From a virus: 64,000 bases of DNA. Where the stretch lies: positions 62,001-126,000 of the IMG/VR virus record IMGVR_UViG_3300012988_000001; one strand, 5' to 3'. A program made the position numbers and the translations under genes. The notes beneath the pieces were generated by a model that saw only the letters and a list, made by a program, of their open reading frames with translations, was not told the DNA's origin and made no database searches. Shown one piece after another: positions 1 through 64,000 of the stretch (positions are counted from its first letter, which is position 1; every line of letters begins with the position of its first letter).

Positions 1-4
1 TTAC

Positions 5-1030
5 ATGCGTTGTTCACTAGTAGATACTAAAACTATTCGTAACATTGATTTTGCAACTTACGGATATGCAGTATCTGAAACTAAGATGGATGGTCAGTAC
101 TTAAACCATACAATCATCAATAACCAATTGACCTGTACTTCCCGTAATGGTAAAGTATATGACTTCCTCGGTGCTCGTGATGAGCTAATGGCAAACCTAG
201 CACAGTCCGTACAGAAGCGTGATAATCGTTTCGGTAGCGGCGTTGTGTTCAACGGTGAATGCCTAATGATGGACGAAAGTGGACGTATTCTACCTCGCGA
301 AACTGGTAATGGTATTATCCAGAAAGCGGGCAAAGGTACTATGACACCATTTGATTCTATGCGTGTGGTATTCGTTCTATGGGATGTTCTACCTTATGAT
401 GCATTCCAAGAAGGTATTTGGGAAGTATCCCGTAAAGAGCGTCGTGAGCTATTAGAATCGGCTATTCAAGATATCGACTCTGAGTTTATTCAGATGGTTG
501 AGTACCAAAAAGTACTAAACGTTACGGAAGCATTCGAGCATAACACACTTCTAATGGAACGTGGTGAAGAGGGTTCAGTACTAAAATGTGAAAGTGCTAT
601 TTGGAAGTCTCACACATCTCCTAAGCAGTTGAAGATGAAACTCAAGATGCAACTCGACCTACGTATTGTCGGTTTCAATGAAGGTGAGAAGAAGCGTACC
701 GGGATGCTTGGTTCATTGATTCTAGAATCTGAAGATGGTCAATTGACCACAAACTGCGGTACTGGTATCAAAGAGAAAGATGCTGAGTGGACATTCAAAA
801 GTATCTGGGAAAAACGCGATGAGCTAATGGGTAAAGTTGTTACTATTGAATGTAACGAACTAACCAAAGACAAGAACTCTCTAATTCCAAAAGTGTTCCT
901 ACCTGTATTCGTGGAATTCCGTTTTGACAAAGAAACCTGCGATACGTATGAACGTATTCTAGAAATCCGTGAAAGTGCAGTAGAAGTATTTGCTCAGACT
1001 ATTTCGGAGTCACTAAAAGGTAAAAAATAA
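5..1030 (+). CDS. ATP-dependent DNA ligase (5' end possibly outside the window)
   Basis: Seals nicks in duplex DNA using ATP. The nucleotidyltransferase motifs are visible in order: motif I K-M-D-G at residues 28-31 (adenylated lysine), an F-N-G-E motif III near residue 83, E-G-S-V-L-K (motif IV) near 190 and the K-x-K motif V in LKMKLKMQ near 210. A C-terminal OB-fold should fill the remaining ~120 residues. The reading frame is open to the window edge and the ATG lies only 4 bases in, so the true start may be upstream; T4 ligase is about 490 residues and this one is 341. It overlaps the next gene by one base (TAATG). Confidence 0.9.
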   Translation: MRCSLVDTKTIRNIDFATYGYAVSETKMDGQYLNHTIINNQLTCTSRNGKVYDFLGARDELMANLAQSVQKRDNRFGSGVVFNGECLMMDESGRILPRETGNGIIQKAGKGTMTPFDSMRVVFVLWDVLPYDAFQEGIWEVSRKERRELLESAIQDIDSEFIQMVEYQKVLNVTEAFEHNTLLMERGEEGSVLKCESAIWKSHTSPKQLKMKLKMQLDLRIVGFNEGEKKRTGMLGSLILESEDGQLTTNCGTGIKEKDAEWTFKSIWEKRDELMGKVVTIECNELTKDKNSLIPKVFLPVFVEFRFDKETCDTYERILEIRESAVEVFAQTISESLKGKK

Positions 1031-1485
1031 TGCAAGTATTCACCGTGTATATTTTCAATGAACGATTGAGAAGTGATAAAAAGCAAGGGGATTTGGCAAT
1101 CGTCGTCCCCTTTGCCATGATTGATAAGTACTCTGTTCCAATTCCCGGTTATTCTAAAATGGCTGCAATGGCAGATGCTGTGTACGGGTATGATATTGAT
1201 AAAGGTCATTTCACTACGTATAAGAATCGTCAAATCGGTTCTGGTTACAATCATAACGTACCTTTTGAGTACTTAGTAAATTCTCGTAGTATCTGGTTCA
1301 TGAATGATTACATTGGTGAAGGAATGATGCTTAACCAATTGCTTGTGGGGCAACCAACGCCCCCACAAATGTATGGTAAAAAATATTGTGAAATATCACT
1401 TGCTGGGATGAGCCATATTGAGCTATACTTGTCAGCATTGAGTGGCTACTATGGAGAAGACGATGAAATTTGCAGTGATATCTGA
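1030..1485 (+). CDS. hypothetical protein, 151 aa
   Basis: Not recognised. The ATG overlaps the ligase stop codon, so the two are probably co-translated. The product is a mixed alpha/beta soluble-looking protein with no signal peptide or membrane segment. Its last 23 bases overlap the start of the metallophosphoesterase gene. Confidence 0.75.
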   Translation: MQVFTVYIFNERLRSDKKQGDLAIVVPFAMIDKYSVPIPGYSKMAAMADAVYGYDIDKGHFTTYKNRQIGSGYNHNVPFEYLVNSRSIWFMNDYIGEGMMLNQLLVGQPTPPQMYGKKYCEISLAGMSHIELYLSALSGYYGEDDEICSDI

Positions 1486-2251
1486 TATTCACGGCGGGGT
1501 GGACTATCTTCATAGCGGAGACTTCAGTGATGTAGTACTAATCATTGCTGGAGACTTCGATGAAGCAAAGCGTTCCCGTTATCGGACAGAAATTGAAAAG
1601 TTGTGTGCTGTATTCAAGAATGTAGTACTAGTTCCCGGTAACCACGAGTACTATGGATCTAACATTCATAAGACTCACAAAGTACTGGAGCGTATGGATA
1701 TCGAAATCGATAACTTTATTTTTCTACAAAATAACTTTGTGTGGATTGATGATGTACTGGTTGTTGGTTCCACATTGTGGACGGACTACAACAATGATCC
1801 ATTGGTGAAGTTTGATGCTCGTATGAAGATGAATGATTACAAGCATATCCGTCATGGTACAGAATCTGAACCGTGGAAGAAAAAGCTCACAGTCGATGAC
1901 GTTGAGTTTATGCATTATGTTTCTAAGAAATATATCAAAGAAACTATTGACAGCATACGGATTCGGGTGCATAATGATATCAAGGTTGTGGTCGTCACAC
2001 ACCATGCACCAAGTTTTCAGAGTGTATCACCGAAGTACAAAAATGATTCACTAAATGCGTGTTATTGTAGTAATATGGATCAGTACATCGAAGAACTAAA
2101 GCCGAATGTTTGGATTCACGGACATGTGCACAGTAACTTCGATTACACCATTGGTGATACACGTATCATTTGTAATCCACGTGGCTATGAGTCATTCAGT
2201 GGTGCAAGTGAGAATTTTGATTACAATCCTAAATTTATTTTTGAAGTATAA
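1463..2251 (+). CDS. metallophosphoesterase (calcineurin-like)
   Basis: Predicted two-metal phosphoesterase. All family blocks are present: D-I-H at residues 8-10, G-D at 30-31, G-N-H-E at 59-62, a histidine in VVTHHAPS and the terminal G-H-V-H. The ATG at 1463 is chosen over 1442 because GGAG lies about 5 bases upstream of it and the fold begins at once with MKFAVISDIHG. At 262 residues it has typical single-domain length. Substrate cannot be deduced; DNA, nucleotide or phosphoprotein are all possible. It overlaps the previous gene and precedes clpP by 13 bases. Confidence 0.88.
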   Translation: MKFAVISDIHGGVDYLHSGDFSDVVLIIAGDFDEAKRSRYRTEIEKLCAVFKNVVLVPGNHEYYGSNIHKTHKVLERMDIEIDNFIFLQNNFVWIDDVLVVGSTLWTDYNNDPLVKFDARMKMNDYKHIRHGTESEPWKKKLTVDDVEFMHYVSKKYIKETIDSIRIRVHNDIKVVVVTHHAPSFQSVSPKYKNDSLNACYCSNMDQYIEELKPNVWIHGHVHSNFDYTIGDTRIICNPRGYESFSGASENFDYNPKFIFEV

Positions 2252-2264
2252 ACGAGGAAAACAA

Positions 2265-2942
2265 ATGAATAATACAATCGTAACACAACCACAAGCTCTA
2301 TCTATTCCTATGGTTATTGAAACTTCCCCAAATGGTGAACGTGCGTATGACCTAGGCTCCCGTCTACTTCAAGACCGTGTTATTTTCCTTGATGCTGGGT
2401 TCGATGATAATATGGCACACATCATCAAACAGTCTTTGTACTACATGGATGCACAGAGTCGTGAGCCAATCACACTATACATTACGTCGCCGGGTGGTTC
2501 TGTTCACGCAGGTCTAGGCATTGCGGATATCGTATCTATGATGAAATCCCCAATCCACACTATTGTACTAGGTATTGCGGCATCTATGGGTTGCTACATG
2601 CAGTCTACTATGGGTTCAAAAGGTATGCGTCTAGCTGGTAAACGTGCACAGATTATGGCACACCAAGTATCTTCAGGAACTCAAGGGACTCTAGCAGACC
2701 AGAAAATCTCTCTAGCTCACAGCGAACTACTAGATGAAATGCTAGCACGTGAAATCGCTGAAGCAGTAGGTGTAACTTATGAACAATACAAACAAGATAC
2801 TATTCGTGATATGTGGATGACTGCTGAACAAGCACTAAACTACGGCGAGAAAGGTTTCATTGATGGTATTATTATTGGTGACCGCAACGAAGATGGTAAA
2901 CTACTCATCGAACGTCGCGGCGGTGTGCAGGAGTACATTTAA
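2265..2942 (+). CDS. ClpP-like serine protease
   Basis: Member of the ClpP endopeptidase family. Catalytic serine S107 lies in G-I-A-A-S-M-G, the histidine is H133 in M-A-H-Q and the aspartate D182 in I-R-D-M-W-M-T, the usual order and spacing. The oxyanion strip S-P-G-G-S-V is at 75-80. The ATG at 2265 follows GAGGAAA; the same frame is open further upstream but lacks a ribosome site there. At 225 residues it is full length. No ClpX/ClpA unfoldase is in the window, so it might work with host ATPases, in head maturation, or without an unfoldase. It overlaps the next gene by one base. Confidence 0.9.
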   Translation: MNNTIVTQPQALSIPMVIETSPNGERAYDLGSRLLQDRVIFLDAGFDDNMAHIIKQSLYYMDAQSREPITLYITSPGGSVHAGLGIADIVSMMKSPIHTIVLGIAASMGCYMQSTMGSKGMRLAGKRAQIMAHQVSSGTQGTLADQKISLAHSELLDEMLAREIAEAVGVTYEQYKQDTIRDMWMTAEQALNYGEKGFIDGIIIGDRNEDGKLLIERRGGVQEYI

Positions 2943-3238
2943 TGTCGGAAAAACTACTAGTACGGGGCTTAACCGCCCCAGTTGAAGCAGAAGTTGTTAG
3001 TACTTCAGAGTTTGAAACTCTAGCGTTTGATCAAATCTCTCAAATCGCACTAGACCTTTCATTCAGCAAAGAAGCTGGTGAAGTACTAGAAGGTATGAGC
3101 GATATGCTTGAACTAATGAAAGCGATTCTTGAAGCTAAGAACATCGCACCAATGAATCTATTCACCACAGCAGAGCGTCTTCGTACAGAAGAAGGGACAT
3201 TTGCTGATAAGAAAGCAGTAAGTCAGGAGCAGGAATAA
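2942..3238 (+). CDS. MazG-like / phosphoribosyl-ATP pyrophosphohydrolase-like protein, 98 aa
   Basis: Resembles the small all-alpha NTP pyrophosphohydrolases found in many phages. The pattern is an acidic helix, then G-M-S-D-M-L-E-L in place of the family's E-L-A-D-x-L-E-V, then A-E-R-L-R-T-E-E-G-T-F near the end in place of the usual ERGGF signature. The first metal-binding E-x-x-E helix is not clear, so activity is uncertain. It is translationally coupled on both sides. Confidence 0.5.
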   Translation: MSEKLLVRGLTAPVEAEVVSTSEFETLAFDQISQIALDLSFSKEAGEVLEGMSDMLELMKAILEAKNIAPMNLFTTAERLRTEEGTFADKKAVSQEQE

Positions 3239-3684
3239 TGAGCAATACAAACCAACAGTTCAACGAAGGTTATCAGTACTTCAAACAAAACGGTGCTATG
3301 GATATGGACCTACTAAAACAACGTAGTCCACTATTCCGTAATGGTTACCGTAACGCACAGGAAGAAGCAGCACGTAAGACTGTTGGACCATTCCCTACAA
3401 CTCTATACGACATTCCTCGTCGTCCAGAGAACTACAAACCAACGTGGAACGACATTATGGCAGCTTGCCGTCGCCCACGTATGATGAAACTACAACAAGA
3501 GCATCTACAACCACTACTCGTTGAAATTGTCCGGGCTGTGGAAAAGAATTGTTCAGATTGTCATCGTTACTCTGATGTACTTAAAAAGGTTGACACCGCG
3601 TTTGATATCATGCTACAGTATGGTTATGACGAAGGTATTCTTGATGAACGTGATCTAAAACAATACGATTACGTGCCAAAATAA
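3238..3684 (+). CDS. hypothetical protein, 148 aa
   Basis: Not recognised. The protein is basic at its N-terminus and largely helical; a C-x-x-C-H-R pattern (NCSDCHRYSD) sits near residue 103, too little for a zinc finger on its own. It is the last gene of the ligase-clpP operon, ending just before a terminator. Confidence 0.75.
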   Translation: MSNTNQQFNEGYQYFKQNGAMDMDLLKQRSPLFRNGYRNAQEEAARKTVGPFPTTLYDIPRRPENYKPTWNDIMAACRRPRMMKLQQEHLQPLLVEIVRAVEKNCSDCHRYSDVLKKVDTAFDIMLQYGYDEGILDERDLKQYDYVPK

Positions 3685-3690
3685 TCAATA

Positions 3691-3716
3691 AGGCCGCTTC
3701 ATGCGGCCTATCTTTT
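3691..3716 (+). terminator. Rho-independent terminator
   Basis: AGGCCGC and GCGGCCT form a 7-bp stem around a TTCAT loop, followed by ATCTTTT. It closes the first operon; the next gene starts 11 bases later. Confidence 0.8.
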
Positions 3717-3726
3717 CGAGGTGTAT

Positions 3727-4248
3727 ATGAAACTAAAAAAGTTTACACAAGTTGAAACAAATGAATTAATTGCCGACCTTAACCAGTACTGGAAACTATG
3801 TGCAGAAATTACTGCCATTGCTAAATTCCGCATTGAGGAAGCGTATGCAGGGCATATACGCGATTTCAAGTGGAGTTGGAAACACCCCTTCACCTATCGT
3901 ATTAAGTCCGTAGAAGACCTTACATACAAGATTTGCGGAGGTCAATTCCGTTCAGTGTATAATCAATTTATATTTGACAAAGGCTTCACTACTTTATTAT
4001 CATGCTGGTTTGGTGATTCTGATGCTGACTATGCTTTTGTACAGCAACATTACGAAGATATTACCGTAGCAGCGGCAAAGATTGGTTATTGGAAACATGA
4101 CCATATTGGTATTTTCCATGAGCTAGTGGAAAAGTATGCCGAACATCCTCTAGTACCGGACGCAGATGACATTGAACTAATCAAAGAAGTTCGCTCACGT
4201 CTAGAGACACTTCAAACTTATTTGGATTCCTATAACAATGCAATATAA
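3727..4248 (+). CDS. hypothetical protein, first of three tandem paralogues
   Basis: Unknown function, 173 aa. ATG at 3727 is preferred over GTG at 3721 because GAGG lies 6 bases upstream. It opens with a short segment, then T-x-x-E/Q...W/F-x-x-x-L-N and a helical region. This plan, and a later stretch of matching aromatic residues, recurs in the next two genes (4238 and 4762), which have almost the same length. No catalytic motif or membrane segment is seen. Confidence 0.75.
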   Translation: MKLKKFTQVETNELIADLNQYWKLCAEITAIAKFRIEEAYAGHIRDFKWSWKHPFTYRIKSVEDLTYKICGGQFRSVYNQFIFDKGFTTLLSCWFGDSDADYAFVQQHYEDITVAAAKIGYWKHDHIGIFHELVEKYAEHPLVPDADDIELIKEVRSRLETLQTYLDSYNNAI

Positions 4249-4765
4249 TCTAACTGAAGAACAAAGTACTAAATTTTATAACGATCTTAAAGATGCAGTA
4301 GCCCTAATTGATGAAGTTCAAGCAGCAGCAATTATTGCATTCGAAGGTTGGTATCAAGACTATCTAAACAACCATCATAGTATCTTTGGTTTCAAACCAA
4401 TGAGTATTGAAAAGTTTGGTAAGAAGATTACTCTTACTAAACGTATTCAGATTGTTACGGATCACAATGATAAACGCTATATTGAAAACCTAGATGGATG
4501 GAGTGCTAATTTACGCCCAAAAACTATTTGTAAACTAACTGGTAATGAATACCTAGATATTCTAGGTGAAGTAAATGTAGTAAGTGCTGCATGTACTGCT
4601 TCAATGATTCGTTATCGTGAGTACAATGAATGGTCTGAAATGATCAAAAAGATGGAAACGTACATGCAAGTACCTTATACTATTGATCAGGAATGGTTGG
4701 ATGTTCTAGAAGCACTACCACGTAATATTATGTACTATGAACTAGTCATGAGGAAGGTTAAATGA
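4238..4765 (+). CDS. hypothetical protein, second of three tandem paralogues
   Basis: Unknown function, 175 aa. It starts 10 bases inside the end of the previous gene. The N-terminus (LTEEQSTKFYNDL) parallels FTQVETNELIADL in the first copy and LTPKQTAVWIKNL in the third, with a comparable helical continuation. The family has diverged strongly, so this is a by-eye judgement of relatedness. Confidence 0.75.
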   Translation: MQYNLTEEQSTKFYNDLKDAVALIDEVQAAAIIAFEGWYQDYLNNHHSIFGFKPMSIEKFGKKITLTKRIQIVTDHNDKRYIENLDGWSANLRPKTICKLTGNEYLDILGEVNVVSAACTASMIRYREYNEWSEMIKKMETYMQVPYTIDQEWLDVLEALPRNIMYYELVMRKVK

Positions 4766-5262
4766 TTTTAGAAACACTAACACCAAAGCAAACGGCAGTT
4801 TGGATTAAGAATCTAAACAAAGTTATTGATTTGCGTTGTGCGGTTAAAACATATCATAATGATCACTACAAGCGGAATGAAAAACTATTCAATGACAGTT
4901 ACGGTTCTTTATATAAGTCATGGCATAGTATTTCAGATTTCGGTGACGTGGACATTTGTTGGGACGGACATTATCGGGTTCCCGGTTCTATTTGGTTTGG
5001 TGTTATTAAAAAGCTACCACCAATACCAGAACGACTTTTGAACTATAAATTATTCCTACGCTTCAAGTACAAGAACACTCGTGATACAGTACTAGCACGG
5101 TTGAAGCAGAAATGGGAGCGTTACGCAACTAAACCATTCCAAATCCAAGAGGGTGACTTAGAGATGTATCAAACCCTATTCGAATGGCACAGTGAATTGA
5201 AAGCTATCCTAGTAGAAGGAGGGGTATACGATGAAGCATTCGACTTGGATGAAGATCGCTAA
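4762..5262 (+). CDS. hypothetical protein, third of three tandem paralogues
   Basis: Unknown function, 166 aa, with an ATGA overlap to the preceding copy. It has the same opening pattern as its two neighbours. The last 32 bases overlap the dCMP deaminase gene and carry that gene's strong ribosome site GGAGGGG. Confidence 0.75.
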   Translation: MILETLTPKQTAVWIKNLNKVIDLRCAVKTYHNDHYKRNEKLFNDSYGSLYKSWHSISDFGDVDICWDGHYRVPGSIWFGVIKKLPPIPERLLNYKLFLRFKYKNTRDTVLARLKQKWERYATKPFQIQEGDLEMYQTLFEWHSELKAILVEGGVYDEAFDLDEDR

Positions 5263-5701
5263 AGCGGTTGCTGATGAAAGTAAATGCATTTCACAACATG
5301 TAGGTGCTGTGATTGTCCAGAACGACCGTATTGTGAGTACTGGCTATAATGGAACACCAGAGAAGCAGCCTAACTGCTGTGACGTGAATAAGCACTTGGT
5401 GAACGGTGGGAAATTTCAGCAATGGAATACTGAGGAAGCAAAGCTAACTCATCACCACTGGAGTCAAATGCATGAGATTCATGCTGAGATGAACGCACTA
5501 TTGTACAGTGCACCTAAAGATCGTATTGGGGCAACACTTTATAGTACTCTTCAGCCCTGCTACACTTGTTCTCTATTGATTGCTGGAAGTGGAATTACAC
5601 GTGTAATTTATGAAAATGAATATCCTCGTACTCCTAAAGAAGCAATTGCAGTACTAAAGAATGCTGGGATTACTGTTAACAAACTATCTGATTTGGAGTA
5701 A
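5231..5701 (+). CDS. dCMP deaminase
   Basis: Deaminates dCMP to dUMP, feeding thymidylate synthesis. The zinc site is intact: H-A-E at residues 84-86 (H84 ligand, E86 proton shuttle) and P-C-Y-T-C at 109-113 (C110 and C113 ligands). The 156-residue length and N-terminal S-x-C-x-x-x-x-V-G-A-V-I-V block are typical of the T4 Cd family. The start is fixed by GGAGGGG located inside the upstream gene. It probably supports the phage nucleotide pool with the nrd genes and the second deaminase at 24591. Confidence 0.93.
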   Translation: MKHSTWMKIAKAVADESKCISQHVGAVIVQNDRIVSTGYNGTPEKQPNCCDVNKHLVNGGKFQQWNTEEAKLTHHHWSQMHEIHAEMNALLYSAPKDRIGATLYSTLQPCYTCSLLIAGSGITRVIYENEYPRTPKEAIAVLKNAGITVNKLSDLE

Positions 5702-5704
5702 TCG

Positions 5705-5989
5705 ATGAATCCAATACTTCTTCTTATCATTACATTTTGTTTCATGGGTTGTTGTGGATTCTTAGTATTCATGATGAACCATTTCATTGAACGTGGTACA
5801 CGTATTGATTTAAACCGTGGCCGACAAAACTACAAAGTACGGTTCAATCCAAAAAATAACAAATACTATCTAGCCAATGCATCAAACTTTGGTGATATTG
5901 ATGTTGTACGCTTTGGATTATTCCGGGTGTATTATAAGAGTAAGATTGATGCCGATTTCGTTATGCAGAAACTAAACGATCCATCATAA
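5705..5989 (+). CDS. small membrane-anchored protein, 94 aa
   Basis: Unknown function. Residues about 3-24 form one hydrophobic segment (ILLLIITFCFMGCCGFLVFM), followed by a basic soluble domain of about 65 residues, so a signal-anchored inner-membrane protein with a cytoplasmic or periplasmic tail is likely. It starts 3 bases after the deaminase stop and ends just before a terminator. Confidence 0.75.
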   Translation: MNPILLLIITFCFMGCCGFLVFMMNHFIERGTRIDLNRGRQNYKVRFNPKNNKYYLANASNFGDIDVVRFGLFRVYYKSKIDADFVMQKLNDPS

Positions 5990-5992
5990 GAA

Positions 5993-6017
5993 AAGGGAGC
6001 CAATGGCTCCCTTTTTT
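5993..6017. terminator. bidirectional terminator between convergent genes
   Basis: GGGAGC and GCTCCC pair around a CAAT loop, with six T residues on the + strand side and an AAAA run on the other. It separates the + strand operon ending at 5989 from the minus-strand gene ending at 6031. Confidence 0.85.
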
Positions 6018-6030
6018 GATTTAATTTAAA

Positions 6031-6705
6031 TTATGGTGCTGCTGTTACAGTAACTGCACAAGTAGCGGTATGAGAACCATCAGTTGTGGTTACAGTAATA
6101 GTTGCTGAACCTGCACCAACGAAAGTAACAAGACCAGTACTAGAAACTGTTGCTACACCGGAAGCACTAGTTGTCCAAGTTACTGATTTATCTGTTGCAT
6201 TTGCTGGTAACACAGTAGCCGCTAGTTGTTGTGCTGCATCACCAACCACTGCTGTAAGAGTAGTAGGTAGAACTGACACACTAGTAACATTAACTACTGG
6301 TGGAACTGGAACTGAAGTTTGTGCATTAAAATCAACTACATCAACTTCTTTACCATTGGAAAGAATGATTTTGTTAGGGAAGAATTTGTATGCATATCCA
6401 AGAACATCACCTGAATCTAGGTCATATACTTTAACTGCAAATTGATTCTTAGCTAAACCATCTTCAATTTCTGATTTAGTTGCATCAAGAGCAAGATCTT
6501 TAAAATCTTTATCTTTACTAACCATTTTCATGAAGTCGTAAACAGTACTGGTATCTTCGGTAACAAGATCGAAAACACGAGTAGAACGTTGACTGATGAT
6601 AAACAAATCATCAGCGATTGCTTGTGTATCGTTATCAACTGCGGCAAAAACACTAATACCACCAACATTAAATGGTAATTCTCCAAATTTAGCTATAGGC
6701 TTCAT
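6031..6705 (-). CDS. probable virion decoration protein with C-terminal Ig-like (BIG2) domain
   Basis: The last ~85 residues are a bacterial Ig-like group 2 domain: a V-x-V-x-P-x-x-x-x-x-x-V-G opening, ATVLPANATDKSVTWTTS, and the G-x-A-x-I-T-V-T-T strand. Phages commonly show such domains on capsids or tails to bind surface glycans. The first ~130 residues match the N-terminus of the neighbouring gene (PIA, LPF, I-x-Q-R-S, the FDL block and I-x-L-S-N), so that part is probably a shared docking domain. It is one of two minus-strand genes in the window. A late-promoter-like AATAAATATAC lies upstream and GGAGA precedes the ATG. A structural role is inferred. Confidence 0.75.
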   Translation of the reverse strand: MKPIAKFGELPFNVGGISVFAAVDNDTQAIADDLFIISQRSTRVFDLVTEDTSTVYDFMKMVSKDKDFKDLALDATKSEIEDGLAKNQFAVKVYDLDSGDVLGYAYKFFPNKIILSNGKEVDVVDFNAQTSVPVPPVVNVTSVSVLPTTLTAVVGDAAQQLAATVLPANATDKSVTWTTSASGVATVSSTGLVTFVGAGSATITVTTTDGSHTATCAVTVTAAP

Positions 6706-6733
6706 TGGTTTCTCCTTTATAAAAAGTACTTTA

Positions 6734-6744
6734 GTATATTTATT
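6734..6744 (-). promoter_or_regulatory. candidate late promoter (T4 type)
   Basis: Read on the minus strand this is AATAAATATAC, close to the T4 late -10 consensus TATAAATA. It lies about 29 bases upstream of the ATG of the decoration-type gene. The same 10-mer AATAAATATA precedes the fibre gene at 31753. No -35 element is expected for this promoter class. Confidence 0.45.
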
Positions 6745-6747
6745 ATA

Positions 6748-7782
6748 TTACAGGTAGGATGCATCCAACATAACTTTAAGTTCAGTAACATCACCAGTAA
6801 CTAAATGTCTTGCAACAATAGTTCCAACAAATAAACCAGTTGGAATTTCACCCGGTGGTGGAGAGATTTCTAAGTACTGATTAAAGAATTTATAACGTTC
6901 GATATTCTGAATAGCAGTGAAATTAGAATTAACAGCACTATCAGTTATATCACGACCAAATTTATAATCTTTGAATACGTACTTACCATTAATGAATTCC
7001 AATCTCCAAGAAATATTATTATCATTAATTATACCTTGGTTATTTCCATAATAAGTCATAGTGACACCATACAGATCGGTAATTTTACCAATGAATTCAG
7101 TGGATACAATACCAATACTAAATGGTAATGTATATTCTTGATTTTTTGTTTTATCCATTTTAATAGTATAAGTACTGTCAACTGGAGCAACCACTGGATT
7201 ATACGCACCTGTTCCGTTTGGTTGCCATAACCTTGCTGCCATTGCAACTTCAATAATTCCATCCGTCGCGGTGACCATGCTTAAATTTGAATTACCGGAA
7301 CCGATCATTAATTCGTTGGGTTTACCAACTTTATGGAATGCAACTTGTGCACCATCAGGCTCAAATGTAGGAGGAACTGGAACTGGCATTGGAACATAAA
7401 AGATGCTATAATCAGGAACGAAAAACGTTATGTCGTTAGAAAGGTGGATTAGATTTGATTGTAGTTTTATGCAGTACCCAACAGTTGCACTTGTATCATC
7501 AATTGCACGTATAAAGAAAGTTCCATTGGAAATAGAAGATAGTACTTCATCATCTGTTGCAGTATTGGAAAGTACTTGTCCAGAAGTTGACATACCAGTG
7601 ATGGTTAGTTTAATATGTAGTGTGTTGGTTGCAACATCTAGTAAATCAAAACGTTTGTTAGAACGCTGCTTCACTATACGCAAATCTTTGATTGTAGTTC
7701 CATCTGTCAGTTTTGCTCCAGCAACAACCATACCAGTAACACCGAATGGCAGTTGATAACTACCCGCAATAGGTTTACCCAT
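6748..7782 (-). CDS. probable virion surface protein sharing its N-terminal domain with the 6031-6705 product
   Basis: 344 aa. The first ~130 residues are related to the downstream neighbour: K-P-I-A, LPFGVTGM against LPFNVGGI, I-V-K-Q-R-S-N-K-R-F-D-L against I-S-Q-R-S-T-R-V-F-D-L, and I-H-L-S-N. A proline-rich linker (VPMPVPVPPT) near residue 132 then leads to ~210 residues unlike anything recognised, rich in beta-strand-forming residues. This is a two-module plan, docking domain plus exchangeable exposed domain, as in fibres and decoration proteins. No enzyme motif is seen. AGGAGA precedes the ATG. Confidence 0.7.
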   Translation of the reverse strand: MGKPIAGSYQLPFGVTGMVVAGAKLTDGTTIKDLRIVKQRSNKRFDLLDVATNTLHIKLTITGMSTSGQVLSNTATDDEVLSSISNGTFFIRAIDDTSATVGYCIKLQSNLIHLSNDITFFVPDYSIFYVPMPVPVPPTFEPDGAQVAFHKVGKPNELMIGSGNSNLSMVTATDGIIEVAMAARLWQPNGTGAYNPVVAPVDSTYTIKMDKTKNQEYTLPFSIGIVSTEFIGKITDLYGVTMTYYGNNQGIINDNNISWRLEFINGKYVFKDYKFGRDITDSAVNSNFTAIQNIERYKFFNQYLEISPPPGEIPTGLFVGTIVARHLVTGDVTELKVMLDASYL

Positions 7783-7810
7783 AATTTTGTCTCCTTAAAA
7801 GAGTTATATA

Positions 7811-7821
7811 AAAATATTTAC
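7811..7821 (-). promoter_or_regulatory. candidate late promoter (weak)
   Basis: On the minus strand the region reads AGTAAATATTTTTATATAAC, containing TAAATA as in T4-type late promoters, about 30 bases before the ATG at 7782. Confidence 0.3.
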
Positions 7822-7840
7822 TAAAAAATATTGATTTCTC

Positions 7841-7870
7841 TTGACATACGCCGGGGTAAAGATCTATAAT
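7841..7870 (+). promoter_or_regulatory. sigma70-type promoter P1 of the NAD salvage operon
   Basis: TTGACA at 7841-7846 and TATAAT at 7865-7870 match both consensus hexamers, with an 18-base spacer. It lies upstream of a second promoter at 7919. Confidence 0.7.
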
Positions 7871-7918
7871 TTCACACATCGCAGAAAACTGTGGTAAAAA
7901 ATATTGCATTCAAAAATG

Positions 7919-7948
7919 TTGGGACAAACGAAAAAAATGTGATATAAT
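7919..7948 (+). promoter_or_regulatory. promoter P2 of the NAD salvage operon (TTGGGACA family)
   Basis: TTGGGACAAAC followed by TGTGATATAAT (TATAAT at 7943-7948, extended by TG). The GGGACA to TATAAT spacer is 16 bases here and 17 in the other five copies in the window. A start site near 7955 would put the hairpin at 7958 at the very 5' end of the message. Confidence 0.7.
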
Positions 7949-7957
7949 AATGATGTA

Positions 7958-7975
7958 GACAGCGATGTAGCTGTC
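7958..7975 (+). promoter_or_regulatory. 5'-leader hairpin with GATGTA loop, copy 1
   Basis: GACAGC and GCTGTC form a perfect 6-bp stem around the loop GATGTA. The same hexanucleotide loop and closing C-G/G-C pairs recur in the nadV leader at 9663-9680. Only 14 bases separate it from the AAGGAG ribosome site of nadM. Confidence 0.5.
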
Positions 7976-8006
7976 GGTAATGAAATAACTAAGGAGTACT
8001 TAGAAA

Positions 8007-9116
8007 ATGAAAGAAAAAGTCTATGTTTATATTGGTCGCTTCCAAATGGCACACGTTGGTCATGAAGCAGTAATTACACACGCAGCATCTAAAGCAGACC
8101 GTCTAGTTCTACTAGTAGGTTCCGCAGATCTTGCACGTGATCCAAAAAACCCGTTCACTTTTGAAGAACGCAAATCCGTGCTAGAAGCAATGGCACAACG
8201 TATTGTTACTGAGCAATGGTCACAAGGCCGTTCAGTGAAGGTTGATATTCTACCAGTTCACGACTATACGTATAACAATACTAAGTGGTTAAAAGAAGTA
8301 CAAAACCAAGTACGTTCAGTTACTAACAGTACTGATATTACTTTGGCAGGTTGCCGTAAAGATGGCGATACCAGTACTTTCTACCTTGACTTCTTCCCGC
8401 AGTGGAAACAAGATTTTATCAATGAAGTATCAGAAGTATCACTAACCAAAGTTAGTCGTTCTAGCGGTGAAAAAACCGATTTGGGTTCTGTTGCCATCAG
8501 CAGCACTAAACTTCGTAATCAATACTTCAGTACTAAACAGGTTCCATCAGATCTCCCACAAGAAACTGCTGAGTTCCTAGAAAAGTTCAAAGTTCGTTCT
8601 CCTGAGATTCTTGACAATCTCGTGAATGAGCATAACTTCGTAGTACGTTACAAAGAACAAATGAACACACAGCTTCCTTACAACAACATTCCATTCCTAA
8701 CGGGTGATGCTCTAGTTGTATGTGCTGGTCACGTTCTACTTGTGAAGCGTCGTACTTATCCGGGTAAAGGTCTATGGGCGTTACCGGGCGGTTTCTTCGA
8801 TGCATGGGTTGATCAAACTCAAGTTGATACGGCTCTACGTGAACTAAAAGAAGAAACTAAGATTCAAGTACCTTACAAAACTCTAAAAGGTTCTATTGTG
8901 AAGGTCGATGAATTCGGTGATTTCGAGCGTTCTCTACGCTGGCGTCTAATCACCAAGTGTGCTTACATCAAACTTGATGGTTCCACACTACCAAATGTAA
9001 AAGGCAGTGATGACGCAGAGAAAGCGTTCTGGGTTCCTCTATCTGAGATTACCAAGAATCGCCACATGTTCTTTGAAGATCACTACTCAATCATTGACAC
9101 TATGATTGGTTTATAA
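8007..9116 (+). CDS. nadM: bifunctional NMN adenylyltransferase / Nudix hydrolase
   Basis: Makes NAD+ from NMN and ATP; the C-terminal Nudix domain of this family hydrolyses ADP-ribose. The nucleotidyltransferase signature G-R-F-Q-M-A-H-V-G-H is at residues 10-19 and the second motif I-S-S-T-K-L-R at 164-170. The Nudix box spans about 260-285, with R-E-L-K-E-E intact but glutamine at the first conserved glutamate position. The 369-residue domain order matches the KVP40 NatV enzyme. The start is set by AAGGAG. With NadV at 9711 it forms a two-step route from nicotinamide to NAD+. Confidence 0.93.
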   Translation: MKEKVYVYIGRFQMAHVGHEAVITHAASKADRLVLLVGSADLARDPKNPFTFEERKSVLEAMAQRIVTEQWSQGRSVKVDILPVHDYTYNNTKWLKEVQNQVRSVTNSTDITLAGCRKDGDTSTFYLDFFPQWKQDFINEVSEVSLTKVSRSSGEKTDLGSVAISSTKLRNQYFSTKQVPSDLPQETAEFLEKFKVRSPEILDNLVNEHNFVVRYKEQMNTQLPYNNIPFLTGDALVVCAGHVLLVKRRTYPGKGLWALPGGFFDAWVDQTQVDTALRELKEETKIQVPYKTLKGSIVKVDEFGDFERSLRWRLITKCAYIKLDGSTLPNVKGSDDAEKAFWVPLSEITKNRHMFFEDHYSIIDTMIGL

Positions 9117-9117
9117 T

Positions 9118-9663
9118 ATGCTATACTGTCTCTCACGTGATATATTTGACGATTTGATGGCAGTAAAGCATCATGAACATAGCAAGTACGATGGAACAAA
9201 TGCTTGTCATTTCGTACTTGACAATCAAGCAAAAGAGTGTAAACTAGTCAGTACTTTACCGATGATCTTAGCTGCTGCAAGGCAGTTAAGGGATAAGAGG
9301 GAATGGCAAAATGCATCTCTTATAGCACGAATGTGGGTATCAACAGTGTACCCATTCTCATCCGAGGTTATTGACTTGGACTTTAAACACCAAGACATTG
9401 ACGAAGGATACTGGGAGTACTGGTATGCTAGTTTAGGAGCTAAGAAGCTCTTTATTAGTAAAGGATACTTCTCAAACGCAATTAAAGTTAACGGTGGAGT
9501 TCCCCGCTACTGTATAGACGATGGGCTATCAGTTAAGGAATATACGTTATCTGAGATTGAACAAAGTAATCAGTATTTTAAACTGAGTGCTGTCTTCCCA
9601 GCAGAACCACGAATGTTCGCAGACGACAACGCGGAATATATGATTCCTTACAACATAATCTGA
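9118..9663 (+). CDS. hypothetical protein between the NAD salvage genes, 181 aa
   Basis: Not recognised. ATG at 9118 follows the nadM stop by one base; a TTG at 9106 in the same frame is less likely. The product is soluble and rich in aromatic residues, with an internal segment YWEYWYASLGAKKL. Lying between nadM and nadV, it might assist that pathway, but nothing in the sequence shows this. Confidence 0.75.
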   Translation: MLYCLSRDIFDDLMAVKHHEHSKYDGTNACHFVLDNQAKECKLVSTLPMILAAARQLRDKREWQNASLIARMWVSTVYPFSSEVIDLDFKHQDIDEGYWEYWYASLGAKKLFISKGYFSNAIKVNGGVPRYCIDDGLSVKEYTLSEIEQSNQYFKLSAVFPAEPRMFADDNAEYMIPYNII

Positions 9664-9680
9664 AAGGCGATGTAGCTTTT
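9663..9680 (+). promoter_or_regulatory. 5'-leader hairpin with GATGTA loop, copy 2
   Basis: AAAGGC and GCTTTT form a 6-bp stem with one G-T pair around the loop GATGTA, the same loop as at 7958. It begins at the stop codon of the preceding gene, 31 bases before the nadV ATG. A short weak terminator is an alternative reading because of the T run. Confidence 0.45.
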
Positions 9681-9710
9681 CTTAACACTTTATCCGAAGA
9701 GGAAACAACC

Positions 9711-11189
9711 ATGAAAAATCTAAACGTAAACTTCATTCTAAACGTAGACAGCTACAAAACCGCTCACGGTATGATGATGAAAGAAGGTGTAGTTGCACTT
9801 GAATCAAACATCATTGCTCGTAAGCCTACTCCTTATGCTACACACGTAGTCATGATGGGTATCCAAATCTACCTACAAGAATATCTTGATATTACCATTA
9901 CAACTGCTGATATCGATGAAGCTGAAGAAGAAACCGCATCTCGCGGGGATTATTTCGACCGCCCATTCTGGGAACATATCGTAGAAGTACACAAAGGTCG
10001 TGTCCCTCTACATATCCGTGCTATTCCTGAAGGTACTGTTGTACCAGTAGGTATGCCACTAGTACGCTCTATGAGTACTGATCCAGCAGTATTAGTAATT
10101 GCTAGCTACATTGAAACTCAACTTCAACGTGCTATTCAGTTCCCAACAACTGTTGCTTCTAACGCTCGCAGCATCAAGTCCTTCTTGGCTGATACAATGG
10201 AACGTCACAGTGGTCAACGCTTCGTTGATTACCATCTACACAACTTTGGTGATCGCAGTGCATCTTGCTACGAAGCAGCATGGCTAGCAGGTGTTTCACA
10301 TGCTGTAGTGTTCAGTGGTTCTGATTGCCTAATGGCAAACCGTTACATTAAACACTACTATCACACTAAGAAAAACTATCTAAGCAGTGTGATGGCAACC
10401 GAGCATAGTGCTACCTGTTCTAACTCCGACGCAGACAAACGCGACGACTTCAATATGGCCCTAAAAATGGTTCGTATTTGGGAGAAAATGTGTGATGATT
10501 ATATTGCAAAAGGTTCCGTTGGTATTCCACCAATTGTATCAATTGTAATCGATACATATGATGCATATCGCTTTGTTCGTGAGTTTATCGGTACTCGTCT
10601 AAAAGCAACTATCCAAGAGATCGCTGCTAAATGTCCGGGTGCTAAACTTGTAATGCGTCCAGACAGTGGTGACCCAACAACTATGCCTATTGAAATCCTA
10701 GAGATTCTAGCAGACAAGTTCGGTACTACTCTAAATGCTAAAGGTATGCGTGTTCTACCATCTTACATTGGCGTAATCCAAGGTGATGGTATCGAAGAAG
10801 ACTCTATCCGTGCAATCGTTGCAAACCTTGACAAACACAATCTATCCCTAGAGAACATCGTGTTTGGTATGGGCGGTAAGCTAGTACATCCACCTAAAGG
10901 TCGCGATACATACTCATTCGCCATGAAAGGTTCTGCACAACAACTATCAGAAGGTACTTGGGAAGACCTATTCAAAGACCCAATCACTGACGTTGGTAAA
11001 CGTAGCCTACGTGGTCGTGTAACTACTTACAAGTGCAAACAAAGTGGTAAAATCATGGCTGAACGTGTAGAGCTAGCAGCAGTAAATCCATTCCTAGAAG
11101 ACATGATGGTTGATGTTTATAAGGATGGCGTAATTATGAACCTAAGCACTTTCGATGAAGTTCGCGAACGTGCAAACAAAGGTCTATAA
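9711..11189 (+). CDS. nadV: nicotinamide phosphoribosyltransferase
   Basis: Converts nicotinamide and PRPP to NMN, the rate-limiting step of NAD+ salvage. NAMPT hallmarks are clear: the catalytic histidine H232 in A-T-E-H-S (equivalent to human H247), R-P-D-S-G-D-P at 316-322 for PRPP binding, V-I-Q-G-D-G-I and F-G-M-G-G near 365-390. At 492 residues it is full length. GAGGAAA precedes the ATG. Pairing with NadM gives the pathway known from KVP40 and described in phages as NARP2, which restores NAD+ removed by host defence enzymes. A terminator follows immediately. Confidence 0.95.
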   Translation: MKNLNVNFILNVDSYKTAHGMMMKEGVVALESNIIARKPTPYATHVVMMGIQIYLQEYLDITITTADIDEAEEETASRGDYFDRPFWEHIVEVHKGRVPLHIRAIPEGTVVPVGMPLVRSMSTDPAVLVIASYIETQLQRAIQFPTTVASNARSIKSFLADTMERHSGQRFVDYHLHNFGDRSASCYEAAWLAGVSHAVVFSGSDCLMANRYIKHYYHTKKNYLSSVMATEHSATCSNSDADKRDDFNMALKMVRIWEKMCDDYIAKGSVGIPPIVSIVIDTYDAYRFVREFIGTRLKATIQEIAAKCPGAKLVMRPDSGDPTTMPIEILEILADKFGTTLNAKGMRVLPSYIGVIQGDGIEEDSIRAIVANLDKHNLSLENIVFGMGGKLVHPPKGRDTYSFAMKGSAQQLSEGTWEDLFKDPITDVGKRSLRGRVTTYKCKQSGKIMAERVELAAVNPFLEDMMVDVYKDGVIMNLSTFDEVRERANKGL

Positions 11190-11196
11190 TCTTTTA

Positions 11197-11225
11197 GGGG
11201 AGTCTAGTACTCCCCATTTTCTTAA
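11197..11225 (+). terminator. Rho-independent terminator after nadV
   Basis: GGGGAG and CTCCCC pair across the 7-base loop TCTAGTA, followed by ATTTTCTT. Confidence 0.75.
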
Positions 11226-11234
11226 GAGGTTTAT

Positions 11235-11459
11235 ATGTCAGTAGCTATAATTATTATTTGTACTATACTATCCATTGCAGCATGTGCTATAATCACTCCA
11301 GTACTTGCAATCTTAGCAATGGCAACTGTATCTGCAATGGGTGGGCCAAATGTCCCTCTAGTAGTACGAGTATGTCTTTCTGCTGGTATGATTGGTGTAG
11401 GTTTGCTATCATACATCGGTATCCCTAAATTAATATTTGCACTAGGAGAACTAATATGA
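11235..11459 (+). CDS. small membrane protein, 74 aa
   Basis: Unknown function. It is almost entirely hydrophobic, with two predicted transmembrane segments (about residues 3-33 and 43-70) joined by a short loop holding the only basic residue of the middle part. It overlaps the next gene by 4 bases (ATGA). Confidence 0.75.
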   Translation: MSVAIIIICTILSIAACAIITPVLAILAMATVSAMGGPNVPLVVRVCLSAGMIGVGLLSYIGIPKLIFALGELI

Positions 11460-12127
11460 GTTGGTCTGAACTAAAAGCAAAACTAGATAGTTATGTCATC
11501 CCACTTCATGATATGAATTGGGTTAAAGAGGAAATTCGTAAAGGTGTAATTGAAATGTCTGATTACGACCTAAACGATCCGGTTGACAAAGAAGAATATG
11601 AAAATGATACACAGTATATTGAAACGTACACTGGTATCATCATAGGTCTTCGTGATCCAGAAGAATTTGAGGGCTTCCCGTTTGGTATGAAAACTGCCGA
11701 AGGTTGGCTTGACGACCAATCTGTTATAGAGTATATTACTCAGCGTCACTGGCAAGAACTATCAGATTTCGATGTGGTAGATTGGCGTTGTATGGAAAGT
11801 TATTCCCAAATCTCATACGAAGATTATTACCAAAAGACACCAGAATTATCTCAGGTACAGCGTAATAAAGAACTAGATGCATTCTTTAGTACTCTTCTAG
11901 GTAAGTCTCTTACTGCCCCGGATGCTGTTGATGTGAAAAGTACAGCAGATTGTAAGAAATTCATCGAAGCTAATTATGGCAAGAAGGTGAAGCGTACTAA
12001 AAAACAAAAATGGGGTAACATGGAATTCCGTTTATTCCAAGATGAAGATGGTGAATATGTTTCTATTGTCAGCTATGACAACAAACTAATTTCACATTAT
12101 GGTTTCCCTTATGGTGAGGAATATTAA
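11456..12127 (+). CDS. hypothetical acidic protein, 223 aa
   Basis: Not recognised. It is strongly acidic through residues 1-140, then has a basic patch GKKVKRTKKQKW near 175 and a beta-rich C-terminus. No membrane segment or catalytic motif is seen. It lies between two small membrane-protein genes and overlaps the first. Confidence 0.75.
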   Translation: MSWSELKAKLDSYVIPLHDMNWVKEEIRKGVIEMSDYDLNDPVDKEEYENDTQYIETYTGIIIGLRDPEEFEGFPFGMKTAEGWLDDQSVIEYITQRHWQELSDFDVVDWRCMESYSQISYEDYYQKTPELSQVQRNKELDAFFSTLLGKSLTAPDAVDVKSTADCKKFIEANYGKKVKRTKKQKWGNMEFRLFQDEDGEYVSIVSYDNKLISHYGFPYGEEY

Positions 12128-12128
12128 A

Positions 12129-12329
12129 ATGGCTTGGTTTATCGTAATAGTAATGTGGGTTGTAGCCTTTGTATCAACATGGGTATGTACAATGGCAACA
12201 ACAATGGGCTGGACTCGCAACGGTAAGATGGATTGGAAAGGATGGTTCATGGAGTTTAAGAGTTTCCTTATCCCTCTTTGGATTGCAGCGATCACAATCT
12301 TTGTACTAGCACCTTATTGCTTCTTGTAG
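12129..12329 (+). CDS. small membrane protein, 66 aa
   Basis: Unknown function. Two hydrophobic segments (about residues 2-24 and 46-65) flank a short basic, tryptophan-rich loop (MGWTRNGKMDWKGW). ATG at 12129 follows GAGGA and lies one base after the previous stop. Size and topology are compatible with holin- or superinfection-exclusion-like proteins, but no family match is claimed. Confidence 0.7.
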   Translation: MAWFIVIVMWVVAFVSTWVCTMATTMGWTRNGKMDWKGWFMEFKSFLIPLWIAAITIFVLAPYCFL

Positions 12330-12361
12330 TTGATAGGAAGATTATGGGGATGTATAATCCC
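12330..12361 (+). promoter_or_regulatory. sigma70-type promoter overlapping a hairpin
   Basis: TTGATA at 12330-12335, a 17-base spacer and TATAAT at 12353-12358. GGGGAT (12346-12351) and ATCCCC (12357-12362) form a 6-bp hairpin around GTATA that covers the -10. It belongs to the group of promoters interlocked with a stem-loop described in the findings. A start near 12365 leaves a leader of about 22 bases before the ATG at 12387. Confidence 0.6.
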
Positions 12362-12386
12362 CTATTAATTAATCAGGAGATACCTT

Positions 12387-12629
12387 ATGTTAGCAACAGC
12401 TTTATGTACTTTTGCAATGATAATCTGGTGGTTCGGTGTTGGTCCATTTCTGATGGTATTCAACGGAATAGCACACAGTGATACAAACTGCCTCATCTCA
12501 TGGGCTAAACATGAAGGTAATAGTACTTTTAAATTACGTGTATACCAAGTACTACATTGTATTGGATACGCAGTTTGGTTAGCTGGGTTAATCGTAATTC
12601 CAGTACTTTTCAAAATCTATATGAAATAA
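12387..12629 (+). CDS. small membrane protein, 80 aa
   Basis: Unknown function. Residues 1-22 and 54-77 are hydrophobic with a polar, cysteine-containing connector, giving a two-segment membrane topology. AGGAGA precedes the ATG. It is transcribed from the promoter at 12330 and leads into the Ntn hydrolase gene. Confidence 0.75.
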   Translation: MLATALCTFAMIIWWFGVGPFLMVFNGIAHSDTNCLISWAKHEGNSTFKLRVYQVLHCIGYAVWLAGLIVIPVLFKIYMK

Positions 12630-12638
12630 GGAACACAA

Positions 12639-13232
12639 ATGACTTGTATTATCGCTTATACTAATGGGGAATCATCTTTCATCGCTGGTGACAAACTAGG
12701 TTCCAATGGTTTCACTAAATCAGTAATGGTTGAACCAAAGATTTTCGAAAAGAAATTCATCAAAGAAGATGAGAACGGTATTAACCGCACAGAAGAAACT
12801 CTTGCAATGGGTGGTACAACCTCATTCCGTATGTTGCAACTACTAGACCATAATTTGGTCCTCCCAACTCAGGAGAAAGGTACAACCACTATTCAGTACC
12901 TAGTACATAAGGTTATCCCAGAAATCCGCAAACTATTCAAAGAAGAATGGGGTTCTCGTGATAATACACAAGAAGTTGGTGGTGGTCAGTTCATTATTCT
13001 TCACGACCATGTGATTTATGAAGTACAAGAAGACTTCTCGGTACTTCAGCCTAAGACTGACATTACTTCAGTTGGTAGCGGTACTTATCATGCAATTGCT
13101 TCTATGCAAGCATTTCTAATTGCAAATGAAAGTACTGGTAATGATCTAGTGGATCACGTTACTGATATTTTCAAAATTGTTAGTGATAATGTTACGAGTG
13201 TGTCAAGTGAATACGATATCTTCACCTACTAA
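12639..13232 (+). CDS. HslV/proteasome-beta-like Ntn hydrolase
   Basis: Resembles the HslV peptidase subunit. After removal of Met1 the new N-terminus is threonine, and counting from it Asp falls at position 17 within I-A-G-D and Lys at position 33, exactly the T1/D17/K33 triad of HslV and proteasome beta subunits. S-V-G-S-G-T-Y near residue 148 matches the G-S-G loop that follows the central strands. At 197 residues it is slightly longer than HslV. No HslU ATPase is present here. It could act with host HslU, alone, or as an autoprocessing amidohydrolase. Confidence 0.75.
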   Translation: MTCIIAYTNGESSFIAGDKLGSNGFTKSVMVEPKIFEKKFIKEDENGINRTEETLAMGGTTSFRMLQLLDHNLVLPTQEKGTTTIQYLVHKVIPEIRKLFKEEWGSRDNTQEVGGGQFIILHDHVIYEVQEDFSVLQPKTDITSVGSGTYHAIASMQAFLIANESTGNDLVDHVTDIFKIVSDNVTSVSSEYDIFTY

Positions 13233-13620
13233 GGGCGACATTGATTATGAGCGGCGTTTAGTCGTCGCTCGACTAATCAATGAATCAATTCGTAATATAG
13301 ATAATAAGCATATTCGTTCTTTTGAAGGTGCAGCTATCAATATACGTTTTGGTCTTATGAAACCTTACATTAGTTTTCGTGGTGTGTCCTTCAGTAATGG
13401 TACTTACTCAGGTGATGGTTGTGATTTTGAATTTGGTGCAGCACAGATGACGTTCAACGTAAGTACAGATTGTCGTGTTGAACATTTTACTGCTAGATGG
13501 ATAGATTTTATGTTCATTCATCACATTCCATTTTCACACTTAAAAGACTTGATTATCATCGCAGACAACAAGGTATTTTCATACCGGGCCTGCTCAATTG
13601 AAATCAAAGACTATGATTAA
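13207..13620 (+). CDS. hypothetical protein, 137 aa
   Basis: Not recognised. The frame is open from 13177, but no convincing ATG with a ribosome site exists; GTG at 13207, with GAG 8 bases upstream, is chosen and ATG at 13189 is an alternative. It overlaps the Ntn hydrolase gene by 26 bases. The product is mixed alpha/beta with no membrane segment. Confidence 0.6.
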   Translation: MNTISSPTKGDIDYERRLVVARLINESIRNIDNKHIRSFEGAAINIRFGLMKPYISFRGVSFSNGTYSGDGCDFEFGAAQMTFNVSTDCRVEHFTARWIDFMFIHHIPFSHLKDLIIIADNKVFSYRACSIEIKDYD

Positions 13621-13633
13621 ATAAGGGTATAGA

Positions 13634-13849
13634 ATGACAGGAATATTGTTTGTACTTGTAGTACTACTTTGGGGAATGGGGTGTATTGTTGCATACCGTG
13701 ACCACAAGCAGGAAAAGCATTTCTTCTTCCACGGGCGTGATACTAACAAGTTTGATCGTTTCATGTGGGGCTTGATGGGAGTACTTAAGGTCTTATTTTG
13801 CCTAGCTGTATTTGGTGGCATTCTAAGGTTATATTTCATAGTAGGATAG
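13634..13849 (+). CDS. small membrane protein, 71 aa
   Basis: Unknown function. Two hydrophobic segments (residues 2-20 and 48-70) are separated by a positively charged, histidine-rich loop, the third such two-segment protein within 2.5 kb. Confidence 0.75.
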   Translation: MTGILFVLVVLLWGMGCIVAYRDHKQEKHFFFHGRDTNKFDRFMWGLMGVLKVLFCLAVFGGILRLYFIVG

Positions 13850-13853
13850 ATAA

Positions 13854-14300
13854 ATGGCAGGAAACGGATTTGTCGCATTGAAGCTAGATGCGACACAAGG
13901 AAAAGAAATTAATAAAATATTTAAGACAGCAGGATTAAAATGCTTGACACCCTCAAAGTATCATGTTACTGTTATGTACGACGAGTCAGATCCAGAGATC
14001 GAATTGCTAAAGAATTCAAAATCGTACACAGCAACGATCACAGGTGTCGAGCGTTTGGGGAAGAAAGGGGCTAAGTATGAAGCCATTGCCCTCATCTTGA
14101 AGTCGCCAGAAATAGAAAAACGTCATAAAGAATTAAAGAATGCAGGATTTAAGCACAAGTACCCTGATATTAAAGTTCACATGAGTATTTTGTATCAACC
14201 AAAGGAAACCGATCAAGATATCATTGAACTTATATACAAGTTAGGAGTACTACCTAAAACTTTAAAATTTGGACAGGAATATATGGGAAAAACCAAGTGA
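13854..14300 (+). CDS. 2H phosphoesterase, candidate anti-CBASS protein Acb1
   Basis: Carries the two H-x-[ST] motifs of 2H phosphoesterases: H37-V-T39 and H109-M-S111, in a 148-residue protein with ~70 residues between them. The middle (ATITGVERLG, then IALILKSPEIEKRHKEL, then YPDIKVHMSI) resembles, from memory, the T4 57B/Acb1 layout. Acb1 degrades cyclic oligonucleotide signals of CBASS immunity. Other 2H enzymes process 2',3'-cyclic RNA ends, so an RNA-end role is an alternative. It sits 9 bases upstream of the Sir2 gene. Confidence 0.7.
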   Translation: MAGNGFVALKLDATQGKEINKIFKTAGLKCLTPSKYHVTVMYDESDPEIELLKNSKSYTATITGVERLGKKGAKYEAIALILKSPEIEKRHKELKNAGFKHKYPDIKVHMSILYQPKETDQDIIELIYKLGVLPKTLKFGQEYMGKTK

Positions 14301-14309
14301 GGTGAAACA

Positions 14310-15071
14310 ATGGATTTACAAAAGTTTTTAGATAACAAAGGTAACCGTCGCATACTAGTAATTAGTGGTGCTGGTCTATCAGCAGAATCTGGTATCAGTA
14401 CTTTCAGATACGACGAAGATGCGTTATGGGAAAATACCAATGTAAACCATGTTTGTAATATCGCTAACCTTTCTACGCACTACTACAAAGTTCATTCCTT
14501 TTACAATACATTACGTGTGAACTTAGGAAGCAAAGAACCAAACGCTGCTCATTATGCTATATCAGAGCTAGAAGCAATTTATGGTGATGAGAAATTCTTA
14601 CATATTACGACGAACGTAGACGATCTATATGAACGTGCTGGCGGTACTGCTATGCACCTTCATGGTAATCTCCGTGAAATTGTAGAAGGATATTCTCTCG
14701 CTGATAATGCATACAATGTAATTGATGTTGGCTATACTCCTTATATCCCTAAAGAGGATGTATTTGCTAAACCTAATATTGTAATGTTCGGGGAGTCCGA
14801 ACGTTACGTTGATGGTAAACGTATTCCATTGTATGAAGATCGCAATAAAGTACTTGCATCCTTAACGGATCTAGATATGGTAATTGTGGTTGGAACTTCT
14901 GATTTAGTAGTCCGGTGGTCTGGAATGGTTGGAATGTCACCCGCTTATACATATCACGTCAACATTCGTAAGAATGAAAATGATTGGATGTTTACTGAGA
15001 AAGTGTACAAACCAGCTACCGAGGCCATACCAACAATAATTCAAGATATAAAGTTGAGGATGGAACTATGA
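14310..15071 (+). CDS. Sir2-family (sirtuin) NAD+-dependent enzyme
   Basis: Sirtuin signatures are present: G-A-G-x-S-A-E-S-G-I near residues 20-29, T-N-V-D-D-L-Y-E-R-A-G at 101-111, the catalytic histidine in H-L-H-G (H118), K-P-N-I-V-M-F-G-E and V-V-G-T-S. The usual zinc-binding Cys pairs that follow the catalytic histidine are absent; the stretch 120-160 has no cysteine. It could deacylate proteins or consume NAD+ for another purpose. It forms part of the NAD+ block with nadM, nadV and a Nudix gene and overlaps the next gene by 4 bases. Confidence 0.85.
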   Translation: MDLQKFLDNKGNRRILVISGAGLSAESGISTFRYDEDALWENTNVNHVCNIANLSTHYYKVHSFYNTLRVNLGSKEPNAAHYAISELEAIYGDEKFLHITTNVDDLYERAGGTAMHLHGNLREIVEGYSLADNAYNVIDVGYTPYIPKEDVFAKPNIVMFGESERYVDGKRIPLYEDRNKVLASLTDLDMVIVVGTSDLVVRWSGMVGMSPAYTYHVNIRKNENDWMFTEKVYKPATEAIPTIIQDIKLRMEL

Positions 15072-15436
15072 GTGTAGTTATCAGGACGTATATTCTATAC
15101 GGAGCTAAAGTAGATACAAGTAATTATGATAAAAATCGCTTTGAAGATGAACAGGACTTCATCGATTACATTTATGATGTAATCAACATTGATGACTGCC
15201 CGTACAAAGTAATCTATAATGAGATGGACAATTCTTATTACTACGGTTATATTATTGACGAAGCAAGTGATTCACATTGGGATACAAAGTACTTAAGTTC
15301 TCGTACTTTCGATGAGATCATTAGTGAAGTTAGTACAGAAGTGAAAGAATCCCTTGATTGGATGTTACATATTCACTTCAACATGCGTAGCGAGACTAGC
15401 GATATTAATTTCAGAATATTGACAGTTTATTGCTAA
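15068..15436 (+). CDS. hypothetical acidic protein, 122 aa
   Basis: Not recognised. It is rich in Asp, Tyr and Ile, with no membrane segment or metal site. Its start overlaps the Sir2 stop (ATGA), so the two are probably translated together. Confidence 0.75.
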   Translation: MSVVIRTYILYGAKVDTSNYDKNRFEDEQDFIDYIYDVINIDDCPYKVIYNEMDNSYYYGYIIDEASDSHWDTKYLSSRTFDEIISEVSTEVKESLDWMLHIHFNMRSETSDINFRILTVYC

Positions 15437-15445
15437 GAAGGTAAA

Positions 15446-16003
15446 ATGGGTTATGAACAAGTTCCATTCGGTACACGTAGCCAACAAGGTGATTGTGTAT
15501 TCGTTTGGATATATGCAAAAAACTGTACACCTTACCAAAACTATCCATACAATGACATTCCTAATGTAACTCTAGTACTATCAGAGTTACGTTGGGATGG
15601 CCTAATGGGTGCAGTTGGTGGGGCAGTAGAAACAGATGATGTTTCGTTAGAAGAGGCCGTTAAACGGGAAGCGTGGGAAGAGATTCACTATGATCTACCG
15701 ATTGACAGATTAGAACCACTACAAACGTTGAAGAACCGTTATGGATCTCACAACCATAGTTTCTCACTTGAAGTATCGTATGAGGAATTATTAGAGATTC
15801 GTAACCATGCTCATTTGGGCGAGCACTTTAGTGCTGAGAACGCTGGTGTAAACTTAATGCACATTTGCCGTTACCAGAAGCCTAATAAAGTTGAATGCGG
15901 ATATAATATCCTTTTGGAACAGTATTTCGTGGGTTCTTCACGTGAAGAGTTACAGTACTTAGTAGAGTCTAAGAACTTACTCGTAAATTACACGGACAAA
16001 TAA
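15446..16003 (+). CDS. Nudix hydrolase
   Basis: A complete Nudix box lies at residues 58-80: G-G-A-V-E-T...R-E-A-W-E-E-I, with the metal-binding glutamates present. The enzyme should cleave a nucleoside diphosphate linked to another moiety; ADP-ribose, NAD(H) or capped RNA are possible substrates. The long segment before the box and the histidine-rich stretch after it are not diagnostic. Its place two genes after sir2 suggests a nucleotide or ADP-ribose role. Confidence 0.82.
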   Translation: MGYEQVPFGTRSQQGDCVFVWIYAKNCTPYQNYPYNDIPNVTLVLSELRWDGLMGAVGGAVETDDVSLEEAVKREAWEEIHYDLPIDRLEPLQTLKNRYGSHNHSFSLEVSYEELLEIRNHAHLGEHFSAENAGVNLMHICRYQKPNKVECGYNILLEQYFVGSSREELQYLVESKNLLVNYTDK

Positions 16004-16005
16004 TC

Positions 16006-16338
16006 ATGTATAAGATGTTCCTAGATGATTTGAGGGATGCTGAGAAGTACTACCCAAATCAGGGCTTCGTCACCATGAGAACGTATTATGACGCAGTTGA
16101 ATATGTCAAGGAACATGGTGTTCCCACCTTCATCTCGTTTGATCACGATCTTGCTGACGATGCTGAAAACGAAATGACCGGATACAGTTTTGCAAAATTT
16201 ATGATTGACTTCATCATCGATAATGAGTTAGAATGTATCTTCGATTATGTAGTGCACAGTGCCAACCCAGTGGGTAAGGCGAATATTGAGTGCTATTTGT
16301 ATAATGGTTTCAAATTCATTAGGAGCAATCATGATTAA
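16006..16338 (+). CDS. receiver-like domain protein (cyclic-phosphate processing receiver type)
   Basis: Compact 110-residue protein whose landmarks fit the cREC receiver-like family: M-F-L-D-D-L-R at 4-10, F-I-S-F-D-H-D-L at 42-49, T-G-Y-S near 58 and V-V-H-S-A-N-P-V-G near 81-89. The family has been predicted from genomic context to act with enzymes of cyclic-phosphate RNA ends, which would suit the 2H and RNA-ligase genes here. Activity is not shown. It overlaps the next gene by 8 bases. Confidence 0.6.
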   Translation: MYKMFLDDLRDAEKYYPNQGFVTMRTYYDAVEYVKEHGVPTFISFDHDLADDAENEMTGYSFAKFMIDFIIDNELECIFDYVVHSANPVGKANIECYLYNGFKFIRSNHD

Positions 16339-16639
16339 ATTTTTAGTAGCAGGTATTGTAACAGCAGGTATTTGTTTCCTTGTCTCATCTTGTGATGAAC
16401 AGATCGAGAACACACGTAAAAATAACATCTATTACAATACTGCAACAGTTGTAAGTATCGGTCAATGTCGTGACAGTAAATGTGCATATTCATATAAAAC
16501 CAGCGAAGGTAGTATTGAATACGGTACATCTGAAACTCCATTGACAACAGGGCAGATTGTCTATCAGCAATGCTGGACAGAGAAGGTTAAAGGCCCACAG
16601 TGTTATGTAAACTATGAACCTTCAAAACGCAACGATTAA
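16331..16639 (+). CDS. predicted lipoprotein, 102 aa
   Basis: A short N-terminus (MIKF), a hydrophobic stretch and V-S-S-C at about residues 18-21 form a signal peptide with a lipobox, so the mature protein should be a lipidated envelope protein of ~80 residues. It contains further cysteines (C-R-D-S-K-C and two later ones) that could form disulfides in the periplasm. AGGAG precedes ATG 16331. A superinfection-exclusion or spanin-like role is possible but unsupported. Confidence 0.7.
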   Translation: MIKFLVAGIVTAGICFLVSSCDEQIENTRKNNIYYNTATVVSIGQCRDSKCAYSYKTSEGSIEYGTSETPLTTGQIVYQQCWTEKVKGPQCYVNYEPSKRND

Positions 16640-16698
16640 TCGTACCTAAATACGATTGAAGGGGCAAGGAAAGCCCCAATACATAGATAAGGATGTTT

Positions 16699-18147
16699 AT
16701 GAAAAAATATGCTCTAGACACAAACGTTTTACTAAGCGACCCATCAGCTATTCAAGCATTTGATGCCGCTAATGTAATTCTACCATTCACAGTACTAGAA
16801 GAGTTGGATTCTATTAAGAGTCGCAATGTTGACGTGAGTCGTGATGCTCGTGTTGCAATCCGCAACATCTCCGATATTCTCGAAACTGCTTCTCATGAAG
16901 AAATCTCAGATACTGGAGTGGACGTTTCTAAGGTTCACAAACATATGAACCCAGCGAGCCGTCTATTCGTTATTACTGTCGAAGAAGCTGAAGCACTAAT
17001 TCGAACTACCCAGTTTGAAGAAGAACAATTTGCTAAAGTGCAAACTCTAATTAAGAGTACTGTACCTGATGACAAAATTATTCTAGTTGCTCTAGCTACT
17101 AGTTCAGTACTTGTAACTCGTGATATTAACATGCGTATTAAAGCACTAGCATATGGTGTTGAAGTACAAGATTATCGTCACGATGTAACAATCGAAGACT
17201 CAGACCTAATCCACACAGGCCACCATGAACTAGATTTCAATCTATGGGATACGGTTGGTGATTCTGTAGTATACAGTGCTACAGCAGGTCGTCGCACTTT
17301 CCAATATATTCCAGAAGACGCTATTAAACATCTTCTACCAGATAGCCTCTGCATCGGTGATTACCTCTACGATACCGCAGACGTATTATTTGTTTACGAT
17401 GGTTATGGTCGTCGCGAAGACGTTGATCCTACTGCGATTGACGACGATACTGATTACATGGTCTTCCAAGACGTGGGTCAAGCTCGTGCACTACGTGCTA
17501 AAGTATGGGATATCAAAGCCAAAAACATTCAACAAGCAATGGCGATTAACAGTATTCTAGATCCTGAAGTACACATTACTGTACTACTTGGTTCTGCTGG
17601 TACTGGTAAAACCTTAATCACTATTGCAACAGCACTAGAACTAACCCTAGAGAAGCGTTTATATGATCGTATTATCTTCTCTAAAACTCAAGACTCGCAG
17701 TTCGAAGAGATTGGTTTCTTACCGGGTACTGAAATGGAAAAAGTAATTCCATTCTGCGGTGCTGCAATTGATGCTCTAGAGTATCTACACAAAGATGATG
17801 CTAACCCACAAGGTAGTATCGAAGAGATCATGAAACGTAACGTCATGCAGTTTAAAGCATTGAACTTCATTCGTGGTCGTAGTTTCATCAACACGATTCT
17901 AATCGTTGATGAATTCCAAAACATTACTCCTGCACAGGCCAAAACAATCTTGACACGTGCTGGTGAAAACTGTAAAGTAATCATCATGGGTAACCTAAGT
18001 CAGATTGACTCCCGCTTCATCTCTCCAGTTAACAGTGGTCTAACCTACGTTACTGAAAAGTTCAAAGATTGGGAAGGTTGTCGCGTGATTGAGCTAGAAG
18101 GTGTTGTTCGTTCAGCCCTAGCAGCTTTCGCAGAAGAAAATCTATAA
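16699..18147 (+). CDS. PIN-PhoH family ATPase/ribonuclease
   Basis: A fused PIN domain (residues 1-~150; acidic residues D7, E35, D125, D142) and PhoH-type P-loop ATPase (Walker A G-S-A-G-T-G-K-T at 298-305; Walker B I-L-I-V-D-E-F-Q near 395; I-M-G-N-L-S-Q-I-D sensor motif). Bacterial PhoH2 proteins of this layout are RNA helicase/ribonucleases. ATG 16699 is chosen over 16693 because AAGG then has proper spacing. The 482-residue length is normal. A role in mRNA turnover during infection is inferred. Confidence 0.9.
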   Translation: MKKYALDTNVLLSDPSAIQAFDAANVILPFTVLEELDSIKSRNVDVSRDARVAIRNISDILETASHEEISDTGVDVSKVHKHMNPASRLFVITVEEAEALIRTTQFEEEQFAKVQTLIKSTVPDDKIILVALATSSVLVTRDINMRIKALAYGVEVQDYRHDVTIEDSDLIHTGHHELDFNLWDTVGDSVVYSATAGRRTFQYIPEDAIKHLLPDSLCIGDYLYDTADVLFVYDGYGRREDVDPTAIDDDTDYMVFQDVGQARALRAKVWDIKAKNIQQAMAINSILDPEVHITVLLGSAGTGKTLITIATALELTLEKRLYDRIIFSKTQDSQFEEIGFLPGTEMEKVIPFCGAAIDALEYLHKDDANPQGSIEEIMKRNVMQFKALNFIRGRSFINTILIVDEFQNITPAQAKTILTRAGENCKVIIMGNLSQIDSRFISPVNSGLTYVTEKFKDWEGCRVIELEGVVRSALAAFAEENL

Positions 18148-18153
18148 TTATTT

Positions 18154-18180
18154 GGGGGCAGCTATTGCCCCCTAGCTTTT
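18154..18180 (+). terminator. probable terminator after phoH
   Basis: GGGGCA and TGCCCC pair around a short GCTAT loop; the tail CTAGCTTTT has a modest T run. Confidence 0.55.
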
Positions 18181-18193
18181 GAAGTGATATAAT

Positions 18194-18424
18194 ATGTCTC
18201 AAGAAGTGATAGTTTTCGGTTGTCCATGCTGTGGTTCAAAAGCCCACTGGACACCGGGAAATAAAGATGTTAAAATGAATGACAGAGTTCAATGTTACGA
18301 ATGCTTCCTTGAAATGGAAGGTGATTACGAACCTCAGTCAGCAGTGAAATCGTGGAATTTTCGAGTACTCGATAATTACATTCAAGATACGGTCTACGAC
18401 ATGGACGGAAATATTATCCGATAA
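18194..18424 (+). CDS. Lar-like zinc-ribbon protein, 76 aa
   Basis: C-P-C-C-G-S at residues 10-15 and C-Y-E-C at 34-37 form a four-cysteine zinc site, followed by A-V-K-S-W-N-F-R. This is the layout of the restriction-alleviation (Lar) family: CPFCG, CxxC, then AxxxWNxR. Family members reduce type I restriction, but most phage copies are untested. It ends just upstream of the promoter at 18428. Confidence 0.65.
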   Translation: MSQEVIVFGCPCCGSKAHWTPGNKDVKMNDRVQCYECFLEMEGDYEPQSAVKSWNFRVLDNYIQDTVYDMDGNIIR

Positions 18425-18427
18425 ATG

Positions 18428-18458
18428 TTGGGACAAACCCGAAATAATGTGATATAAT
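18428..18458 (+). promoter_or_regulatory. promoter (TTGGGACA family)
   Basis: TTGGGACAAAC with GGGACA at 18430-18435, a 17-base spacer and TATAAT at 18453-18458 within TGTGATATAAT. The expected start site near 18465 is only about 6 bases before the ATG at 18471, so the transcript would be almost leaderless. Confidence 0.7.
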
Positions 18459-18470
18459 AAGAGCATAACA

Positions 18471-18881
18471 ATGACTAAGATTGAAGAGTTATATGTCGAG
18501 ATGACCAATCCAGATGCGATTAAAAAATTCGAATCAGATTATGGTATGTGTTTTTTACAGGAATCTGCAAGAATCGTATCTCATGGGTTGACATTCGGAT
18601 TGAATCACACTCTAATGTTTATACACAACTCATATGATGAAGATATGAGTGATGAAGAGTATTTAGACTTTACCGACGATTATGTATACTTTGATGATTT
18701 TGGTAAAGGAATTGAAGGATTACCATTTGATTGTACTGAAGAAGAATTCAATGCAGTTAAATTAAACAACTCTCATATCGTTTACAGTGATATGAAAGTA
18801 CTTGAAACAATGTACAAGAACTTTGAAAAGTATCTTGACATGGATGCAGTAAAACGTTATTCAAATAAGAGGAAATTATAA
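18471..18881 (+). CDS. hypothetical acidic protein, 136 aa
   Basis: Not recognised. It is strongly acidic, with Asp/Glu runs around residues 55-75. No purine-rich ribosome site precedes the ATG, and the promoter geometry predicts a very short leader. Overlaps the next gene by one base (TAATG). Confidence 0.75.
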   Translation: MTKIEELYVEMTNPDAIKKFESDYGMCFLQESARIVSHGLTFGLNHTLMFIHNSYDEDMSDEEYLDFTDDYVYFDDFGKGIEGLPFDCTEEEFNAVKLNNSHIVYSDMKVLETMYKNFEKYLDMDAVKRYSNKRKL

Positions 18882-19129
18882 TGGAACAGAACAAGAAAGA
18901 AGTACAGAACAACCGCCGTGCACAAATGGACAAAGCATCTGCACTAGAGGGCTTCAAGAAGCTACGTGCTGCTGGTATCCTAACCCGTCAGCAGTTCCGC
19001 ACCATTACCTTTGACAAAGGGCTACAAGGTAGCACCAAAGGTTCCCCTCTAATCACTACCTATGAAGTGGTGAAGCAAGGCAAGAAAAAAGTGCTAGAGG
19101 TTAAAACCCAGCAATGGACTCGCACTTAA
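18881..19129 (+). CDS. hypothetical basic protein, 82 aa
   Basis: Not recognised. It is very basic, with an N-terminal helix rich in Lys, Arg and Asn, a segment LRAAGILTRQQFRTI resembling a small helical nucleic-acid-binding unit, and a basic tail. Its codons are more GC-rich than those of the preceding gene. AGAGGAAA inside the upstream gene is the ribosome site. Confidence 0.75.
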   Translation: MEQNKKEVQNNRRAQMDKASALEGFKKLRAAGILTRQQFRTITFDKGLQGSTKGSPLITTYEVVKQGKKKVLEVKTQQWTRT

Positions 19130-19141
19130 TAGTGCCTGTTT

Positions 19142-19170
19142 ACGACAGCATTGATAAATAATGTTATAAT
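19142..19170 (+). promoter_or_regulatory. possible promoter upstream of a terminator
   Basis: TATAAT at 19165-19170 has ACGACA 17 bases upstream as a weak -35. A terminator follows at 19204, so a transcript from here would be only ~35-50 nt unless it reads through. Confidence 0.35.
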
Positions 19171-19203
19171 AATAATAACATTTTTGACTCCATGTTGTTT
19201 TGA

Positions 19204-19232
19204 GGCCACTACTTTAGTGGCCTTTTCTTTTT
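19204..19232 (+). terminator. Rho-independent terminator
   Basis: GGCCACT and AGTGGCC pair around ACTTT, followed by TTTTCTTTTT. Confidence 0.8.
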
Positions 19233-19242
19233 GGAGAATACG

Positions 19243-19947
19243 ATGGACATATCAGAAATATCCCGACGCATTCATAATTACATGATAACAAACTTCAATA
19301 GTAATGAATACGTTATCTATGGTTCGTTCGCTGAATACAAAAGCGGTTACATTGTGGAACCACAAGATATTGATATAGTGATATCAGGTTCTATCATTCA
19401 ACTTCCTGAAAACTATTCAGTACAAGTTGATGGTATCCCAATCCCACTTCAGATAAACACAATGACTAAAAAAGAGTTATTTGCTGAAGTAGAGCGTCTA
19501 GAACCAAAGTACTTGGACGTTATCTATCCAGTGTCTGGGTACGCATTATATAGTGAGATTGAAGATATTCTTGACCGCAAAACTGCACCAGAGATTCGGA
19601 GTGCTATTAGTTCTATTAGTTCTAAAGCATTCAATAAAGGCAAGAAGAAACTTATAATGGCTGATGACTATGATGAGTACTTAGGTCTTAAAAACATTTA
19701 CCACGCATTCAAGTTCGTTCACAATGCAATGCGACAGTTTGAACGTTTGCCACATTCCGATACCCAGTTCGTGAAGGACAAGGATATTATGGAAATGTAT
19801 GATATCAAACGTTTAATATTTGACACGTACTCTGGTAGTACTGGAACACTAGAAGAACGTTGGAAAACCCTTGACACCATTATCAAACCTCTATATAATA
19901 CCTACATGACGCAATTTCGTAAGGTATTTCCAAAGGAGATTAAATAA
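19243..19947 (+). CDS. nucleotidyltransferase (polymerase beta-like)
   Basis: The G-S-F-A-E signature at about residues 27-31 and D-I-D-I-V near 42-46 are the catalytic loop and metal-binding aspartates of the DNA-polymerase-beta nucleotidyltransferase fold. The remaining ~170 residues are helical and could bind substrate. ATG 19243 has GGAGA upstream; the frame is open from 19231 but without a better start. Such enzymes adenylylate or extend RNA, proteins or small molecules; the substrate is unknown. It overlaps the next gene by one base. Confidence 0.72.
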   Translation: MDISEISRRIHNYMITNFNSNEYVIYGSFAEYKSGYIVEPQDIDIVISGSIIQLPENYSVQVDGIPIPLQINTMTKKELFAEVERLEPKYLDVIYPVSGYALYSEIEDILDRKTAPEIRSAISSISSKAFNKGKKKLIMADDYDEYLGLKNIYHAFKFVHNAMRQFERLPHSDTQFVKDKDIMEMYDIKRLIFDTYSGSTGTLEERWKTLDTIIKPLYNTYMTQFRKVFPKEIK

Positions 19948-20084
19948 TGGCAGATACGATTGTGGGTTTTATTGTTTTCATATGTGAGCTACTAACAGCT
20001 AACAGGAAGACAGCCCCATATGCTTTAGTACTGATGGTATTAATACTAATCGGTGCAACTGTATTTTGTTTCATTGGAGCATAA
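19947..20084 (+). CDS. small membrane protein, 45 aa
   Basis: ATG at 19947 overlaps the previous stop (TAATG), with AAGGAG upstream. The translation has a hydrophobic stretch at about residues 4-17 and a second at 26-44, with a short polar Asn-Arg-Lys-Thr link. A further 12-codon ATG frame (20085-20123) follows directly and may or may not be translated. Confidence 0.6.
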   Translation: MADTIVGFIVFICELLTANRKTAPYALVLMVLILIGATVFCFIGA

Positions 20085-20150
20085 ATGAAAAAGAATTATA
20101 AAGGACGCATGACTTTCCATTAAGGTACTTTAACTTAATAGGAGAAACAT

Positions 20151-20714
20151 ATGTTTTTTGACCAAACTTTCGTGATCTACCACGACTCAGGAAAAACTGA
20201 GATTGTAGATGATTTATACACTTACGTTTATACATCTGGTGGTATCCAGAATTTTCATAGTCGTATGAAATTCAACTTGGGTCCATACAAGAAAGCAGAT
20301 GACTCAATGTACGGTTACAGAAGCTGGTGGTATAGCCGTCCAATTTCTGACAATCACATCGGTTTCTACTTGTATACCGAAAGTGGTTTGATGATTTCAC
20401 CAGACTTACTATTCGCGGAGTACAACAAAAAGTACAATGAAGGTCGCAACTGGTACATCTACCGCAGCCGTTACTACTGGACTCGTCCAATGACTACTGC
20501 TGGTAACAAACATACCACTCGTCGCGATAAACGTCCATTAAACCAGCAAGCTCGCCGCATGGCAGCAGGTGTGGTAAAAGAGGATGGGGAACCACCATTC
20601 CGTGGTGCTCGCTCCCACAAGGAGCTACGTACACATTGGGATGATATTTCTGTAAGAAGAAGCTGTTCTTGGAAGAACTGCACTAAACGTAAAAAACAAT
20701 ACAAAGGGAGCTAA
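20151..20714 (+). CDS. hypothetical protein with a basic C-terminus, 187 aa
   Basis: Not recognised. Residues 1-~115 are rich in Tyr, Trp and Asp and look beta-rich; residues ~120-187 are strongly basic (many Arg/Lys, including R-R-D-K-R and K-R-K-K), suggesting nucleic-acid contact. AGGAGA precedes the ATG. The stop codon lies inside the following terminator stem. Confidence 0.72.
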   Translation: MFFDQTFVIYHDSGKTEIVDDLYTYVYTSGGIQNFHSRMKFNLGPYKKADDSMYGYRSWWYSRPISDNHIGFYLYTESGLMISPDLLFAEYNKKYNEGRNWYIYRSRYYWTRPMTTAGNKHTTRRDKRPLNQQARRMAAGVVKEDGEPPFRGARSHKELRTHWDDISVRRSCSWKNCTKRKKQYKGS

Positions 20715-20731
20715 ATGCTCCCTATTTTTTT
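20706..20731 (+). terminator. Rho-independent terminator
   Basis: GGGAGC and GCTCCC pair around TAAAT, followed by TATTTTTTT. The 5' arm overlaps the end of the upstream coding sequence. Confidence 0.85.
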
Positions 20732-20743
20732 GAGGGTATAAAA

Positions 20744-21091
20744 ATGACTAAACAAATTCGCCACCGTTCAGTATTGTCTCTGCAACTAGAAGATTGTACA
20801 CTGGATGAAATGCTAAAACACTTAAATGAATGTAAAGAGAAACACCCTGACGTAGAGCTACTCATTAGCTACGAAGGGGAGTACATGGAATATAATGGGC
20901 CTGATCAGATGCAGATTCACTACTACAGTGAAGAAACTGACGCAGAGTACAACACTCGTCTTGATTACGAAACTGCAAAGCAAACCGATAAAGAACTAAA
21001 AGAGATGGATCGCCTCTTGAGTTATAAGAAGTTAAATCCTAATAACCAACAACGACTAGACGAACTATTGGAGAAATATCACAATGGATAA
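20744..21091 (+). CDS. hypothetical acidic protein, 115 aa
   Basis: Not recognised. It is acidic and helical, with a lysine/glutamate-rich coiled-coil-like C-terminal half. Overlaps the MazG-domain gene by 8 bases. Confidence 0.75.
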   Translation: MTKQIRHRSVLSLQLEDCTLDEMLKHLNECKEKHPDVELLISYEGEYMEYNGPDQMQIHYYSEETDAEYNTRLDYETAKQTDKELKEMDRLLSYKKLNPNNQQRLDELLEKYHNG

Positions 21092-21929
21092 GGAAAAAAT
21101 TCTTTACCACGCTAAACATAATAATGGTTTCACTATCCGGGCGTGTGAGTATCAAGGTAAGTGGACTGAACATTTGGACTACCTAATTCATCATAAGATG
21201 CTTAATTGGGTAACTAGTGGACTATGGAGTGAGTACGAGTCATGTGGTCAAACCGATCTATATGACCAAGCTATTCATGAGTACAAGATTACTCCTGATG
21301 GTGAAGTACTACTATCATTGTATCGCCTTGCTTATGCACACAAGAATCATCTAAACGAAGAGAAACATCTTCGTCGTATTGATGAATTCTATCATTTACT
21401 TGAAGTCTGTGGAAAAGAATCACAGTTCTTTGAGAAACACCTAACAAAGAATCAAAAGAAAGCACTTGAGTACGCTCGTAATGTTCGTGAGTTGCCAAAA
21501 ATCGATGAATCTATCCAAGAACCAGTTCTAAGCCCATATAATATCGTTCCCCACGATGAATGGGTTAAAATGGAAAAACCAATGAGGATTGCCAAGATTG
21601 ATTTGGATGAGCCAGTACTAAAATCTATGTTCAATATGAGTGTAGGTCTAGGTTCAAAAAACTCTGATGAATACCGTACTGAGAACTATGTTTTACGTAA
21701 AACGAATGAAGAACTAGGAGAAATGACTTTAGAGATGAACATCGCTGATGGTCTATCCTATAAAGAAGCTGGTAAAGACGGGGTGAAGGGCGAAGCAGTT
21801 GACCTAGCAATTTGTGCTATGGATATGTTCGCATTACAATGTCCTATGATGACTCCTGAAGAGATAGAGCGTGAATTCCTTACGTACATGCTTGTTAAAC
21901 TTAACAAATGGCGTGATACTTTAAAATAA
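21084..21929 (+). CDS. MazG-like domain protein with long N-terminal extension
   Basis: 281 aa. The last ~85 residues carry the MazG all-alpha NTP-pyrophosphohydrolase layout: E-E-L-G-E-M-T-L-E (E-x-x-E metal site) near residue 213 and G-E-A-V-D-L-A-I-C (E-x-x-D) near 234. Such enzymes clean non-canonical nucleotides or, in T4-type and cyano-phages, may act on (p)ppGpp or dNTPs. The N-terminal ~180 residues are unrecognised and include a histidine-rich region. A promoter begins 4 bases after the stop. Confidence 0.7.
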   Translation: MDKEKILYHAKHNNGFTIRACEYQGKWTEHLDYLIHHKMLNWVTSGLWSEYESCGQTDLYDQAIHEYKITPDGEVLLSLYRLAYAHKNHLNEEKHLRRIDEFYHLLEVCGKESQFFEKHLTKNQKKALEYARNVRELPKIDESIQEPVLSPYNIVPHDEWVKMEKPMRIAKIDLDEPVLKSMFNMSVGLGSKNSDEYRTENYVLRKTNEELGEMTLEMNIADGLSYKEAGKDGVKGEAVDLAICAMDMFALQCPMMTPEEIEREFLTYMLVKLNKWRDTLK

Positions 21930-21932
21930 AAG

Positions 21933-21965
21933 TTGACAGGGGAGTGTAGATTTGCTATACTCCCT
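21933..21965 (+). promoter_or_regulatory. sigma70 promoter interlocked with a hairpin
   Basis: TTGACA at 21933-21938, a 17-base spacer and TATACT at 21956-21961. GGGAGT (21940-21945) and ACTCCC (21959-21964) form a 6-bp stem enclosing the spacer and covering the -10. It drives the VWA-protein gene at 21992. Confidence 0.75.
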
Positions 21966-21991
21966 TCATACCAAACAAACGGAGAAACAAC

Positions 21992-22489
21992 ATGAAAATT
22001 TTGCTCGCGGTAGACGCATCTGGTTCTTTCACTGACAACGATCAATGGCATCATCTTAAGAAGATTGTTAACGAAACGGTATATGCTCTGTCAAAGACAG
22101 CAGAAGTTCAGATCGTTAAAGTTACTACCAAACTACACTTCTGTTCTCTCGAAGAATTCAACGAAGGTTGGAACTGTGCAGTGGGGGATGGTGGTGGTTT
22201 GGTTGAAGACCTATTAAATGGTCTTGAGTACGACAAAGTACATTTCATCACTGACGGCTTTGTTAATCTCAAAGCATTCGATGATTATGTTTCAGTTATG
22301 ATTCTCGAAGACCCAGCATATGTTAAAGATCCGAACCCAATCGTGGACTTCAAATGTGCTGTATGTGGTAAAGAGCCTAATCTACATCAGGCACAAGATA
22401 AGTTCTGCCCGGAAGGTAAAGGGTACTTCCACAGTACTAACAAATTCCGTCCAGATCCTAATCAACCAATTCGTCGCTTCACTATCTAA
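21992..22489 (+). CDS. von Willebrand factor A-like protein with C-terminal cysteines
   Basis: D8-A-S-G-S12 matches the MIDAS metal-binding motif D-x-S-x-S and I-T-D-G near residue 87 fits the later MIDAS aspartate. The C-terminal third holds C-A-V-C and a further cysteine and histidines, a possible zinc site. At 165 residues the VWA fold is minimal. It has its own promoter. VWA domains scaffold protein complexes; a second VWA-containing protein is encoded at 55574. Confidence 0.65.
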   Translation: MKILLAVDASGSFTDNDQWHHLKKIVNETVYALSKTAEVQIVKVTTKLHFCSLEEFNEGWNCAVGDGGGLVEDLLNGLEYDKVHFITDGFVNLKAFDDYVSVMILEDPAYVKDPNPIVDFKCAVCGKEPNLHQAQDKFCPEGKGYFHSTNKFRPDPNQPIRRFTI

Positions 22490-22498
22490 GGGTAATAT

Positions 22499-23608
22499 AT
22501 GTCTAAATTAGTAAATGCAAGTCCAGAAGAAATTCGCGAGTACTTTAAAGGTCATGGTGTTCGCTGGGTTGAAACGTTCAATAACAATAACGTTCCTGAT
22601 GAAATCATTATGGAATTCAAAGATCGCATCTTCCGTGGTGATAGTTTTTCTCGTGCAGATGCAATCATTAATATGATGGTTGCAAACAATCGTCAGATGC
22701 CAAAAGAACTATTTGATATCATTGATGCGAAGTTTGGCAGTATTCGCTTCTATCACATTGATAAGGTGTACGATTTCGTTGGGTATCTAATGGGTTTACC
22801 TGTTGAACAGGTAGCTCGCCAAAGCTATCATGCGTGTACTACACTAGAACGTGTACCAAACGTACCACTAGAGTTTGTTGAAATGGTTCTTGGGCTTGAA
22901 TCTGATTCGCGTATGAAGCATGATGCAGTAGATAAGATGTTATCCAAACCAGAACATCCTATTCTACCAGAAGTCTATGATTATCTCGTTGAGTACTTAA
23001 AAACTCATTACCATCCGTATTACCTAAATGCACGGTCATACGAAGCTGGTAACATTGAAGTGCAATTGTTTACAGTTGAAGAATACATTTCACTTGTATC
23101 ACCACATCGTATCATTTCATTCTTTGATTATGGTCACGTATTATTTGATAGTGAGAGTATTTTAAAATCAGCATATAACACACCAACTGTTATTCAACTA
23201 GTGGTTGATAAAATAAACGAAATGATTGATGATGGTAAAGCTCGTCCACTATCTAACAGTGACTGGGTTATTACCAAAACATTGATTAAAGATCATCCAG
23301 ATTTTGAAAAAATTCGTGATGCGTTTACTTCACAACGTGAATTGTATTCGCGTAATGAACTAGTTTGGGATGATGTTGACAAACATATCGAATCTGGTAA
23401 AATGGAATCTGAAGTACTAGAAGCTGTACTTCTACGCCTAGATGCACCTTTGTGGTTCACTGATAAGTATCAAAGTAAAATTCTACAAATTATGACTCGT
23501 TTCCAAATGGAAAATAATGTTCATAATAATGTTCTTGAATCATTTGGTCGTGCGTTCAATCATCTTCATGAACCACTAGATCCGTGGAATGTAATCCGTC
23601 CCTACTAA
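22499..23608 (+). CDS. hypothetical protein, 369 aa
   Basis: Not recognised. It is mostly helical with repeated segments such as DEIIMEFKDRI, KELFDIIDAKF and LEFVEMVLGL at 30-60-residue intervals, suggesting a solenoid of helical pairs. No catalytic motif is seen. Ribosome site AAGGG precedes the ATG, 9 bases after the VWA gene. The gene is followed by a structured RNA. Confidence 0.75.
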   Translation: MSKLVNASPEEIREYFKGHGVRWVETFNNNNVPDEIIMEFKDRIFRGDSFSRADAIINMMVANNRQMPKELFDIIDAKFGSIRFYHIDKVYDFVGYLMGLPVEQVARQSYHACTTLERVPNVPLEFVEMVLGLESDSRMKHDAVDKMLSKPEHPILPEVYDYLVEYLKTHYHPYYLNARSYEAGNIEVQLFTVEEYISLVSPHRIISFFDYGHVLFDSESILKSAYNTPTVIQLVVDKINEMIDDGKARPLSNSDWVITKTLIKDHPDFEKIRDAFTSQRELYSRNELVWDDVDKHIESGKMESEVLEAVLLRLDAPLWFTDKYQSKILQIMTRFQMENNVHNNVLESFGRAFNHLHEPLDPWNVIRPY

Positions 23609-23615
23609 AAAATAC

Positions 23616-23729
23616 GAAAAGTACTAAGCCGTGCTTCTGGCAAAATCCAGTATAAGTCCGTACCGCACAGCGAATTTGTTGATATCCCTACTCAAGCGAT
23701 ACTACCAATCAACAGGCGAAGTACTTTTC
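23616..23729 (+). ncRNA. candidate structured RNA, three-way junction, ~114 nt
   Basis: The 5' and 3' ends pair: GAAAAGTACT (23616-23625) with AGTACTTTTC (23720-23729), continuing after an A-A/A-G internal loop with GCC/GGC. Inside lie two further helices: GTGC/GCAC (23631-23634 with 23665-23668) topped by CTGG/CCAG (23637-23650), and TGTTGAT/ATCAACA (23677-23683 with 23708-23714), which abuts the closing stem. A short CCCTTT tract follows. It may be a free small RNA or the structured leader of the gene at 23747. There is no long open frame. Confidence 0.6.
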
Positions 23730-23746
23730 CCTTTAAGGATAAATTT

Positions 23747-23965
23747 ATGAAAGCAAAAGAATTAGCCAAGTTTCTAATGGAACATCCAGAAGCAGAAGTT
23801 GTGATGGATGAGTATGCAGGTCTACATTTCACAGTTGATGTAAACGTTGCAGTACTACACACTAAAGGTACACACCTCCCGGATTTTCACAATTCTGGAA
23901 CAAACTCTATTCAAGACAATGGCAAATGCAAAGTAGATGTTGTACACTTAGGGAGGACAGGTTGA
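23747..23965 (+). CDS. hypothetical protein of the MKxxxLAxxL family, 72 aa
   Basis: Unknown function. The opening MKAKELAKFLMEHPEAEV recurs in the genes at 46309 and 48335 (pattern M-K-[AS]-[KH]-[ED]-L-A-x-x-L-L-x-x-P-[DE]). This copy is the shortest. AAGG lies upstream. A structured RNA lies directly before it. Confidence 0.72.
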   Translation: MKAKELAKFLMEHPEAEVVMDEYAGLHFTVDVNVAVLHTKGTHLPDFHNSGTNSIQDNGKCKVDVVHLGRTG

Positions 23966-24594
23966 ACGCATGTGACAAGTACTATTGGATTATCGATCAT
24001 CCAGCTTTCATCAATAAAGGTTTCGTAAAAGTAGAACTCGATGTTGATCCACATATGGTATGTCCAACAACCAACCGTATCGAAGATTTCTCCCGTCTAA
24101 ACACCAAGCACCGTCTATGGGTAGAGTTAATGGTTCCATATTTCGATACGGACATAAATGAATGGCGGCACTCGCATGATTACACGTGTGACACTGGTGG
24201 TGACACATGGGAAGAGATGATCGAGAGTCTCTATTCTTTAGTTCTGAACAAATACGGTTCATACACCGACGATGATGTTGCTAAGAAAAACTTCGAAGTA
24301 CATGGTATTCGTATACACAGGCAGACTGTAAAATCGAAGACTCGAAGACTAAATGTTCGCTGGAATTTAAATCAACCCAAATGGAGTGATGACATTCTCA
24401 AAGAACATTACATCGAAACCATTCAGGAAGAGGTGAAAGAAGTTCAAGGTACGATTTTAGCCTTGACAGAATATCGGAAGACGTGTAATATATCCGAATA
24501 CGCAGACGTGGATGCCGAAATGGAAAAAATGCAATTCATTCTATTCGAACAGCAACTATCACTTCAAACAGGAATCGACTTGGTGAGGAAATGA
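23962..24594 (+). CDS. hypothetical protein, TTG start, 210 aa
   Basis: Not recognised. TTG at 23962 is chosen because GGAGG lies 5-6 bases upstream and it overlaps the preceding stop by 4 bases; no ATG is suitably placed. The N-terminal half is beta-rich with W-E-E-M-I-E, the C-terminal half helical and glutamate-rich. Overlaps the deaminase gene by 4 bases. Confidence 0.7.
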   Translation: MNACDKYYWIIDHPAFINKGFVKVELDVDPHMVCPTTNRIEDFSRLNTKHRLWVELMVPYFDTDINEWRHSHDYTCDTGGDTWEEMIESLYSLVLNKYGSYTDDDVAKKNFEVHGIRIHRQTVKSKTRRLNVRWNLNQPKWSDDILKEHYIETIQEEVKEVQGTILALTEYRKTCNISEYADVDAEMEKMQFILFEQQLSLQTGIDLVRK

Positions 24595-24965
24595 CAGATA
24601 TTCAGAAATTAGTACAAGTACTGAACAATATGCCTAAACTGGAGCAGGATGGAGATCGTCGTCGTTTTCGCGTCATCGCACGTGCTCTGGATAAAAAAGG
24701 ACGTGTATTAGCTACTCGTACTAATTCCTATACCATGTCACATCCAGTACAGAAACACTTCGCTGTTCTGGCTGGGCGTCCTGAAGCAATCTTTGTACAC
24801 GCTGAAATCGCCACTCTAATCGCTTGTAAGGCTGCAAATAAAAATGTGCACACTTTGTTGATTGCACGTGTTAATACCGCTGGTGAGCCGATTAAGGCCG
24901 CTCCTTGCGAGATTTGCAGCATAGCTATCCAGAAGTTTGGCGTTAAAGAAATCATTCATACATAA
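24591..24965 (+). CDS. cytidine deaminase-like protein
   Basis: Zinc-dependent deaminase fold: H-A-E at about residues 66-68 and P-C-E-I-C near 100-104 supply the ligands and proton shuttle. At 124 residues it is the size of free-nucleoside cytidine deaminases and lacks the extra dCMP-binding zinc region seen in the 5231 gene. Substrate could be cytidine or deoxycytidine, or an RNA base. It lies directly upstream of the tyrosyl-tRNA synthetase gene. Confidence 0.75.
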   Translation: MTDIQKLVQVLNNMPKLEQDGDRRRFRVIARALDKKGRVLATRTNSYTMSHPVQKHFAVLAGRPEAIFVHAEIATLIACKAANKNVHTLLIARVNTAGEPIKAAPCEICSIAIQKFGVKEIIHT

Positions 24966-24975
24966 GGAATCTACA

Positions 24976-26214
24976 ATGAATAATGCACTAGCAGAACTAA
25001 TCAATCGTGGTTTAATCAAACAGAGTACAGATATTGCTGTACTGGACAAGATGATGAATGAGAACAAAGCTATCTATTGTGGCTTCGATCCTACTGCTGA
25101 TTCCCTACACGTTGGCTCTCTTCTGCCTCTTACAGTGATGAAGGTTCTACGTAAGCATGGTGTCCGGGTAATCGCCCTTGTTGGTGGTGCAACTGGTCGT
25201 ATTGGCGATCCTAGCTTCAAAGCTCAGGAACGTAACATGCTGGATGAAAGTACAGTTGAACGTAATATTGAAGGTATTACTAAGGTAATCCATCAAGTAC
25301 TCGGTGACGATGTTAAAGTAGTGAACAACTACAACTGGGTCAAGGATATCTCTATGCTTGAGTTCCTACGTGTGTACGGCAAGTGCTTTACTGTGAATAA
25401 CATGGTAAACAAAGAGTCAGTACGCCAACGTATCGAACGTCCAGATCAGGGTATCTCTTTCACTGAATTCTCTTACCCAATCCTACAGGGTCTTGATTTT
25501 GAACATCTGTTCGAAATGCACGACTGTACCATGCAAATGGGCGGTTCTGACCAATGGGGCAATATGGTAGCTGGTATGGAAGTAATTCATAAGCTACAGG
25601 GTAATGACAAAGAATGTGGTGTCTTTACTCTTCCATTACTAACCAAAGACGATGGAACCAAGTTTGGTAAGTCTGAAAGTGGTGCAGTATGGTTGAGTGC
25701 TGATAAGACTTCCCCATTCGAAATGTTCCAGTTCTGGAAGAATCTTACTGACGCAGAGACTGTTAAAATGTTCCAGTACTTCAAACCTCTTGGTGGCTCA
25801 GTTGAAGACTTTGAAGTACGTATGAATAACAATCCAACTAAAGTGAAGACTATGTTTGCTTTGAGTATGGTCGAGTTGATTCATGGTGAACGTACCGCTT
25901 GTGACGTAATGGATCTCGCATACGCACTATTTGAAGGTAAGTTTAGCTTTGAAACTGATGAACTAGAAAAATTCATCGGTGCTGGGCTTGAAGAGTGTGA
26001 ATGGACTACTAACCTAGTTGAAACGCTAGTTAGTTCTGGTCTAGCTACTTCACGTAAGATGGCACGTGAGTTCATCAAAAACAATGCAGTAAAAGTAAAT
26101 GGCGAAGTCGTTGGTGAAGATTTCGATGTAGAGTCTATCTTGGCTATTCCATCTGAACTATTCCTACTCCAGCGTGGTCGCAAGAATTTTGTGGTAATCC
26201 GCATAGGAGAGTAA
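24976..26214 (+). CDS. tyrS: tyrosyl-tRNA synthetase
   Basis: Complete class I TyrRS of 412 residues. HVGS at 45-48 (HIGH motif), the tyrosine-binding region Y-C-G-F-D-P-T-A-D-S, Y-P-I-L-Q-G-x-D at 167-174, G-G-S-D-Q-W-G-N at 189-196 and KFGKS at 229-233 (KMSKS) are intact; a C-terminal S4 RNA-binding domain covers about 345-405. ATG 24976 follows AAGGA; the frame extends upstream without a better site. No tRNA gene is seen in the window. It may charge tRNA(Tyr) when the host enzyme is inhibited or limiting. Confidence 0.95.
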   Translation: MNNALAELINRGLIKQSTDIAVLDKMMNENKAIYCGFDPTADSLHVGSLLPLTVMKVLRKHGVRVIALVGGATGRIGDPSFKAQERNMLDESTVERNIEGITKVIHQVLGDDVKVVNNYNWVKDISMLEFLRVYGKCFTVNNMVNKESVRQRIERPDQGISFTEFSYPILQGLDFEHLFEMHDCTMQMGGSDQWGNMVAGMEVIHKLQGNDKECGVFTLPLLTKDDGTKFGKSESGAVWLSADKTSPFEMFQFWKNLTDAETVKMFQYFKPLGGSVEDFEVRMNNNPTKVKTMFALSMVELIHGERTACDVMDLAYALFEGKFSFETDELEKFIGAGLEECEWTTNLVETLVSSGLATSRKMAREFIKNNAVKVNGEVVGEDFDVESILAIPSELFLLQRGRKNFVVIRIGE

Positions 26215-27267
26215 ATGTTATTAGCAGATCTACTAAAAGAAGTAAAGTACGGAAATAGTAAGAAAGGTGTCAAGTACGCAGAAGAAATTGCTACTGATGT
26301 TCAAAATTTCATTGATGTTAGTACAGCGTTACTTGACACTTCCAAAGCACTAGGAAGTACTAAACGTTCAGAACTATCATCTGTTATTTCAGAACTAACT
26401 GATAAGTTCAATGAAAAACTAAGTGCTAAAGATAAAGATGTTAACTATTTGGAATTCAAACCAGTTGATGTTATCAATAAAGTTGAATACAGTACGTATG
26501 GTTCCAGCTTTTCCAAATATGCAAATGACAGTAAAGTATTGAAATCTGCACGTACTGATGTTAAAGGAATTCTCGACGTGGCTGAAAAGCTAGGTCTACT
26601 TGTAATTCCACATCAGTACGTAAAGTTTGAATTAGTGAAGAATGAAACAATTTATACAGAAAAATATGGACGGTGTAATGTACACCACGCATACACCAAT
26701 TTCATCAAACAATGTGAAAAGAACAATCTTAATGCATGGTTGGTATGTCCGATTCAGTACTACGATATTGAACGTCATGCTAAAGACCTATCATATGATT
26801 TCTTCATTCCTTCAGCTATCAGCCAAGCCTTTACTTCAATTAAAATCATTCTACCTATGCTAATTGGTATGATTGACCAGATTGAATCACTAAAGAATAA
26901 GGTAGATAATATCGGCAGTCAACTGGAGAACATGAGAAGTACTTTGAAAGCTCAACAGCAACAAATTGACCGTCTAGAAGCTGAATTAGTCAAAGAACGT
27001 CAACGCCGTGTTGAAGAAGCTATTCGGGTGCGGGAATTAGAAGCTAAGGTTGCTGAACAACGTGCACAGATTCAATGGTCTACATTTGATCCAATTCAAA
27101 TTGCAATCCCATCTTCAGTGAAGGATATCAATTCATATGACGGTAACGCAGTTTTGGGCGTTGCATGGGGTCCAGAAGTTGATGATGTACTTGTCGAGTT
27201 ACTAGGTATGTCTCGTCAAGAAACACGTAAAGATTTCGTCAGTAATCAATTTACGAGGTTCTACTAA
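26215..27267 (+). CDS. hypothetical coiled-coil protein, 350 aa
   Basis: Not recognised. Residues ~222-290 form a long coiled coil (repeated Leu/Ile spacing with Q-Q-Q-Q and R-Q-R-R stretches), flanked by a helical N-terminal domain and a short C-terminal domain. The ATG begins right after the tyrS stop. The coiled coil suggests an oligomeric or scaffold role. Confidence 0.75.
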   Translation: MLLADLLKEVKYGNSKKGVKYAEEIATDVQNFIDVSTALLDTSKALGSTKRSELSSVISELTDKFNEKLSAKDKDVNYLEFKPVDVINKVEYSTYGSSFSKYANDSKVLKSARTDVKGILDVAEKLGLLVIPHQYVKFELVKNETIYTEKYGRCNVHHAYTNFIKQCEKNNLNAWLVCPIQYYDIERHAKDLSYDFFIPSAISQAFTSIKIILPMLIGMIDQIESLKNKVDNIGSQLENMRSTLKAQQQQIDRLEAELVKERQRRVEEAIRVRELEAKVAEQRAQIQWSTFDPIQIAIPSSVKDINSYDGNAVLGVAWGPEVDDVLVELLGMSRQETRKDFVSNQFTRFY

Positions 27268-27268
27268 T

Positions 27269-27712
27269 ATGAAACTTGATTTGAATGATATAGTTGGTAG
27301 TTACAAGTATGTAGGTCAAAAGATCTGGATTTGTGACTACCGCAAAGAATTAGATAAGAAAGCTATTCGCAACGTAAAACCAACTGAAGTGTATGTTGCT
27401 GGTCCAAAAGATTTTGAAGCTCAAGGTCTTGAACCACGCATTTATTACAGCCAAGTTGGTTTTGCAAAGCTCAATAAGAAGGGTGAACCTCTCCTTAAAC
27501 AGCTAATTCCACCATTTGACACTACGGGTCACCGTTGGTACACTGGTGTTGGTGTTGAAGCATATGACAACGAAAATGAATGTATTGATGCTTACAATGC
27601 TCAAGTACAGGTAGTCGTTGCAAAGTACGAAGCACGTATTCAAGTTGCTATGCAACATCTAGTTCAAGAGATGCAAGAGATTAAAAACCTCACAGTTGCA
27701 CGTAAGGAGTAA
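27269..27712 (+). CDS. hypothetical protein, first of a paralogous pair, 147 aa
   Basis: Unknown function. It shares with the next gene N-V-K-P-T-[EK]-V in the first half and, near the C-terminus, a pattern Y-D-x-E-x-E-x-I-x-x-Y-N followed by a helix ending in R-I-x-x-x-M. This copy is longer by an N-terminal part and a tail. Confidence 0.75.
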   Translation: MKLDLNDIVGSYKYVGQKIWICDYRKELDKKAIRNVKPTEVYVAGPKDFEAQGLEPRIYYSQVGFAKLNKKGEPLLKQLIPPFDTTGHRWYTGVGVEAYDNENECIDAYNAQVQVVVAKYEARIQVAMQHLVQEMQEIKNLTVARKE

Positions 27713-27716
27713 TTCA

Positions 27717-28085
27717 GTGGAACACGGTCCATTATTGAATTTCATCATGAAAGAAGTGGGTGAAGGTACTGAATTCTGGGTTAGTGGTTATGCTAACCCA
27801 ATGTTACGGAACACCCCAAAAACAAACGTTAAACCAACAAAAGTTACGATGACTCGTAATCCAAAAGAAAGACCTTACCGGGTAGGAGTTTATAACTCTG
27901 ACAAAAAGTGTGAGTTCTTTTTAGCGGAAGATGCTAAAGGGAAAATCATATCTGCTAATCCTGACGTTTATGTGTATGATACCGAAGAAGAGGCAATTAC
28001 AGGATATAATGACGGTATTGAACTAATCATCCATAGTTACAATATGCGTATCATGAAAGTAATGGGGAACAAAATTGCAAACTAA
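27717..28085 (+). CDS. hypothetical protein, second of a paralogous pair, GTG start, 122 aa
   Basis: Unknown function. GTG at 27717 has AAGGAG ten bases upstream. It matches the preceding gene in VKPTKV and the C-terminal YDTEEEAITGYN...RIMKVM block, so a tandem duplication with divergence is likely. Its end overlaps the next gene by 11 bases. Confidence 0.72.
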   Translation: MEHGPLLNFIMKEVGEGTEFWVSGYANPMLRNTPKTNVKPTKVTMTRNPKERPYRVGVYNSDKKCEFFLAEDAKGKIISANPDVYVYDTEEEAITGYNDGIELIIHSYNMRIMKVMGNKIAN

Positions 28086-28629
28086 AATTATCAATTTAGT
28101 CGGCGGTCCTTGCTGTGGTAAAAGTACTACAGCAGCAGGTCTATTCGCCGCCATGAAACTAAAAACAGAGCAAAAAGTAGAGATTGTTACCGAAGTAATC
28201 AAAGATTATGTCTATGATGAAAACAAAGGGGCAATGCACGACCAGATCCTAATTACTGCTCAACAAAACCACAGACTACGCCGTTTGAATGGGAAAGTGG
28301 ATTTCGTTATTAGTGATGCTTCCCTACTAAATGCTGTGATTTATAACGAATTCTACAAGGATTCTAATAATCTCAGTACTCGATTGTCAATTGATCTCTA
28401 TAACGAGTACGATGACAATTTAGTATTCTTGCTACCTCGCAAGCCACAATATGACCAATATGGTCGTACTCAAACTCTAGAAGAAGCACAAGAGCTAGAT
28501 CGTCTATTTGTTGACAAATTGATTGATTTAGACGTGGATTACTTCGATATGCGACAGTATACACATGAAGTAATGCCAGAGAAAATTCTTCAGATTCTCA
28601 GTAATGTTTACGGATTTGGGATCAAATAA
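28075..28629 (+). CDS. P-loop kinase/ATPase (AAA_28-like)
   Basis: Walker A G-G-P-C-C-G-K-S lies at residues 10-17, immediately after a short beta strand, so the TTG start at 28075 is required: the frame is closed just upstream and the next ATG is past the P-loop. A D-x-S pattern in V-I-S-D-A-S near residue 80 fits the second motif. The family includes nucleoside and ribosylnicotinamide kinases and phage nucleotide kinases. A role in NAD+ salvage is possible but not shown. Confidence 0.65.
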   Translation: MQTKIINLVGGPCCGKSTTAAGLFAAMKLKTEQKVEIVTEVIKDYVYDENKGAMHDQILITAQQNHRLRRLNGKVDFVISDASLLNAVIYNEFYKDSNNLSTRLSIDLYNEYDDNLVFLLPRKPQYDQYGRTQTLEEAQELDRLFVDKLIDLDVDYFDMRQYTHEVMPEKILQILSNVYGFGIK

Positions 28630-28630
28630 T

Positions 28631-28813
28631 ATGAAAACTACATTCCACAAAGAATATGATGGCGAAAGTATTTGCGATGTGGCTCGCGACATAATGGAGT
28701 CATTCGACGACCGTTTTAACCCGGAAGTGAAAGATATTCCAGTTGATGAGAATTTTATTCAAGAAGGGCGTTTCATCGTTACGGTACAGTGGACTCCTTA
28801 CGAGGACGAATAA
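28631..28813 (+). CDS. hypothetical small protein, 60 aa
   Basis: Not recognised. It is acidic and soluble. ATG 28631 is one base after the kinase stop and overlaps the next gene by one base (TAATG). Confidence 0.68.
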   Translation: MKTTFHKEYDGESICDVARDIMESFDDRFNPEVKDIPVDENFIQEGRFIVTVQWTPYEDE

Positions 28814-29259
28814 TGTTACAACAAGAATGCAATAACATAAAAGTTAATCCATTCTACATGGATCGCAACGCAAGCGACTTTTTAGGGTTTTTGCCAGTAC
28901 TTGACCATGAAGAGAACAGTTATTACACTGTTGAAAATATTCATCCAGAAAAGAACTACGAACGTGTTTCACCAGTATTTGGTGAGTACAACACCGATGT
29001 TAGAACTGAGAAGGAATGGTGGTACGAACAGGAACAATTACCCAAAGGAAGCCGGGAAGTGCACGTTTTAGACCATGAATTCTATCGTGGTGAGGTGTTG
29101 GAGCGTATTGCTCGTTGCCCTTACTGCGTGTGGTTTGTGGGCTGTGATGACGGTGACAAGTTCATGCGGTTCGAGAGTAAAGAAGCAGCCCTAGAGTTCT
29201 TCAAATACATCGATTTCTACGACGAAATTGATGCACATCCCCTTTGCCAGTACTGGTAA
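28813..29259 (+). CDS. hypothetical protein, 148 aa
   Basis: Not recognised. A C-P-Y-C pair near residue 105 and another isolated cysteine may bind metal or be redox-active. The protein is rich in aromatic and acidic residues. It is the last gene before a terminator. Confidence 0.75.
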   Translation: MLQQECNNIKVNPFYMDRNASDFLGFLPVLDHEENSYYTVENIHPEKNYERVSPVFGEYNTDVRTEKEWWYEQEQLPKGSREVHVLDHEFYRGEVLERIARCPYCVWFVGCDDGDKFMRFESKEAALEFFKYIDFYDEIDAHPLCQYW

Positions 29260-29262
29260 TAA

Positions 29263-29285
29263 AAGCACCCATCGGGTGCTTTTTG
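29263..29285 (+). terminator. Rho-independent terminator
   Basis: AGCACCC and GGGTGCT pair around ATC, followed by TTTT. The same stem sequence is used after nrdG at 31684. Confidence 0.8.
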
Positions 29286-29318
29286 TGTTTCTAATGCATT
29301 GAAATATGTGACATTTTA

Positions 29319-29332
29319 TTGATCTAGGTCAA
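29319..29332 (+). promoter_or_regulatory. FNR-type binding site upstream of nrdD
   Basis: TTGAT-CTAG-GTCAA differs from the FNR consensus TTGAT-N4-ATCAA at one position. Its centre (29325.5) lies about 42 bases before the start site predicted from the -10 at 29356, the classical position for FNR-activated promoters, and it abuts the -35 region. This predicts induction by the host anaerobic regulator. Confidence 0.6.
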
Positions 29333-29361
29333 GGGACAAAACGGGTTTTGGGTGATATAAT
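29333..29361 (+). promoter_or_regulatory. nrdDG promoter (TTGGGACA family, variant)
   Basis: GGGACA at 29333-29338, a 17-base spacer and TATAAT at 29356-29361, extended by TG. The bases before GGGACA are CAA rather than TTG-like, which may make it dependent on the adjacent FNR-type site. Confidence 0.65.
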
Positions 29362-29408
29362 AATGGGGTACTATCTAAATAAATCACCACAATGACACGG
29401 AGAGTCTA

Positions 29409-31217
29409 ATGAAAAAAGATAATTTATACAATGACGTAACTAGTTTTTTAAATCAAAGCAACCAAGATTTGCTAAATGAAAACGCCAATAAAGATGCAAA
29501 GATAGTCAACACACACCGAGATTTATTAGCTGGTATCCTTTCCAAACACTATGCTGAAGAAGTTATTGCAGAAGATTTAATGCAATGGCATAATGATGGA
29601 TATGGACATATTCATGATCTAGATTACTATATTAGTCCATTAACCAACTGCTGTTTAGTTAATTATGAAGATATGTTAGCTAACGGTTTTAAAATTGGTA
29701 ACGCACAAGTTGGTTCCCCAAATAGTATTGGCGTGGCAAGTACAATACTAACACAAATAGTACTAGCAGTTTCAGCATCACAATACGGTGGTCAATCCCT
29801 ACCACACATTGATCGTGGTTTGGAACCATATGTAGAGAAATCCTATCAAAAACTATTACAACAACAAAAAGAATTTAATCTTAGCGATGAGTATGTTGAG
29901 TATGCATTACGTAAAGAAGTTTATGATGCAATGCAAGCGTTGTTGTATCAAGTGAATACAATCACATCAAGTAATGGGCAAACACCATTCGTCACTATTA
30001 GCTTAGGATTGAGTACTTCTAAGTTCGGTAAAATGATTACTGAATCATACTTGGATGTTCATGAAAAAGGATTAGGAATAGACGGTGCTACACCCGTATT
30101 TCCTAAAGTTGTGTTCTTCCTTCAGGAAGGTATCAATATGAGTACTGAAGATTGTAACTACGATTTAAAACAAAAAGCACTACAATGTGCAGCTAAACGT
30201 ATATATCCCGACTTTGTTTCAGTTCCATTAAACTTGAAAGTAACCAAGAGTACTTCAGAAGCTGTTACTCCTATGGGTTGCCGATCCTTCCTATCCAACT
30301 GGGTTGATGAGAATGGTTCGGAACGTTACAACGGACGCTTTAACTTAGGAGTGGTGAGTATCAATCTTCCATTATTAGCCCTTGAATCGACCTCTGACGG
30401 AGATTTCTTTGCTAAGGTAGACCAGCATATGCAAATGGCATATCGTGCTCAGATGAACCGTGTAGAGCGTTTAAAGAGCATGAAAGCGAAGCAGAACCCT
30501 ATTCTTTTCACTGAAGGAGTTCTTGCACGTTTAGACCCAGAAGATACTATAGAACAGCTATTTTACGATGGGTATGCAAGTATTAGTATTGGATTTGTAG
30601 GTTTAGCAGAATGTTCAGAAATACTCAAAGGTAATGTTGATAAAACGTTCTGTAAGTCTATTCTATCATATATGAAATCTAAGTGTGAAGATTTCAGAGT
30701 GAAGAGTAGATTATCCTTTAGTTTATATGGAACACCAGCAGAGAGTCTTTGCTACAAGTTTGCACGTTCAATTGAGAAGAAATACCCTTCAGTACTAAAA
30801 CGTGATTATATCACTAACTCATTCCACCAGCCAGTATGGATTGAAAGTTCTCCACTAGAGAAATGGAATTATGAAGAAGGTTTTGCATTCTTGAGTAATG
30901 GTGGAAATATTAGTTATGTTGAGACACCAAACCTTAAAAATAATATAGCAGCCTTAGAAGCATTGGTCAATTATGCATATGAACGTGTACCGTACTTTGG
31001 TATTAACCAACCAGTAGATAAATGTTATGAATGTAATTTCGAAGGTGAGTTTGCTGTAGATCGTGATGGTTTCCATTGCCCTAACTGCAATAATAGAAAT
31101 GATAAATCAATGTCGGTTATCCGTAGAGTATCTGGTTATCTTGGAAACCCAACTTCCAGAGGATTTAACAAGGGCAAACAACAAGAATGTGTTGAAAGGA
31201 CAAAACATACAAAATGA
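29409..31217 (+). CDS. nrdD: anaerobic ribonucleoside-triphosphate reductase
   Basis: Oxygen-sensitive class III reductase making dNTPs from NTPs. The 602 residues match T4 NrdD length. A four-cysteine zinc site (C-Y-E-C and C-P-N-C) lies at about 536-560, and the glycyl-radical motif R-R-V-S-G-Y-L-G-N ends near 580, with serine where many homologues have cysteine before the radical glycine. It overlaps nrdG by 4 bases. GGAGAG precedes the ATG. The promoter carries an FNR-type site, consistent with use during infection of oxygen-limited cells. Confidence 0.95.
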   Translation: MKKDNLYNDVTSFLNQSNQDLLNENANKDAKIVNTHRDLLAGILSKHYAEEVIAEDLMQWHNDGYGHIHDLDYYISPLTNCCLVNYEDMLANGFKIGNAQVGSPNSIGVASTILTQIVLAVSASQYGGQSLPHIDRGLEPYVEKSYQKLLQQQKEFNLSDEYVEYALRKEVYDAMQALLYQVNTITSSNGQTPFVTISLGLSTSKFGKMITESYLDVHEKGLGIDGATPVFPKVVFFLQEGINMSTEDCNYDLKQKALQCAAKRIYPDFVSVPLNLKVTKSTSEAVTPMGCRSFLSNWVDENGSERYNGRFNLGVVSINLPLLALESTSDGDFFAKVDQHMQMAYRAQMNRVERLKSMKAKQNPILFTEGVLARLDPEDTIEQLFYDGYASISIGFVGLAECSEILKGNVDKTFCKSILSYMKSKCEDFRVKSRLSFSLYGTPAESLCYKFARSIEKKYPSVLKRDYITNSFHQPVWIESSPLEKWNYEEGFAFLSNGGNISYVETPNLKNNIAALEALVNYAYERVPYFGINQPVDKCYECNFEGEFAVDRDGFHCPNCNNRNDKSMSVIRRVSGYLGNPTSRGFNKGKQQECVERTKHTK

Positions 31218-31684
31218 ATTACCAAACAATAATTAAAGATGATTTAGTTAACGGGGAGGGCATACGTTGCTCTCTTTTTGTTTCTGGTTGTAGTCACGGT
31301 TGCGTTGGATGTTTCAATGAAAGTGCATGGGACTATAGATCAGGTTCAGAATATACCAAAGAAACTGAACAAATAATTCTAAATGAATTAAACAAGAAGT
31401 ACGTAAGTGGATTAACTTTATTAGGTGGAGATCCACTAATGAAGAAAAATATAGATGTAGTACTTAACCTTTGTAGAACAGTTAAAGAAAAATATCCAGA
31501 TAAGAATATTTGGTGTTGGACCGGATACACATTAGACGAAGTTCAATCAAATCATGCGAAAGACATATTGAAATACGTTGATGTATTAGTGGATGGGAAA
31601 TTTGAAGAGTCCCAAAAAGATTTAACATTACCGCATCGTGGTTCCCGAAACCAGAGAGTACTCAAACGTGGAATAGACTACTAA
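31214..31684 (+). CDS. nrdG: anaerobic ribonucleotide reductase activating protein
   Basis: Radical-SAM enzyme that creates the glycyl radical on NrdD. The C-x3-C-x2-C cluster motif is C-S-H-G-C-V-G-C at about residues 26-33, and G-G-D-P near 75 is the SAM-binding GGE-type motif. At 156 residues it matches T4 NrdG. ATGA overlap with nrdD implies coupled translation. Confidence 0.94.
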   Translation: MNYQTIIKDDLVNGEGIRCSLFVSGCSHGCVGCFNESAWDYRSGSEYTKETEQIILNELNKKYVSGLTLLGGDPLMKKNIDVVLNLCRTVKEKYPDKNIWCWTGYTLDEVQSNHAKDILKYVDVLVDGKFEESQKDLTLPHRGSRNQRVLKRGIDY

Positions 31685-31706
31685 GCACCCTATGGGTGCT
31701 TTTTTC
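31684..31706 (+). terminator. Rho-independent terminator after nrdG
   Basis: AGCACCC and GGGTGCT pair around TAT, followed by six T residues; it overlaps the end of the nrdG stop codon. Confidence 0.85.
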
Positions 31707-31713
31707 GTTTATG

Positions 31714-31723
31714 AATAAATATA
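31714..31723 (+). promoter_or_regulatory. candidate late promoter (T4 type)
   Basis: AATAAATATA, one mismatch from the T4 late core TATAAATA, about 30 bases before the fibre gene at 31753. The identical 10-mer stands before the minus-strand decoration gene (6734-6744). Confidence 0.45.
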
Positions 31724-31752
31724 ACAAGGATACCTTTAACTAAGGATATAAA

Positions 31753-34458
31753 ATGACTAAAAAGATATATGGCGGGATGGATGTTAAAAACAATCTAACC
31801 GCACAGGGTAACCGTACAGTACAAAGTATTGACGGAACAGCACTATTCGATAGTAATGGTAATATGTTACTTGATGGTTACACTCAACAAGAAATTAATG
31901 AAATCGTGGGGGTTCTCCCACTATCACACTATGGTACACATAACTATCTCCCTGCTGGTGTAAGTGGTGATTTCGTTGGTGCATCAGAAAACCCAAATTA
32001 CAGAAGAGTAAAAAACTTCATTGAAGATGATGGTACTTTTGTAGCATTACGTTCTGGGTCTAATGGTTCTACTATTGGACTATATTATTCGTACTTAACT
32101 GATATATTGAATAAAACCAATATTAGTACAACATCTGTCAATACAAATAAACAATATGCACCCGGATTTATCCCATCAGGAAGAAAAGTAGTTTCATGTG
32201 TTAGTACTGATGACAAAGTTTTATGCGGTCGAGTTACACTAGCAAACTCAGAAACTGTAGATAATTCTTTATTTTACACTTCCATGATGAATGGTACATT
32301 GGATGATTCACAACATACTGGTTTTATGATCAATGCAAGCACTGTACTTCCTGATGGTGGAGAACTAATTTATTGTATGCGTTTAAATGATGGCTCAATA
32401 TTGTATTTTGGATTGATTTCAGATGCAACACATTTTGATCTATCATTAGTTCAAGTAGTTTTCAATCAAAGTGCTGGTACATTTACGTCATCAAGAATAA
32501 CTGGTTTTAACGGATCGGTTTTCTATCCAATGACAAATACGAATAATATTAAAATTGCAGGTACTCGTTTAAGCTCGACCACTGCCGCACAACCATACCT
32601 TCTAACGGACCCGGCATTAGTTTCTGCTGAACCATTTATGGTTACGTATGATGTATTTGCAGTACAAGATACATCTGGTTCAATTCGTGTTCGTATAAAC
32701 GGAGACTGTTATGTTGCAACAACAACAGATAACATACGTCCACAACATGGATTTAGTTTTGTATTCAATCCAACTTCTAAAGTTGTTGCTTTGGATTCTG
32801 GATATGCACCAAGTGGGGCAGCACCAATGGTGTGTACTGTAACTTCAGGTGTACCTACGGTTACTGGAAATGTAATAACAACGGATGCATTTTATATTCA
32901 CCAAAGTACTGGTAATATCGGATGTGCATATTATTATACCAACTTGAATACCGCAATTTGCGTATATACTCGTAATTTACAATTACCACCAATTATTCAA
33001 ATTTGTAGATATAATACAAATATAACACCGTATCAAATGCAAAACTTTAAGCAATACACTGCCAATATTGAATCTGTCCAGACTGGCCTTTTAATTCAAT
33101 CTTTTGGGTCTATTATTGGTTCATATATTACCGGTACTGAATTGTTAACAAATACTAGTACTAAACAACTTTCAACTCAGGCCGATGGTAATATTGCAAA
33201 TAGTTATGCAATACATGGTTCTGCACCAACATTCTCATTCAAATCGGTAGATTTAGGAACAGTAAATGGATATCAACCAACAGTTCAACGTGCAGAGATA
33301 CCAAATAATAATTCATACAAAATGTTTATGACAACTGTTGATGGTTCAACTGTAACAGCAAATGGTGGCATTTTCGTTCAAGGTGTGCGTGAAAGTACTG
33401 CATTAACTTACAATGCTCAAGGTGGTGGAACTGGAACTATTACAGTTGATTCAACAGCATTGTTGAATTTCAAAAATTCCGAAGTTGCAAAGATGACATT
33501 TACAACTATATCACCAACAGCAAGTAAAGATTGTACATTATACGTACCTAGACAAAGTGACATGCCAGCGTTTGCTATCATAAGTACAGTAAACACCTCA
33601 TTACAATACGTTTATCGTTTAGTTGAAGTTAGTGTTAACACTAGAACTGGCAACATTACTACTATTACGTTTAATAGATTAGTACAGGAAGATGTTCGAA
33701 ATGCTAATCACTATGCTAATGTTCAGGCTAGTATTAGAAATTCTAGTACAGGTGTTACAATTTATAATGGTGGAACATTCTATTTTGTTGCTGGTGCAGA
33801 TCCAATGGTACGCCAAACAATCGGTAATGATTTAGGATTTTATTTCCGAGGTATTGTTAACAAAACCACTTCACAGTTTACACGTCTAGATGTTGATTAT
33901 ACATATACATCATATTCATCATCGTTGCAGCCGTTTGCATTACCGGGACAAGGTTTCGGAATATTACAGCAACAGGATTTAGCATGTAAGATGGTTTTCC
34001 GTTCGTATGGTACTACGATTGCTGATTATGATGCATGGACGGCGGTTGGTTCTCCAATCAACTTAGTATCTCAAGATGTTGCTGAAGGATTCATTGTTTA
34101 TTTCACAGAACCAACTCCAGTTATGTTAAGTGGTAAATCATTTACATTACCAGTTACTAGTATAGATTTAACAACTGTCACTGCATCCCCAGCTAATAAA
34201 ACATTTTATGTTTATGTACAAATGGTACAAGGTATTGCACGTTATACTATTAGTGAATCTGTAATTGCTGAAACTGGGACAACTGCATATAATCTATTCT
34301 GGATTGGAACAATACAAACCAATGCAACACAGATTACAAATATTAATGTACTAAAACGTTCAAGACTTGATATATTTGGTGAATCGTTAACTGCTGCGGG
34401 ATCATCATTCCCAGTAAGTTATGGAACACCAGCAGGTACTGGAACAATTAGTTGGTAA
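31753..34458 (+). CDS. putative virion fibre/adhesin, long paralogue 1 (901 aa)
   Basis: Probable virion appendage. The N-terminus K-K-I-Y-G-x-x-D-V-K-x-N-L-x-x-Q-G is shared with the next two genes, as is the C-terminal ~130-residue module (F-Y-V-Y-V-Q-M then I-G-T-I-Q-T-N-A ending in P-A-G-T-G-T-I-S-W). The middle ~650 residues are Ser/Thr/Asn-rich, beta-prone and poor in charged residues and cysteine, as in phage fibres. L-P-L-S-H-Y-G-T-H-N-Y-L-P and the S-G-S-N-G-S-T segment near 110 recur in paralogue 3. Host-receptor binding is inferred from composition and modularity only. Confidence 0.72.
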   Translation: MTKKIYGGMDVKNNLTAQGNRTVQSIDGTALFDSNGNMLLDGYTQQEINEIVGVLPLSHYGTHNYLPAGVSGDFVGASENPNYRRVKNFIEDDGTFVALRSGSNGSTIGLYYSYLTDILNKTNISTTSVNTNKQYAPGFIPSGRKVVSCVSTDDKVLCGRVTLANSETVDNSLFYTSMMNGTLDDSQHTGFMINASTVLPDGGELIYCMRLNDGSILYFGLISDATHFDLSLVQVVFNQSAGTFTSSRITGFNGSVFYPMTNTNNIKIAGTRLSSTTAAQPYLLTDPALVSAEPFMVTYDVFAVQDTSGSIRVRINGDCYVATTTDNIRPQHGFSFVFNPTSKVVALDSGYAPSGAAPMVCTVTSGVPTVTGNVITTDAFYIHQSTGNIGCAYYYTNLNTAICVYTRNLQLPPIIQICRYNTNITPYQMQNFKQYTANIESVQTGLLIQSFGSIIGSYITGTELLTNTSTKQLSTQADGNIANSYAIHGSAPTFSFKSVDLGTVNGYQPTVQRAEIPNNNSYKMFMTTVDGSTVTANGGIFVQGVRESTALTYNAQGGGTGTITVDSTALLNFKNSEVAKMTFTTISPTASKDCTLYVPRQSDMPAFAIISTVNTSLQYVYRLVEVSVNTRTGNITTITFNRLVQEDVRNANHYANVQASIRNSSTGVTIYNGGTFYFVAGADPMVRQTIGNDLGFYFRGIVNKTTSQFTRLDVDYTYTSYSSSLQPFALPGQGFGILQQQDLACKMVFRSYGTTIADYDAWTAVGSPINLVSQDVAEGFIVYFTEPTPVMLSGKSFTLPVTSIDLTTVTASPANKTFYVYVQMVQGIARYTISESVIAETGTTAYNLFWIGTIQTNATQITNINVLKRSRLDIFGESLTAAGSSFPVSYGTPAGTGTISW

Positions 34459-34467
34459 GGATAAAAC

Positions 34468-35040
34468 ATGTCATATAAAATTTATGCTGATGTAAATGCA
34501 GCAAGAAATATTGTTGTTCAAGGAAAGAACACAGGTGTTTCAATTACTCAATCAGATGGTACAGTATATAATACGAACAGTGCAGGGGCCATAACGGTCC
34601 CTCTAGCTGATGAGGATTTTACTAATGCGATCATAAAAGATTTTCCACTTTCACAGTACGGAAACCCTTATAGTCCTGCGTTAAATATAACAGTGTCTGG
34701 ATTGAACTTAGTGTTTAACTCAAGTATTCCTCTTTTCATGGGTGGATTATATCTTATGGTTCCAACACAAACATTAACATTGGGTGCTAATAGTACATAT
34801 AATATATACGTACAAACTATTCAAGGTGTCCCATCATATAAATTTAGCCTAAGTGAAGAACCTGAAACTAGTGTTAATATGTTTATTGGGAAAGCAGTTA
34901 CAAACGCATCAACAATAACATCTAATACAATTACTATTGTTTCTCGTTTTAGTATGTATCGTGCTAGTACTACACAAAGGGGTGGTTCATTCCCTGTAAG
35001 TACTGGTCACCCTTCACAAACAGGTTCAATAGGCTGGTAA
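34468..35040 (+). CDS. putative fibre-family short protein, paralogue 2 (190 aa)
   Basis: Miniature of its two neighbours: it keeps the N-terminal Y-K-I-Y-A-D-V...I-V-V-Q-G-K block, the F-P-L-S-Q-Y-G motif and the complete C-terminal module (P-L-F-M-G-G, Y-N-I-Y-V-Q-T, F-I-G-K, ending S-Q-T-G-S-I-G-W), but lacks the ~650-residue middle. The GGATAAAACATG leader is shared with the next gene. It may be a cap, adaptor or competitor subunit, or a deletion product that has been kept. Confidence 0.72.
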   Translation: MSYKIYADVNAARNIVVQGKNTGVSITQSDGTVYNTNSAGAITVPLADEDFTNAIIKDFPLSQYGNPYSPALNITVSGLNLVFNSSIPLFMGGLYLMVPTQTLTLGANSTYNIYVQTIQGVPSYKFSLSEEPETSVNMFIGKAVTNASTITSNTITIVSRFSMYRASTTQRGGSFPVSTGHPSQTGSIGW

Positions 35041-35049
35041 GGATAAAAC

Positions 35050-37785
35050 ATGTCAAAGAAAATATTTGGTTCTGCTGAAATTAAAGGGAACCTTCAAATT
35101 AATGGAAAGTACGCTATGCGTACCTTCAACGGTATTGCACCAGATGCAAATACTGGCGATGTAAATTATCCCTTCTATCGAAAAGCAGAAGTTGATACAA
35201 TTTTGGGAATGCTACCTGTATCTCGTATCGGGACTATGGACTACTTACCTATAAACGTAAGTGGTTCATTTATTGGTGCATCAAACTATTCATATGTAAA
35301 ATATGTTCAACCTATCATCGTAGAAGATGATGGAACGGCTGTGTATCTTCGTTCTGGTACAAATGGTAGTACATATGGCTATTATTACACTTATGTGAGA
35401 AATATCAGATCTGTATCCAGTTTACAACAAAGTGACGTTGTTACAACCAACACTGAATATAGACCTGCATTTTTTACTGCTAATCAATTAATAAGCCAAT
35501 TCTATGCATCTAATGCATATGAAGTATTATTCTATCAAACAACTGGTGGTACATCGGGTGATACTTATGTACTTGCAATGACAAATAGTACATTGAACCA
35601 AGTATCACATCAATCTGCACAATTTGCATTGAGTACATTTACGAATTTCGATCCAATAAATGCATCAGTTGTTGGTTCGAATATATTCATATGGGGTAAA
35701 GATACAACTGTTACTGATAACGCATATGCGTTAGTACTATACACTGTCCCGGTTGCAAGTATTCGTGCAGGTAATATAAATTCAATGACTAGAGTTACTG
35801 GATATAATGGAAAAACAGTGCGTAATACTACATATACTAATAGTACAAATATTAGAATATGGGATATGTTCAGCAGCTATAGTTCATCCGATCCAGCACT
35901 TTATACAATAAACAATAATGTTAATTATGTTGAAAACTGGCAAAATTTAGAAAAGTACAATATATATTGCGTACCTAATAGTAATAATACATTAGTTCGC
36001 GTTGCAATGTGGTTTAGTACACGTGCTTTGACTAATACTAGTGTTACTAACATGTTAGGTAGTGGATTTAGTTTTACATATAATATCAGTACTAAAACTA
36101 TAACTTACGACCAAACCGTAGGGAATACGATTTCCATTTCTGCTGATGCTGGTGGTACTAATTTTACACGTGTAGATCCATATCAAATAGATACTGTTAA
36201 CATAACAGGTTATGGTTTATCGTTGGGTAACACAGGTAGTGTATGTCAAACTGAAGATGGATTTTTGGTTAGTAATAAATCAAGATGGTCATCATCTCCA
36301 TCATATGGTTTATCTATCGCAAGAGTTACCCCAACCAATACTTATGATTCATGGAATTTGGTTAATAGAACTGCTTCACGACAATCAGCCAATATCGATC
36401 CAGTGTTCGGTTCTGCAATTGGTGAAAACTTATTAGGTGTTAGATTCTTAACTAAAACCAAATTGGTTCTAGCATGTGCAGGTACTGAATCAGGATCTAC
36501 ATCATCATATAATTCATATAGTACAACTACACTAGGAAGTACTAGAACTTACACATATAATTCACTACAGCATGGAACATTAACTGGTTATGCACCACAA
36601 ACTAGGTCAATCTTAGGCGATGGAGCAAATACAGATCAATACACAGCTATGATTTCATTAATAGAAGCAAATGGAGATGTTAGTTCTTATGCGTCATCAT
36701 TCGTAGAAGGTTACGACAAACCAGTACAAGGAAAATACAATACCAGTACTGGTGTATTTGACGGAACGTATACGATGACTGATACTGTTATGCAAAATAT
36801 AAAAAATGCTATCATATCTAGTGCTGGTTTAACCGGATTAACTAAAAGTTTAATAACGATATTTTATGTTCCTGATTCTACATTTGGTAATTCCATTGCA
36901 GTTGTTAAATCACAAAGTAATTCAAACGTCGGTTCAATAGTAACTGCTGAAGTATCTTTGACGTTGAGTTCCAATGCAATTACTGGCGGTAGTGTTATTA
37001 GTACAAATATAAGTACTGGATATAATAATGTTACAGGTGTTGACTCTGGTAGAACTGCACGTAGATTTAATGGGTTAACAATTGCTAAATTTAGTGGTTT
37101 TAACTACATTGGAGTTAGTAGTATTCATTGCTTCAATGTTCCAGCTAATACAACATGGTATTGTTTTATTGGTAAAATAAAAAGTGGTACTATCCAAAGT
37201 GGTCGCACATTACAACAATCATATGTTCAAAGTGGGGCTTTCGAACCGGGTGTGCTTCCGGGAGTTGGTTTTGGAATTTATGATCATACATGGAGTGATG
37301 TTGCAACCAAATCCGTATTTGGATTGTATGGCACATCTGAAGCACAAATGGATGGTTTGATTGCAAATACAGGTTCTGTTATCGATAGAATTGTAGTGGC
37401 ATCACAAGAGGTTCCACAAGGATTTAACGTGTATATAACACAAGAAGTCCCAGTGTTTTTAGGTGGAATATTTGACAAAATAGCCCCAGTGTCGTATAAT
37501 CTAACATCAATACAGGCAAACCCAGCAAACACTACATTTTATCTGTATGTTCAGATGGACAGGGCTACAAGAACAGCATCTTATGTTATTTCTACTAGCC
37601 TCATCACGGAGTCCTTGACGACTTGTTATATTGGTAGTATAGTTACTGGAGCAACCAGCATTGATACGATCACAACAGAAAAGGTGACTCGTTTCCAAAC
37701 ATTCAGACCAAGTGTTACTAAACGTGGTTCTGCGATACCTGCTAGTACTGGTGTCCCTTCAGGAACTGGTACACGCTGGCATTAA
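35050..37785 (+). CDS. putative virion fibre/adhesin, long paralogue 3 (911 aa)
   Basis: Same architecture as the 901-residue protein: N-terminal K-K-I-F-G-S-A-E-I-K-G-N-L, L-P-V-S-R-I-G-T-M-D-Y-L-P, the R-S-G-T-N-G-S-T segment, a long Ser/Thr/Asn-rich middle that has diverged strongly, and the C-terminal module ending P-S-G-T-G-T-R-W-H. The conserved ends and divergent middle fit receptor-binding diversification. It is followed directly by a terminator/promoter module. Confidence 0.72.
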   Translation: MSKKIFGSAEIKGNLQINGKYAMRTFNGIAPDANTGDVNYPFYRKAEVDTILGMLPVSRIGTMDYLPINVSGSFIGASNYSYVKYVQPIIVEDDGTAVYLRSGTNGSTYGYYYTYVRNIRSVSSLQQSDVVTTNTEYRPAFFTANQLISQFYASNAYEVLFYQTTGGTSGDTYVLAMTNSTLNQVSHQSAQFALSTFTNFDPINASVVGSNIFIWGKDTTVTDNAYALVLYTVPVASIRAGNINSMTRVTGYNGKTVRNTTYTNSTNIRIWDMFSSYSSSDPALYTINNNVNYVENWQNLEKYNIYCVPNSNNTLVRVAMWFSTRALTNTSVTNMLGSGFSFTYNISTKTITYDQTVGNTISISADAGGTNFTRVDPYQIDTVNITGYGLSLGNTGSVCQTEDGFLVSNKSRWSSSPSYGLSIARVTPTNTYDSWNLVNRTASRQSANIDPVFGSAIGENLLGVRFLTKTKLVLACAGTESGSTSSYNSYSTTTLGSTRTYTYNSLQHGTLTGYAPQTRSILGDGANTDQYTAMISLIEANGDVSSYASSFVEGYDKPVQGKYNTSTGVFDGTYTMTDTVMQNIKNAIISSAGLTGLTKSLITIFYVPDSTFGNSIAVVKSQSNSNVGSIVTAEVSLTLSSNAITGGSVISTNISTGYNNVTGVDSGRTARRFNGLTIAKFSGFNYIGVSSIHCFNVPANTTWYCFIGKIKSGTIQSGRTLQQSYVQSGAFEPGVLPGVGFGIYDHTWSDVATKSVFGLYGTSEAQMDGLIANTGSVIDRIVVASQEVPQGFNVYITQEVPVFLGGIFDKIAPVSYNLTSIQANPANTTFYLYVQMDRATRTASYVISTSLITESLTTCYIGSIVTGATSIDTITTEKVTRFQTFRPSVTKRGSAIPASTGVPSGTGTRWH

Positions 37786-37793
37786 AATAATTT

Positions 37794-37822
37794 GAGGTTG
37801 TCTATTGACAGCCTCATTTTTT
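37794..37822 (+). terminator. terminator overlapping the next promoter
   Basis: GAGGTTGTC (37794-37802) and GACAGCCTC (37807-37815) form a 9-bp stem with one T-G pair around TATT, followed by seven T residues. Its 3' arm begins inside the TTGACA of the next promoter. Confidence 0.85.
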
Positions 37823-37833
37823 TCGTCTATAAT
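37805..37833 (+). promoter_or_regulatory. sigma70 promoter embedded in a terminator
   Basis: TTGACA at 37805-37810 (inside the terminator stem), a 17-base spacer containing the T run, and TATAAT at 37828-37833. It drives the paralogue cluster from 37854; AAGGAGG lies just before that ATG. Confidence 0.8.
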
Positions 37834-37853
37834 TTCGGAAAAAGGAGGACACT

Positions 37854-38417
37854 ATGGGTCTAAACAGATTTAAAGCATTGGCGAAGAAGCCACCAATTGA
37901 AACCATTCCTGAAGATGAAGAGTGTCAACTATACACATTAATGTGTGTAAAAAGTGCATCTATGCTACACAAATTCGTCAAGAAGTACGGAGATGATGGA
38001 CGTAGGGTTCTTTTAGAAGTTAAGTACAAACTAAGTAATTGTCCACTTACCTATGGTATGATTCGTGACATTGTTCAAGATTCAAGTAATTGGGTAGTTG
38101 AAAAACCAGCCGGATTTAGTAGCGTTCATTACCGTATAGAAGACAAGCGTAACCATACGGGATTTACTCTTTTCAATCATAGTAAGGGTATAGATCGCGG
38201 TTCGATATACGATAAAGAACGTAAGATATACTCTAAGTTCGAAACTGAACGCATTAAATTGTACTATCGCTCAGAACACGAATTGTTCTGCGATAATGAA
38301 AAGGTTATAGTAGCGAAGGTTCTCTGGACATACACTGAAATGTTAAAGAATCTAGAAGAACTAAAACGTCAACAGAAAATCATGAAAGATTCTGATAAAC
38401 TACGGGGATTATATTAA
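37854..38417 (+). CDS. hypothetical protein, first of a second tandem paralogue trio (187 aa)
   Basis: Unknown function. A block of helix (L-x-E-V-K-Y-K-L-S), a short L-T-Y-G-M-I-R-D-I helix and Y-R-I-E-D-K-R-N-H-T-G is shared with the third member at 39060 (L-A-K-Y-E-L-S, W-E-I-E-D-H-K-S-P-Y-G). The C-terminus is a lysine-rich helix. Strong AAGGAGG ribosome site. One-base overlap with the next gene. Confidence 0.74.
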   Translation: MGLNRFKALAKKPPIETIPEDEECQLYTLMCVKSASMLHKFVKKYGDDGRRVLLEVKYKLSNCPLTYGMIRDIVQDSSNWVVEKPAGFSSVHYRIEDKRNHTGFTLFNHSKGIDRGSIYDKERKIYSKFETERIKLYYRSEHELFCDNEKVIVAKVLWTYTEMLKNLEELKRQQKIMKDSDKLRGLY

Positions 38418-39073
38418 TGTCATCATTGTTTGTTATTCCAAATTTGATTTATTCTGGTAATCCATTCCTACTGAAACGTCTTCATGAAGTTGTTGGTGAA
38501 CAAAACAAAGATTTAGCTCGCAAGACTGTTATGAACGTTAAGTACTGGTACGCTTCTATGCCAGATGAATGCAAAAAGGTTCTACACACTCTAATCGACA
38601 ATAATACCTTTACCATTCGTCAAGGTACGTTCCTTCGTGTTTCCCCATCAGAAGCATACAAGCGTGGGTTACACGCACAGCGTTCTTACGATGTTACTGA
38701 TGTTCGTGGTGTTGGTGGGATTCGTCGGGCTGGTGGTATAATTGGTGTTAAATCAAACGAAGCTCGTAGCTACTCCGAAGCTATGGAACGTGCTGACTTA
38801 TTTTCTGTTTCCTGTGGTGATGGTGATGAGTTCTCATTGATTGACACGAAGAATGATTTCGTATTCCGTGTTACTACTAAAACGATTGCATTGATCGATA
38901 AGGTTGGTAATGACATTGTAGTACTAAATGATAACGACAAACACGCTCTAATCATTTATGGTGCTATCCGTGGAATCCAGAAAGTAAAAGAGAATATGGA
39001 TGCATGGGAGAAACTACGGTTCCAAGAATCCCTCAAAGATAAAATCTTAGAGGTGTACAATGATAAAGAATAG
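38417..39073 (+). CDS. hypothetical protein, second of the trio (218 aa)
   Basis: Unknown function. It shares the N-M-V-K-Y-type helix and the threonine/phenylalanine strand that follows with its neighbours, but has an extra Gly/Arg-rich insertion (GVGGIRRAGGIIGVK) near residue 98. It ends in a helical tail similar to the first member. Overlaps the next gene by 14 bases. Confidence 0.72.
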   Translation: MSSLFVIPNLIYSGNPFLLKRLHEVVGEQNKDLARKTVMNVKYWYASMPDECKKVLHTLIDNNTFTIRQGTFLRVSPSEAYKRGLHAQRSYDVTDVRGVGGIRRAGGIIGVKSNEARSYSEAMERADLFSVSCGDGDEFSLIDTKNDFVFRVTTKTIALIDKVGNDIVVLNDNDKHALIIYGAIRGIQKVKENMDAWEKLRFQESLKDKILEVYNDKE

Positions 39074-39566
39074 GAAGCGTCACGAGTACGATGATTATTT
39101 TTACGGTCTAGTACTTGCAAAGAGTAAAGCATTAGTTCGCTTTGTGAATGAACACACGGCTGGTAGTGATTATGCTCGCAAACAGATTCTTCTTGCGAAG
39201 TATGAACTCAGTAAGCTACATCCGGTTTTACGTGGTTTCTTCATTCGTGCTCTGCACACACCTAATTCGTTCAAATTGAGTGAGAATACTTATCTAACAA
39301 GTTCTCGTGATATTGGTGTTATGTGGGAGATTGAAGACCACAAATCTCCCTATGGGAGTCTTCAGTACAAAATCCAAGACAAGAAAATTATGATGGAATA
39401 TGGACGCTTTAGCTTGACAAGCGAACCACAAGACGTTATGATATACAAAAGTGTGTTCAAGGCATTGAAGGTAAAGAAACAGAATGCAGATGCAATCGAC
39501 TTCAACATCCAGAAACGCCAACAAATTGCAGAATACATGAAGAATTACGGAAATGAATATCCATGA
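39060..39566 (+). CDS. hypothetical protein, third of the trio (168 aa)
   Basis: Unknown function. It is basic at both ends and keeps the I-L-L-A-K-Y-E-L-S helix and W-E-I-E-D-H-K motif. GAGG in the preceding gene is the ribosome site. Overlaps the DUF4326 gene by 4 bases. Confidence 0.74.
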   Translation: MIKNRKRHEYDDYFYGLVLAKSKALVRFVNEHTAGSDYARKQILLAKYELSKLHPVLRGFFIRALHTPNSFKLSENTYLTSSRDIGVMWEIEDHKSPYGSLQYKIQDKKIMMEYGRFSLTSEPQDVMIYKSVFKALKVKKQNADAIDFNIQKRQQIAEYMKNYGNEYP

Positions 39567-39871
39567 AATACATAACCCCAGTACTCGTCAATCGTCACAA
39601 AGGCGAGTTTGATATCTATATCGGACGGGGTTCCAAATGGGGCAACCCATTCCCTGAAGATAAAGCAAAGGGGCATACAAGACAGATTGTAGTAGAGATG
39701 TATAGAGACTACCTATACACCGGATTAGAGAATGGGACATTTGAAATAGATGATTTCCTTGAACTATCCGGTTTACGCATAGGTTGTTCTTGTGCACCTT
39801 TAGTATGCCACGGTGACGTAATAATTGAAGTTTTCAATACAATAGTTGAGATGCTAAATGACGCAGAATGA
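39563..39871 (+). CDS. DUF4326 family protein, 102 aa
   Basis: Matches a widespread small family of unknown function: V-N-R-H near the start, D-I-Y-I-G-R-G-S-K-W-G-N-P-F at about 17-30, and L-R-I-G-C-S-C-A-P-L-V-C-H-G-D-V near 71-86. The conserved G-N-P-F and C-x-C...C-H-G-D suggest a nucleotide- or metal-binding pocket. No reaction is established. It overlaps genes on both sides. Confidence 0.75.
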   Translation: MKYITPVLVNRHKGEFDIYIGRGSKWGNPFPEDKAKGHTRQIVVEMYRDYLYTGLENGTFEIDDFLELSGLRIGCSCAPLVCHGDVIIEVFNTIVEMLNDAE

Positions 39872-40247
39872 TGTGTATAAACTAATTCGTAGTATGAAGA
39901 CCTGTAATAAGGTCTACGAAGAAGATACATTTTATTCCATCAATGACAAGCACATCTTACAATTTGAATACTGTGTGACAGATGATAGTTGTATTAACTT
40001 TGTCTGTCCTAAAGATGAAAATGGTGATTTCATACTAATTGAGATCACTGAAAGCGGAATTGACTTTACTAAGGTAGGTAAAGGAGGTTCGTCATATTCC
40101 GTTGTGGATTTAAGTACTGAAGATAATTTCTTCCAAACTAGTACAGTCATGGACTTAGGATTTACCTACGATGAACTATATGAGATTCGGATGAACTTTT
40201 TAAAGTACTACAACGGTCTACTTGGTGGAATGACTATTTTTATATAA
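39858..40247 (+). CDS. hypothetical protein of a dispersed paralogue family (129 aa)
   Basis: Unknown function. Near the C-terminus, N-F-F-Q-T-S-T-V-x-D-x-x-x-x-Y-D-E-L matches E-F-F-Q-E-S-T-V-E-D in the gene at 60117 and E-Y-F-Q-L-C-T-V-D-D in the gene at 59700, all followed by a helix with similar hydrophobic spacing. The N-terminal parts are of like length. It overlaps the DUF4326 gene by 14 bases. Confidence 0.74.
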   Translation: MTQNDVYKLIRSMKTCNKVYEEDTFYSINDKHILQFEYCVTDDSCINFVCPKDENGDFILIEITESGIDFTKVGKGGSSYSVVDLSTEDNFFQTSTVMDLGFTYDELYEIRMNFLKYYNGLLGGMTIFI

Positions 40248-40256
40248 GGAGTTACA

Positions 40257-41504
40257 ATGAGTGATGATCACTTAAAAGGCCAGATCGTAAAACACTACGC
40301 TGGTTCCCACGCTTACGGTACGAGTACTCCAGAAAGTGATGTTGACTTTCGAGGTATTTTCCTTGCCGAAAAGAAATTTGTCCTTACCCCGTTCTTTAAC
40401 GTTAGAGAAGTAAATGACCCAAATGAAGAAGATACCAAATTCTTCGAACTAAGTCATTTTATGGAACTATGCGTTGACGCTAACCCAAACATCCTAGAAA
40501 CTCTATGGGTAGATGAACAAGATATCGTCCAACGAAATGAAATGTATGACCATTTACGTTCATACCGGGACGACCTATTGAGTACTAAGATTGCTTATAC
40601 TTACACTGGTTATGCACACAACCAAGCTACTCGTATGAAAAACCATCATGGGTGGATGGCGAAAGAGCAGGTTGCGGAACGCAGACTACGTGAAATCTAT
40701 GAAAAATATCCGTGCAAACAAGTAATTGATTGGATGTATTCTTACTTCCCTCATTACGTTGTTGACCGCATTGATACTTCTGCTGGTCAGAATGTATATG
40801 TAAAAGGTCTAATTGACTTCGATAAGTTCCTTCGCGATAGCTCACTTCAGCTTATCAGTACTACCTCGTTATCACAGCACCACTTCGTGCGTTTAGTGCA
40901 TAACTACTTACCACAGAAAGTACTTGATCGTGATTTCAACCTATTGAATTACAACCACGGCTATGAACTAATTCACTACGGTGATAACATCTTTGCTATT
41001 ATCCAAAACGAAGATACTAAGACTATTGGTGGTCATGGTGAAATTGTTTGGGATAGTAAGAAAGAGCGTACACCTGAAGAATTAAAAGTAATTCCTTCTC
41101 TAATTGTCAAATTCAACAAGAAAGAGTTTGAAGAACTAAACGAAAATCGCAAGCATTACCACGAATGGAAGAAGAACCGTAACACTAAACGTTCGGAACT
41201 AGAATCCCTAAATGGTTATGATACAAAACACGCTATGCATGTAGTTCGTCTACTACGCACTGCCGAAGAAGCATTAGAAACTGGTGTAGTTAATGTACGC
41301 CGTCCTGATGCAAAAGAACTTCTTGAGATCCGTAATGGTGCATGGAGTTATGATGAGATGTTGGCGTACTTCGAAGCGAAGGACAAATACATCAAAGAAG
41401 TAGCGGTGAAAAATTCATCCCTCCGCAAACGTGCTGACATTAAAGTAGCCGCAAAAGTGATGGAAGAGTTATATGAAATGTATTGGTATAAAGGTAATAA
41501 GTAA
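40257..41504 (+). CDS. RlaP-type nucleotidyltransferase, 415 aa
   Basis: Polymerase-beta superfamily protein of the RlaP type: G-S-H-A-Y-G-T-S-T-P-E-S-D-V-D-F-R-G at about residues 16-33 holds the Gly-Ser loop and the metal-binding D-x-D. The family is often encoded beside RNA ligases, and an RNA ligase gene lies 12 kb downstream. Typical length. It may add nucleotides to damaged RNA ends. AAGGAG precedes the ATG. One-base overlap with the next gene. Confidence 0.8.
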   Translation: MSDDHLKGQIVKHYAGSHAYGTSTPESDVDFRGIFLAEKKFVLTPFFNVREVNDPNEEDTKFFELSHFMELCVDANPNILETLWVDEQDIVQRNEMYDHLRSYRDDLLSTKIAYTYTGYAHNQATRMKNHHGWMAKEQVAERRLREIYEKYPCKQVIDWMYSYFPHYVVDRIDTSAGQNVYVKGLIDFDKFLRDSSLQLISTTSLSQHHFVRLVHNYLPQKVLDRDFNLLNYNHGYELIHYGDNIFAIIQNEDTKTIGGHGEIVWDSKKERTPEELKVIPSLIVKFNKKEFEELNENRKHYHEWKKNRNTKRSELESLNGYDTKHAMHVVRLLRTAEEALETGVVNVRRPDAKELLEIRNGAWSYDEMLAYFEAKDKYIKEVAVKNSSLRKRADIKVAAKVMEELYEMYWYKGNK

Positions 41505-48871: not shown

Positions 48872-49226
48872 GTGTCCAGCAGCAAAAATCGTAGTAGGAT
48901 TAGTGGTATCGGATTGGGTCAATATTGACCTATCCAAATACCTTGAGGATTGGGAAGATAGCGATTGTGGTTGGAGTCCAGAAGAACCAGTATGGCAAAT
49001 GTACGAACTCCACGAAGTGAAGTTAGGTCTTGCAATTCTAAACCCACCGGAGTATGATGGATTTGAAGATGACGTAGTTATTGGTGTGGAAGTACTAGAG
49101 GTTTATAGTCAACCTGCTGAACTAGATATCCCAGAACTACTTGTAAAAATTGATGAAGCCAAAGCTAAGTTTAAAGAGTTCTTTGGTTTTGATGGAAAAG
49201 TTTATTGGGCGGGAGATTATTACTAA
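48864..49226 (+). CDS. hypothetical protein, 120 aa
   Basis: Not recognised. Begins A-K-C-P-A-A-K-I-V-V-G-L-V-V; acidic and tryptophan-rich thereafter. ATG 48864 lies 8 bases before the end of the preceding gene. One-base overlap with the next gene. Confidence 0.72.
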   Translation: MAKCPAAKIVVGLVVSDWVNIDLSKYLEDWEDSDCGWSPEEPVWQMYELHEVKLGLAILNPPEYDGFEDDVVIGVEVLEVYSQPAELDIPELLVKIDEAKAKFKEFFGFDGKVYWAGDYY

Positions 49227-49504
49227 TGCCAAAAGTTATTATCGCAGCAATCCTAGAAAATTTCAGTACTGCATCAGATTTCGTTATTGATGATACTACC
49301 GTAGTAGAAAGTATTGATGAAATGAATACCTATATTCGTGACAATCGTGATGAATCAATGGGCGTAGTATTTGAATTCTTTTTCACCACTGATCCAGAAA
49401 TTAATTATGGTAGTGGCATTGAAGCACAAATGGATGCAATGGTGGATGCAACACCGATATCTTATCAAACTGCTCTATTGACTTTATGCAGTACTGGTGT
49501 ATAA
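49226..49504 (+). CDS. hypothetical acidic protein, 92 aa
   Basis: Not recognised. Small acidic alpha/beta protein. TAATG overlap with the upstream gene; a frame extending upstream to 49205 lacks a ribosome site. Confidence 0.68.
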   Translation: MPKVIIAAILENFSTASDFVIDDTTVVESIDEMNTYIRDNRDESMGVVFEFFFTTDPEINYGSGIEAQMDAMVDATPISYQTALLTLCSTGV

Positions 49505-49506
49505 AA

Positions 49507-49986
49507 ATGTATACAGTAATCTTTTTACGGGAACGCTCACAGGAACAGTATAATGGTGCTATCCATGTTGAGTGTTTCGAAACTGAGAAAGAAGTTCGCA
49601 ATTTCATTCGATTCAAAACCTTCTCACAAGAACGTTCTGATAGTGATGCGAACCGATATTTTGGGGACCGTCACTACTACGGCGACTACGGCTTTTTAGT
49701 ACTAAAGGACGGAGAGACTGTTTACAATTCCAACTTTGATTGTTCGATGGATGAAGTAGAGGTTCCAGTATGGTCAGATAACAGAATTGATTGTTATGAA
49801 GACCGTGCAGCGGGTGTAAATCAGAATGCTCGGTTGAATGGAATATTCCATGCATTAGAGAAAGTAGAAAAAGAATACAATGAATCTCTTCAGTCATATC
49901 GCGAAGAGGTTAAAAAACAAGCAGAAATTGCTAAAGAAAAAGCCTTACTTAAGACTCTTCTTGAAAAGTATCCTGATATGAAATAA
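49507..49986 (+). CDS. hypothetical protein, 159 aa
   Basis: Not recognised. The first ~100 residues are beta-rich with many aromatic residues; the last ~50 form a lysine/glutamate-rich helix likely to be a coiled coil. The ATG follows the previous stop by 2 bases. Confidence 0.72.
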   Translation: MYTVIFLRERSQEQYNGAIHVECFETEKEVRNFIRFKTFSQERSDSDANRYFGDRHYYGDYGFLVLKDGETVYNSNFDCSMDEVEVPVWSDNRIDCYEDRAAGVNQNARLNGIFHALEKVEKEYNESLQSYREEVKKQAEIAKEKALLKTLLEKYPDMK

Positions 49987-50002
49987 TGAGGTAAATACAC
50001 AT

Positions 50003-50374
50003 ATGGCTAGGGGTTATTGGAGTAAACGGGGTCACACTCTTAATGGGTTGAATCCGAATACACGAATTACTAAAACCGATAAAGATGGAAATCTTATTGA
50101 CCTACCGAGTATGTCTCTTACGCAGTATTGGGAGATAAGAAAATTACCTTTTGGTTCTGTACGGAGACAAGCGATTGTCCAGTTGTTACAGACTGGATAT
50201 TTAATTCCTGTAAATGGTATTGGGTGCATTCAATTGAATGCTGACAAAGACTTACAGAAATTGCTTAAAGAAAATAAAATTGAAATCTACAATGAGAGAA
50301 GTAGTAGTCATTTCAAAAGAACTATAGTAAGGTATAAGCATGGAAGCGAAAGACGTAAGCGGAAAAGAAATTAA
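50003..50374 (+). CDS. hypothetical basic protein, 123 aa
   Basis: Not recognised. Strongly basic at both ends (final residues S-E-R-R-K-R-K-R-N), with a central helical segment around Q-Y-W-E-I-R-K-L-P-F-G-S-V-R-R-Q. Composition suggests binding to nucleic acid. GAGG lies upstream of the ATG. Confidence 0.72.
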   Translation: MARGYWSKRGHTLNGLNPNTRITKTDKDGNLIDLPSMSLTQYWEIRKLPFGSVRRQAIVQLLQTGYLIPVNGIGCIQLNADKDLQKLLKENKIEIYNERSSSHFKRTIVRYKHGSERRKRKRN

Positions 50375-50540
50375 AATTGATGATATCGTGGCATTTGGTC
50401 ATGACAACGGTAGCACACTAATGAGGGGTAAAATCTACAAAGTTACCCAGAAAAAAGTGTGGATGCACCCTATTATTAAGGGCGTTGTCGGAGACACTAC
50501 TTATTGCCGCGATCATGATCGCGTCAGTAAGGTCGATTAA
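50340..50540 (+). CDS. hypothetical SH3-like small protein, 66 aa
   Basis: Pattern I-K-I-D-D-I-V-A-F-G-H followed by R-G-K-I-Y-K-V-T-Q-K-K-V-W-M is that of small SH3-like beta barrels common in T4-type phages. Function unknown. It overlaps the previous gene by 35 bases and the next by one base. Confidence 0.68.
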   Translation: MEAKDVSGKEIKIDDIVAFGHDNGSTLMRGKIYKVTQKKVWMHPIIKGVVGDTTYCRDHDRVSKVD

Positions 50541-50725
50541 TGTCTGAAGATGAAATAAAAGAACTAATCAAGAAAGAAATTCTTGAGAACATGTGTGTTT
50601 CTGTTAGTATAACAGCAGAACCATACTCAAATAACGAGTACTTCAACGTAAACGTAGATATCGAATACGATGGAGAAAAACTCAATAGTTACGGTGATAG
50701 TATTCGTATCCCGGACAACAACTAA
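50540..50725 (+). CDS. hypothetical acidic protein, 61 aa
   Basis: Not recognised. An acidic helix followed by two strands (V-S-V-S-I-T-A and V-N-V-D-I-E-Y). TAATG overlap with the previous gene. Confidence 0.65.
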   Translation: MSEDEIKELIKKEILENMCVSVSITAEPYSNNEYFNVNVDIEYDGEKLNSYGDSIRIPDNN

Positions 50726-50737
50726 TAGGAGTCAATT

Positions 50738-50962
50738 ATGACTGATATTATTACAAAAATTGCACGTGATGTTGCAAACACTGTTTGGACAGGTGTACAA
50801 GACGTGTTTAGTAGTGCTGGTGGTGCGTTAGTTGCCATCGTCGTTGCTATCATTCTTAGTATCTTCCCAGTGTGGATTCTTTGTGTCGCTGCTGTAGCAC
50901 TTTTTGTTGGAATTCTTTACACCCAATACAAAGAAACGCTTGACACCGAATCCGAAGAATGA
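50738..50962 (+). CDS. small membrane protein, 74 aa
   Basis: Unknown function. An amphipathic N-terminal helix, then ~35 hydrophobic residues (about 28-62) forming one long or two short transmembrane segments, then a charged tail. AGGAG precedes the ATG. The end of the gene contains the next promoter. Confidence 0.73.
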   Translation: MTDIITKIARDVANTVWTGVQDVFSSAGGALVAIVVAIILSIFPVWILCVAAVALFVGILYTQYKETLDTESEE

Positions 50963-50968
50963 GATAAT
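50940..50968 (+). promoter_or_regulatory. sigma70 promoter abutting a terminator
   Basis: TTGACA at 50940-50945, a 17-base spacer and GATAAT at 50963-50968. The terminator arm begins 2 bases later, so the predicted start (~50975) lies within it. Confidence 0.7.
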
Positions 50969-50969
50969 A

Positions 50970-50999
50970 AGCCCCTACGTAACACTAGGGGCTTTTTTA
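50970..50999 (+). terminator. Rho-independent terminator
   Basis: AGCCCCTA and TAGGGGCT form an 8-bp stem around CGTAACAC, followed by six T residues. Confidence 0.88.
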
Positions 51000-51012
51000 T
51001 TGGAGAAAAATC

Positions 51013-51453
51013 ATGCTTACTATTATGAACATTATTTCGTTAGCAATATTCTTGGTTCCGGCAGCATATTACGATTGGTTGGGTGAAACTATCCAATATA
51101 AGCTAGTAAACTTTGGTGAAGTGAATGATCAGTATGATCGTGAACTACTACTTGCAATTGCATTAGTACAGGCAGGTAAAGGTCAAGCTGAATTTAGTAC
51201 TGAAGGATTTATTCGTATTAGTACCGAAGATTCTAGTTTTACCATCTATGCACAAGATTACCGTAATGAAATGTTTGGTGTATGTTATCGTTATCAGAAA
51301 AATAACTACAGTCAACGTCGTGAAGGTATTCTATCGTTGAATACTCGTAAGTACTTACGTGAGTTCAAGGAACAACATTTGGGTATTCGTGATCCAAGTA
51401 GTATCCAAAAATCATTATTCAATTTCAAGAAAGAAAAGGTAACAATTCAATGA
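51013..51453 (+). CDS. hypothetical membrane-anchored protein, 146 aa
   Basis: Unknown function. One N-terminal hydrophobic segment (residues 2-22) precedes a soluble domain that is basic towards the end. GGAGA precedes the ATG. ATGA overlap with the next gene. Its overall plan is like the gene at 51797. Confidence 0.72.
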   Translation: MLTIMNIISLAIFLVPAAYYDWLGETIQYKLVNFGEVNDQYDRELLLAIALVQAGKGQAEFSTEGFIRISTEDSSFTIYAQDYRNEMFGVCYRYQKNNYSQRREGILSLNTRKYLREFKEQHLGIRDPSSIQKSLFNFKKEKVTIQ

Positions 51454-51788
51454 GTTTTGTACAAGTAAACGAAGTAGAAACATTTTACGCTAACATTCAC
51501 GTGGCTGGCGATTACGATGTAGCACGTGCTGCGTGTCGTGAAATTGCGTATGGATTTGGCTTCTGCTTCCAGTTACATAAAGTAGATTACATCTACACTG
51601 GTGGTGAGGAAACTGGTCTATTGATTCGTGTAATTAACTATCCACGTTTCCCTCGCAGTCCAGAAGAGATCACGCGGCCAACAGTAGAGTTTGCTAAAAT
51701 TATCGCTGATAAATTATGCCAAAAGAGCTTTACAGTCGAAACGAAGACTGATACAATGTACTTCGAAAGCGACAAGCATACCAAATAA
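51450..51788 (+). CDS. hypothetical protein, 112 aa
   Basis: Not recognised. Alpha/beta protein with two cysteines in the first half. It lies between two membrane-anchored protein genes and overlaps the first. Confidence 0.73.
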   Translation: MSFVQVNEVETFYANIHVAGDYDVARAACREIAYGFGFCFQLHKVDYIYTGGEETGLLIRVINYPRFPRSPEEITRPTVEFAKIIADKLCQKSFTVETKTDTMYFESDKHTK

Positions 51789-51796
51789 GGGGTAAT

Positions 51797-52399
51797 ATGT
51801 TAATCACGATTGCATCATATGTTGCGACCGCAGTTCTACCATTCGCAACATACATTGGATATAAACACTATATCAATCGCAATATACCAAAAGTACTTGC
51901 GAAGCCACCAGAACCTTCTGAGGCTGAAGTGGTAGAACTACCAACATCTGGTTTATCGGTGATTGAATACAATATCCCGGAAGAGACAGAAGAAGAGTAC
52001 TTGAAACGCCTGAAGTTCATTCATAGTGAAGCATGGCAGGAGTACCAAAATTACTATAAATCTCGTAAACTACTTGAAGCCCCAGATCGTTTCGTAAACT
52101 TGCTTCTTTTGAAGCTACGCAATGGTGAAGTATCTATGGAGTGTCGCCAGCATACAATGAATTTCTCTGATGGTACTGAAATTTGGATTGCAAACAAGTA
52201 CTACGGTTATGGAAACGTATATGAATGTAAACGTCCCGGCATCAAATTTGATTCCAGTGATGGTCGCCTATCTCCATATACTTTCATGACGATTGTGGAC
52301 TTGAATATGGAACGCACTAACTTCGCAGAGTGGAAACAACACCATGACGATTACTCTCGCCGCCGGGTAAAGGGCATTAAAGCCCTATTGAGAAAGTAA
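51797..52399 (+). CDS. hypothetical membrane-anchored protein, 200 aa
   Basis: Unknown function. N-terminal hydrophobic segment (2-24), a proline/glutamate linker (K-P-P-E-P-S-E-A-E), then a soluble domain with a basic C-terminal helix. One-base overlap with the next gene. AAGGGG precedes the ATG. Confidence 0.73.
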   Translation: MLITIASYVATAVLPFATYIGYKHYINRNIPKVLAKPPEPSEAEVVELPTSGLSVIEYNIPEETEEEYLKRLKFIHSEAWQEYQNYYKSRKLLEAPDRFVNLLLLKLRNGEVSMECRQHTMNFSDGTEIWIANKYYGYGNVYECKRPGIKFDSSDGRLSPYTFMTIVDLNMERTNFAEWKQHHDDYSRRRVKGIKALLRK

Positions 52400-52926
52400 T
52401 GGATAAGTCATTATATTATAAAATAATTGAAGTACTGTACCAGTTCATGGATCTTGAAGTTCAAAACAACTTAATTTGGGGACATCCAAAAGAGTACAGT
52501 ACTCAATTATTCAAAGAATGTGGTTATGAGATTACGGATTGGTCGTGGTACGATGGGCCAATTGTAACTCTAAAATGTACTGAACATCCCCAACTAAGTG
52601 TTAATTACGCAGCATGTGCAAATTCCTATTGCATTGTGAGTGAAGAACCGGTAGAATATATAAATGTTCAGGTTGAGGAAGTTCCTAAACTTGCTTCGGA
52701 ACAAAAACGTTCTGAGTATGATTTCAGGAATATTCAAGTCAAGCAACAATTGGCTGAATCTAAAAATGGTGAATATGACAAACTTGTTGATTTTGTCGGA
52801 TCATATGAATTTGATTGTTTTGTACTAAAATTGCATGAATGGAAAAATTCATTTGACAAGTCAAAAGATTACGATTATGCTATTACTATCTACTTAGGAA
52901 AGGAGGTTGATCTTGGACAAGTTTAA
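52399..52926 (+). CDS. hypothetical protein, 175 aa
   Basis: Not recognised. Acidic, with a short N-terminal helix, a tryptophan-rich strand region and a C-terminal alpha/beta part. The strong ribosome site for the next gene (AAGGAGG) lies inside its last codons. Confidence 0.73.
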   Translation: MDKSLYYKIIEVLYQFMDLEVQNNLIWGHPKEYSTQLFKECGYEITDWSWYDGPIVTLKCTEHPQLSVNYAACANSYCIVSEEPVEYINVQVEEVPKLASEQKRSEYDFRNIQVKQQLAESKNGEYDKLVDFVGSYEFDCFVLKLHEWKNSFDKSKDYDYAITIYLGKEVDLGQV

Positions 52927-53074
52927 AGATGTACCGAAGTACATGTTTGCAGCAATTCTTGCTGGTGTTGGTGCTTACGGTTTTATTAACAGTCTTGAGA
53001 ACTGGCAGATATGGTTAATTATTTCAGTACTATACCTTGGAATATCTAAGGGTTGGGAAACGGTGATGAATTAA
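52913..53074 (+). CDS. small membrane protein with TTG start, 53 aa
   Basis: The start TTG at 52913 is 6 bases after a near-perfect AAGGAGG; no ATG start exists there. The product has an amphipathic start, a Gly/Ala-rich segment (AAILAGVGAYGF) and a second hydrophobic segment (IWLIISVLYLGIS), so two membrane passes are likely. Its stop overlaps the next ATG (TAATG). Confidence 0.65.
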   Translation: MDKFKDVPKYMFAAILAGVGAYGFINSLENWQIWLIISVLYLGISKGWETVMN

Positions 53075-53463
53075 TGGCAACTTCTAAACGTTCACGTAAA
53101 CGTAAAGTAGCTACTTACTTTACAAAATTTGTCGGTGCTGGAACATTTGGTCGTCAATGGTTTTACTTACGCTTAATTCACAAAAATGACTTAAATGGTT
53201 TATTTGAGCGTGAGTTGAGGACGAAACGTATGCGTAACAAATGTATTGAATACCTTGACTTTGAGGCAATTTCACCAATGTTACACCGCTGGTCTGTACC
53301 AGTTGTACATACGAATCCATGTAAGAAAAGTCGTATCAAAAAGCATTGTGATTCTTACCGGATGATGAAAGCTGAAGAAATACCATCACCAGATGGAAAA
53401 TATTCTTATACTGAAGATGAATTGATGAATCTATACCTTTCTAACGGTGGCGAGGATGAATAG
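53074..53463 (+). CDS. hypothetical basic protein, 129 aa
   Basis: Not recognised. Begins with a basic cluster (S-K-R-S-R-K-R-K) and stays basic to about residue 105, with an acidic tail. Two cysteines near 90-97 and a histidine could form part of a metal site. Nucleic-acid binding is likely from composition. Confidence 0.72.
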   Translation: MATSKRSRKRKVATYFTKFVGAGTFGRQWFYLRLIHKNDLNGLFERELRTKRMRNKCIEYLDFEAISPMLHRWSVPVVHTNPCKKSRIKKHCDSYRMMKAEEIPSPDGKYSYTEDELMNLYLSNGGEDE

Positions 53464-53710
53464 AGTACATCAAACTAGATTGAAGTGCTTTTTGAATCCT
53501 AAACTCAGGGCAATTCAATTCTGGACTGATGAACCATATGTAGTCGCTTCACGATTTGATAACGGTGTGTTCATAACTTACGTAATAACTCGTGTGAAGT
53601 ATGATAAGAAAACCATTTACAATAACGATTTAGTACTAACTAAAATTGAAGTACATAAACCGTTCTATAAAACTATTAAACACATTTGGAGAAAATTATG
53701 GCAGAACTAG
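53456..53710 (+). CDS. hypothetical basic protein, 84 aa
   Basis: Not recognised. Beta-rich small protein with a basic C-terminus (H-I-W-R-K-L-W-Q-N). ATG 53456 follows GCGAGG. It overlaps genes on both sides; the RNA ligase ATG lies 13 bases before its end. Confidence 0.68.
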   Translation: MNRVHQTRLKCFLNPKLRAIQFWTDEPYVVASRFDNGVFITYVITRVKYDKKTIYNNDLVLTKIEVHKPFYKTIKHIWRKLWQN

Positions 53711-54954
53711 TAACTGAAGGTCGTAAACTTGTAACTATCCGTAAAATCAATGCGATTGATGCGATTGAGGGTGCTGACCTGATCGTAAAAGCAACCGTAG
53801 ATGGTTGGGAAGTAATCGTGAAAAAAGGTGAATTCGAAGTTGGTGATTTCTGTGTATTCTTCGAAATCGATTCCTTCCTACCAGTACAGACACAACAATT
53901 CGCATTCCTAGCTGGCAGCGGTACTAAACTCGATGAGAAAGAAGTAGAGCGTTTCCGTCTACGTACCAAGAAACTACGCGGTGTTGTCTCTCAGGGTCTA
54001 GCACTACCTGTATCTATGTTCGAAGCAGAACTAGAAGCAATTGATGAAGCTGCGGGTAATCACCCTGATTCTTATAGCCTAGCTATTCGTGATCAGCTAC
54101 TAGCACAGCTAGAAGATTCTCGTGAGGGTATTGAACAATTCCTACACGTAACTAAGTACGAACGTCCTGATGAGCGTAATGGCGGTACTGGTCTAGGTAA
54201 ATGTAAAGCGGCTGGTAACTTCCCTATCGTTATTCCTAAGACTGACGAAGACCGTATCCAGAACGTAATGGGTAAGTACATCCAGACTATGAAGGGTGTT
54301 GGTTTCCGTAAGTCTCTAAAACTAGATGGCTCTAGCCAAACTATTGCTTTCATGAGCAACCCAGATTACTACGTTGAGAAGGTTGATGATGAAGTACGTG
54401 CATGGAACGAAGAAACTCAAGAACTAGAAATCGTTGAAGTTAAACCGTATCCATTCCAGTGGGAAGATGGTCAGATTTCTATCTGCTCTCGTAACCTAGC
54501 ACTAAAATTCGATCCCGAATCTCACTTCTGGAAAGCAGCACTAAAAGATGATATCCCAGCACGTCTAAAAGAGTACTGTGTAGCTCATGATCGCCAGCTA
54601 GCTATCCAAGGTGAAGTAATGGGTCCGGGCATTCAGGGTAACCGTGAAGAACTAGAAGATTACCAGTTCTACGCATTCCGTATCTGGGACATTGACAACC
54701 GTTGCTTCCTTGATGACGGCGATTTCTTAACTCTTTGTGCACTACTAGGAGTAACTACAGTACCACAAGGTGATATTGTATACTTCTTCGATGAATATAC
54801 TTCTATCAAAGAAGCGGTAGAATCTGCTGACCATGCATCTATCAAACACAAGATCGCAGAAGGTGATGTATACAAGAGTGTTACTAAAGTGAATGGCGTA
54901 ACTGTGCACTTTAAAGTGATTAACAATAAATTCTTGCTAAAATGTGAGGACTAA
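53698..54954 (+). CDS. RNA ligase (ATP-dependent, DRB0094/Rnl5-like)
   Basis: Joins RNA ends or seals nicks using ATP. Motif I is K208-L-D-G-S-S, with motif III-like I-Q-G-E-V-M-G near 315 and motif V-like H-F-K-V-I-N-N-K-F near 400. The N-terminal ~190 residues contain an OB-like region (A-T-V-D-G-W-E-V-I-V-K, then F-E-V-G-D-F-C-V-F-F-E), the arrangement of the Deinococcus-type family, rather than T4 Rnl1 or Rnl2. At 418 residues it is full length. ATG 53698 is chosen, with GGAGAAA before it. Confidence 0.85.
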   Translation: MAELVTEGRKLVTIRKINAIDAIEGADLIVKATVDGWEVIVKKGEFEVGDFCVFFEIDSFLPVQTQQFAFLAGSGTKLDEKEVERFRLRTKKLRGVVSQGLALPVSMFEAELEAIDEAAGNHPDSYSLAIRDQLLAQLEDSREGIEQFLHVTKYERPDERNGGTGLGKCKAAGNFPIVIPKTDEDRIQNVMGKYIQTMKGVGFRKSLKLDGSSQTIAFMSNPDYYVEKVDDEVRAWNEETQELEIVEVKPYPFQWEDGQISICSRNLALKFDPESHFWKAALKDDIPARLKEYCVAHDRQLAIQGEVMGPGIQGNREELEDYQFYAFRIWDIDNRCFLDDGDFLTLCALLGVTTVPQGDIVYFFDEYTSIKEAVESADHASIKHKIAEGDVYKSVTKVNGVTVHFKVINNKFLLKCED

Positions 54955-54955
54955 T

Positions 54956-55453
54956 ATGCAATACACGTTGAAATCTTACTTTTGTAAGTACAAGATTAAT
55001 GCTCAGGAATTTACTGATATTGAGCTTGAAGCTATTTTGAGTTTGTGTAATAGTTCTGGTATTGAAAATAGTTTTTATACGGCCCAATCATTCCGTAATG
55101 CAGAATTTCATTATTTGACAGCCGTCGATCATGGTGATAAAGTTGCAAAATGTTCACAACATAATACTAAACGTGTAAATGTATCACGTGAGCAAGTGAT
55201 TGATGATTTAAAACTTTATGAAAAAAGTTCGGTTTTTATCAAACAGTCAACGACGGAAACTGATTCTCTAGTAGTATCTGTTTATAGTAGTGGTCACCCA
55301 CACTATTTTACTTATGCTTTTGACTTCAACACAAAAGTAACATACTGTTTAGTAGGAAATCAGTTCTGGGTACGTGCATCACAGAATTTCACTGAAAAGG
55401 AAATATTTAATATGCTTACGATTCAACAAGATGTTGAAATCGTTGTAAACTAA
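54956..55453 (+). CDS. hypothetical protein, 165 aa
   Basis: Not recognised. Alpha/beta protein, cysteine-containing at the N-terminus (Y-F-C-K-Y-K). GAGGA precedes ATG 54956, one base after the ligase stop. A terminator follows. Confidence 0.72.
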   Translation: MQYTLKSYFCKYKINAQEFTDIELEAILSLCNSSGIENSFYTAQSFRNAEFHYLTAVDHGDKVAKCSQHNTKRVNVSREQVIDDLKLYEKSSVFIKQSTTETDSLVVSVYSSGHPHYFTYAFDFNTKVTYCLVGNQFWVRASQNFTEKEIFNMLTIQQDVEIVVN

Positions 55454-55460
55454 AAAATAT

Positions 55461-55499
55461 GCAGTTTGTTTCAAAAACTTGGGACAAACTGCTTTTTTT
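55461..55499 (+). terminator. terminator overlapping the next promoter
   Basis: GCAGTTTGT (55461-55469) and ACAAACTGC (55484-55492) form a 9-bp stem, followed by seven T residues. The 3' arm is the conserved GGGACAAAC segment of the promoter at 55479. Confidence 0.8.
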
Positions 55500-55509
55500 G
55501 TGCTATAAT
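55479..55509 (+). promoter_or_regulatory. promoter (TTGGGACA family) embedded in a terminator
   Basis: TTGGGACAAAC with GGGACA at 55481-55486, a 17-base spacer holding the terminator T run, and TATAAT at 55504-55509. Leader of about 58 bases before the ATG at 55574. Confidence 0.75.
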
Positions 55510-55573
55510 TAAGTTATTAAGAAATGAGTCAACACTCAAACCAAATTATCCATTTCTGAGAGGTAGAAAATAT

Positions 55574-57106
55574 ATGTCATTCAAACAAGCAGTTATCAAC
55601 GAAACCACCGCAGCAACCGACAACGTAGCTTTCACGGCTAACGGTGCAGTCTCAAACGCAAGCTCCCTCAACTTCCTAGTTGATCTATTTGCGATTCTAG
55701 GTGCAGTTCGTGGTAAAGATTTCTCTACCTTTGAGAATCTATTCGAACAAGCATATTCCATGAACCGTAAGCTAACGCTTCAAATGGTTCTATGGGTACG
55801 TGATGTTCGCGGTGGTGCAGGTGAGCGTGAAACCACACGTCAAATCCTTCGTCACCTAGAAGCAAACCATCAACAGGATCTAGTAGAACTAATCCCAGTA
55901 CTCGCAGAGTATGGTCGTTGGGATGATCTTCTAATTTTCACTAACGATAATGTGAAGAACTTTGCTTATGCAACTATTTCTGCTAATCTAAAAGCTGGTA
56001 ACGCACTATGTGCTAAATGGATGCCTCGCGTCTATAAGCTCAAAAAAGGTGCTGATGGTACAGTGAACAAAGAATCGGTTGCAAACCAGAACCGTATTGC
56101 GAACAATCAAATTGCTCGTGAGCTAATGCAAGTGATGGGTCTAAACGAACGTCAGTACCGCAAACTACTAGCTTCTCTAAGCACTACGGTTGAACAAAAC
56201 ATGTGTGCTAAAGATTGGTCTAGTATTGAGTACTCTCATGTTCCATCTGTAGCAATGAACCGCTACCGTGCTGCTTTCATGCGTAACGACGAAACTCGTT
56301 TCACTGAATTCGGTAACAAGGTAGAAGCTGGTGAAGTTAAGGTTAATGCTTCGGCACTATTCCCTTACGATGTAACCACTAAGTTCAAGTACGGTCAATC
56401 CGACAAGGTTTTTGTTGGTCAGTGGGATGCTCTACCAGACTACTTAAACGGTGCTTCAATCCTACCAATGTGTGATACCAGTGGTTCGATGGAATGTCCA
56501 GCAGGTGCATCAGGCTCCCTAACTTGTATGGATGTAGCGGTTTCTCTAAGCCTCTATATTTCTGACAAGCAGAAAGGTGCGTTCAAGGACGTGTTCTTGA
56601 ACTTCAGCGAGTCTCCCAACTTGTTCGTACTTAAGGGTAAGAACATCGAAGAGAAGTATCGCGACCTCTGCAAGTACAAGGGTGGTGCGTACTGGGGTGG
56701 TTCTACTGATATCGGTAAGGCTTTCCACCACATCCTAAAAACTGCTGTGAAGCAGAACGTGCAACAACAGGATATGCCTGAATATCTACTAATCTTTAGC
56801 GATATGGAGTTCGACTCTACATATGCTTGGGGTGGTGTAGAGAACAACGGTAACTGGGATGTAACTGCTTATGAGTATGCTAAACAGCTATACGCTCAGA
56901 ACGGTTATGAACTACCTAAAGTTATCTTCTGGAACCTAAATGGTCGTCCGGGTAACAACCCTGTCACGATCCACGATACTGGCACTGCTATGGTATCTGG
57001 TTTCAGTCCAGCAATCCTAACTGCAATCCTAGCTGGTGAGCAAGTAGATCCTGTATCTATCATGCTAGCAGCAATTGATAAGCCTCGCTATCAAGTGATT
57101 GCATAA
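55574..57106 (+). CDS. Ro/TROVE-like protein with VWA domain (DUF2828-type)
   Basis: 510 aa. The N-terminal ~270 residues are helical, with V-R-D-V-R-G-G-A-G-E-R near 76-85, a signature shared with DUF2828 and TROVE (Ro60-like) proteins. A VWA domain follows with MIDAS motif D301-T-S-G-S305. Ro proteins bind small Y-type RNAs in RNA quality control. ATG 55574 follows GAGAGG; the open frame begins at 55466, but the promoter lies inside that extension. The gene stands alone between its own promoter and a terminator and has GC-richer codons than its neighbours. RNA binding is an inference. Confidence 0.75.
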   Translation: MSFKQAVINETTAATDNVAFTANGAVSNASSLNFLVDLFAILGAVRGKDFSTFENLFEQAYSMNRKLTLQMVLWVRDVRGGAGERETTRQILRHLEANHQQDLVELIPVLAEYGRWDDLLIFTNDNVKNFAYATISANLKAGNALCAKWMPRVYKLKKGADGTVNKESVANQNRIANNQIARELMQVMGLNERQYRKLLASLSTTVEQNMCAKDWSSIEYSHVPSVAMNRYRAAFMRNDETRFTEFGNKVEAGEVKVNASALFPYDVTTKFKYGQSDKVFVGQWDALPDYLNGASILPMCDTSGSMECPAGASGSLTCMDVAVSLSLYISDKQKGAFKDVFLNFSESPNLFVLKGKNIEEKYRDLCKYKGGAYWGGSTDIGKAFHHILKTAVKQNVQQQDMPEYLLIFSDMEFDSTYAWGGVENNGNWDVTAYEYAKQLYAQNGYELPKVIFWNLNGRPGNNPVTIHDTGTAMVSGFSPAILTAILAGEQVDPVSIMLAAIDKPRYQVIA

Positions 57107-57111
57107 GATTA

Positions 57112-57141
57112 CCGCCCCACACTTAGTGGGGCTTCTCATTT
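57112..57141 (+). terminator. Rho-independent terminator
   Basis: GCCCCAC and GTGGGGC pair around ACTTA, followed by TTCTCATTT. Confidence 0.75.
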
Positions 57142-57153
57142 CAAGGACTAAAT

Positions 57154-57294
57154 ATGAAACAAGTACGCAATTTCCTCTTTGCCTCTTATTTGAACTTTCG
57201 AGTATCTACGGCAATCAATCCTGTACTAACTACTTTACTCGCTGCTGTGAGTGTGGTATTCTTATATTCTGTGTTGAAAATATTCGGACTATAA
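57154..57294 (+). CDS. small membrane protein, 46 aa
   Basis: ATG at 57154 has AAGGA 7-11 bases upstream. The product has a basic N-terminus and one hydrophobic segment near the C-terminus (about residues 24-44, V-L-T-T-L-L-A-A-V-S-V-V-F-L). Function unknown. Confidence 0.6.
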   Translation: MKQVRNFLFASYLNFRVSTAINPVLTTLLAAVSVVFLYSVLKIFGL

Positions 57295-57297
57295 GAG

Positions 57298-57714
57298 ATG
57301 AAAGAATACATTGAGATCGAAGGTATCATACGATACGACCCTCCCAGACATGGGATGAAACGGAACACGAACTACTGGTGTATTCTAGAATTACCTGAAG
57401 ATTTAGTTAAGTACTACCAGTACTTCGTAAAGACTGATTTACATATTCCCATCGCAGACCCTTCTTGGGGAGCACACGTCAGTATTGTACGTGGTGAGAC
57501 ACCACCTAATCCTGAAGTGTGGAAAAAGTACGATGGAAAGAAAGTAAAGATAAAATACTATCCTTACATTCATGTGAAGAAAGATCCGAAGAAAGAAGGA
57601 TTGTACTGTTTTATTGATTTTGAAGTCCCGTTCTTTCGTCAGATACGAAAAGAGCTAGGACTAGAATGTAAATATACTTTCCATTTTACTATTGGAAGAA
57701 CGCACTATGATTAG
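57298..57714 (+). CDS. 2H phosphoesterase-like protein, 138 aa
   Basis: Two H-x-[ST] motifs, H60-V-S62 (W-G-A-H-V-S-I-V-R-G) and H129-F-T131 (F-H-F-T-I-G-R), lie 69 residues apart, the spacing of 2H phosphoesterases. W-K-K-Y-D-G-K-K-V and I-R-K-E-L-G-L between them fit a phage family of this type. It may act on cyclic-phosphate RNA ends or cyclic nucleotides. It is not closely similar to the 13854 product. Overlaps the next gene by 8 bases. Confidence 0.6.
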   Translation: MKEYIEIEGIIRYDPPRHGMKRNTNYWCILELPEDLVKYYQYFVKTDLHIPIADPSWGAHVSIVRGETPPNPEVWKKYDGKKVKIKYYPYIHVKKDPKKEGLYCFIDFEVPFFRQIRKELGLECKYTFHFTIGRTHYD

Positions 57715-58297
57715 TAAAGACGTATTTTGTATTTTATATCATGGGATGCCAATTGAAGGATTCTCTTCTGCGTCCGGGCATCCCATTTTTACCAGTAATG
57801 ATAAGTTCATCCCAAATTACTCATTCAGTAGCTACGAAAGTGCTAGAGATAGTTTAACTTATATGATACAATCATTACTTGACCAGAATCATGACAGTAC
57901 TGACATGAGCTTAGTCAGCATCGGAAATATCCGAATGGAATGTAGAGAATTTACTCACATTTCTGCGTATGATGAAGCCTTGATGAACATCATGAAAAAC
58001 CAGTATAATAATCCTGCGATGATTGATCGTTATGTAGGAAAGATTATACATTTGTGTGTACGTAAGGGATTCAAAAAAACTCTCCCCCAAATGCACCAAC
58101 AATTACTCAATGACCCACAATTTGTAGAGTTACTTGATAAACATGTTCCTTTCTTTGTTCGACAGAATATTGAAAGATTCATGGATGTAGGAATTAGTGC
58201 TTGCAATGAAGAAGAGATTGCTGCTATAATTCTTACAACAGACGATGAGCTATTAAAAGTGATTCGTATAGATTCATTAAACAATGTTTCGAATTAA
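57707..58297 (+). CDS. hypothetical protein, 196 aa
   Basis: Not recognised. Residues ~1-75 contain F-S-S-Y-E-S-A-R-D-S (a macro- or ParB-like region cannot be argued), and the rest is helical. ATG 57707 is supported by GGAAG and lies in the end of the preceding gene. A ~100-base gap follows, with a GAGGC/GCCTC hairpin near 58329-58352 lacking a T run. Confidence 0.72.
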   Translation: MISKDVFCILYHGMPIEGFSSASGHPIFTSNDKFIPNYSFSSYESARDSLTYMIQSLLDQNHDSTDMSLVSIGNIRMECREFTHISAYDEALMNIMKNQYNNPAMIDRYVGKIIHLCVRKGFKKTLPQMHQQLLNDPQFVELLDKHVPFFVRQNIERFMDVGISACNEEEIAAIILTTDDELLKVIRIDSLNNVSN

Positions 58298-58396
58298 CTC
58301 TTAGAGTTAAAGTAGAAAGTCCAACGAGGCTTTGTGCAAACACGGCCTCACTGTAGTCCCGTTTGTCAAGGTTTCCAAAACAAAAAGGAGAAATCA

Positions 58397-59317
58397 GTGA
58401 AAGCGATCCAAAAACTGAAAACTTTACTTTTAGTAGGTTTTCTGTTAGCGGTAGCTGCTATTGGATTTATTGGTTATAAACACAATGATCGTACACCGTC
58501 ATCAAATTTAGGTGTACAACAAGTTATTCAAATTCAAAAGCAACCGCCCGTAACGTCATTGCCAGTTCAATTAGCAACTGTCAAAGGAACTAAGACGGAA
58601 AGCAGAAAGCAGTATGTTGTCCAGAAGGGTGACACATTTTGGGTCATAGCCCAAAAAACTAAACCAATGAATGTTGAGATGTATCCGTACATTGATGTAT
58701 TCAAACAAATCAATGGTAGTATTAAAGTACTAAACGTTGATAAGCCTGTACACTTACCAAATGAGAATGATTTGAAGTCTGTTATTCTTCCAGATGTAAC
58801 ACTACATTTCGATCATCTTGACGACGAACTGATAGAGTTCATCAAACAGTCTGAAGGTTCTAAAGAACTTCAATCTGTTTTAAAAAGAAAATTACTTGGT
58901 GGAAAAGTCGGTCCATCATATAAAAATTCAAAGTTCTATCCATATAAAGATATGAAAGGTAACTATACTATTGGTTATGGTCATTATCTAGGAAAGAAAG
59001 AATCCGACGCAAATAAGTACAAAAATGGTATTACTGAGTATCAAGCGAAGAAAATACTAAAAGCTGATATGAAGCGTACTTATGATGACTTCACGTTACT
59101 ACTGCAACGTAAAAACGCAGTAAACCTTACGAAAGACCAGCAACGTATTTTATACGATATGGCTTATTCAATGGGTGTTGACAAACTTGATAAGTTTACA
59201 CGTCTATGGAAAGCTGTACAGCATGGTAATGATCGTAAATTCAAAAAAGAAATTGAAGGTTCTTTATGGTTCAAGCAAGTTGGGAACCGTGCTGAAATCC
59301 TTCTAAGTTCCCTATAA
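58397..59317 (+). CDS. signal-anchored LysM-lysozyme (endolysin), GTG start
   Basis: Cell-wall lytic enzyme. Residues ~9-31 form a hydrophobic, Ala/Gly-containing signal-anchor (LLLVGFLLAVAAIGFIGY). A LysM peptidoglycan-binding domain follows (Y-V-V-Q-K-G-D-T-F-W-V-I-A, from ~75), then a T4-type lysozyme domain with a glutamate in Q-S-E-G-S and D-M-K-G-N-Y-T-I-G-Y-G-H, matching the D-x5-T part of the T4 catalytic set. GTG at 58397 has AAGGAG 7 bases upstream. The anchor suggests export by the Sec system, as in signal-anchor-release endolysins. A virion or membrane role is an alternative. Confidence 0.8.
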   Translation: MKAIQKLKTLLLVGFLLAVAAIGFIGYKHNDRTPSSNLGVQQVIQIQKQPPVTSLPVQLATVKGTKTESRKQYVVQKGDTFWVIAQKTKPMNVEMYPYIDVFKQINGSIKVLNVDKPVHLPNENDLKSVILPDVTLHFDHLDDELIEFIKQSEGSKELQSVLKRKLLGGKVGPSYKNSKFYPYKDMKGNYTIGYGHYLGKKESDANKYKNGITEYQAKKILKADMKRTYDDFTLLLQRKNAVNLTKDQQRILYDMAYSMGVDKLDKFTRLWKAVQHGNDRKFKKEIEGSLWFKQVGNRAEILLSSL

Positions 59318-59327
59318 GGAGTTGTGT

Positions 59328-59648
59328 ATGATTACTATTCAAGGTATCAATGTAGAAGTAACCGATGCTATTAAAGAGCACATTGAACATAATGTAGGTA
59401 AACTTTCTAAGTACAACACTAAAAACGATCTCAACATCAAAGTAAATTTGAAGGTTGAAACTAAAGATACTTTTGACGTAGATGTTATTGTTGAAGGTAA
59501 AAACATTTCTGGTGGTGCTGTTAGTGATGACATGTACACTGCTATTACCATGTCATTTGAAAATGTGGAAACTATTCTAGCTCGTCGTAAGGGCAAAGAA
59601 CTTTCCAAACGTCATGAAAAAATTCAGTTGACAGACGCAGAAGAATAA
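59328..59648 (+). CDS. hpf: ribosome hibernation promoting factor-like protein
   Basis: 106 aa. The sequence follows the HPF/YfiA (ribosomal S30AE) fold: M-I-T-I-Q-G-I-N-V-E-V-T-D-A-I-K-E-H-I at the start, K-L-S-K-Y, then alternating strands D-L-N-I-K-V-N-L-K-V and D-V-D-V-I-V-E-G, a second amphipathic helix containing D-D-M-Y-T-A-I and a basic tail. Bacterial homologues bind the ribosomal decoding site and idle or pair ribosomes. ATG 59328, 10 bases after the endolysin stop, is chosen over TTG 59322. The next promoter begins inside its end. Confidence 0.85.
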   Translation: MITIQGINVEVTDAIKEHIEHNVGKLSKYNTKNDLNIKVNLKVETKDTFDVDVIVEGKNISGGAVSDDMYTAITMSFENVETILARRKGKELSKRHEKIQLTDAEE

Positions 59649-59657
59649 TGATATACT
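59628..59657 (+). promoter_or_regulatory. sigma70 promoter abutting a terminator
   Basis: TTGACA at 59628-59633 (inside the hpf coding end), an 18-base spacer and TATACT at 59652-59657. The terminator arm starts at the next base, so the predicted start (~59664) lies within it. Confidence 0.7.
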
Positions 59658-59686
59658 AAGGACATTCCACGGAGTGTCCTTTTTTA
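59658..59686 (+). terminator. Rho-independent terminator after hpf
   Basis: AAGGACA and TGTCCTT pair, extended inward by TTCC/GGAG, followed by a T run. Confidence 0.85.
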
Positions 59687-59699
59687 TTTGGAGGGGAAC

Positions 59700-60107
59700 A
59701 TGGCAGTAGAAAGAATTAGAAAATTATTTGCAATTGACGAAATACCAGTAATTAATGGTTGGATATTAATTGCAGAACGTGAACAATATCGCGTTGATAC
59801 AAAAAGTCGTAATATCTATCATGAATTGTACTATTCTGATGCCGATATACTTAACATTCGTTATAGTGATACTGGTATTACTATTACTTCGTATAATTTT
59901 CGTGAAAATCTTACAACCATGAAGTTTGAATGGAAACTGCACGAAATGATGGACGAGGCAGAATATTTCCAGCTTTGTACGGTTGACGACACCTTTGGTA
60001 TAGAGTATACTGATTACCTTGAAATGTTAAAACAGTACTCCAGAATCATGACATGGGTACGAGAAAACATGGTTTCGAAAGAACCACCACGCCCATTCAT
60101 ATTCTAA
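59700..60107 (+). CDS. hypothetical protein of a dispersed paralogue family (135 aa)
   Basis: Unknown function. E-Y-F-Q-L-C-T-V-D-D followed by a Y-T-D-Y-L-E-M helix matches the 60117 and 39858 products. GGAGGGGAAC precedes ATG 59700. First gene downstream of the promoter at 59628. Confidence 0.74.
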   Translation: MAVERIRKLFAIDEIPVINGWILIAEREQYRVDTKSRNIYHELYYSDADILNIRYSDTGITITSYNFRENLTTMKFEWKLHEMMDEAEYFQLCTVDDTFGIEYTDYLEMLKQYSRIMTWVRENMVSKEPPRPFIF

Positions 60108-60116
60108 GGAGAACGA

Positions 60117-60521
60117 ATGATCGACGAATTAGTTAAAGTACTGGATAATGTGACCAATAATGGGTTGGCAACACTCATCAGTGCAGAATCTGAGTGGTTA
60201 AAACTTTCTGAAATGACTGAACTCAACTACAATACAAATTCATGCCGTTTGGTAGCTAATATCATTACATCTGACGATCATGCAAATGCAGTGACATTAT
60301 GCCTTTACAAAGATATGTTTCGTATGGTCCGTTACACTGGCATCGATCCAGCTAATAATACATGTAAAGATTTGAAGAATACTAAAATTCGAATAGACAT
60401 TGGTTCTGAGGAAGAATTCTTTCAAGAATCAACAGTTGAAGATTTTAACGGATTAGTGTATGATGAATATCATGTAATACAACAAATCATAAGTGTAATG
60501 ACAAAATATCTATGGAGCTAA
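60117..60521 (+). CDS. hypothetical protein of a dispersed paralogue family (134 aa)
   Basis: Unknown function. E-F-F-Q-E-S-T-V-E-D then a Y-D-E-Y helix, as in the 59700 and 39858 genes. AAGGAGA precedes the ATG. Tandem with the 59700 copy, while the third copy is 20 kb away. Confidence 0.74.
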   Translation: MIDELVKVLDNVTNNGLATLISAESEWLKLSEMTELNYNTNSCRLVANIITSDDHANAVTLCLYKDMFRMVRYTGIDPANNTCKDLKNTKIRIDIGSEEEFFQESTVEDFNGLVYDEYHVIQQIISVMTKYLWS

Positions 60522-60522
60522 T

Positions 60523-60699
60523 ATGATAGCAGTCTTAGAAGAAGATTGGGGTGTGAGTGACAGTGATTGCTACCCTCCACGTGACAAATACGGCTGGCGT
60601 GATTATGGTGTAGATAATGACGAAGCGGAAGAACAAGCAAAACTAGATCAAGAGAACAAAGAGAAACGCTCTTGGTGGGAAAAATTCTGGGGGTCATAA
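60523..60699 (+). CDS. small acidic protein with C-terminal WxxFW motif, copy 1 (58 aa)
   Basis: ATG 60523 is one base after the previous stop, with GGAG upstream. The product is acidic and ends in W-W-E-K-F-W-G-S. The next two genes end in W-D-K-F-W-E-S and W-N-Y-F-W-E-N, so the tail is a shared element. Function unknown. TAATG overlap with the next gene. Confidence 0.65.
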   Translation: MIAVLEEDWGVSDSDCYPPRDKYGWRDYGVDNDEAEEQAKLDQENKEKRSWWEKFWGS

Positions 60700-60926
60700 T
60701 GGCATCTTTCGATTCAGCTATGGAAATGATGAAAGAAGTAGAAAAAATGCGGAGTGAGTTGGGTGTTGCACCACATTCATTGGCAGATGACGTTGTGACC
60801 ACTTTTTGTAAAGAAAAACGTGAACAAAGTAATGAAGTCACCGTAAGAGAAATTGTAAATGCTTACGTGAATGAACAAAAAACCCGTCCAACTAATCCCG
60901 CATGGGATAAATTCTGGGAGTCATAA
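60699..60926 (+). CDS. small protein with C-terminal WxxFW motif, copy 2 (75 aa)
   Basis: Unknown function. Helical, charged, with the tail N-P-A-W-D-K-F-W-E-S. It shares with copy 3 an acidic N-terminal helix and a mid segment containing V-x-x-x-F/L-x-K. Start overlaps the stop of copy 1. Confidence 0.68.
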   Translation: MASFDSAMEMMKEVEKMRSELGVAPHSLADDVVTTFCKEKREQSNEVTVREIVNAYVNEQKTRPTNPAWDKFWES

Positions 60927-60930
60927 AAAA

Positions 60931-61107
60931 ATGTCTATATCATTTGATGAATTACTTGACCTCATGGATGATGTTGAAGAATTAAACAATGAGGGTCGTT
61001 TACCGACCCATTTGGAAACACACGATTCAGTTGCTGAATTGTTTATTAAGCATTATGGATCAAAGAAATTAGACCGTTCCGAATGGAACTATTTTTGGGA
61101 GAACTAA
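60931..61107 (+). CDS. small acidic protein with C-terminal WxxFW motif, copy 3 (58 aa)
   Basis: Unknown function. Acidic helix (S-F-D-E-L-L-D-L-M-D-D-V-E-E-L) and tail R-S-E-W-N-Y-F-W-E-N. ATG 60931 lies 4 bases after copy 2. It immediately precedes the CCA-adding enzyme gene. Confidence 0.65.
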   Translation: MSISFDELLDLMDDVEELNNEGRLPTHLETHDSVAELFIKHYGSKKLDRSEWNYFWEN

Positions 61108-61108
61108 G

Positions 61109-62233
61109 ATGAAAAAATATATCGTCGGTGGTTTTGTACGTGATAAACTACTTGGCCTAAAACCAAAAGACAAAGACTACGTACTTGTAGGAGCCAAACA
61201 GCGTGATATTGATTATCTAACGTCCCAAGGCTACAAACAAGTAGGTGCTGACTTCCCTGTATACTTATCTCCAGCAGGTGATGAGTATGCTCTTGCACGT
61301 GTTGAGCGTAAGACGGGTAACGGATATAAAGGTTTTACTGTAGATACCGAAGGTGTAACTCTTGAACAAGATCTATTCCGTCGAGATCTCACTATCAACG
61401 CCATTGCCTACGATCCAGTATTCCAAAAACATATCGACCCATATGGTGGTAAGTCCGATCTACAGAATAAAGTACTACGTCATGTTAGTCCTCACTTTGC
61501 TGAAGACCCACTACGTATCCTACGTCTAGCTCGCTTTGCTGCTCGTTATAGCGATTTCACTATTCATAGCAGTACTGAAGAACTAGTACTCAACATGGTA
61601 AAAGAAGGTATGATTGACCATCTTACCCCGGAACGTGTATATGTAGAATTCGAAAAAGCTCTATCCGAGAATAATCCAAGTATTTTCTTCAAGAACCTAC
61701 GTAAATGGGGTGCTCTAGAACGCCTCCTACCGGGTTTGGAAGCCTTTAATAAGGCAGATGGGGAAATGCTCGATAAAATCACACAGACCAGCACAGAGGC
61801 TTACACGAACGATTTTCAGTGGTCTTTCCTACTATCCATGAGTCGTGGTGTAGTATCTAAAGATTATGCTATTGGTCAATTGAAACTACCTGCACAAGCA
61901 GTGAAGTTCTTCAAGTTTGTTACTGCTAACTTTGAAGAGATCAAGCTATTCAGGAAGAAAACACCTGAACAGATGGTTGAAATGCTAACTAAACTAAATA
62001 TCCACAACAACGGTGGTGAGGAATTCTTGTACAAAGTACTTGAGTACTTCAACATTCAGCGTGATACGGATGGTGAGCTAGAAGACCTAATTGTGAAAGT
62101 GTACGATAAATTTGAAGGCACTGTGATTGGTGATATTGACCAGATGTTGAAAGACGGAACTTTAGAGCCTAAAGAAATCCGTGCATATGTGTCGAATCTT
62201 CGCACAACTGAAGTTGCGAAAATGTTCTCATAA
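61109..62233 (+). CDS. cca: CCA-adding enzyme (tRNA nucleotidyltransferase)
   Basis: Adds or repairs the 3'-CCA end of tRNAs. Class II signatures are intact: V-G-G-F-V-R-D at 6-12, K-D-K-D with metal-binding D21 and D23, R-R-D-L-T-I-N-A-I-A at 91-100 and E-D-P-L-R-I-L-R-L-A-R-F near 131-142 (tRNA/nucleotide-selecting region). At 374 residues it lacks the long HD extension of the E. coli enzyme. The ATG lies 1 base after copy 3 of the small proteins. Together with TyrRS and RNA ligase it points to tRNA maintenance. Confidence 0.94.
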   Translation: MKKYIVGGFVRDKLLGLKPKDKDYVLVGAKQRDIDYLTSQGYKQVGADFPVYLSPAGDEYALARVERKTGNGYKGFTVDTEGVTLEQDLFRRDLTINAIAYDPVFQKHIDPYGGKSDLQNKVLRHVSPHFAEDPLRILRLARFAARYSDFTIHSSTEELVLNMVKEGMIDHLTPERVYVEFEKALSENNPSIFFKNLRKWGALERLLPGLEAFNKADGEMLDKITQTSTEAYTNDFQWSFLLSMSRGVVSKDYAIGQLKLPAQAVKFFKFVTANFEEIKLFRKKTPEQMVEMLTKLNIHNNGGEEFLYKVLEYFNIQRDTDGELEDLIVKVYDKFEGTVIGDIDQMLKDGTLEPKEIRAYVSNLRTTEVAKMFS

Positions 62234-62235
62234 AT

Positions 62236-62266
62236 TTGGGACAAAAAAGTAAAAATGTGATATACT
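62236..62266 (+). promoter_or_regulatory. promoter (TTGGGACA family)
   Basis: TTTGGGACAAA with GGGACA at 62238-62243, a 17-base spacer and TATACT at 62261-62266 in TGTGATATACT. Leader of about 25 bases before the ATG at 62298. Confidence 0.7.
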
Positions 62267-62297
62267 ATAGGTATCTGATGATTATTGAGATGAAATT

Positions 62298-62741
62298 ATG
62301 CGATATACTTGCGGAATAATATTTTATCGTGATGGTCAGATACTTATAGGACATACAACCGGACAAGATCATTGGGACTTACCTAAAGGTAAAACTGAAG
62401 GTGAAGAAACATATAAAGAAGCGGCTGTTCGGGAGTGTTATGAAGAAACTGGTTTTGAGATATCCGAGAAGGATTTACTTTTTATTGGTGATGTATCATA
62501 CCGAAAAGGAAAAAGACTTATATTGTTTTTCTATACCGCTAGATATAAGCCTGAACCTAGTGAATTGAAATGTATCAGTACTTACACTAATAAGTACGGA
62601 CAGACTAAACCAGAATTGGATAAGTTTAGATACATTGATGTTGAGGACTGTGAATTGTATTTGACTAAACGAATGTGTAGCAGTATTGTCAAAGCTGTTA
62701 AACAATTCCAGAAAAATAAAGGAAAAGAGAATGGAAGTTAA
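62298..62741 (+). CDS. Nudix hydrolase, 147 aa
   Basis: Complete Nudix box at about residues 31-53: G-K-T-E-G-E-E-T...R-E-C-Y-E-E-T-G-F-E-I. Short, one-domain enzyme of the size and type of T4 NudE or diadenosine-polyphosphate hydrolases. Substrate not determinable. It has its own promoter and overlaps the glutaredoxin gene by 11 bases. Confidence 0.86.
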   Translation: MRYTCGIIFYRDGQILIGHTTGQDHWDLPKGKTEGEETYKEAAVRECYEETGFEISEKDLLFIGDVSYRKGKRLILFFYTARYKPEPSELKCISTYTNKYGQTKPELDKFRYIDVEDCELYLTKRMCSSIVKAVKQFQKNKGKENGS

Positions 62742-63003
62742 AATCTACGGACGCCTAACTGGTTGCCCTTATTGCACAAATGCGAAAGCAGTTTGTGAAC
62801 AAAATAAATTCGATATGGAATTCATTGATATGGTTTCCACTGGTATGACTAAAGATGATCTATGTGAAATCGTAGGTAAGCCAGTAAGCACTGTTCCACA
62901 AATCTTTGTTGATGGTGAATATGTTGGTGGTTACACTGAATTCGTTGCTCACCTCCGCTCTCTAAACGAGAAGAAAAAAGAAGATGACACAGACGATCAA
63001 TGA
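62731..63003 (+). CDS. glutaredoxin
   Basis: 90 aa. The dithiol active site is G-C-P-Y-C near residues 11-15; T-V-P-Q-I-F near 54-59 supplies the conserved cis-proline and G-G-Y-T near 67-70 the glutathione-binding turn. It probably donates electrons to ribonucleotide reductase. ATG 62731 has GGAAAAGAG upstream. Overlaps the next gene by 20 bases. Confidence 0.92.
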   Translation: MEVKIYGRLTGCPYCTNAKAVCEQNKFDMEFIDMVSTGMTKDDLCEIVGKPVSTVPQIFVDGEYVGGYTEFVAHLRSLNEKKKEDDTDDQ

Positions 63004-63232
63004 TTTTCATGCACAGTGTAAAGCACGTGCTGAAGAGTTAGCCAAACGATTGGGGGTAGATTTTCAACCTCTAGATGTAAACTCTATTGAAACTGCTGCA
63101 CGGAAACGTATGGCAGCACTCATGAAATATCGTGAGCGAAAAGAAGAGTATGATTCTCTTCTTGAAACAGTTTTCAAAGTACTAAGTCCAACGGAAGTGG
63201 TTGAAATTCTACGAAATACCCGTAATAAATAA
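62984..63232 (+). CDS. hypothetical helical protein, 82 aa
   Basis: Not recognised. Almost wholly helical and charged, with R-K-R-M-A-A-L-M-K-Y-R-E-R in the middle. Starts 20 bases within the glutaredoxin gene. Confidence 0.7.
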   Translation: MTQTINDFHAQCKARAEELAKRLGVDFQPLDVNSIETAARKRMAALMKYRERKEEYDSLLETVFKVLSPTEVVEILRNTRNK

Positions 63233-63234
63233 TT

Positions 63235-63254
63235 ATGAAGGAACAATCCTTCAT
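63235..63254 (+). other. 8-bp hairpin without T run
   Basis: ATGAAGGA and TCCTTCAT form a perfect 8-bp stem around ACAA. The following bases (GTTATAAAATTTT) have only a weak T run, so it may be a weak terminator or a processing/stability element. Confidence 0.45.
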
Positions 63255-63279
63255 GTTATAAAATTTTGGGAGAAATACT

Positions 63280-63522
63280 ATGATTAGTTTTCGTGATAAA
63301 TTAGCTCAAGGCATTTTCGAATGCAAACCAACAGTTGCTGACATTCCAAAGAAATCAGCATTTTTAGGAACAATTACAGAAGATGGTTTCTGTGATTATG
63401 ATGTACCTGAAGATACTTGGTATCTAAGTAAATCAACTGAACGTAGCAATCGCCTCCACAAAAGTACAATAGCCAGAAAACACCGCAAGGAAATGAAACG
63501 AATTCGTTTTGGTTCCGAATAA
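63280..63522 (+). CDS. hypothetical basic protein, 80 aa
   Basis: Not recognised. A small beta-like centre and a basic C-terminal helix (S-T-I-A-R-K-H-R-K-E-M-K-R-I-R). GGGAGAAA precedes the ATG. Followed by a terminator. Confidence 0.7.
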   Translation: MISFRDKLAQGIFECKPTVADIPKKSAFLGTITEDGFCDYDVPEDTWYLSKSTERSNRLHKSTIARKHRKEMKRIRFGSE

Positions 63523-63529
63523 TAATTTA

Positions 63530-63556
63530 AAGGACTCTATATAAGAGTCCTTTTTT
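63530..63556 (+). terminator. Rho-independent terminator
   Basis: AGGACTCT and AGAGTCCT pair around ATATA, followed by six T residues. Confidence 0.85.
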
Positions 63557-63570
63557 CATCCGAGGTAACA

Positions 63571-64000: not shown

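Follow-up and report, generated by a model that had tools for sequence, protein, structure and literature searches.

A conserved FNR-type site at the anaerobic ribonucleotide reductase promoter of a RaK2-like jumbo phage and its relatives

Results

The nrdDG unit

The DNA analysed here (the window, 64,000 nucleotides) is the stretch 62001-126000 of a 366,160-bp virus record (G000) that is related to jumbo phages like RaK2, CBB and 121Q. It contains the genes nrdD and nrdG, which overlap by 4 bases (Table 1). NrdD has both the NRDD and the Gly_radical domain and the radical-SAM protein NrdG adjoins it, as in a class III operon; NCBIfam and Pfam agree for both proteins, which bears out the identification of anaerobic ribonucleotide reductase in an earlier reading made from the letters alone (the sequence-only reading). 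The unit is preceded and followed by intrinsic terminators, so that nrdD-nrdG can be regarded as a unit of its own. Beyond it, GAATAAATATAA at 31713-31724, before a gene starting at 31753, resembles a T4-like late promoter.

Table 1. Features of the nrdDG locus, in window coordinates
Feature	Position	Strand	Basis or remark
Intrinsic terminator of the upstream genes	29261..29283	+	phage Munch has a terminator annotated at the corresponding place
FNR-type box TTGATCTAGGTCAA (reverse complement TTGACCTAGATCAA)	29319..29332	+	sequence; conservation in 18/18 jumbo-phage relatives; parsimony test
-35 region AAGGGACA	29331..29338	+	GGGACA (29333-29338) serves as -35 hexamer in the phage promoter family
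Extended -10 TGATATAAT	29353..29361	+	hexamer TATAAT at 29356-29361; predicted start site 29367/29368
TAAATAA	29376..29382	+	resembles the T4-like late motif ATAAATA of CBB
nrdD, anaerobic (class III) ribonucleoside-triphosphate reductase, 602 aa	29409..31217	+	TIGR02487, E 3e-163; Pfam NRDD, Gly_radical
nrdG, radical-SAM activating protein, 156 aa	31214..31684	+	TIGR02491, E 2e-59
Intrinsic terminator closing the nrdDG unit	31683..31701	+	

Promoter anatomy and the phage promoter family

The FNR-type box TTGATCTAGGTCAA has one mismatch to TTGATN4ATCAA, exactly as the sequence-only reading had described it, and is followed on its 3' side by GGGACA, a 17-nt spacer and TATAAT. The gap between the box and TATAAT is 23 nt, a sigma-70 -10 element at the distance that matches the class II layout. 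The centre of the box (29325.5) falls at -41.5/-42.5 relative to the start site predicted from the -10 element, in agreement with the position of about 42 bases claimed before.

The nrdD promoter is one of 29 genome copies of a family written TTGGGACA or TGTGATATAAT (WWGGGACA, 17 nt, TATAAT). With at most one mismatch, WWGGGACA-17-TATAAT is found 29 times in the window phage, 29 times in phage Munch (28 after removal of a lone unrelated reverse-strand match) and 30 times in one IMG/VR phage. The 29 places in the window phage are all on one strand, with -10 elements at 18450, 29353, 45635 and 55501 as examples in the window, and in the family shared with Munch and the IMG/VR phage TGTGA usually precedes the -10. 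In each of the three phages with 28-30 copies it is the nrdD copy only that reads AAGGGACA instead of TTGGGACA. The AA found before GGGACA in place of the usual TT closes the FNR box, which thus lies at the margin of a standard promoter of the phage. The weaker -35 surround noticed earlier is therefore real in the sense that nrdD is the sole copy among 29 with AA before GGGACA; the promoter retains a 10/12 match to sigma-70 together with the extended -10.

Conservation in RaK2-like jumbo phages

TTGATN4(A/G)TCAA was found in the nrdD promoters of 18/18 related jumbo phages, 83-96 bp before the ATG. The relatives are Salmonella Munch, Klebsiella fENko-Kae01, RaK2, KP13-7, Serratia BF, Erwinia SNUABM_47, Hallingskeid, Kaldavass, Pectobacterium CBB, Cronobacter GAP32, Xanthomonas XbC2, Escherichia 121Q and UB, and five IMG/VR genomes. 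The consensus is perfect in 16 of the 18, and GTCAA occurs in the window, 121Q and UB. The sequence-only reading had named conservation of the half-sites in related phages as a check on itself, and this conservation was found: TTGAT and TCAA are the same in all 19 promoters of the alignment, amid flanks that vary freely. By parsimony on the NrdD tree, the mean number of changes per column was 0.2 for the ten half-site columns and 3.34 for the flanks (Mann-Whitney p 2.7e-6). Because the ungapped columns in this test were lined up on the best match to the box, it leans somewhat in the box's favour; an unanchored MAFFT alignment gave the same conserved block at the box.

Box and -10 lie 22-23 nt apart throughout the jumbo group, a class II position. 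In CBB, GAP32, BF, Kaldavass and XbC2 the -10 is TATTTT or TATTAT and the distance is still 23 nt, and in two jumbo relatives (G004 and G005) the site is kept and the -10 is poor. A box with a TANNNT -10 at 20-24 nt precedes nrdD in 20/22 phage records. In the group of CBB, GAP32, BF, Kaldavass and XbC2 (L012, L014, L015, L016 and L017) the spacer between box and -10 is filled by a terminator-like CCCC/GGGG hairpin (TACCCC...GGGGTA, then T-rich). Phage CBB also has a perfect FNR box in its terminal repeat, apparently between genes (L103; 19295-19308 and 375218-375231).

A second conserved element, TAAATA, is present in 19/19 aligned nrdD promoters and, in the window, begins about 30 nt upstream of the nrdD start codon. 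It resembles ATAAATA, described as a T4-like late motif in CBB (PMC5259590), and may be an FNR-independent late promoter of nrdDG. If it is, FNR governs only part of nrdDG expression, and the earlier phrase "under host anaerobic control" may be true for only one of two promoters.

nrdD promoters in other phage lineages

Roughly 2,800 phage records carry nrdD. Three Aeromonas Plateaulakevirus records (L026, L107 and L108) have TTGATTTGAGTCAA, TTGATTTGGGTCAA and TTGATATGGGTCAA, all of the form TTGATN4GTCAA with varying centres and each 21 nt before TAAAAT. In Justusliebigvirus, TTGACTAAGATCAA lies 22 nt before TAAAAT upstream of nrdD. The phapecoctavirus site TTGATTTTCCTCAA, 22 nt before TAGAAT, adds weak support: part of it coincides with the T-run of a terminator, and the three copies hardly differ. 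No convincing layout was seen upstream of nrdD in phages of the T4, Felix, KVP40, Vequintavirus and T5 types and several other lineages that have the gene; a Sugarlandvirus site at about -70 and T5-type half-sites were given no weight as support. Four Vibrio T5-like phages (L041, L047, L048 and L050) have perfect boxes with varying centres about 75 bp before nrdD; these end 9 nt short of TATAAT and so overlap the -35, where repression would be expected. The lineages are not all independent since they are related in part, Phapecoctavirus and Justusliebigvirus belonging to the same subfamily. We lean towards the view that at least three lytic lineages (RaK2-like jumbo phages, Aeromonas Plateaulakevirus and Stephanstirmvirinae) independently put nrdDG under host FNR, using the host's oxygen sense for the choice of ribonucleotide reductase during infection.

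The class I enzyme

A class I ribonucleotide reductase is also encoded by the window phage (NrdA was identified). The one-mismatch FNR site closest to the class I genes, ATGATCTAGATCAA at genome position 236216, was rejected as a promoter site, being inside an ORF downstream of nrdA that is presumed to be nrdB. With no FNR site at their promoter, the class I genes appear to be FNR-independent.

Discussion

Could the palindrome be a chance match in AT-rich phage DNA? By itself the 14-mer is weak evidence because one-mismatch FNR sites are common: there are 11 in the window versus 6.4 expected, and 48 in the 366-kb genome versus 31 for a reversed-pattern control, and for the exact 14-mer the expectation is 0.36 occurrences per window. 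In the relatives, most of the other exact sites that were inspected resemble coding DNA. A scan of viral contigs for TTGATN4ATCAA-N21-23-TATAAT is uninformative on this point, giving, among the matches listed, mostly chance matches in coding regions and none upstream of nrdD. Against chance stand the location and the company of the site. A site this good or better within 150 bp upstream of nrdD has a shuffle p of about 0.02, which falls to about 0.002 when a TANNNT -10 at 21-23 nt is added; among 81 gene starts in the window only nrdD has the class II layout with at most one mismatch, and TTGATN4RTCAA-N20-24-TANNNT occurs a single time in the whole genome, at nrdD. The fixed -10 spacing and the retention of both half-sites amid freely varying flanks point the same way; half-site conservation across the jumbo group refutes the chance reading, which we consider scarcely credible.

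Even a genuine regulator site might instead serve a different CRP-superfamily member in the host, or a phage protein with a different fold. FNR, ANR and DNR have the box in common, our comparison is one of sequences, and a phage regulator outside PF13545 is conceivable. CRP was rejected as the binder, as it needs GTGA/TCAC and the sites here have TTGA/TCAA. A search with PF13545 (HTH_Crp_2, the CRP/FNR-type helix-turn-helix) gave no match in six of the phage genomes and matches in 14/14 control genomes, which makes an FNR homologue encoded by these six phages unlikely, and host FNR should be the binder. The recorded hosts of the phages are mostly Enterobacterales, bacteria that have FNR, and the enzyme encoded downstream can act only when oxygen is absent. 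We therefore judge a binder other than FNR to be improbable. The enterobacterial FNR consensus is TTGATnnnnATCAA (PMC3688515), and TTGACTTAAATCAA, with the same single mismatch as the reverse complement of the window box, gave FNR-dependent expression in E. coli (PMC7349173).

The remaining question is the direction of control. FNR might bind and repress or fine-tune, with nrdDG transcribed chiefly from the late promoter; the invariance of TAAATA in the aligned promoters, the abutment of the FNR box on the -35 and the repressing position in the Vibrio phages would all fit. The class II position, however, is an activating one at most FNR-activated E. coli promoters, FNR being at -41.5 +/- 4 in 19/23 directly activated promoters with a known start (PMC3688515), and shutting an anaerobic enzyme off without oxygen makes little biological sense, so we think repression or fine-tuning quite improbable.

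The earlier interpretation that FNR controls nrdDG is thus supported by the sequence comparisons, and we propose that host FNR or a close family member very probably activates the nrdDG promoter in the absence of oxygen. When oxygen is lacking, host FNR with its iron-sulphur cluster would dimerise, bind TTGATCTAGGTCAA centred near -42 and aid the host sigma-70 RNA polymerase at a promoter with a good extended -10 and a -35 region altered at the box end, and nrdDG transcription would rise. In the presence of oxygen FNR would be inactive and the promoter at its basal level, and dNTPs would be supplied by the phage-encoded class I NrdAB, whose genes have no such promoter site. The putative TAAATA late promoter may add FNR-independent transcription late in infection. 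Because of the 10/12 sigma-70 match and the extended -10, the nrdD promoter could also fire without FNR, and activation is perhaps modest.

The arrangement resembles the E. coli FNR class II promoters (narGHJI, nirBDC, dmsABC and nrfA), in which the box also precedes a -10 and has its centre near -41.5, as predicted for the phage site (Myers et al. 2013, PMC3688515); those are promoters of chromosomal anaerobic-metabolism genes, whereas here a phage gene is concerned and the box is inside a copy of the phage's own promoter family. E. coli nrdDG was reported to be FNR-activated, according to references given in PMC3458845 and PMC5645315, and in Pseudomonas aeruginosa a Dnr box TTGACGCAGATCAA lies 98 bp before nrdD (PMC5645315), the same enzyme with an FNR-family activator. 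Upstream of E. coli nrdDG we found two degenerate FNR-like sites, TTGAGCTACATCAA and TTGATGCAAAGCAC, 242 and 211 bp before the ATG, in contrast to the one near-perfect site at 83-96 bp in the phages, which is moreover embedded in phage promoter sequence. Boston and Atlung (2003) and Roca et al. (2008) are said to have placed E. coli nrdDG under an FNR-family activator. The differences in site number, distance and promoter setting suggest that the phage sites arose independently of those in E. coli. A gene of phage-host conflict is likewise tied to FNR and anoxia in Citrobacter rodentium, where the FNR-controlled gene is a bacterial defence gene, CRISPR-Cas (PMC12669028); here it is apparently a phage gene.

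A survey by Dwivedi et al. (2013) reported that most phages of facultative anaerobes carry class I and class III reductases (PMC3653736), and its main text makes no mention of FNR or promoters. The CBB paper describes promoters, with FNR not mentioned in its available passages (PMC5259590), and in a review on phages in anaerobic systems FNR comes up for hosts only. We found no earlier report of an FNR site at a phage nrdD in open-access titles and abstracts; such a search does not prove novelty.

Conclusions

Phage metabolic genes are usually viewed as cargo expressed on the phage's own timetable. The conserved site suggests that nrdDG is probably made mainly when the host is without oxygen, and the phage's own class I genes, which lack the site, would serve as a built-in control. 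If this is true, a lytic phage senses the oxygen state of its host through the host's own regulator, which would matter for research on phages in the gut and in other settings without oxygen, infection having mostly been studied with oxygen present.

Follow-up and report, generated by a model that had tools for sequence, protein, structure and literature searches.

Why would a large phage carry a gene of the ribosome hibernation factor family, and what would the product do to the ribosomes of the infected cell? How phages handle ribosome hibernation, and hence starved or dormant hosts, has been little studied. The question is raised by a gene in a 64,000-nucleotide stretch of viral DNA (the window), which corresponds to positions 62,001-126,000 of a 366,160-bp (~366 kb) record from a virus akin to Salmonella phage Munch. 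The gene lies at 59328-59648 on the plus strand, is complete from its ATG start to its TAA stop and encodes a protein of 106 amino acids of the HPF/RaiA (S30AE) family. The original prediction of a complete HPF/YfiA-like phage protein right after an endolysin gene was borne out: the product scored 61.9 bits against Pfam PF02482 (cut-off 23.7) and 59.3 bits against the NCBIfam model TIGR00741 'HPF/YfiA family' (cut-off 40.9), and the gap to the lysozyme gene upstream is 10 nt. No other S30AE match was found anywhere in the 366,160-bp record. Scores against the equivalog models for E. coli-type HPF (NF007780, 37.9 bits, cut-off 125) and E. coli-type RaiA (NF007654, 26.8 bits, cut-off 158) remained far below the respective thresholds.

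Structure prediction, which had been put forward as a check, gave the same answer. An AlphaFold2 model based on the window protein together with six of its relatives (pLDDT 84, pTM 0.75) displays the b-a-b-b-b-a fold in the order b1-a1-b2-b3-b4-a2, with low confidence at residues 103-106. When this model was compared with the PDB using Foldseek, ranks 1-37 were all HPF, RaiA, pY or RafH chains, the best with an E value of 1.8e-7. The Z score in VIA-align was 13.9 for E. coli HPF (6h4n) and 15.0 for T. thermophilus protein Y; many HPF-type chains fell at Z 13-15 with an rmsd of 1.2-1.9, and the next folds (dsRNA-binding) at about 8. A dimerising long HPF was considered and rejected, since the ORF stops at 106 amino acids, aligns with the N-terminal domain of long HPFs alone and is devoid of the second, C-terminal dimerisation domain.

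The upstream lysozyme (endolysin) gene (58397-59317, plus strand) encodes a Phage_lysozyme domain (phrog_15410), an N-terminal hydrophobic stretch and a weak LysM match that stays under its cut-off; its homologue CBB_187 is a predicted endolysin (PMC5259590). The Shine-Dalgarno sequence AAGGAG of the HPF gene (59316-59321, plus strand) overlaps the lysozyme stop codon (59315-59317), and a hairpin resembling an intrinsic terminator, with a 10-bp stem, a 4-nt loop and a T run, is located just 3' of the HPF gene (59658-59681, plus strand). Because of this hairpin, lysozyme and HPF look like a single transcription unit. Comparable hairpins follow the HPF gene in Munch, PBECO4 and XaC1, and the Munch record has a terminator annotated at this position. 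The adjoining endolysin gene is the one pointer to a late expression of HPF. A strong sigma-70-like promoter match (11/12) at 59628-59657, which straddles the 3' end of HPF and immediately precedes the hairpin, may be due to chance. Further upstream, the product of 57298-57714 has a weak similarity to 2H phosphoesterases (PF22547, under cut-off; phrog_12204) and clusters with RNA ligase and tRNA nucleotidyltransferase, possibly forming an RNA-repair neighbourhood. The gene at 55466-57106 belongs to DUF2828/DUF7788 (phrog_850 'RNA-binding protein'), and the homologue of its product, CBB_183, was identified as a virion protein by mass spectrometry (PMC5259590).

The gap of about 100 nt that forms the leader of the lysozyme gene (58298-58396) contains a conserved structured element. 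This element, TGTAGAAAGTCC-N-GRCTTTGTGCA, occurs as a single copy in the genome and is found upstream of the lysozyme gene in all aligned relatives but XaC1 and L038, the RaK2 form being divergent. The conserved hairpin P1 (58312-58337, plus strand; GTA-G-AAAGTC / GGCTTT-G-TGC) can form in 13 of the 13 sequences with full-length cores, with one-sided changes only. An alternative hairpin, P2 (58326-58349, plus strand; GAGGC / GCCTC), uses the same strand as P1, the two being mutually exclusive; it is supported by two compensatory double changes that separate the Munch-like group from the CBB-like one, and is not formed in every sequence. Bases downstream in the leader can pair with the Shine-Dalgarno sequence in several relatives. 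Rfam returned no family match for the leader element or near the HPF gene. The leader may control lysozyme translation and perhaps, through coupling, also that of HPF.

Orthologues with 70% identity to the HPF protein are present in five cultured phages (Munch, SE_PL, 7t3, PHA46 and fENko-Kae01). More distant homologues in the same neighbourhood were identified in Hallingskeid, PBECO4/121Q (Asteriusvirus), BF (Eneladusvirus), CBB/GAP32 (Mimasvirus), XbC2, Kaldavass and XaC1. Homologues also occur in IMG/VR contigs: a search with the single HPF protein found no relatives there, and one with an alignment of close relatives found two. The jumbo-phage homologues (Munch gp216, fENko-Kae01 ENKO_218, PBECO4 gp039, 121Q gp533, BF_0186, CBB_188, GAP32_183 and XaC1_256) share family, size and an acidic tail with the window protein at identities of 17-70%. 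They also share its surroundings, with a lysozyme gene upstream and a tRNA nucleotidyltransferase-nudix pair downstream; in the window, the tRNA nucleotidyltransferase (CCA enzyme) that serves as this landmark is encoded at 61109-62233 on the plus strand. While the HPF gene of the window directly follows the lysozyme gene, the two are separated by one or two small genes in Munch, fENko-Kae01 and GAP32. The position between lysozyme and tRNA nucleotidyltransferase is common to the jumbo-phage orthologue group, and in Vibrio phage 2.275.O an HPF homologue is located upstream of the tRNA nucleotidyltransferase. No S30AE match was obtained in RaK2 and Muenster, nor in XacN1 and Atu_ph07, which are other group 2.2 jumbo phages. 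In Salmonella phage SD-2_S15 (L019 3869-4048), the HPF gene retains its start and its end but lacks its central part, with a change of frame; this assembly may be faulty, since the lysozyme gene is split in sister assemblies.

The sequence differences among close relatives indicate that the gene is maintained. Comparing the window, Munch, PHA46 and L032 genes gave pN/pS values of 0.12-0.33, which are approximate, the synonymous distances to the Munch gene being almost saturated. The differences between the window and Munch genes are distributed over the three codon positions as 22/14/53, i.e. mostly at the third. By these measures the HPF gene is under purifying selection, and its ORF, with orthologues at 70% identity and this codon-position bias, is not a chance ORF. 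The gene is old within this jumbo-phage lineage and widely kept there.

In a tree based on about 100 alignment columns, the window protein falls with its counterparts from Munch, L032, Hallingskeid and PBECO4 (99/92) and outside the clades of host HPF and RaiA. Long branches meet in this tree, and the jumbo-phage proteins do not form a demonstrated single clade; their shared genomic position argues for a single old acquisition. The rv5-type HPF sits among gammaproteobacterial HPF and was evidently acquired separately. A recent capture from an enterobacterial host was rejected, as the window protein is not nested with enterobacterial HPF or RaiA and its core identity to these is only ~25-34%.

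To what extent the phage proteins retain the ribosome contacts of the family was assessed in an alignment of 13 jumbo-phage homologues with 68 bacterial homologues, namely 62 chosen by search score from Pseudomonadota genomes and six named references. In the Francisella RaiA-ribosome structure, K23, K26, R83 and K87 touch 16S rRNA (PMC13122176); by inspection, Francisella RaiA and E. coli HPF share the numbering of these four residues. A basic residue, K or R, occupies position K23 in all bacteria (68/68) and in none of the jumbo phages (0/13), and R83 is an arginine in 64/68 bacteria and in one of the 13 jumbo phages (the Vibrio phage), the 13 sequences being related by descent, so that the losses may represent one to three events. 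In the window protein, K23 is replaced by N (N22) and R83 by T (T82), and both positions are aligned without gaps. Position 23 has since varied freely among the jumbo phages, being N, C, H, G, Q, E, A or S, and thus no longer demands a basic residue. Other residues are mostly retained: Y71 and K89 in 13/13 jumbo-phage proteins, K26 in 12/13, a lysine at position 29 in 12/13 and K or R at position 87 in 11/13. Of the basic rRNA-contact residues on helices 1 and 2, the window protein has K26, K89 and K91 as well as Q29->K and K87->R. The original prediction had named loss of the basic ribosome-contact residues as evidence against a hibernation factor; that loss applies in part, to the equivalents of K23 and R83, while the other residues are mostly kept.

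The second peculiarity of the phage proteins is their acidic end. In the window protein, the tail KRHEKIQLTDAEE (59607-59645, plus strand) is short, and its acidic character is kept in all jumbo-phage homologues. At least four of the last 12 residues are D or E in 13/13 jumbo-phage proteins (range 4-8; four in the window protein) as compared to 6/44 short bacterial homologues; the corresponding numbers are six for E. coli YfiA and one for E. coli HPF. The C terminus of YfiA projects into the RMF site and blocks 100S formation (PMC5620043). By analogy, the phage tail, which is shorter than that of YfiA and poorly modelled, probably blocks RMF-driven dimers. No phage-encoded RMF was found in the 366,160-bp record, and PADLOC returned no defence-related match. 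The loss of the K23 and R83 equivalents and the shared acidic tail in the jumbo-phage homologues examined are the new observations here. A phage HPF gene as such is not unprecedented, since phage HPFs, including that of GAP32, were described by Mizuno et al. in 2019 (PMC6375957) and in many relatives the gene already bears one of the labels ribosome-associated inhibitor, HPF/RaiA or sigma-54 modulation protein.

These features can be combined into a tentative mechanism, to which we assign a little under an even chance: the phage protein would be a RaiA-like standby factor with weak, reversible binding to idle ribosomes, which forms no 100S particles and displaces the host hibernation factors. 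Most likely, it would bind the host 70S or 30S next to the decoding centre, in the site used by tRNA and initiation factors, like bacterial RaiA, and its acidic tail would be expected to enter the RMF site as in E. coli YfiA, preventing 100S dimers. With the K23 and R83 rRNA contacts lost, it would probably bind less tightly than the host factors and come off more easily. Idle ribosomes would thus be set on standby, with a putative benefit to the phage, and translation would not be shut down. Release would be brought about by initiation factors, and the phage encodes an IF3 of its own. The IF3 gene is located outside the window (G000:C1:243489-243749, L187). IF3 was found in 7/7 relatives tested, including RaK2, which is without HPF, showing that the two proteins are not obligate partners.

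The open-licence literature searched yielded neither a functional study of the HPF of this lineage nor a binding or translation assay. The rv5 HPF, when expressed in E. coli, was present in extracts and absent from the 70S and 100S fractions, and 100S levels were unaltered (PMC6375957). The 70% identical orthologue of fENko-Kae01, annotated as 'ribosome-associated inhibitor', was detected by LC-MS/MS in >300 kDa retained material (PMC11218385), a preparation that does not separate virions, ribosomes and other complexes; the authors themselves caution that detection is no proof of a virion location (PMC11218385). The list of CBB virion proteins includes CBB_183 and CBB_201 and lacks the HPF, CBB_188 (PMC5259590). 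A ribosome-bound pool carried into the fENko-Kae01 preparation would explain both this detection and the absence from the CBB list, and a ribosome-bound rather than virion-borne HPF fits both data sets. A virion protein was considered as a candidate; it is unsupported by the CBB list, and the fENko-Kae01 sample cannot decide.

Reversible standby as outlined above has to be weighed against other roles. A straight silencer or protector, which stably inactivates and shields ribosomes late or in starved hosts as host RaiA and HPF do, corresponds to the original prediction, where a bias of translation towards phage messages was named as a further possibility. It would agree with the family, the fold and the many contact residues kept, and the adjacency of the endolysin gene suggests late expression. 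Yet K23 and R83, which are near-invariant rRNA contacts in bacteria, are replaced, and the phage protein, with a predicted pI of 5.4, is more acidic than E. coli HPF (6.5) or YfiA (6.2), making this explanation rather unlikely. Alternatively, loose occupancy of the HPF/RaiA site could stop host HPF, RaiA and RMF from locking ribosomes and thereby keep these usable for the phage. This overlaps with reversible standby and differs in which effect matters; its general form was proposed by Mizuno et al. in 2019, who raised the possibility of competition between viral and cellular HPF (PMC6375957). The pattern of kept and lost contacts, the YfiA-like tail and the phage IF3 all speak for such competition, but weak binders compete poorly unless abundant, and we regard it as doubtful. 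Its most specific version, an HPF derivative that has lost two anchors, carries an RMF-blocking tail and acts as an anti-hibernation factor, holding host ribosomes back from 100S dimers and from complexes with host HPF and handing them to phage initiation with IF3, is to be viewed with the same reserve.

Two further explanations place the protein off the ribosome or deny it a role. It might have been repurposed as an RNA- or protein-binding protein, for instance one that binds phage RNA or is packaged into virions. The lost contacts, the acidic charge, the divergence among phage lineages (down to 17-23% identity) and the presence of the fENko-Kae01 orthologue in a phage preparation are in line with this, whereas Y71, K26, K87 and K89 are kept, the fold is essentially unaltered and the protein is missing from the CBB virion list, so that we consider repurposing improbable. 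A functionless passenger, selfish or neutral, taken over from a host is scarcely credible: although the gene can be lost, given its absence from RaK2 and Muenster and its internal deletion in the SD-2_S15 assembly, it has pN/pS values of 0.12-0.33, keeps the same place across several genera and is no recent copy of enterobacterial hpf or raiA. We favour reversible occupancy over tight silencing, on the grounds of the family scores, the fold, the YfiA-like tail, the kept versus lost contacts, the synteny across jumbo-phage genera, the signature of selection, the fENko-Kae01/CBB detection pattern and the phage IF3. Against a standby factor stands the rv5-type HPF, the sole phage HPF tested, which was not recovered with ribosomes despite having both K23 and R83; the loss of these two residues could also mean that ribosome binding has been lost altogether. 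The residue losses together with the tail make the choice between silencer, protector and competitor an experimentally answerable question.

The window protein can finally be compared to known systems. The phiKZ gp014-type proteins are likewise encoded by jumbo phages and, as described, act on host ribosomes (PMC11849849); they belong to a different phage group and are likened here by description only. The rv5-type (Vequintavirus) HPF is phage-borne and short like the window protein, but has a lysine/glycine-rich stretch before its end and keeps K23 and R83. In the rv5-type phage V18 (NC_041937 82765-82977; record of L181), there is a second, weak S30AE-like match of 14.9 bits, under cut-off, and in phage nomo a neighbouring small gene is also annotated as 'sigma 54 modulation factor'. 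Among solved structures, the best sequence match is the N-terminal domain of the long HPFs of Firmicutes (L. lactis, B. subtilis, Listeria), whose C-terminal dimerisation domain is missing from the phage protein. With the short HPF of E. coli, the phage protein shares the fold and ~30-34% core identity; it differs from this HPF by an extra acidic tail and the lost K23/R83 equivalents. E. coli RaiA/YfiA resembles it in fold, in its short one-domain form and in its acidic C-terminal tail, while the core identity amounts to ~25-27% and the equivalents of K23 and R83 are missing in the phage protein.
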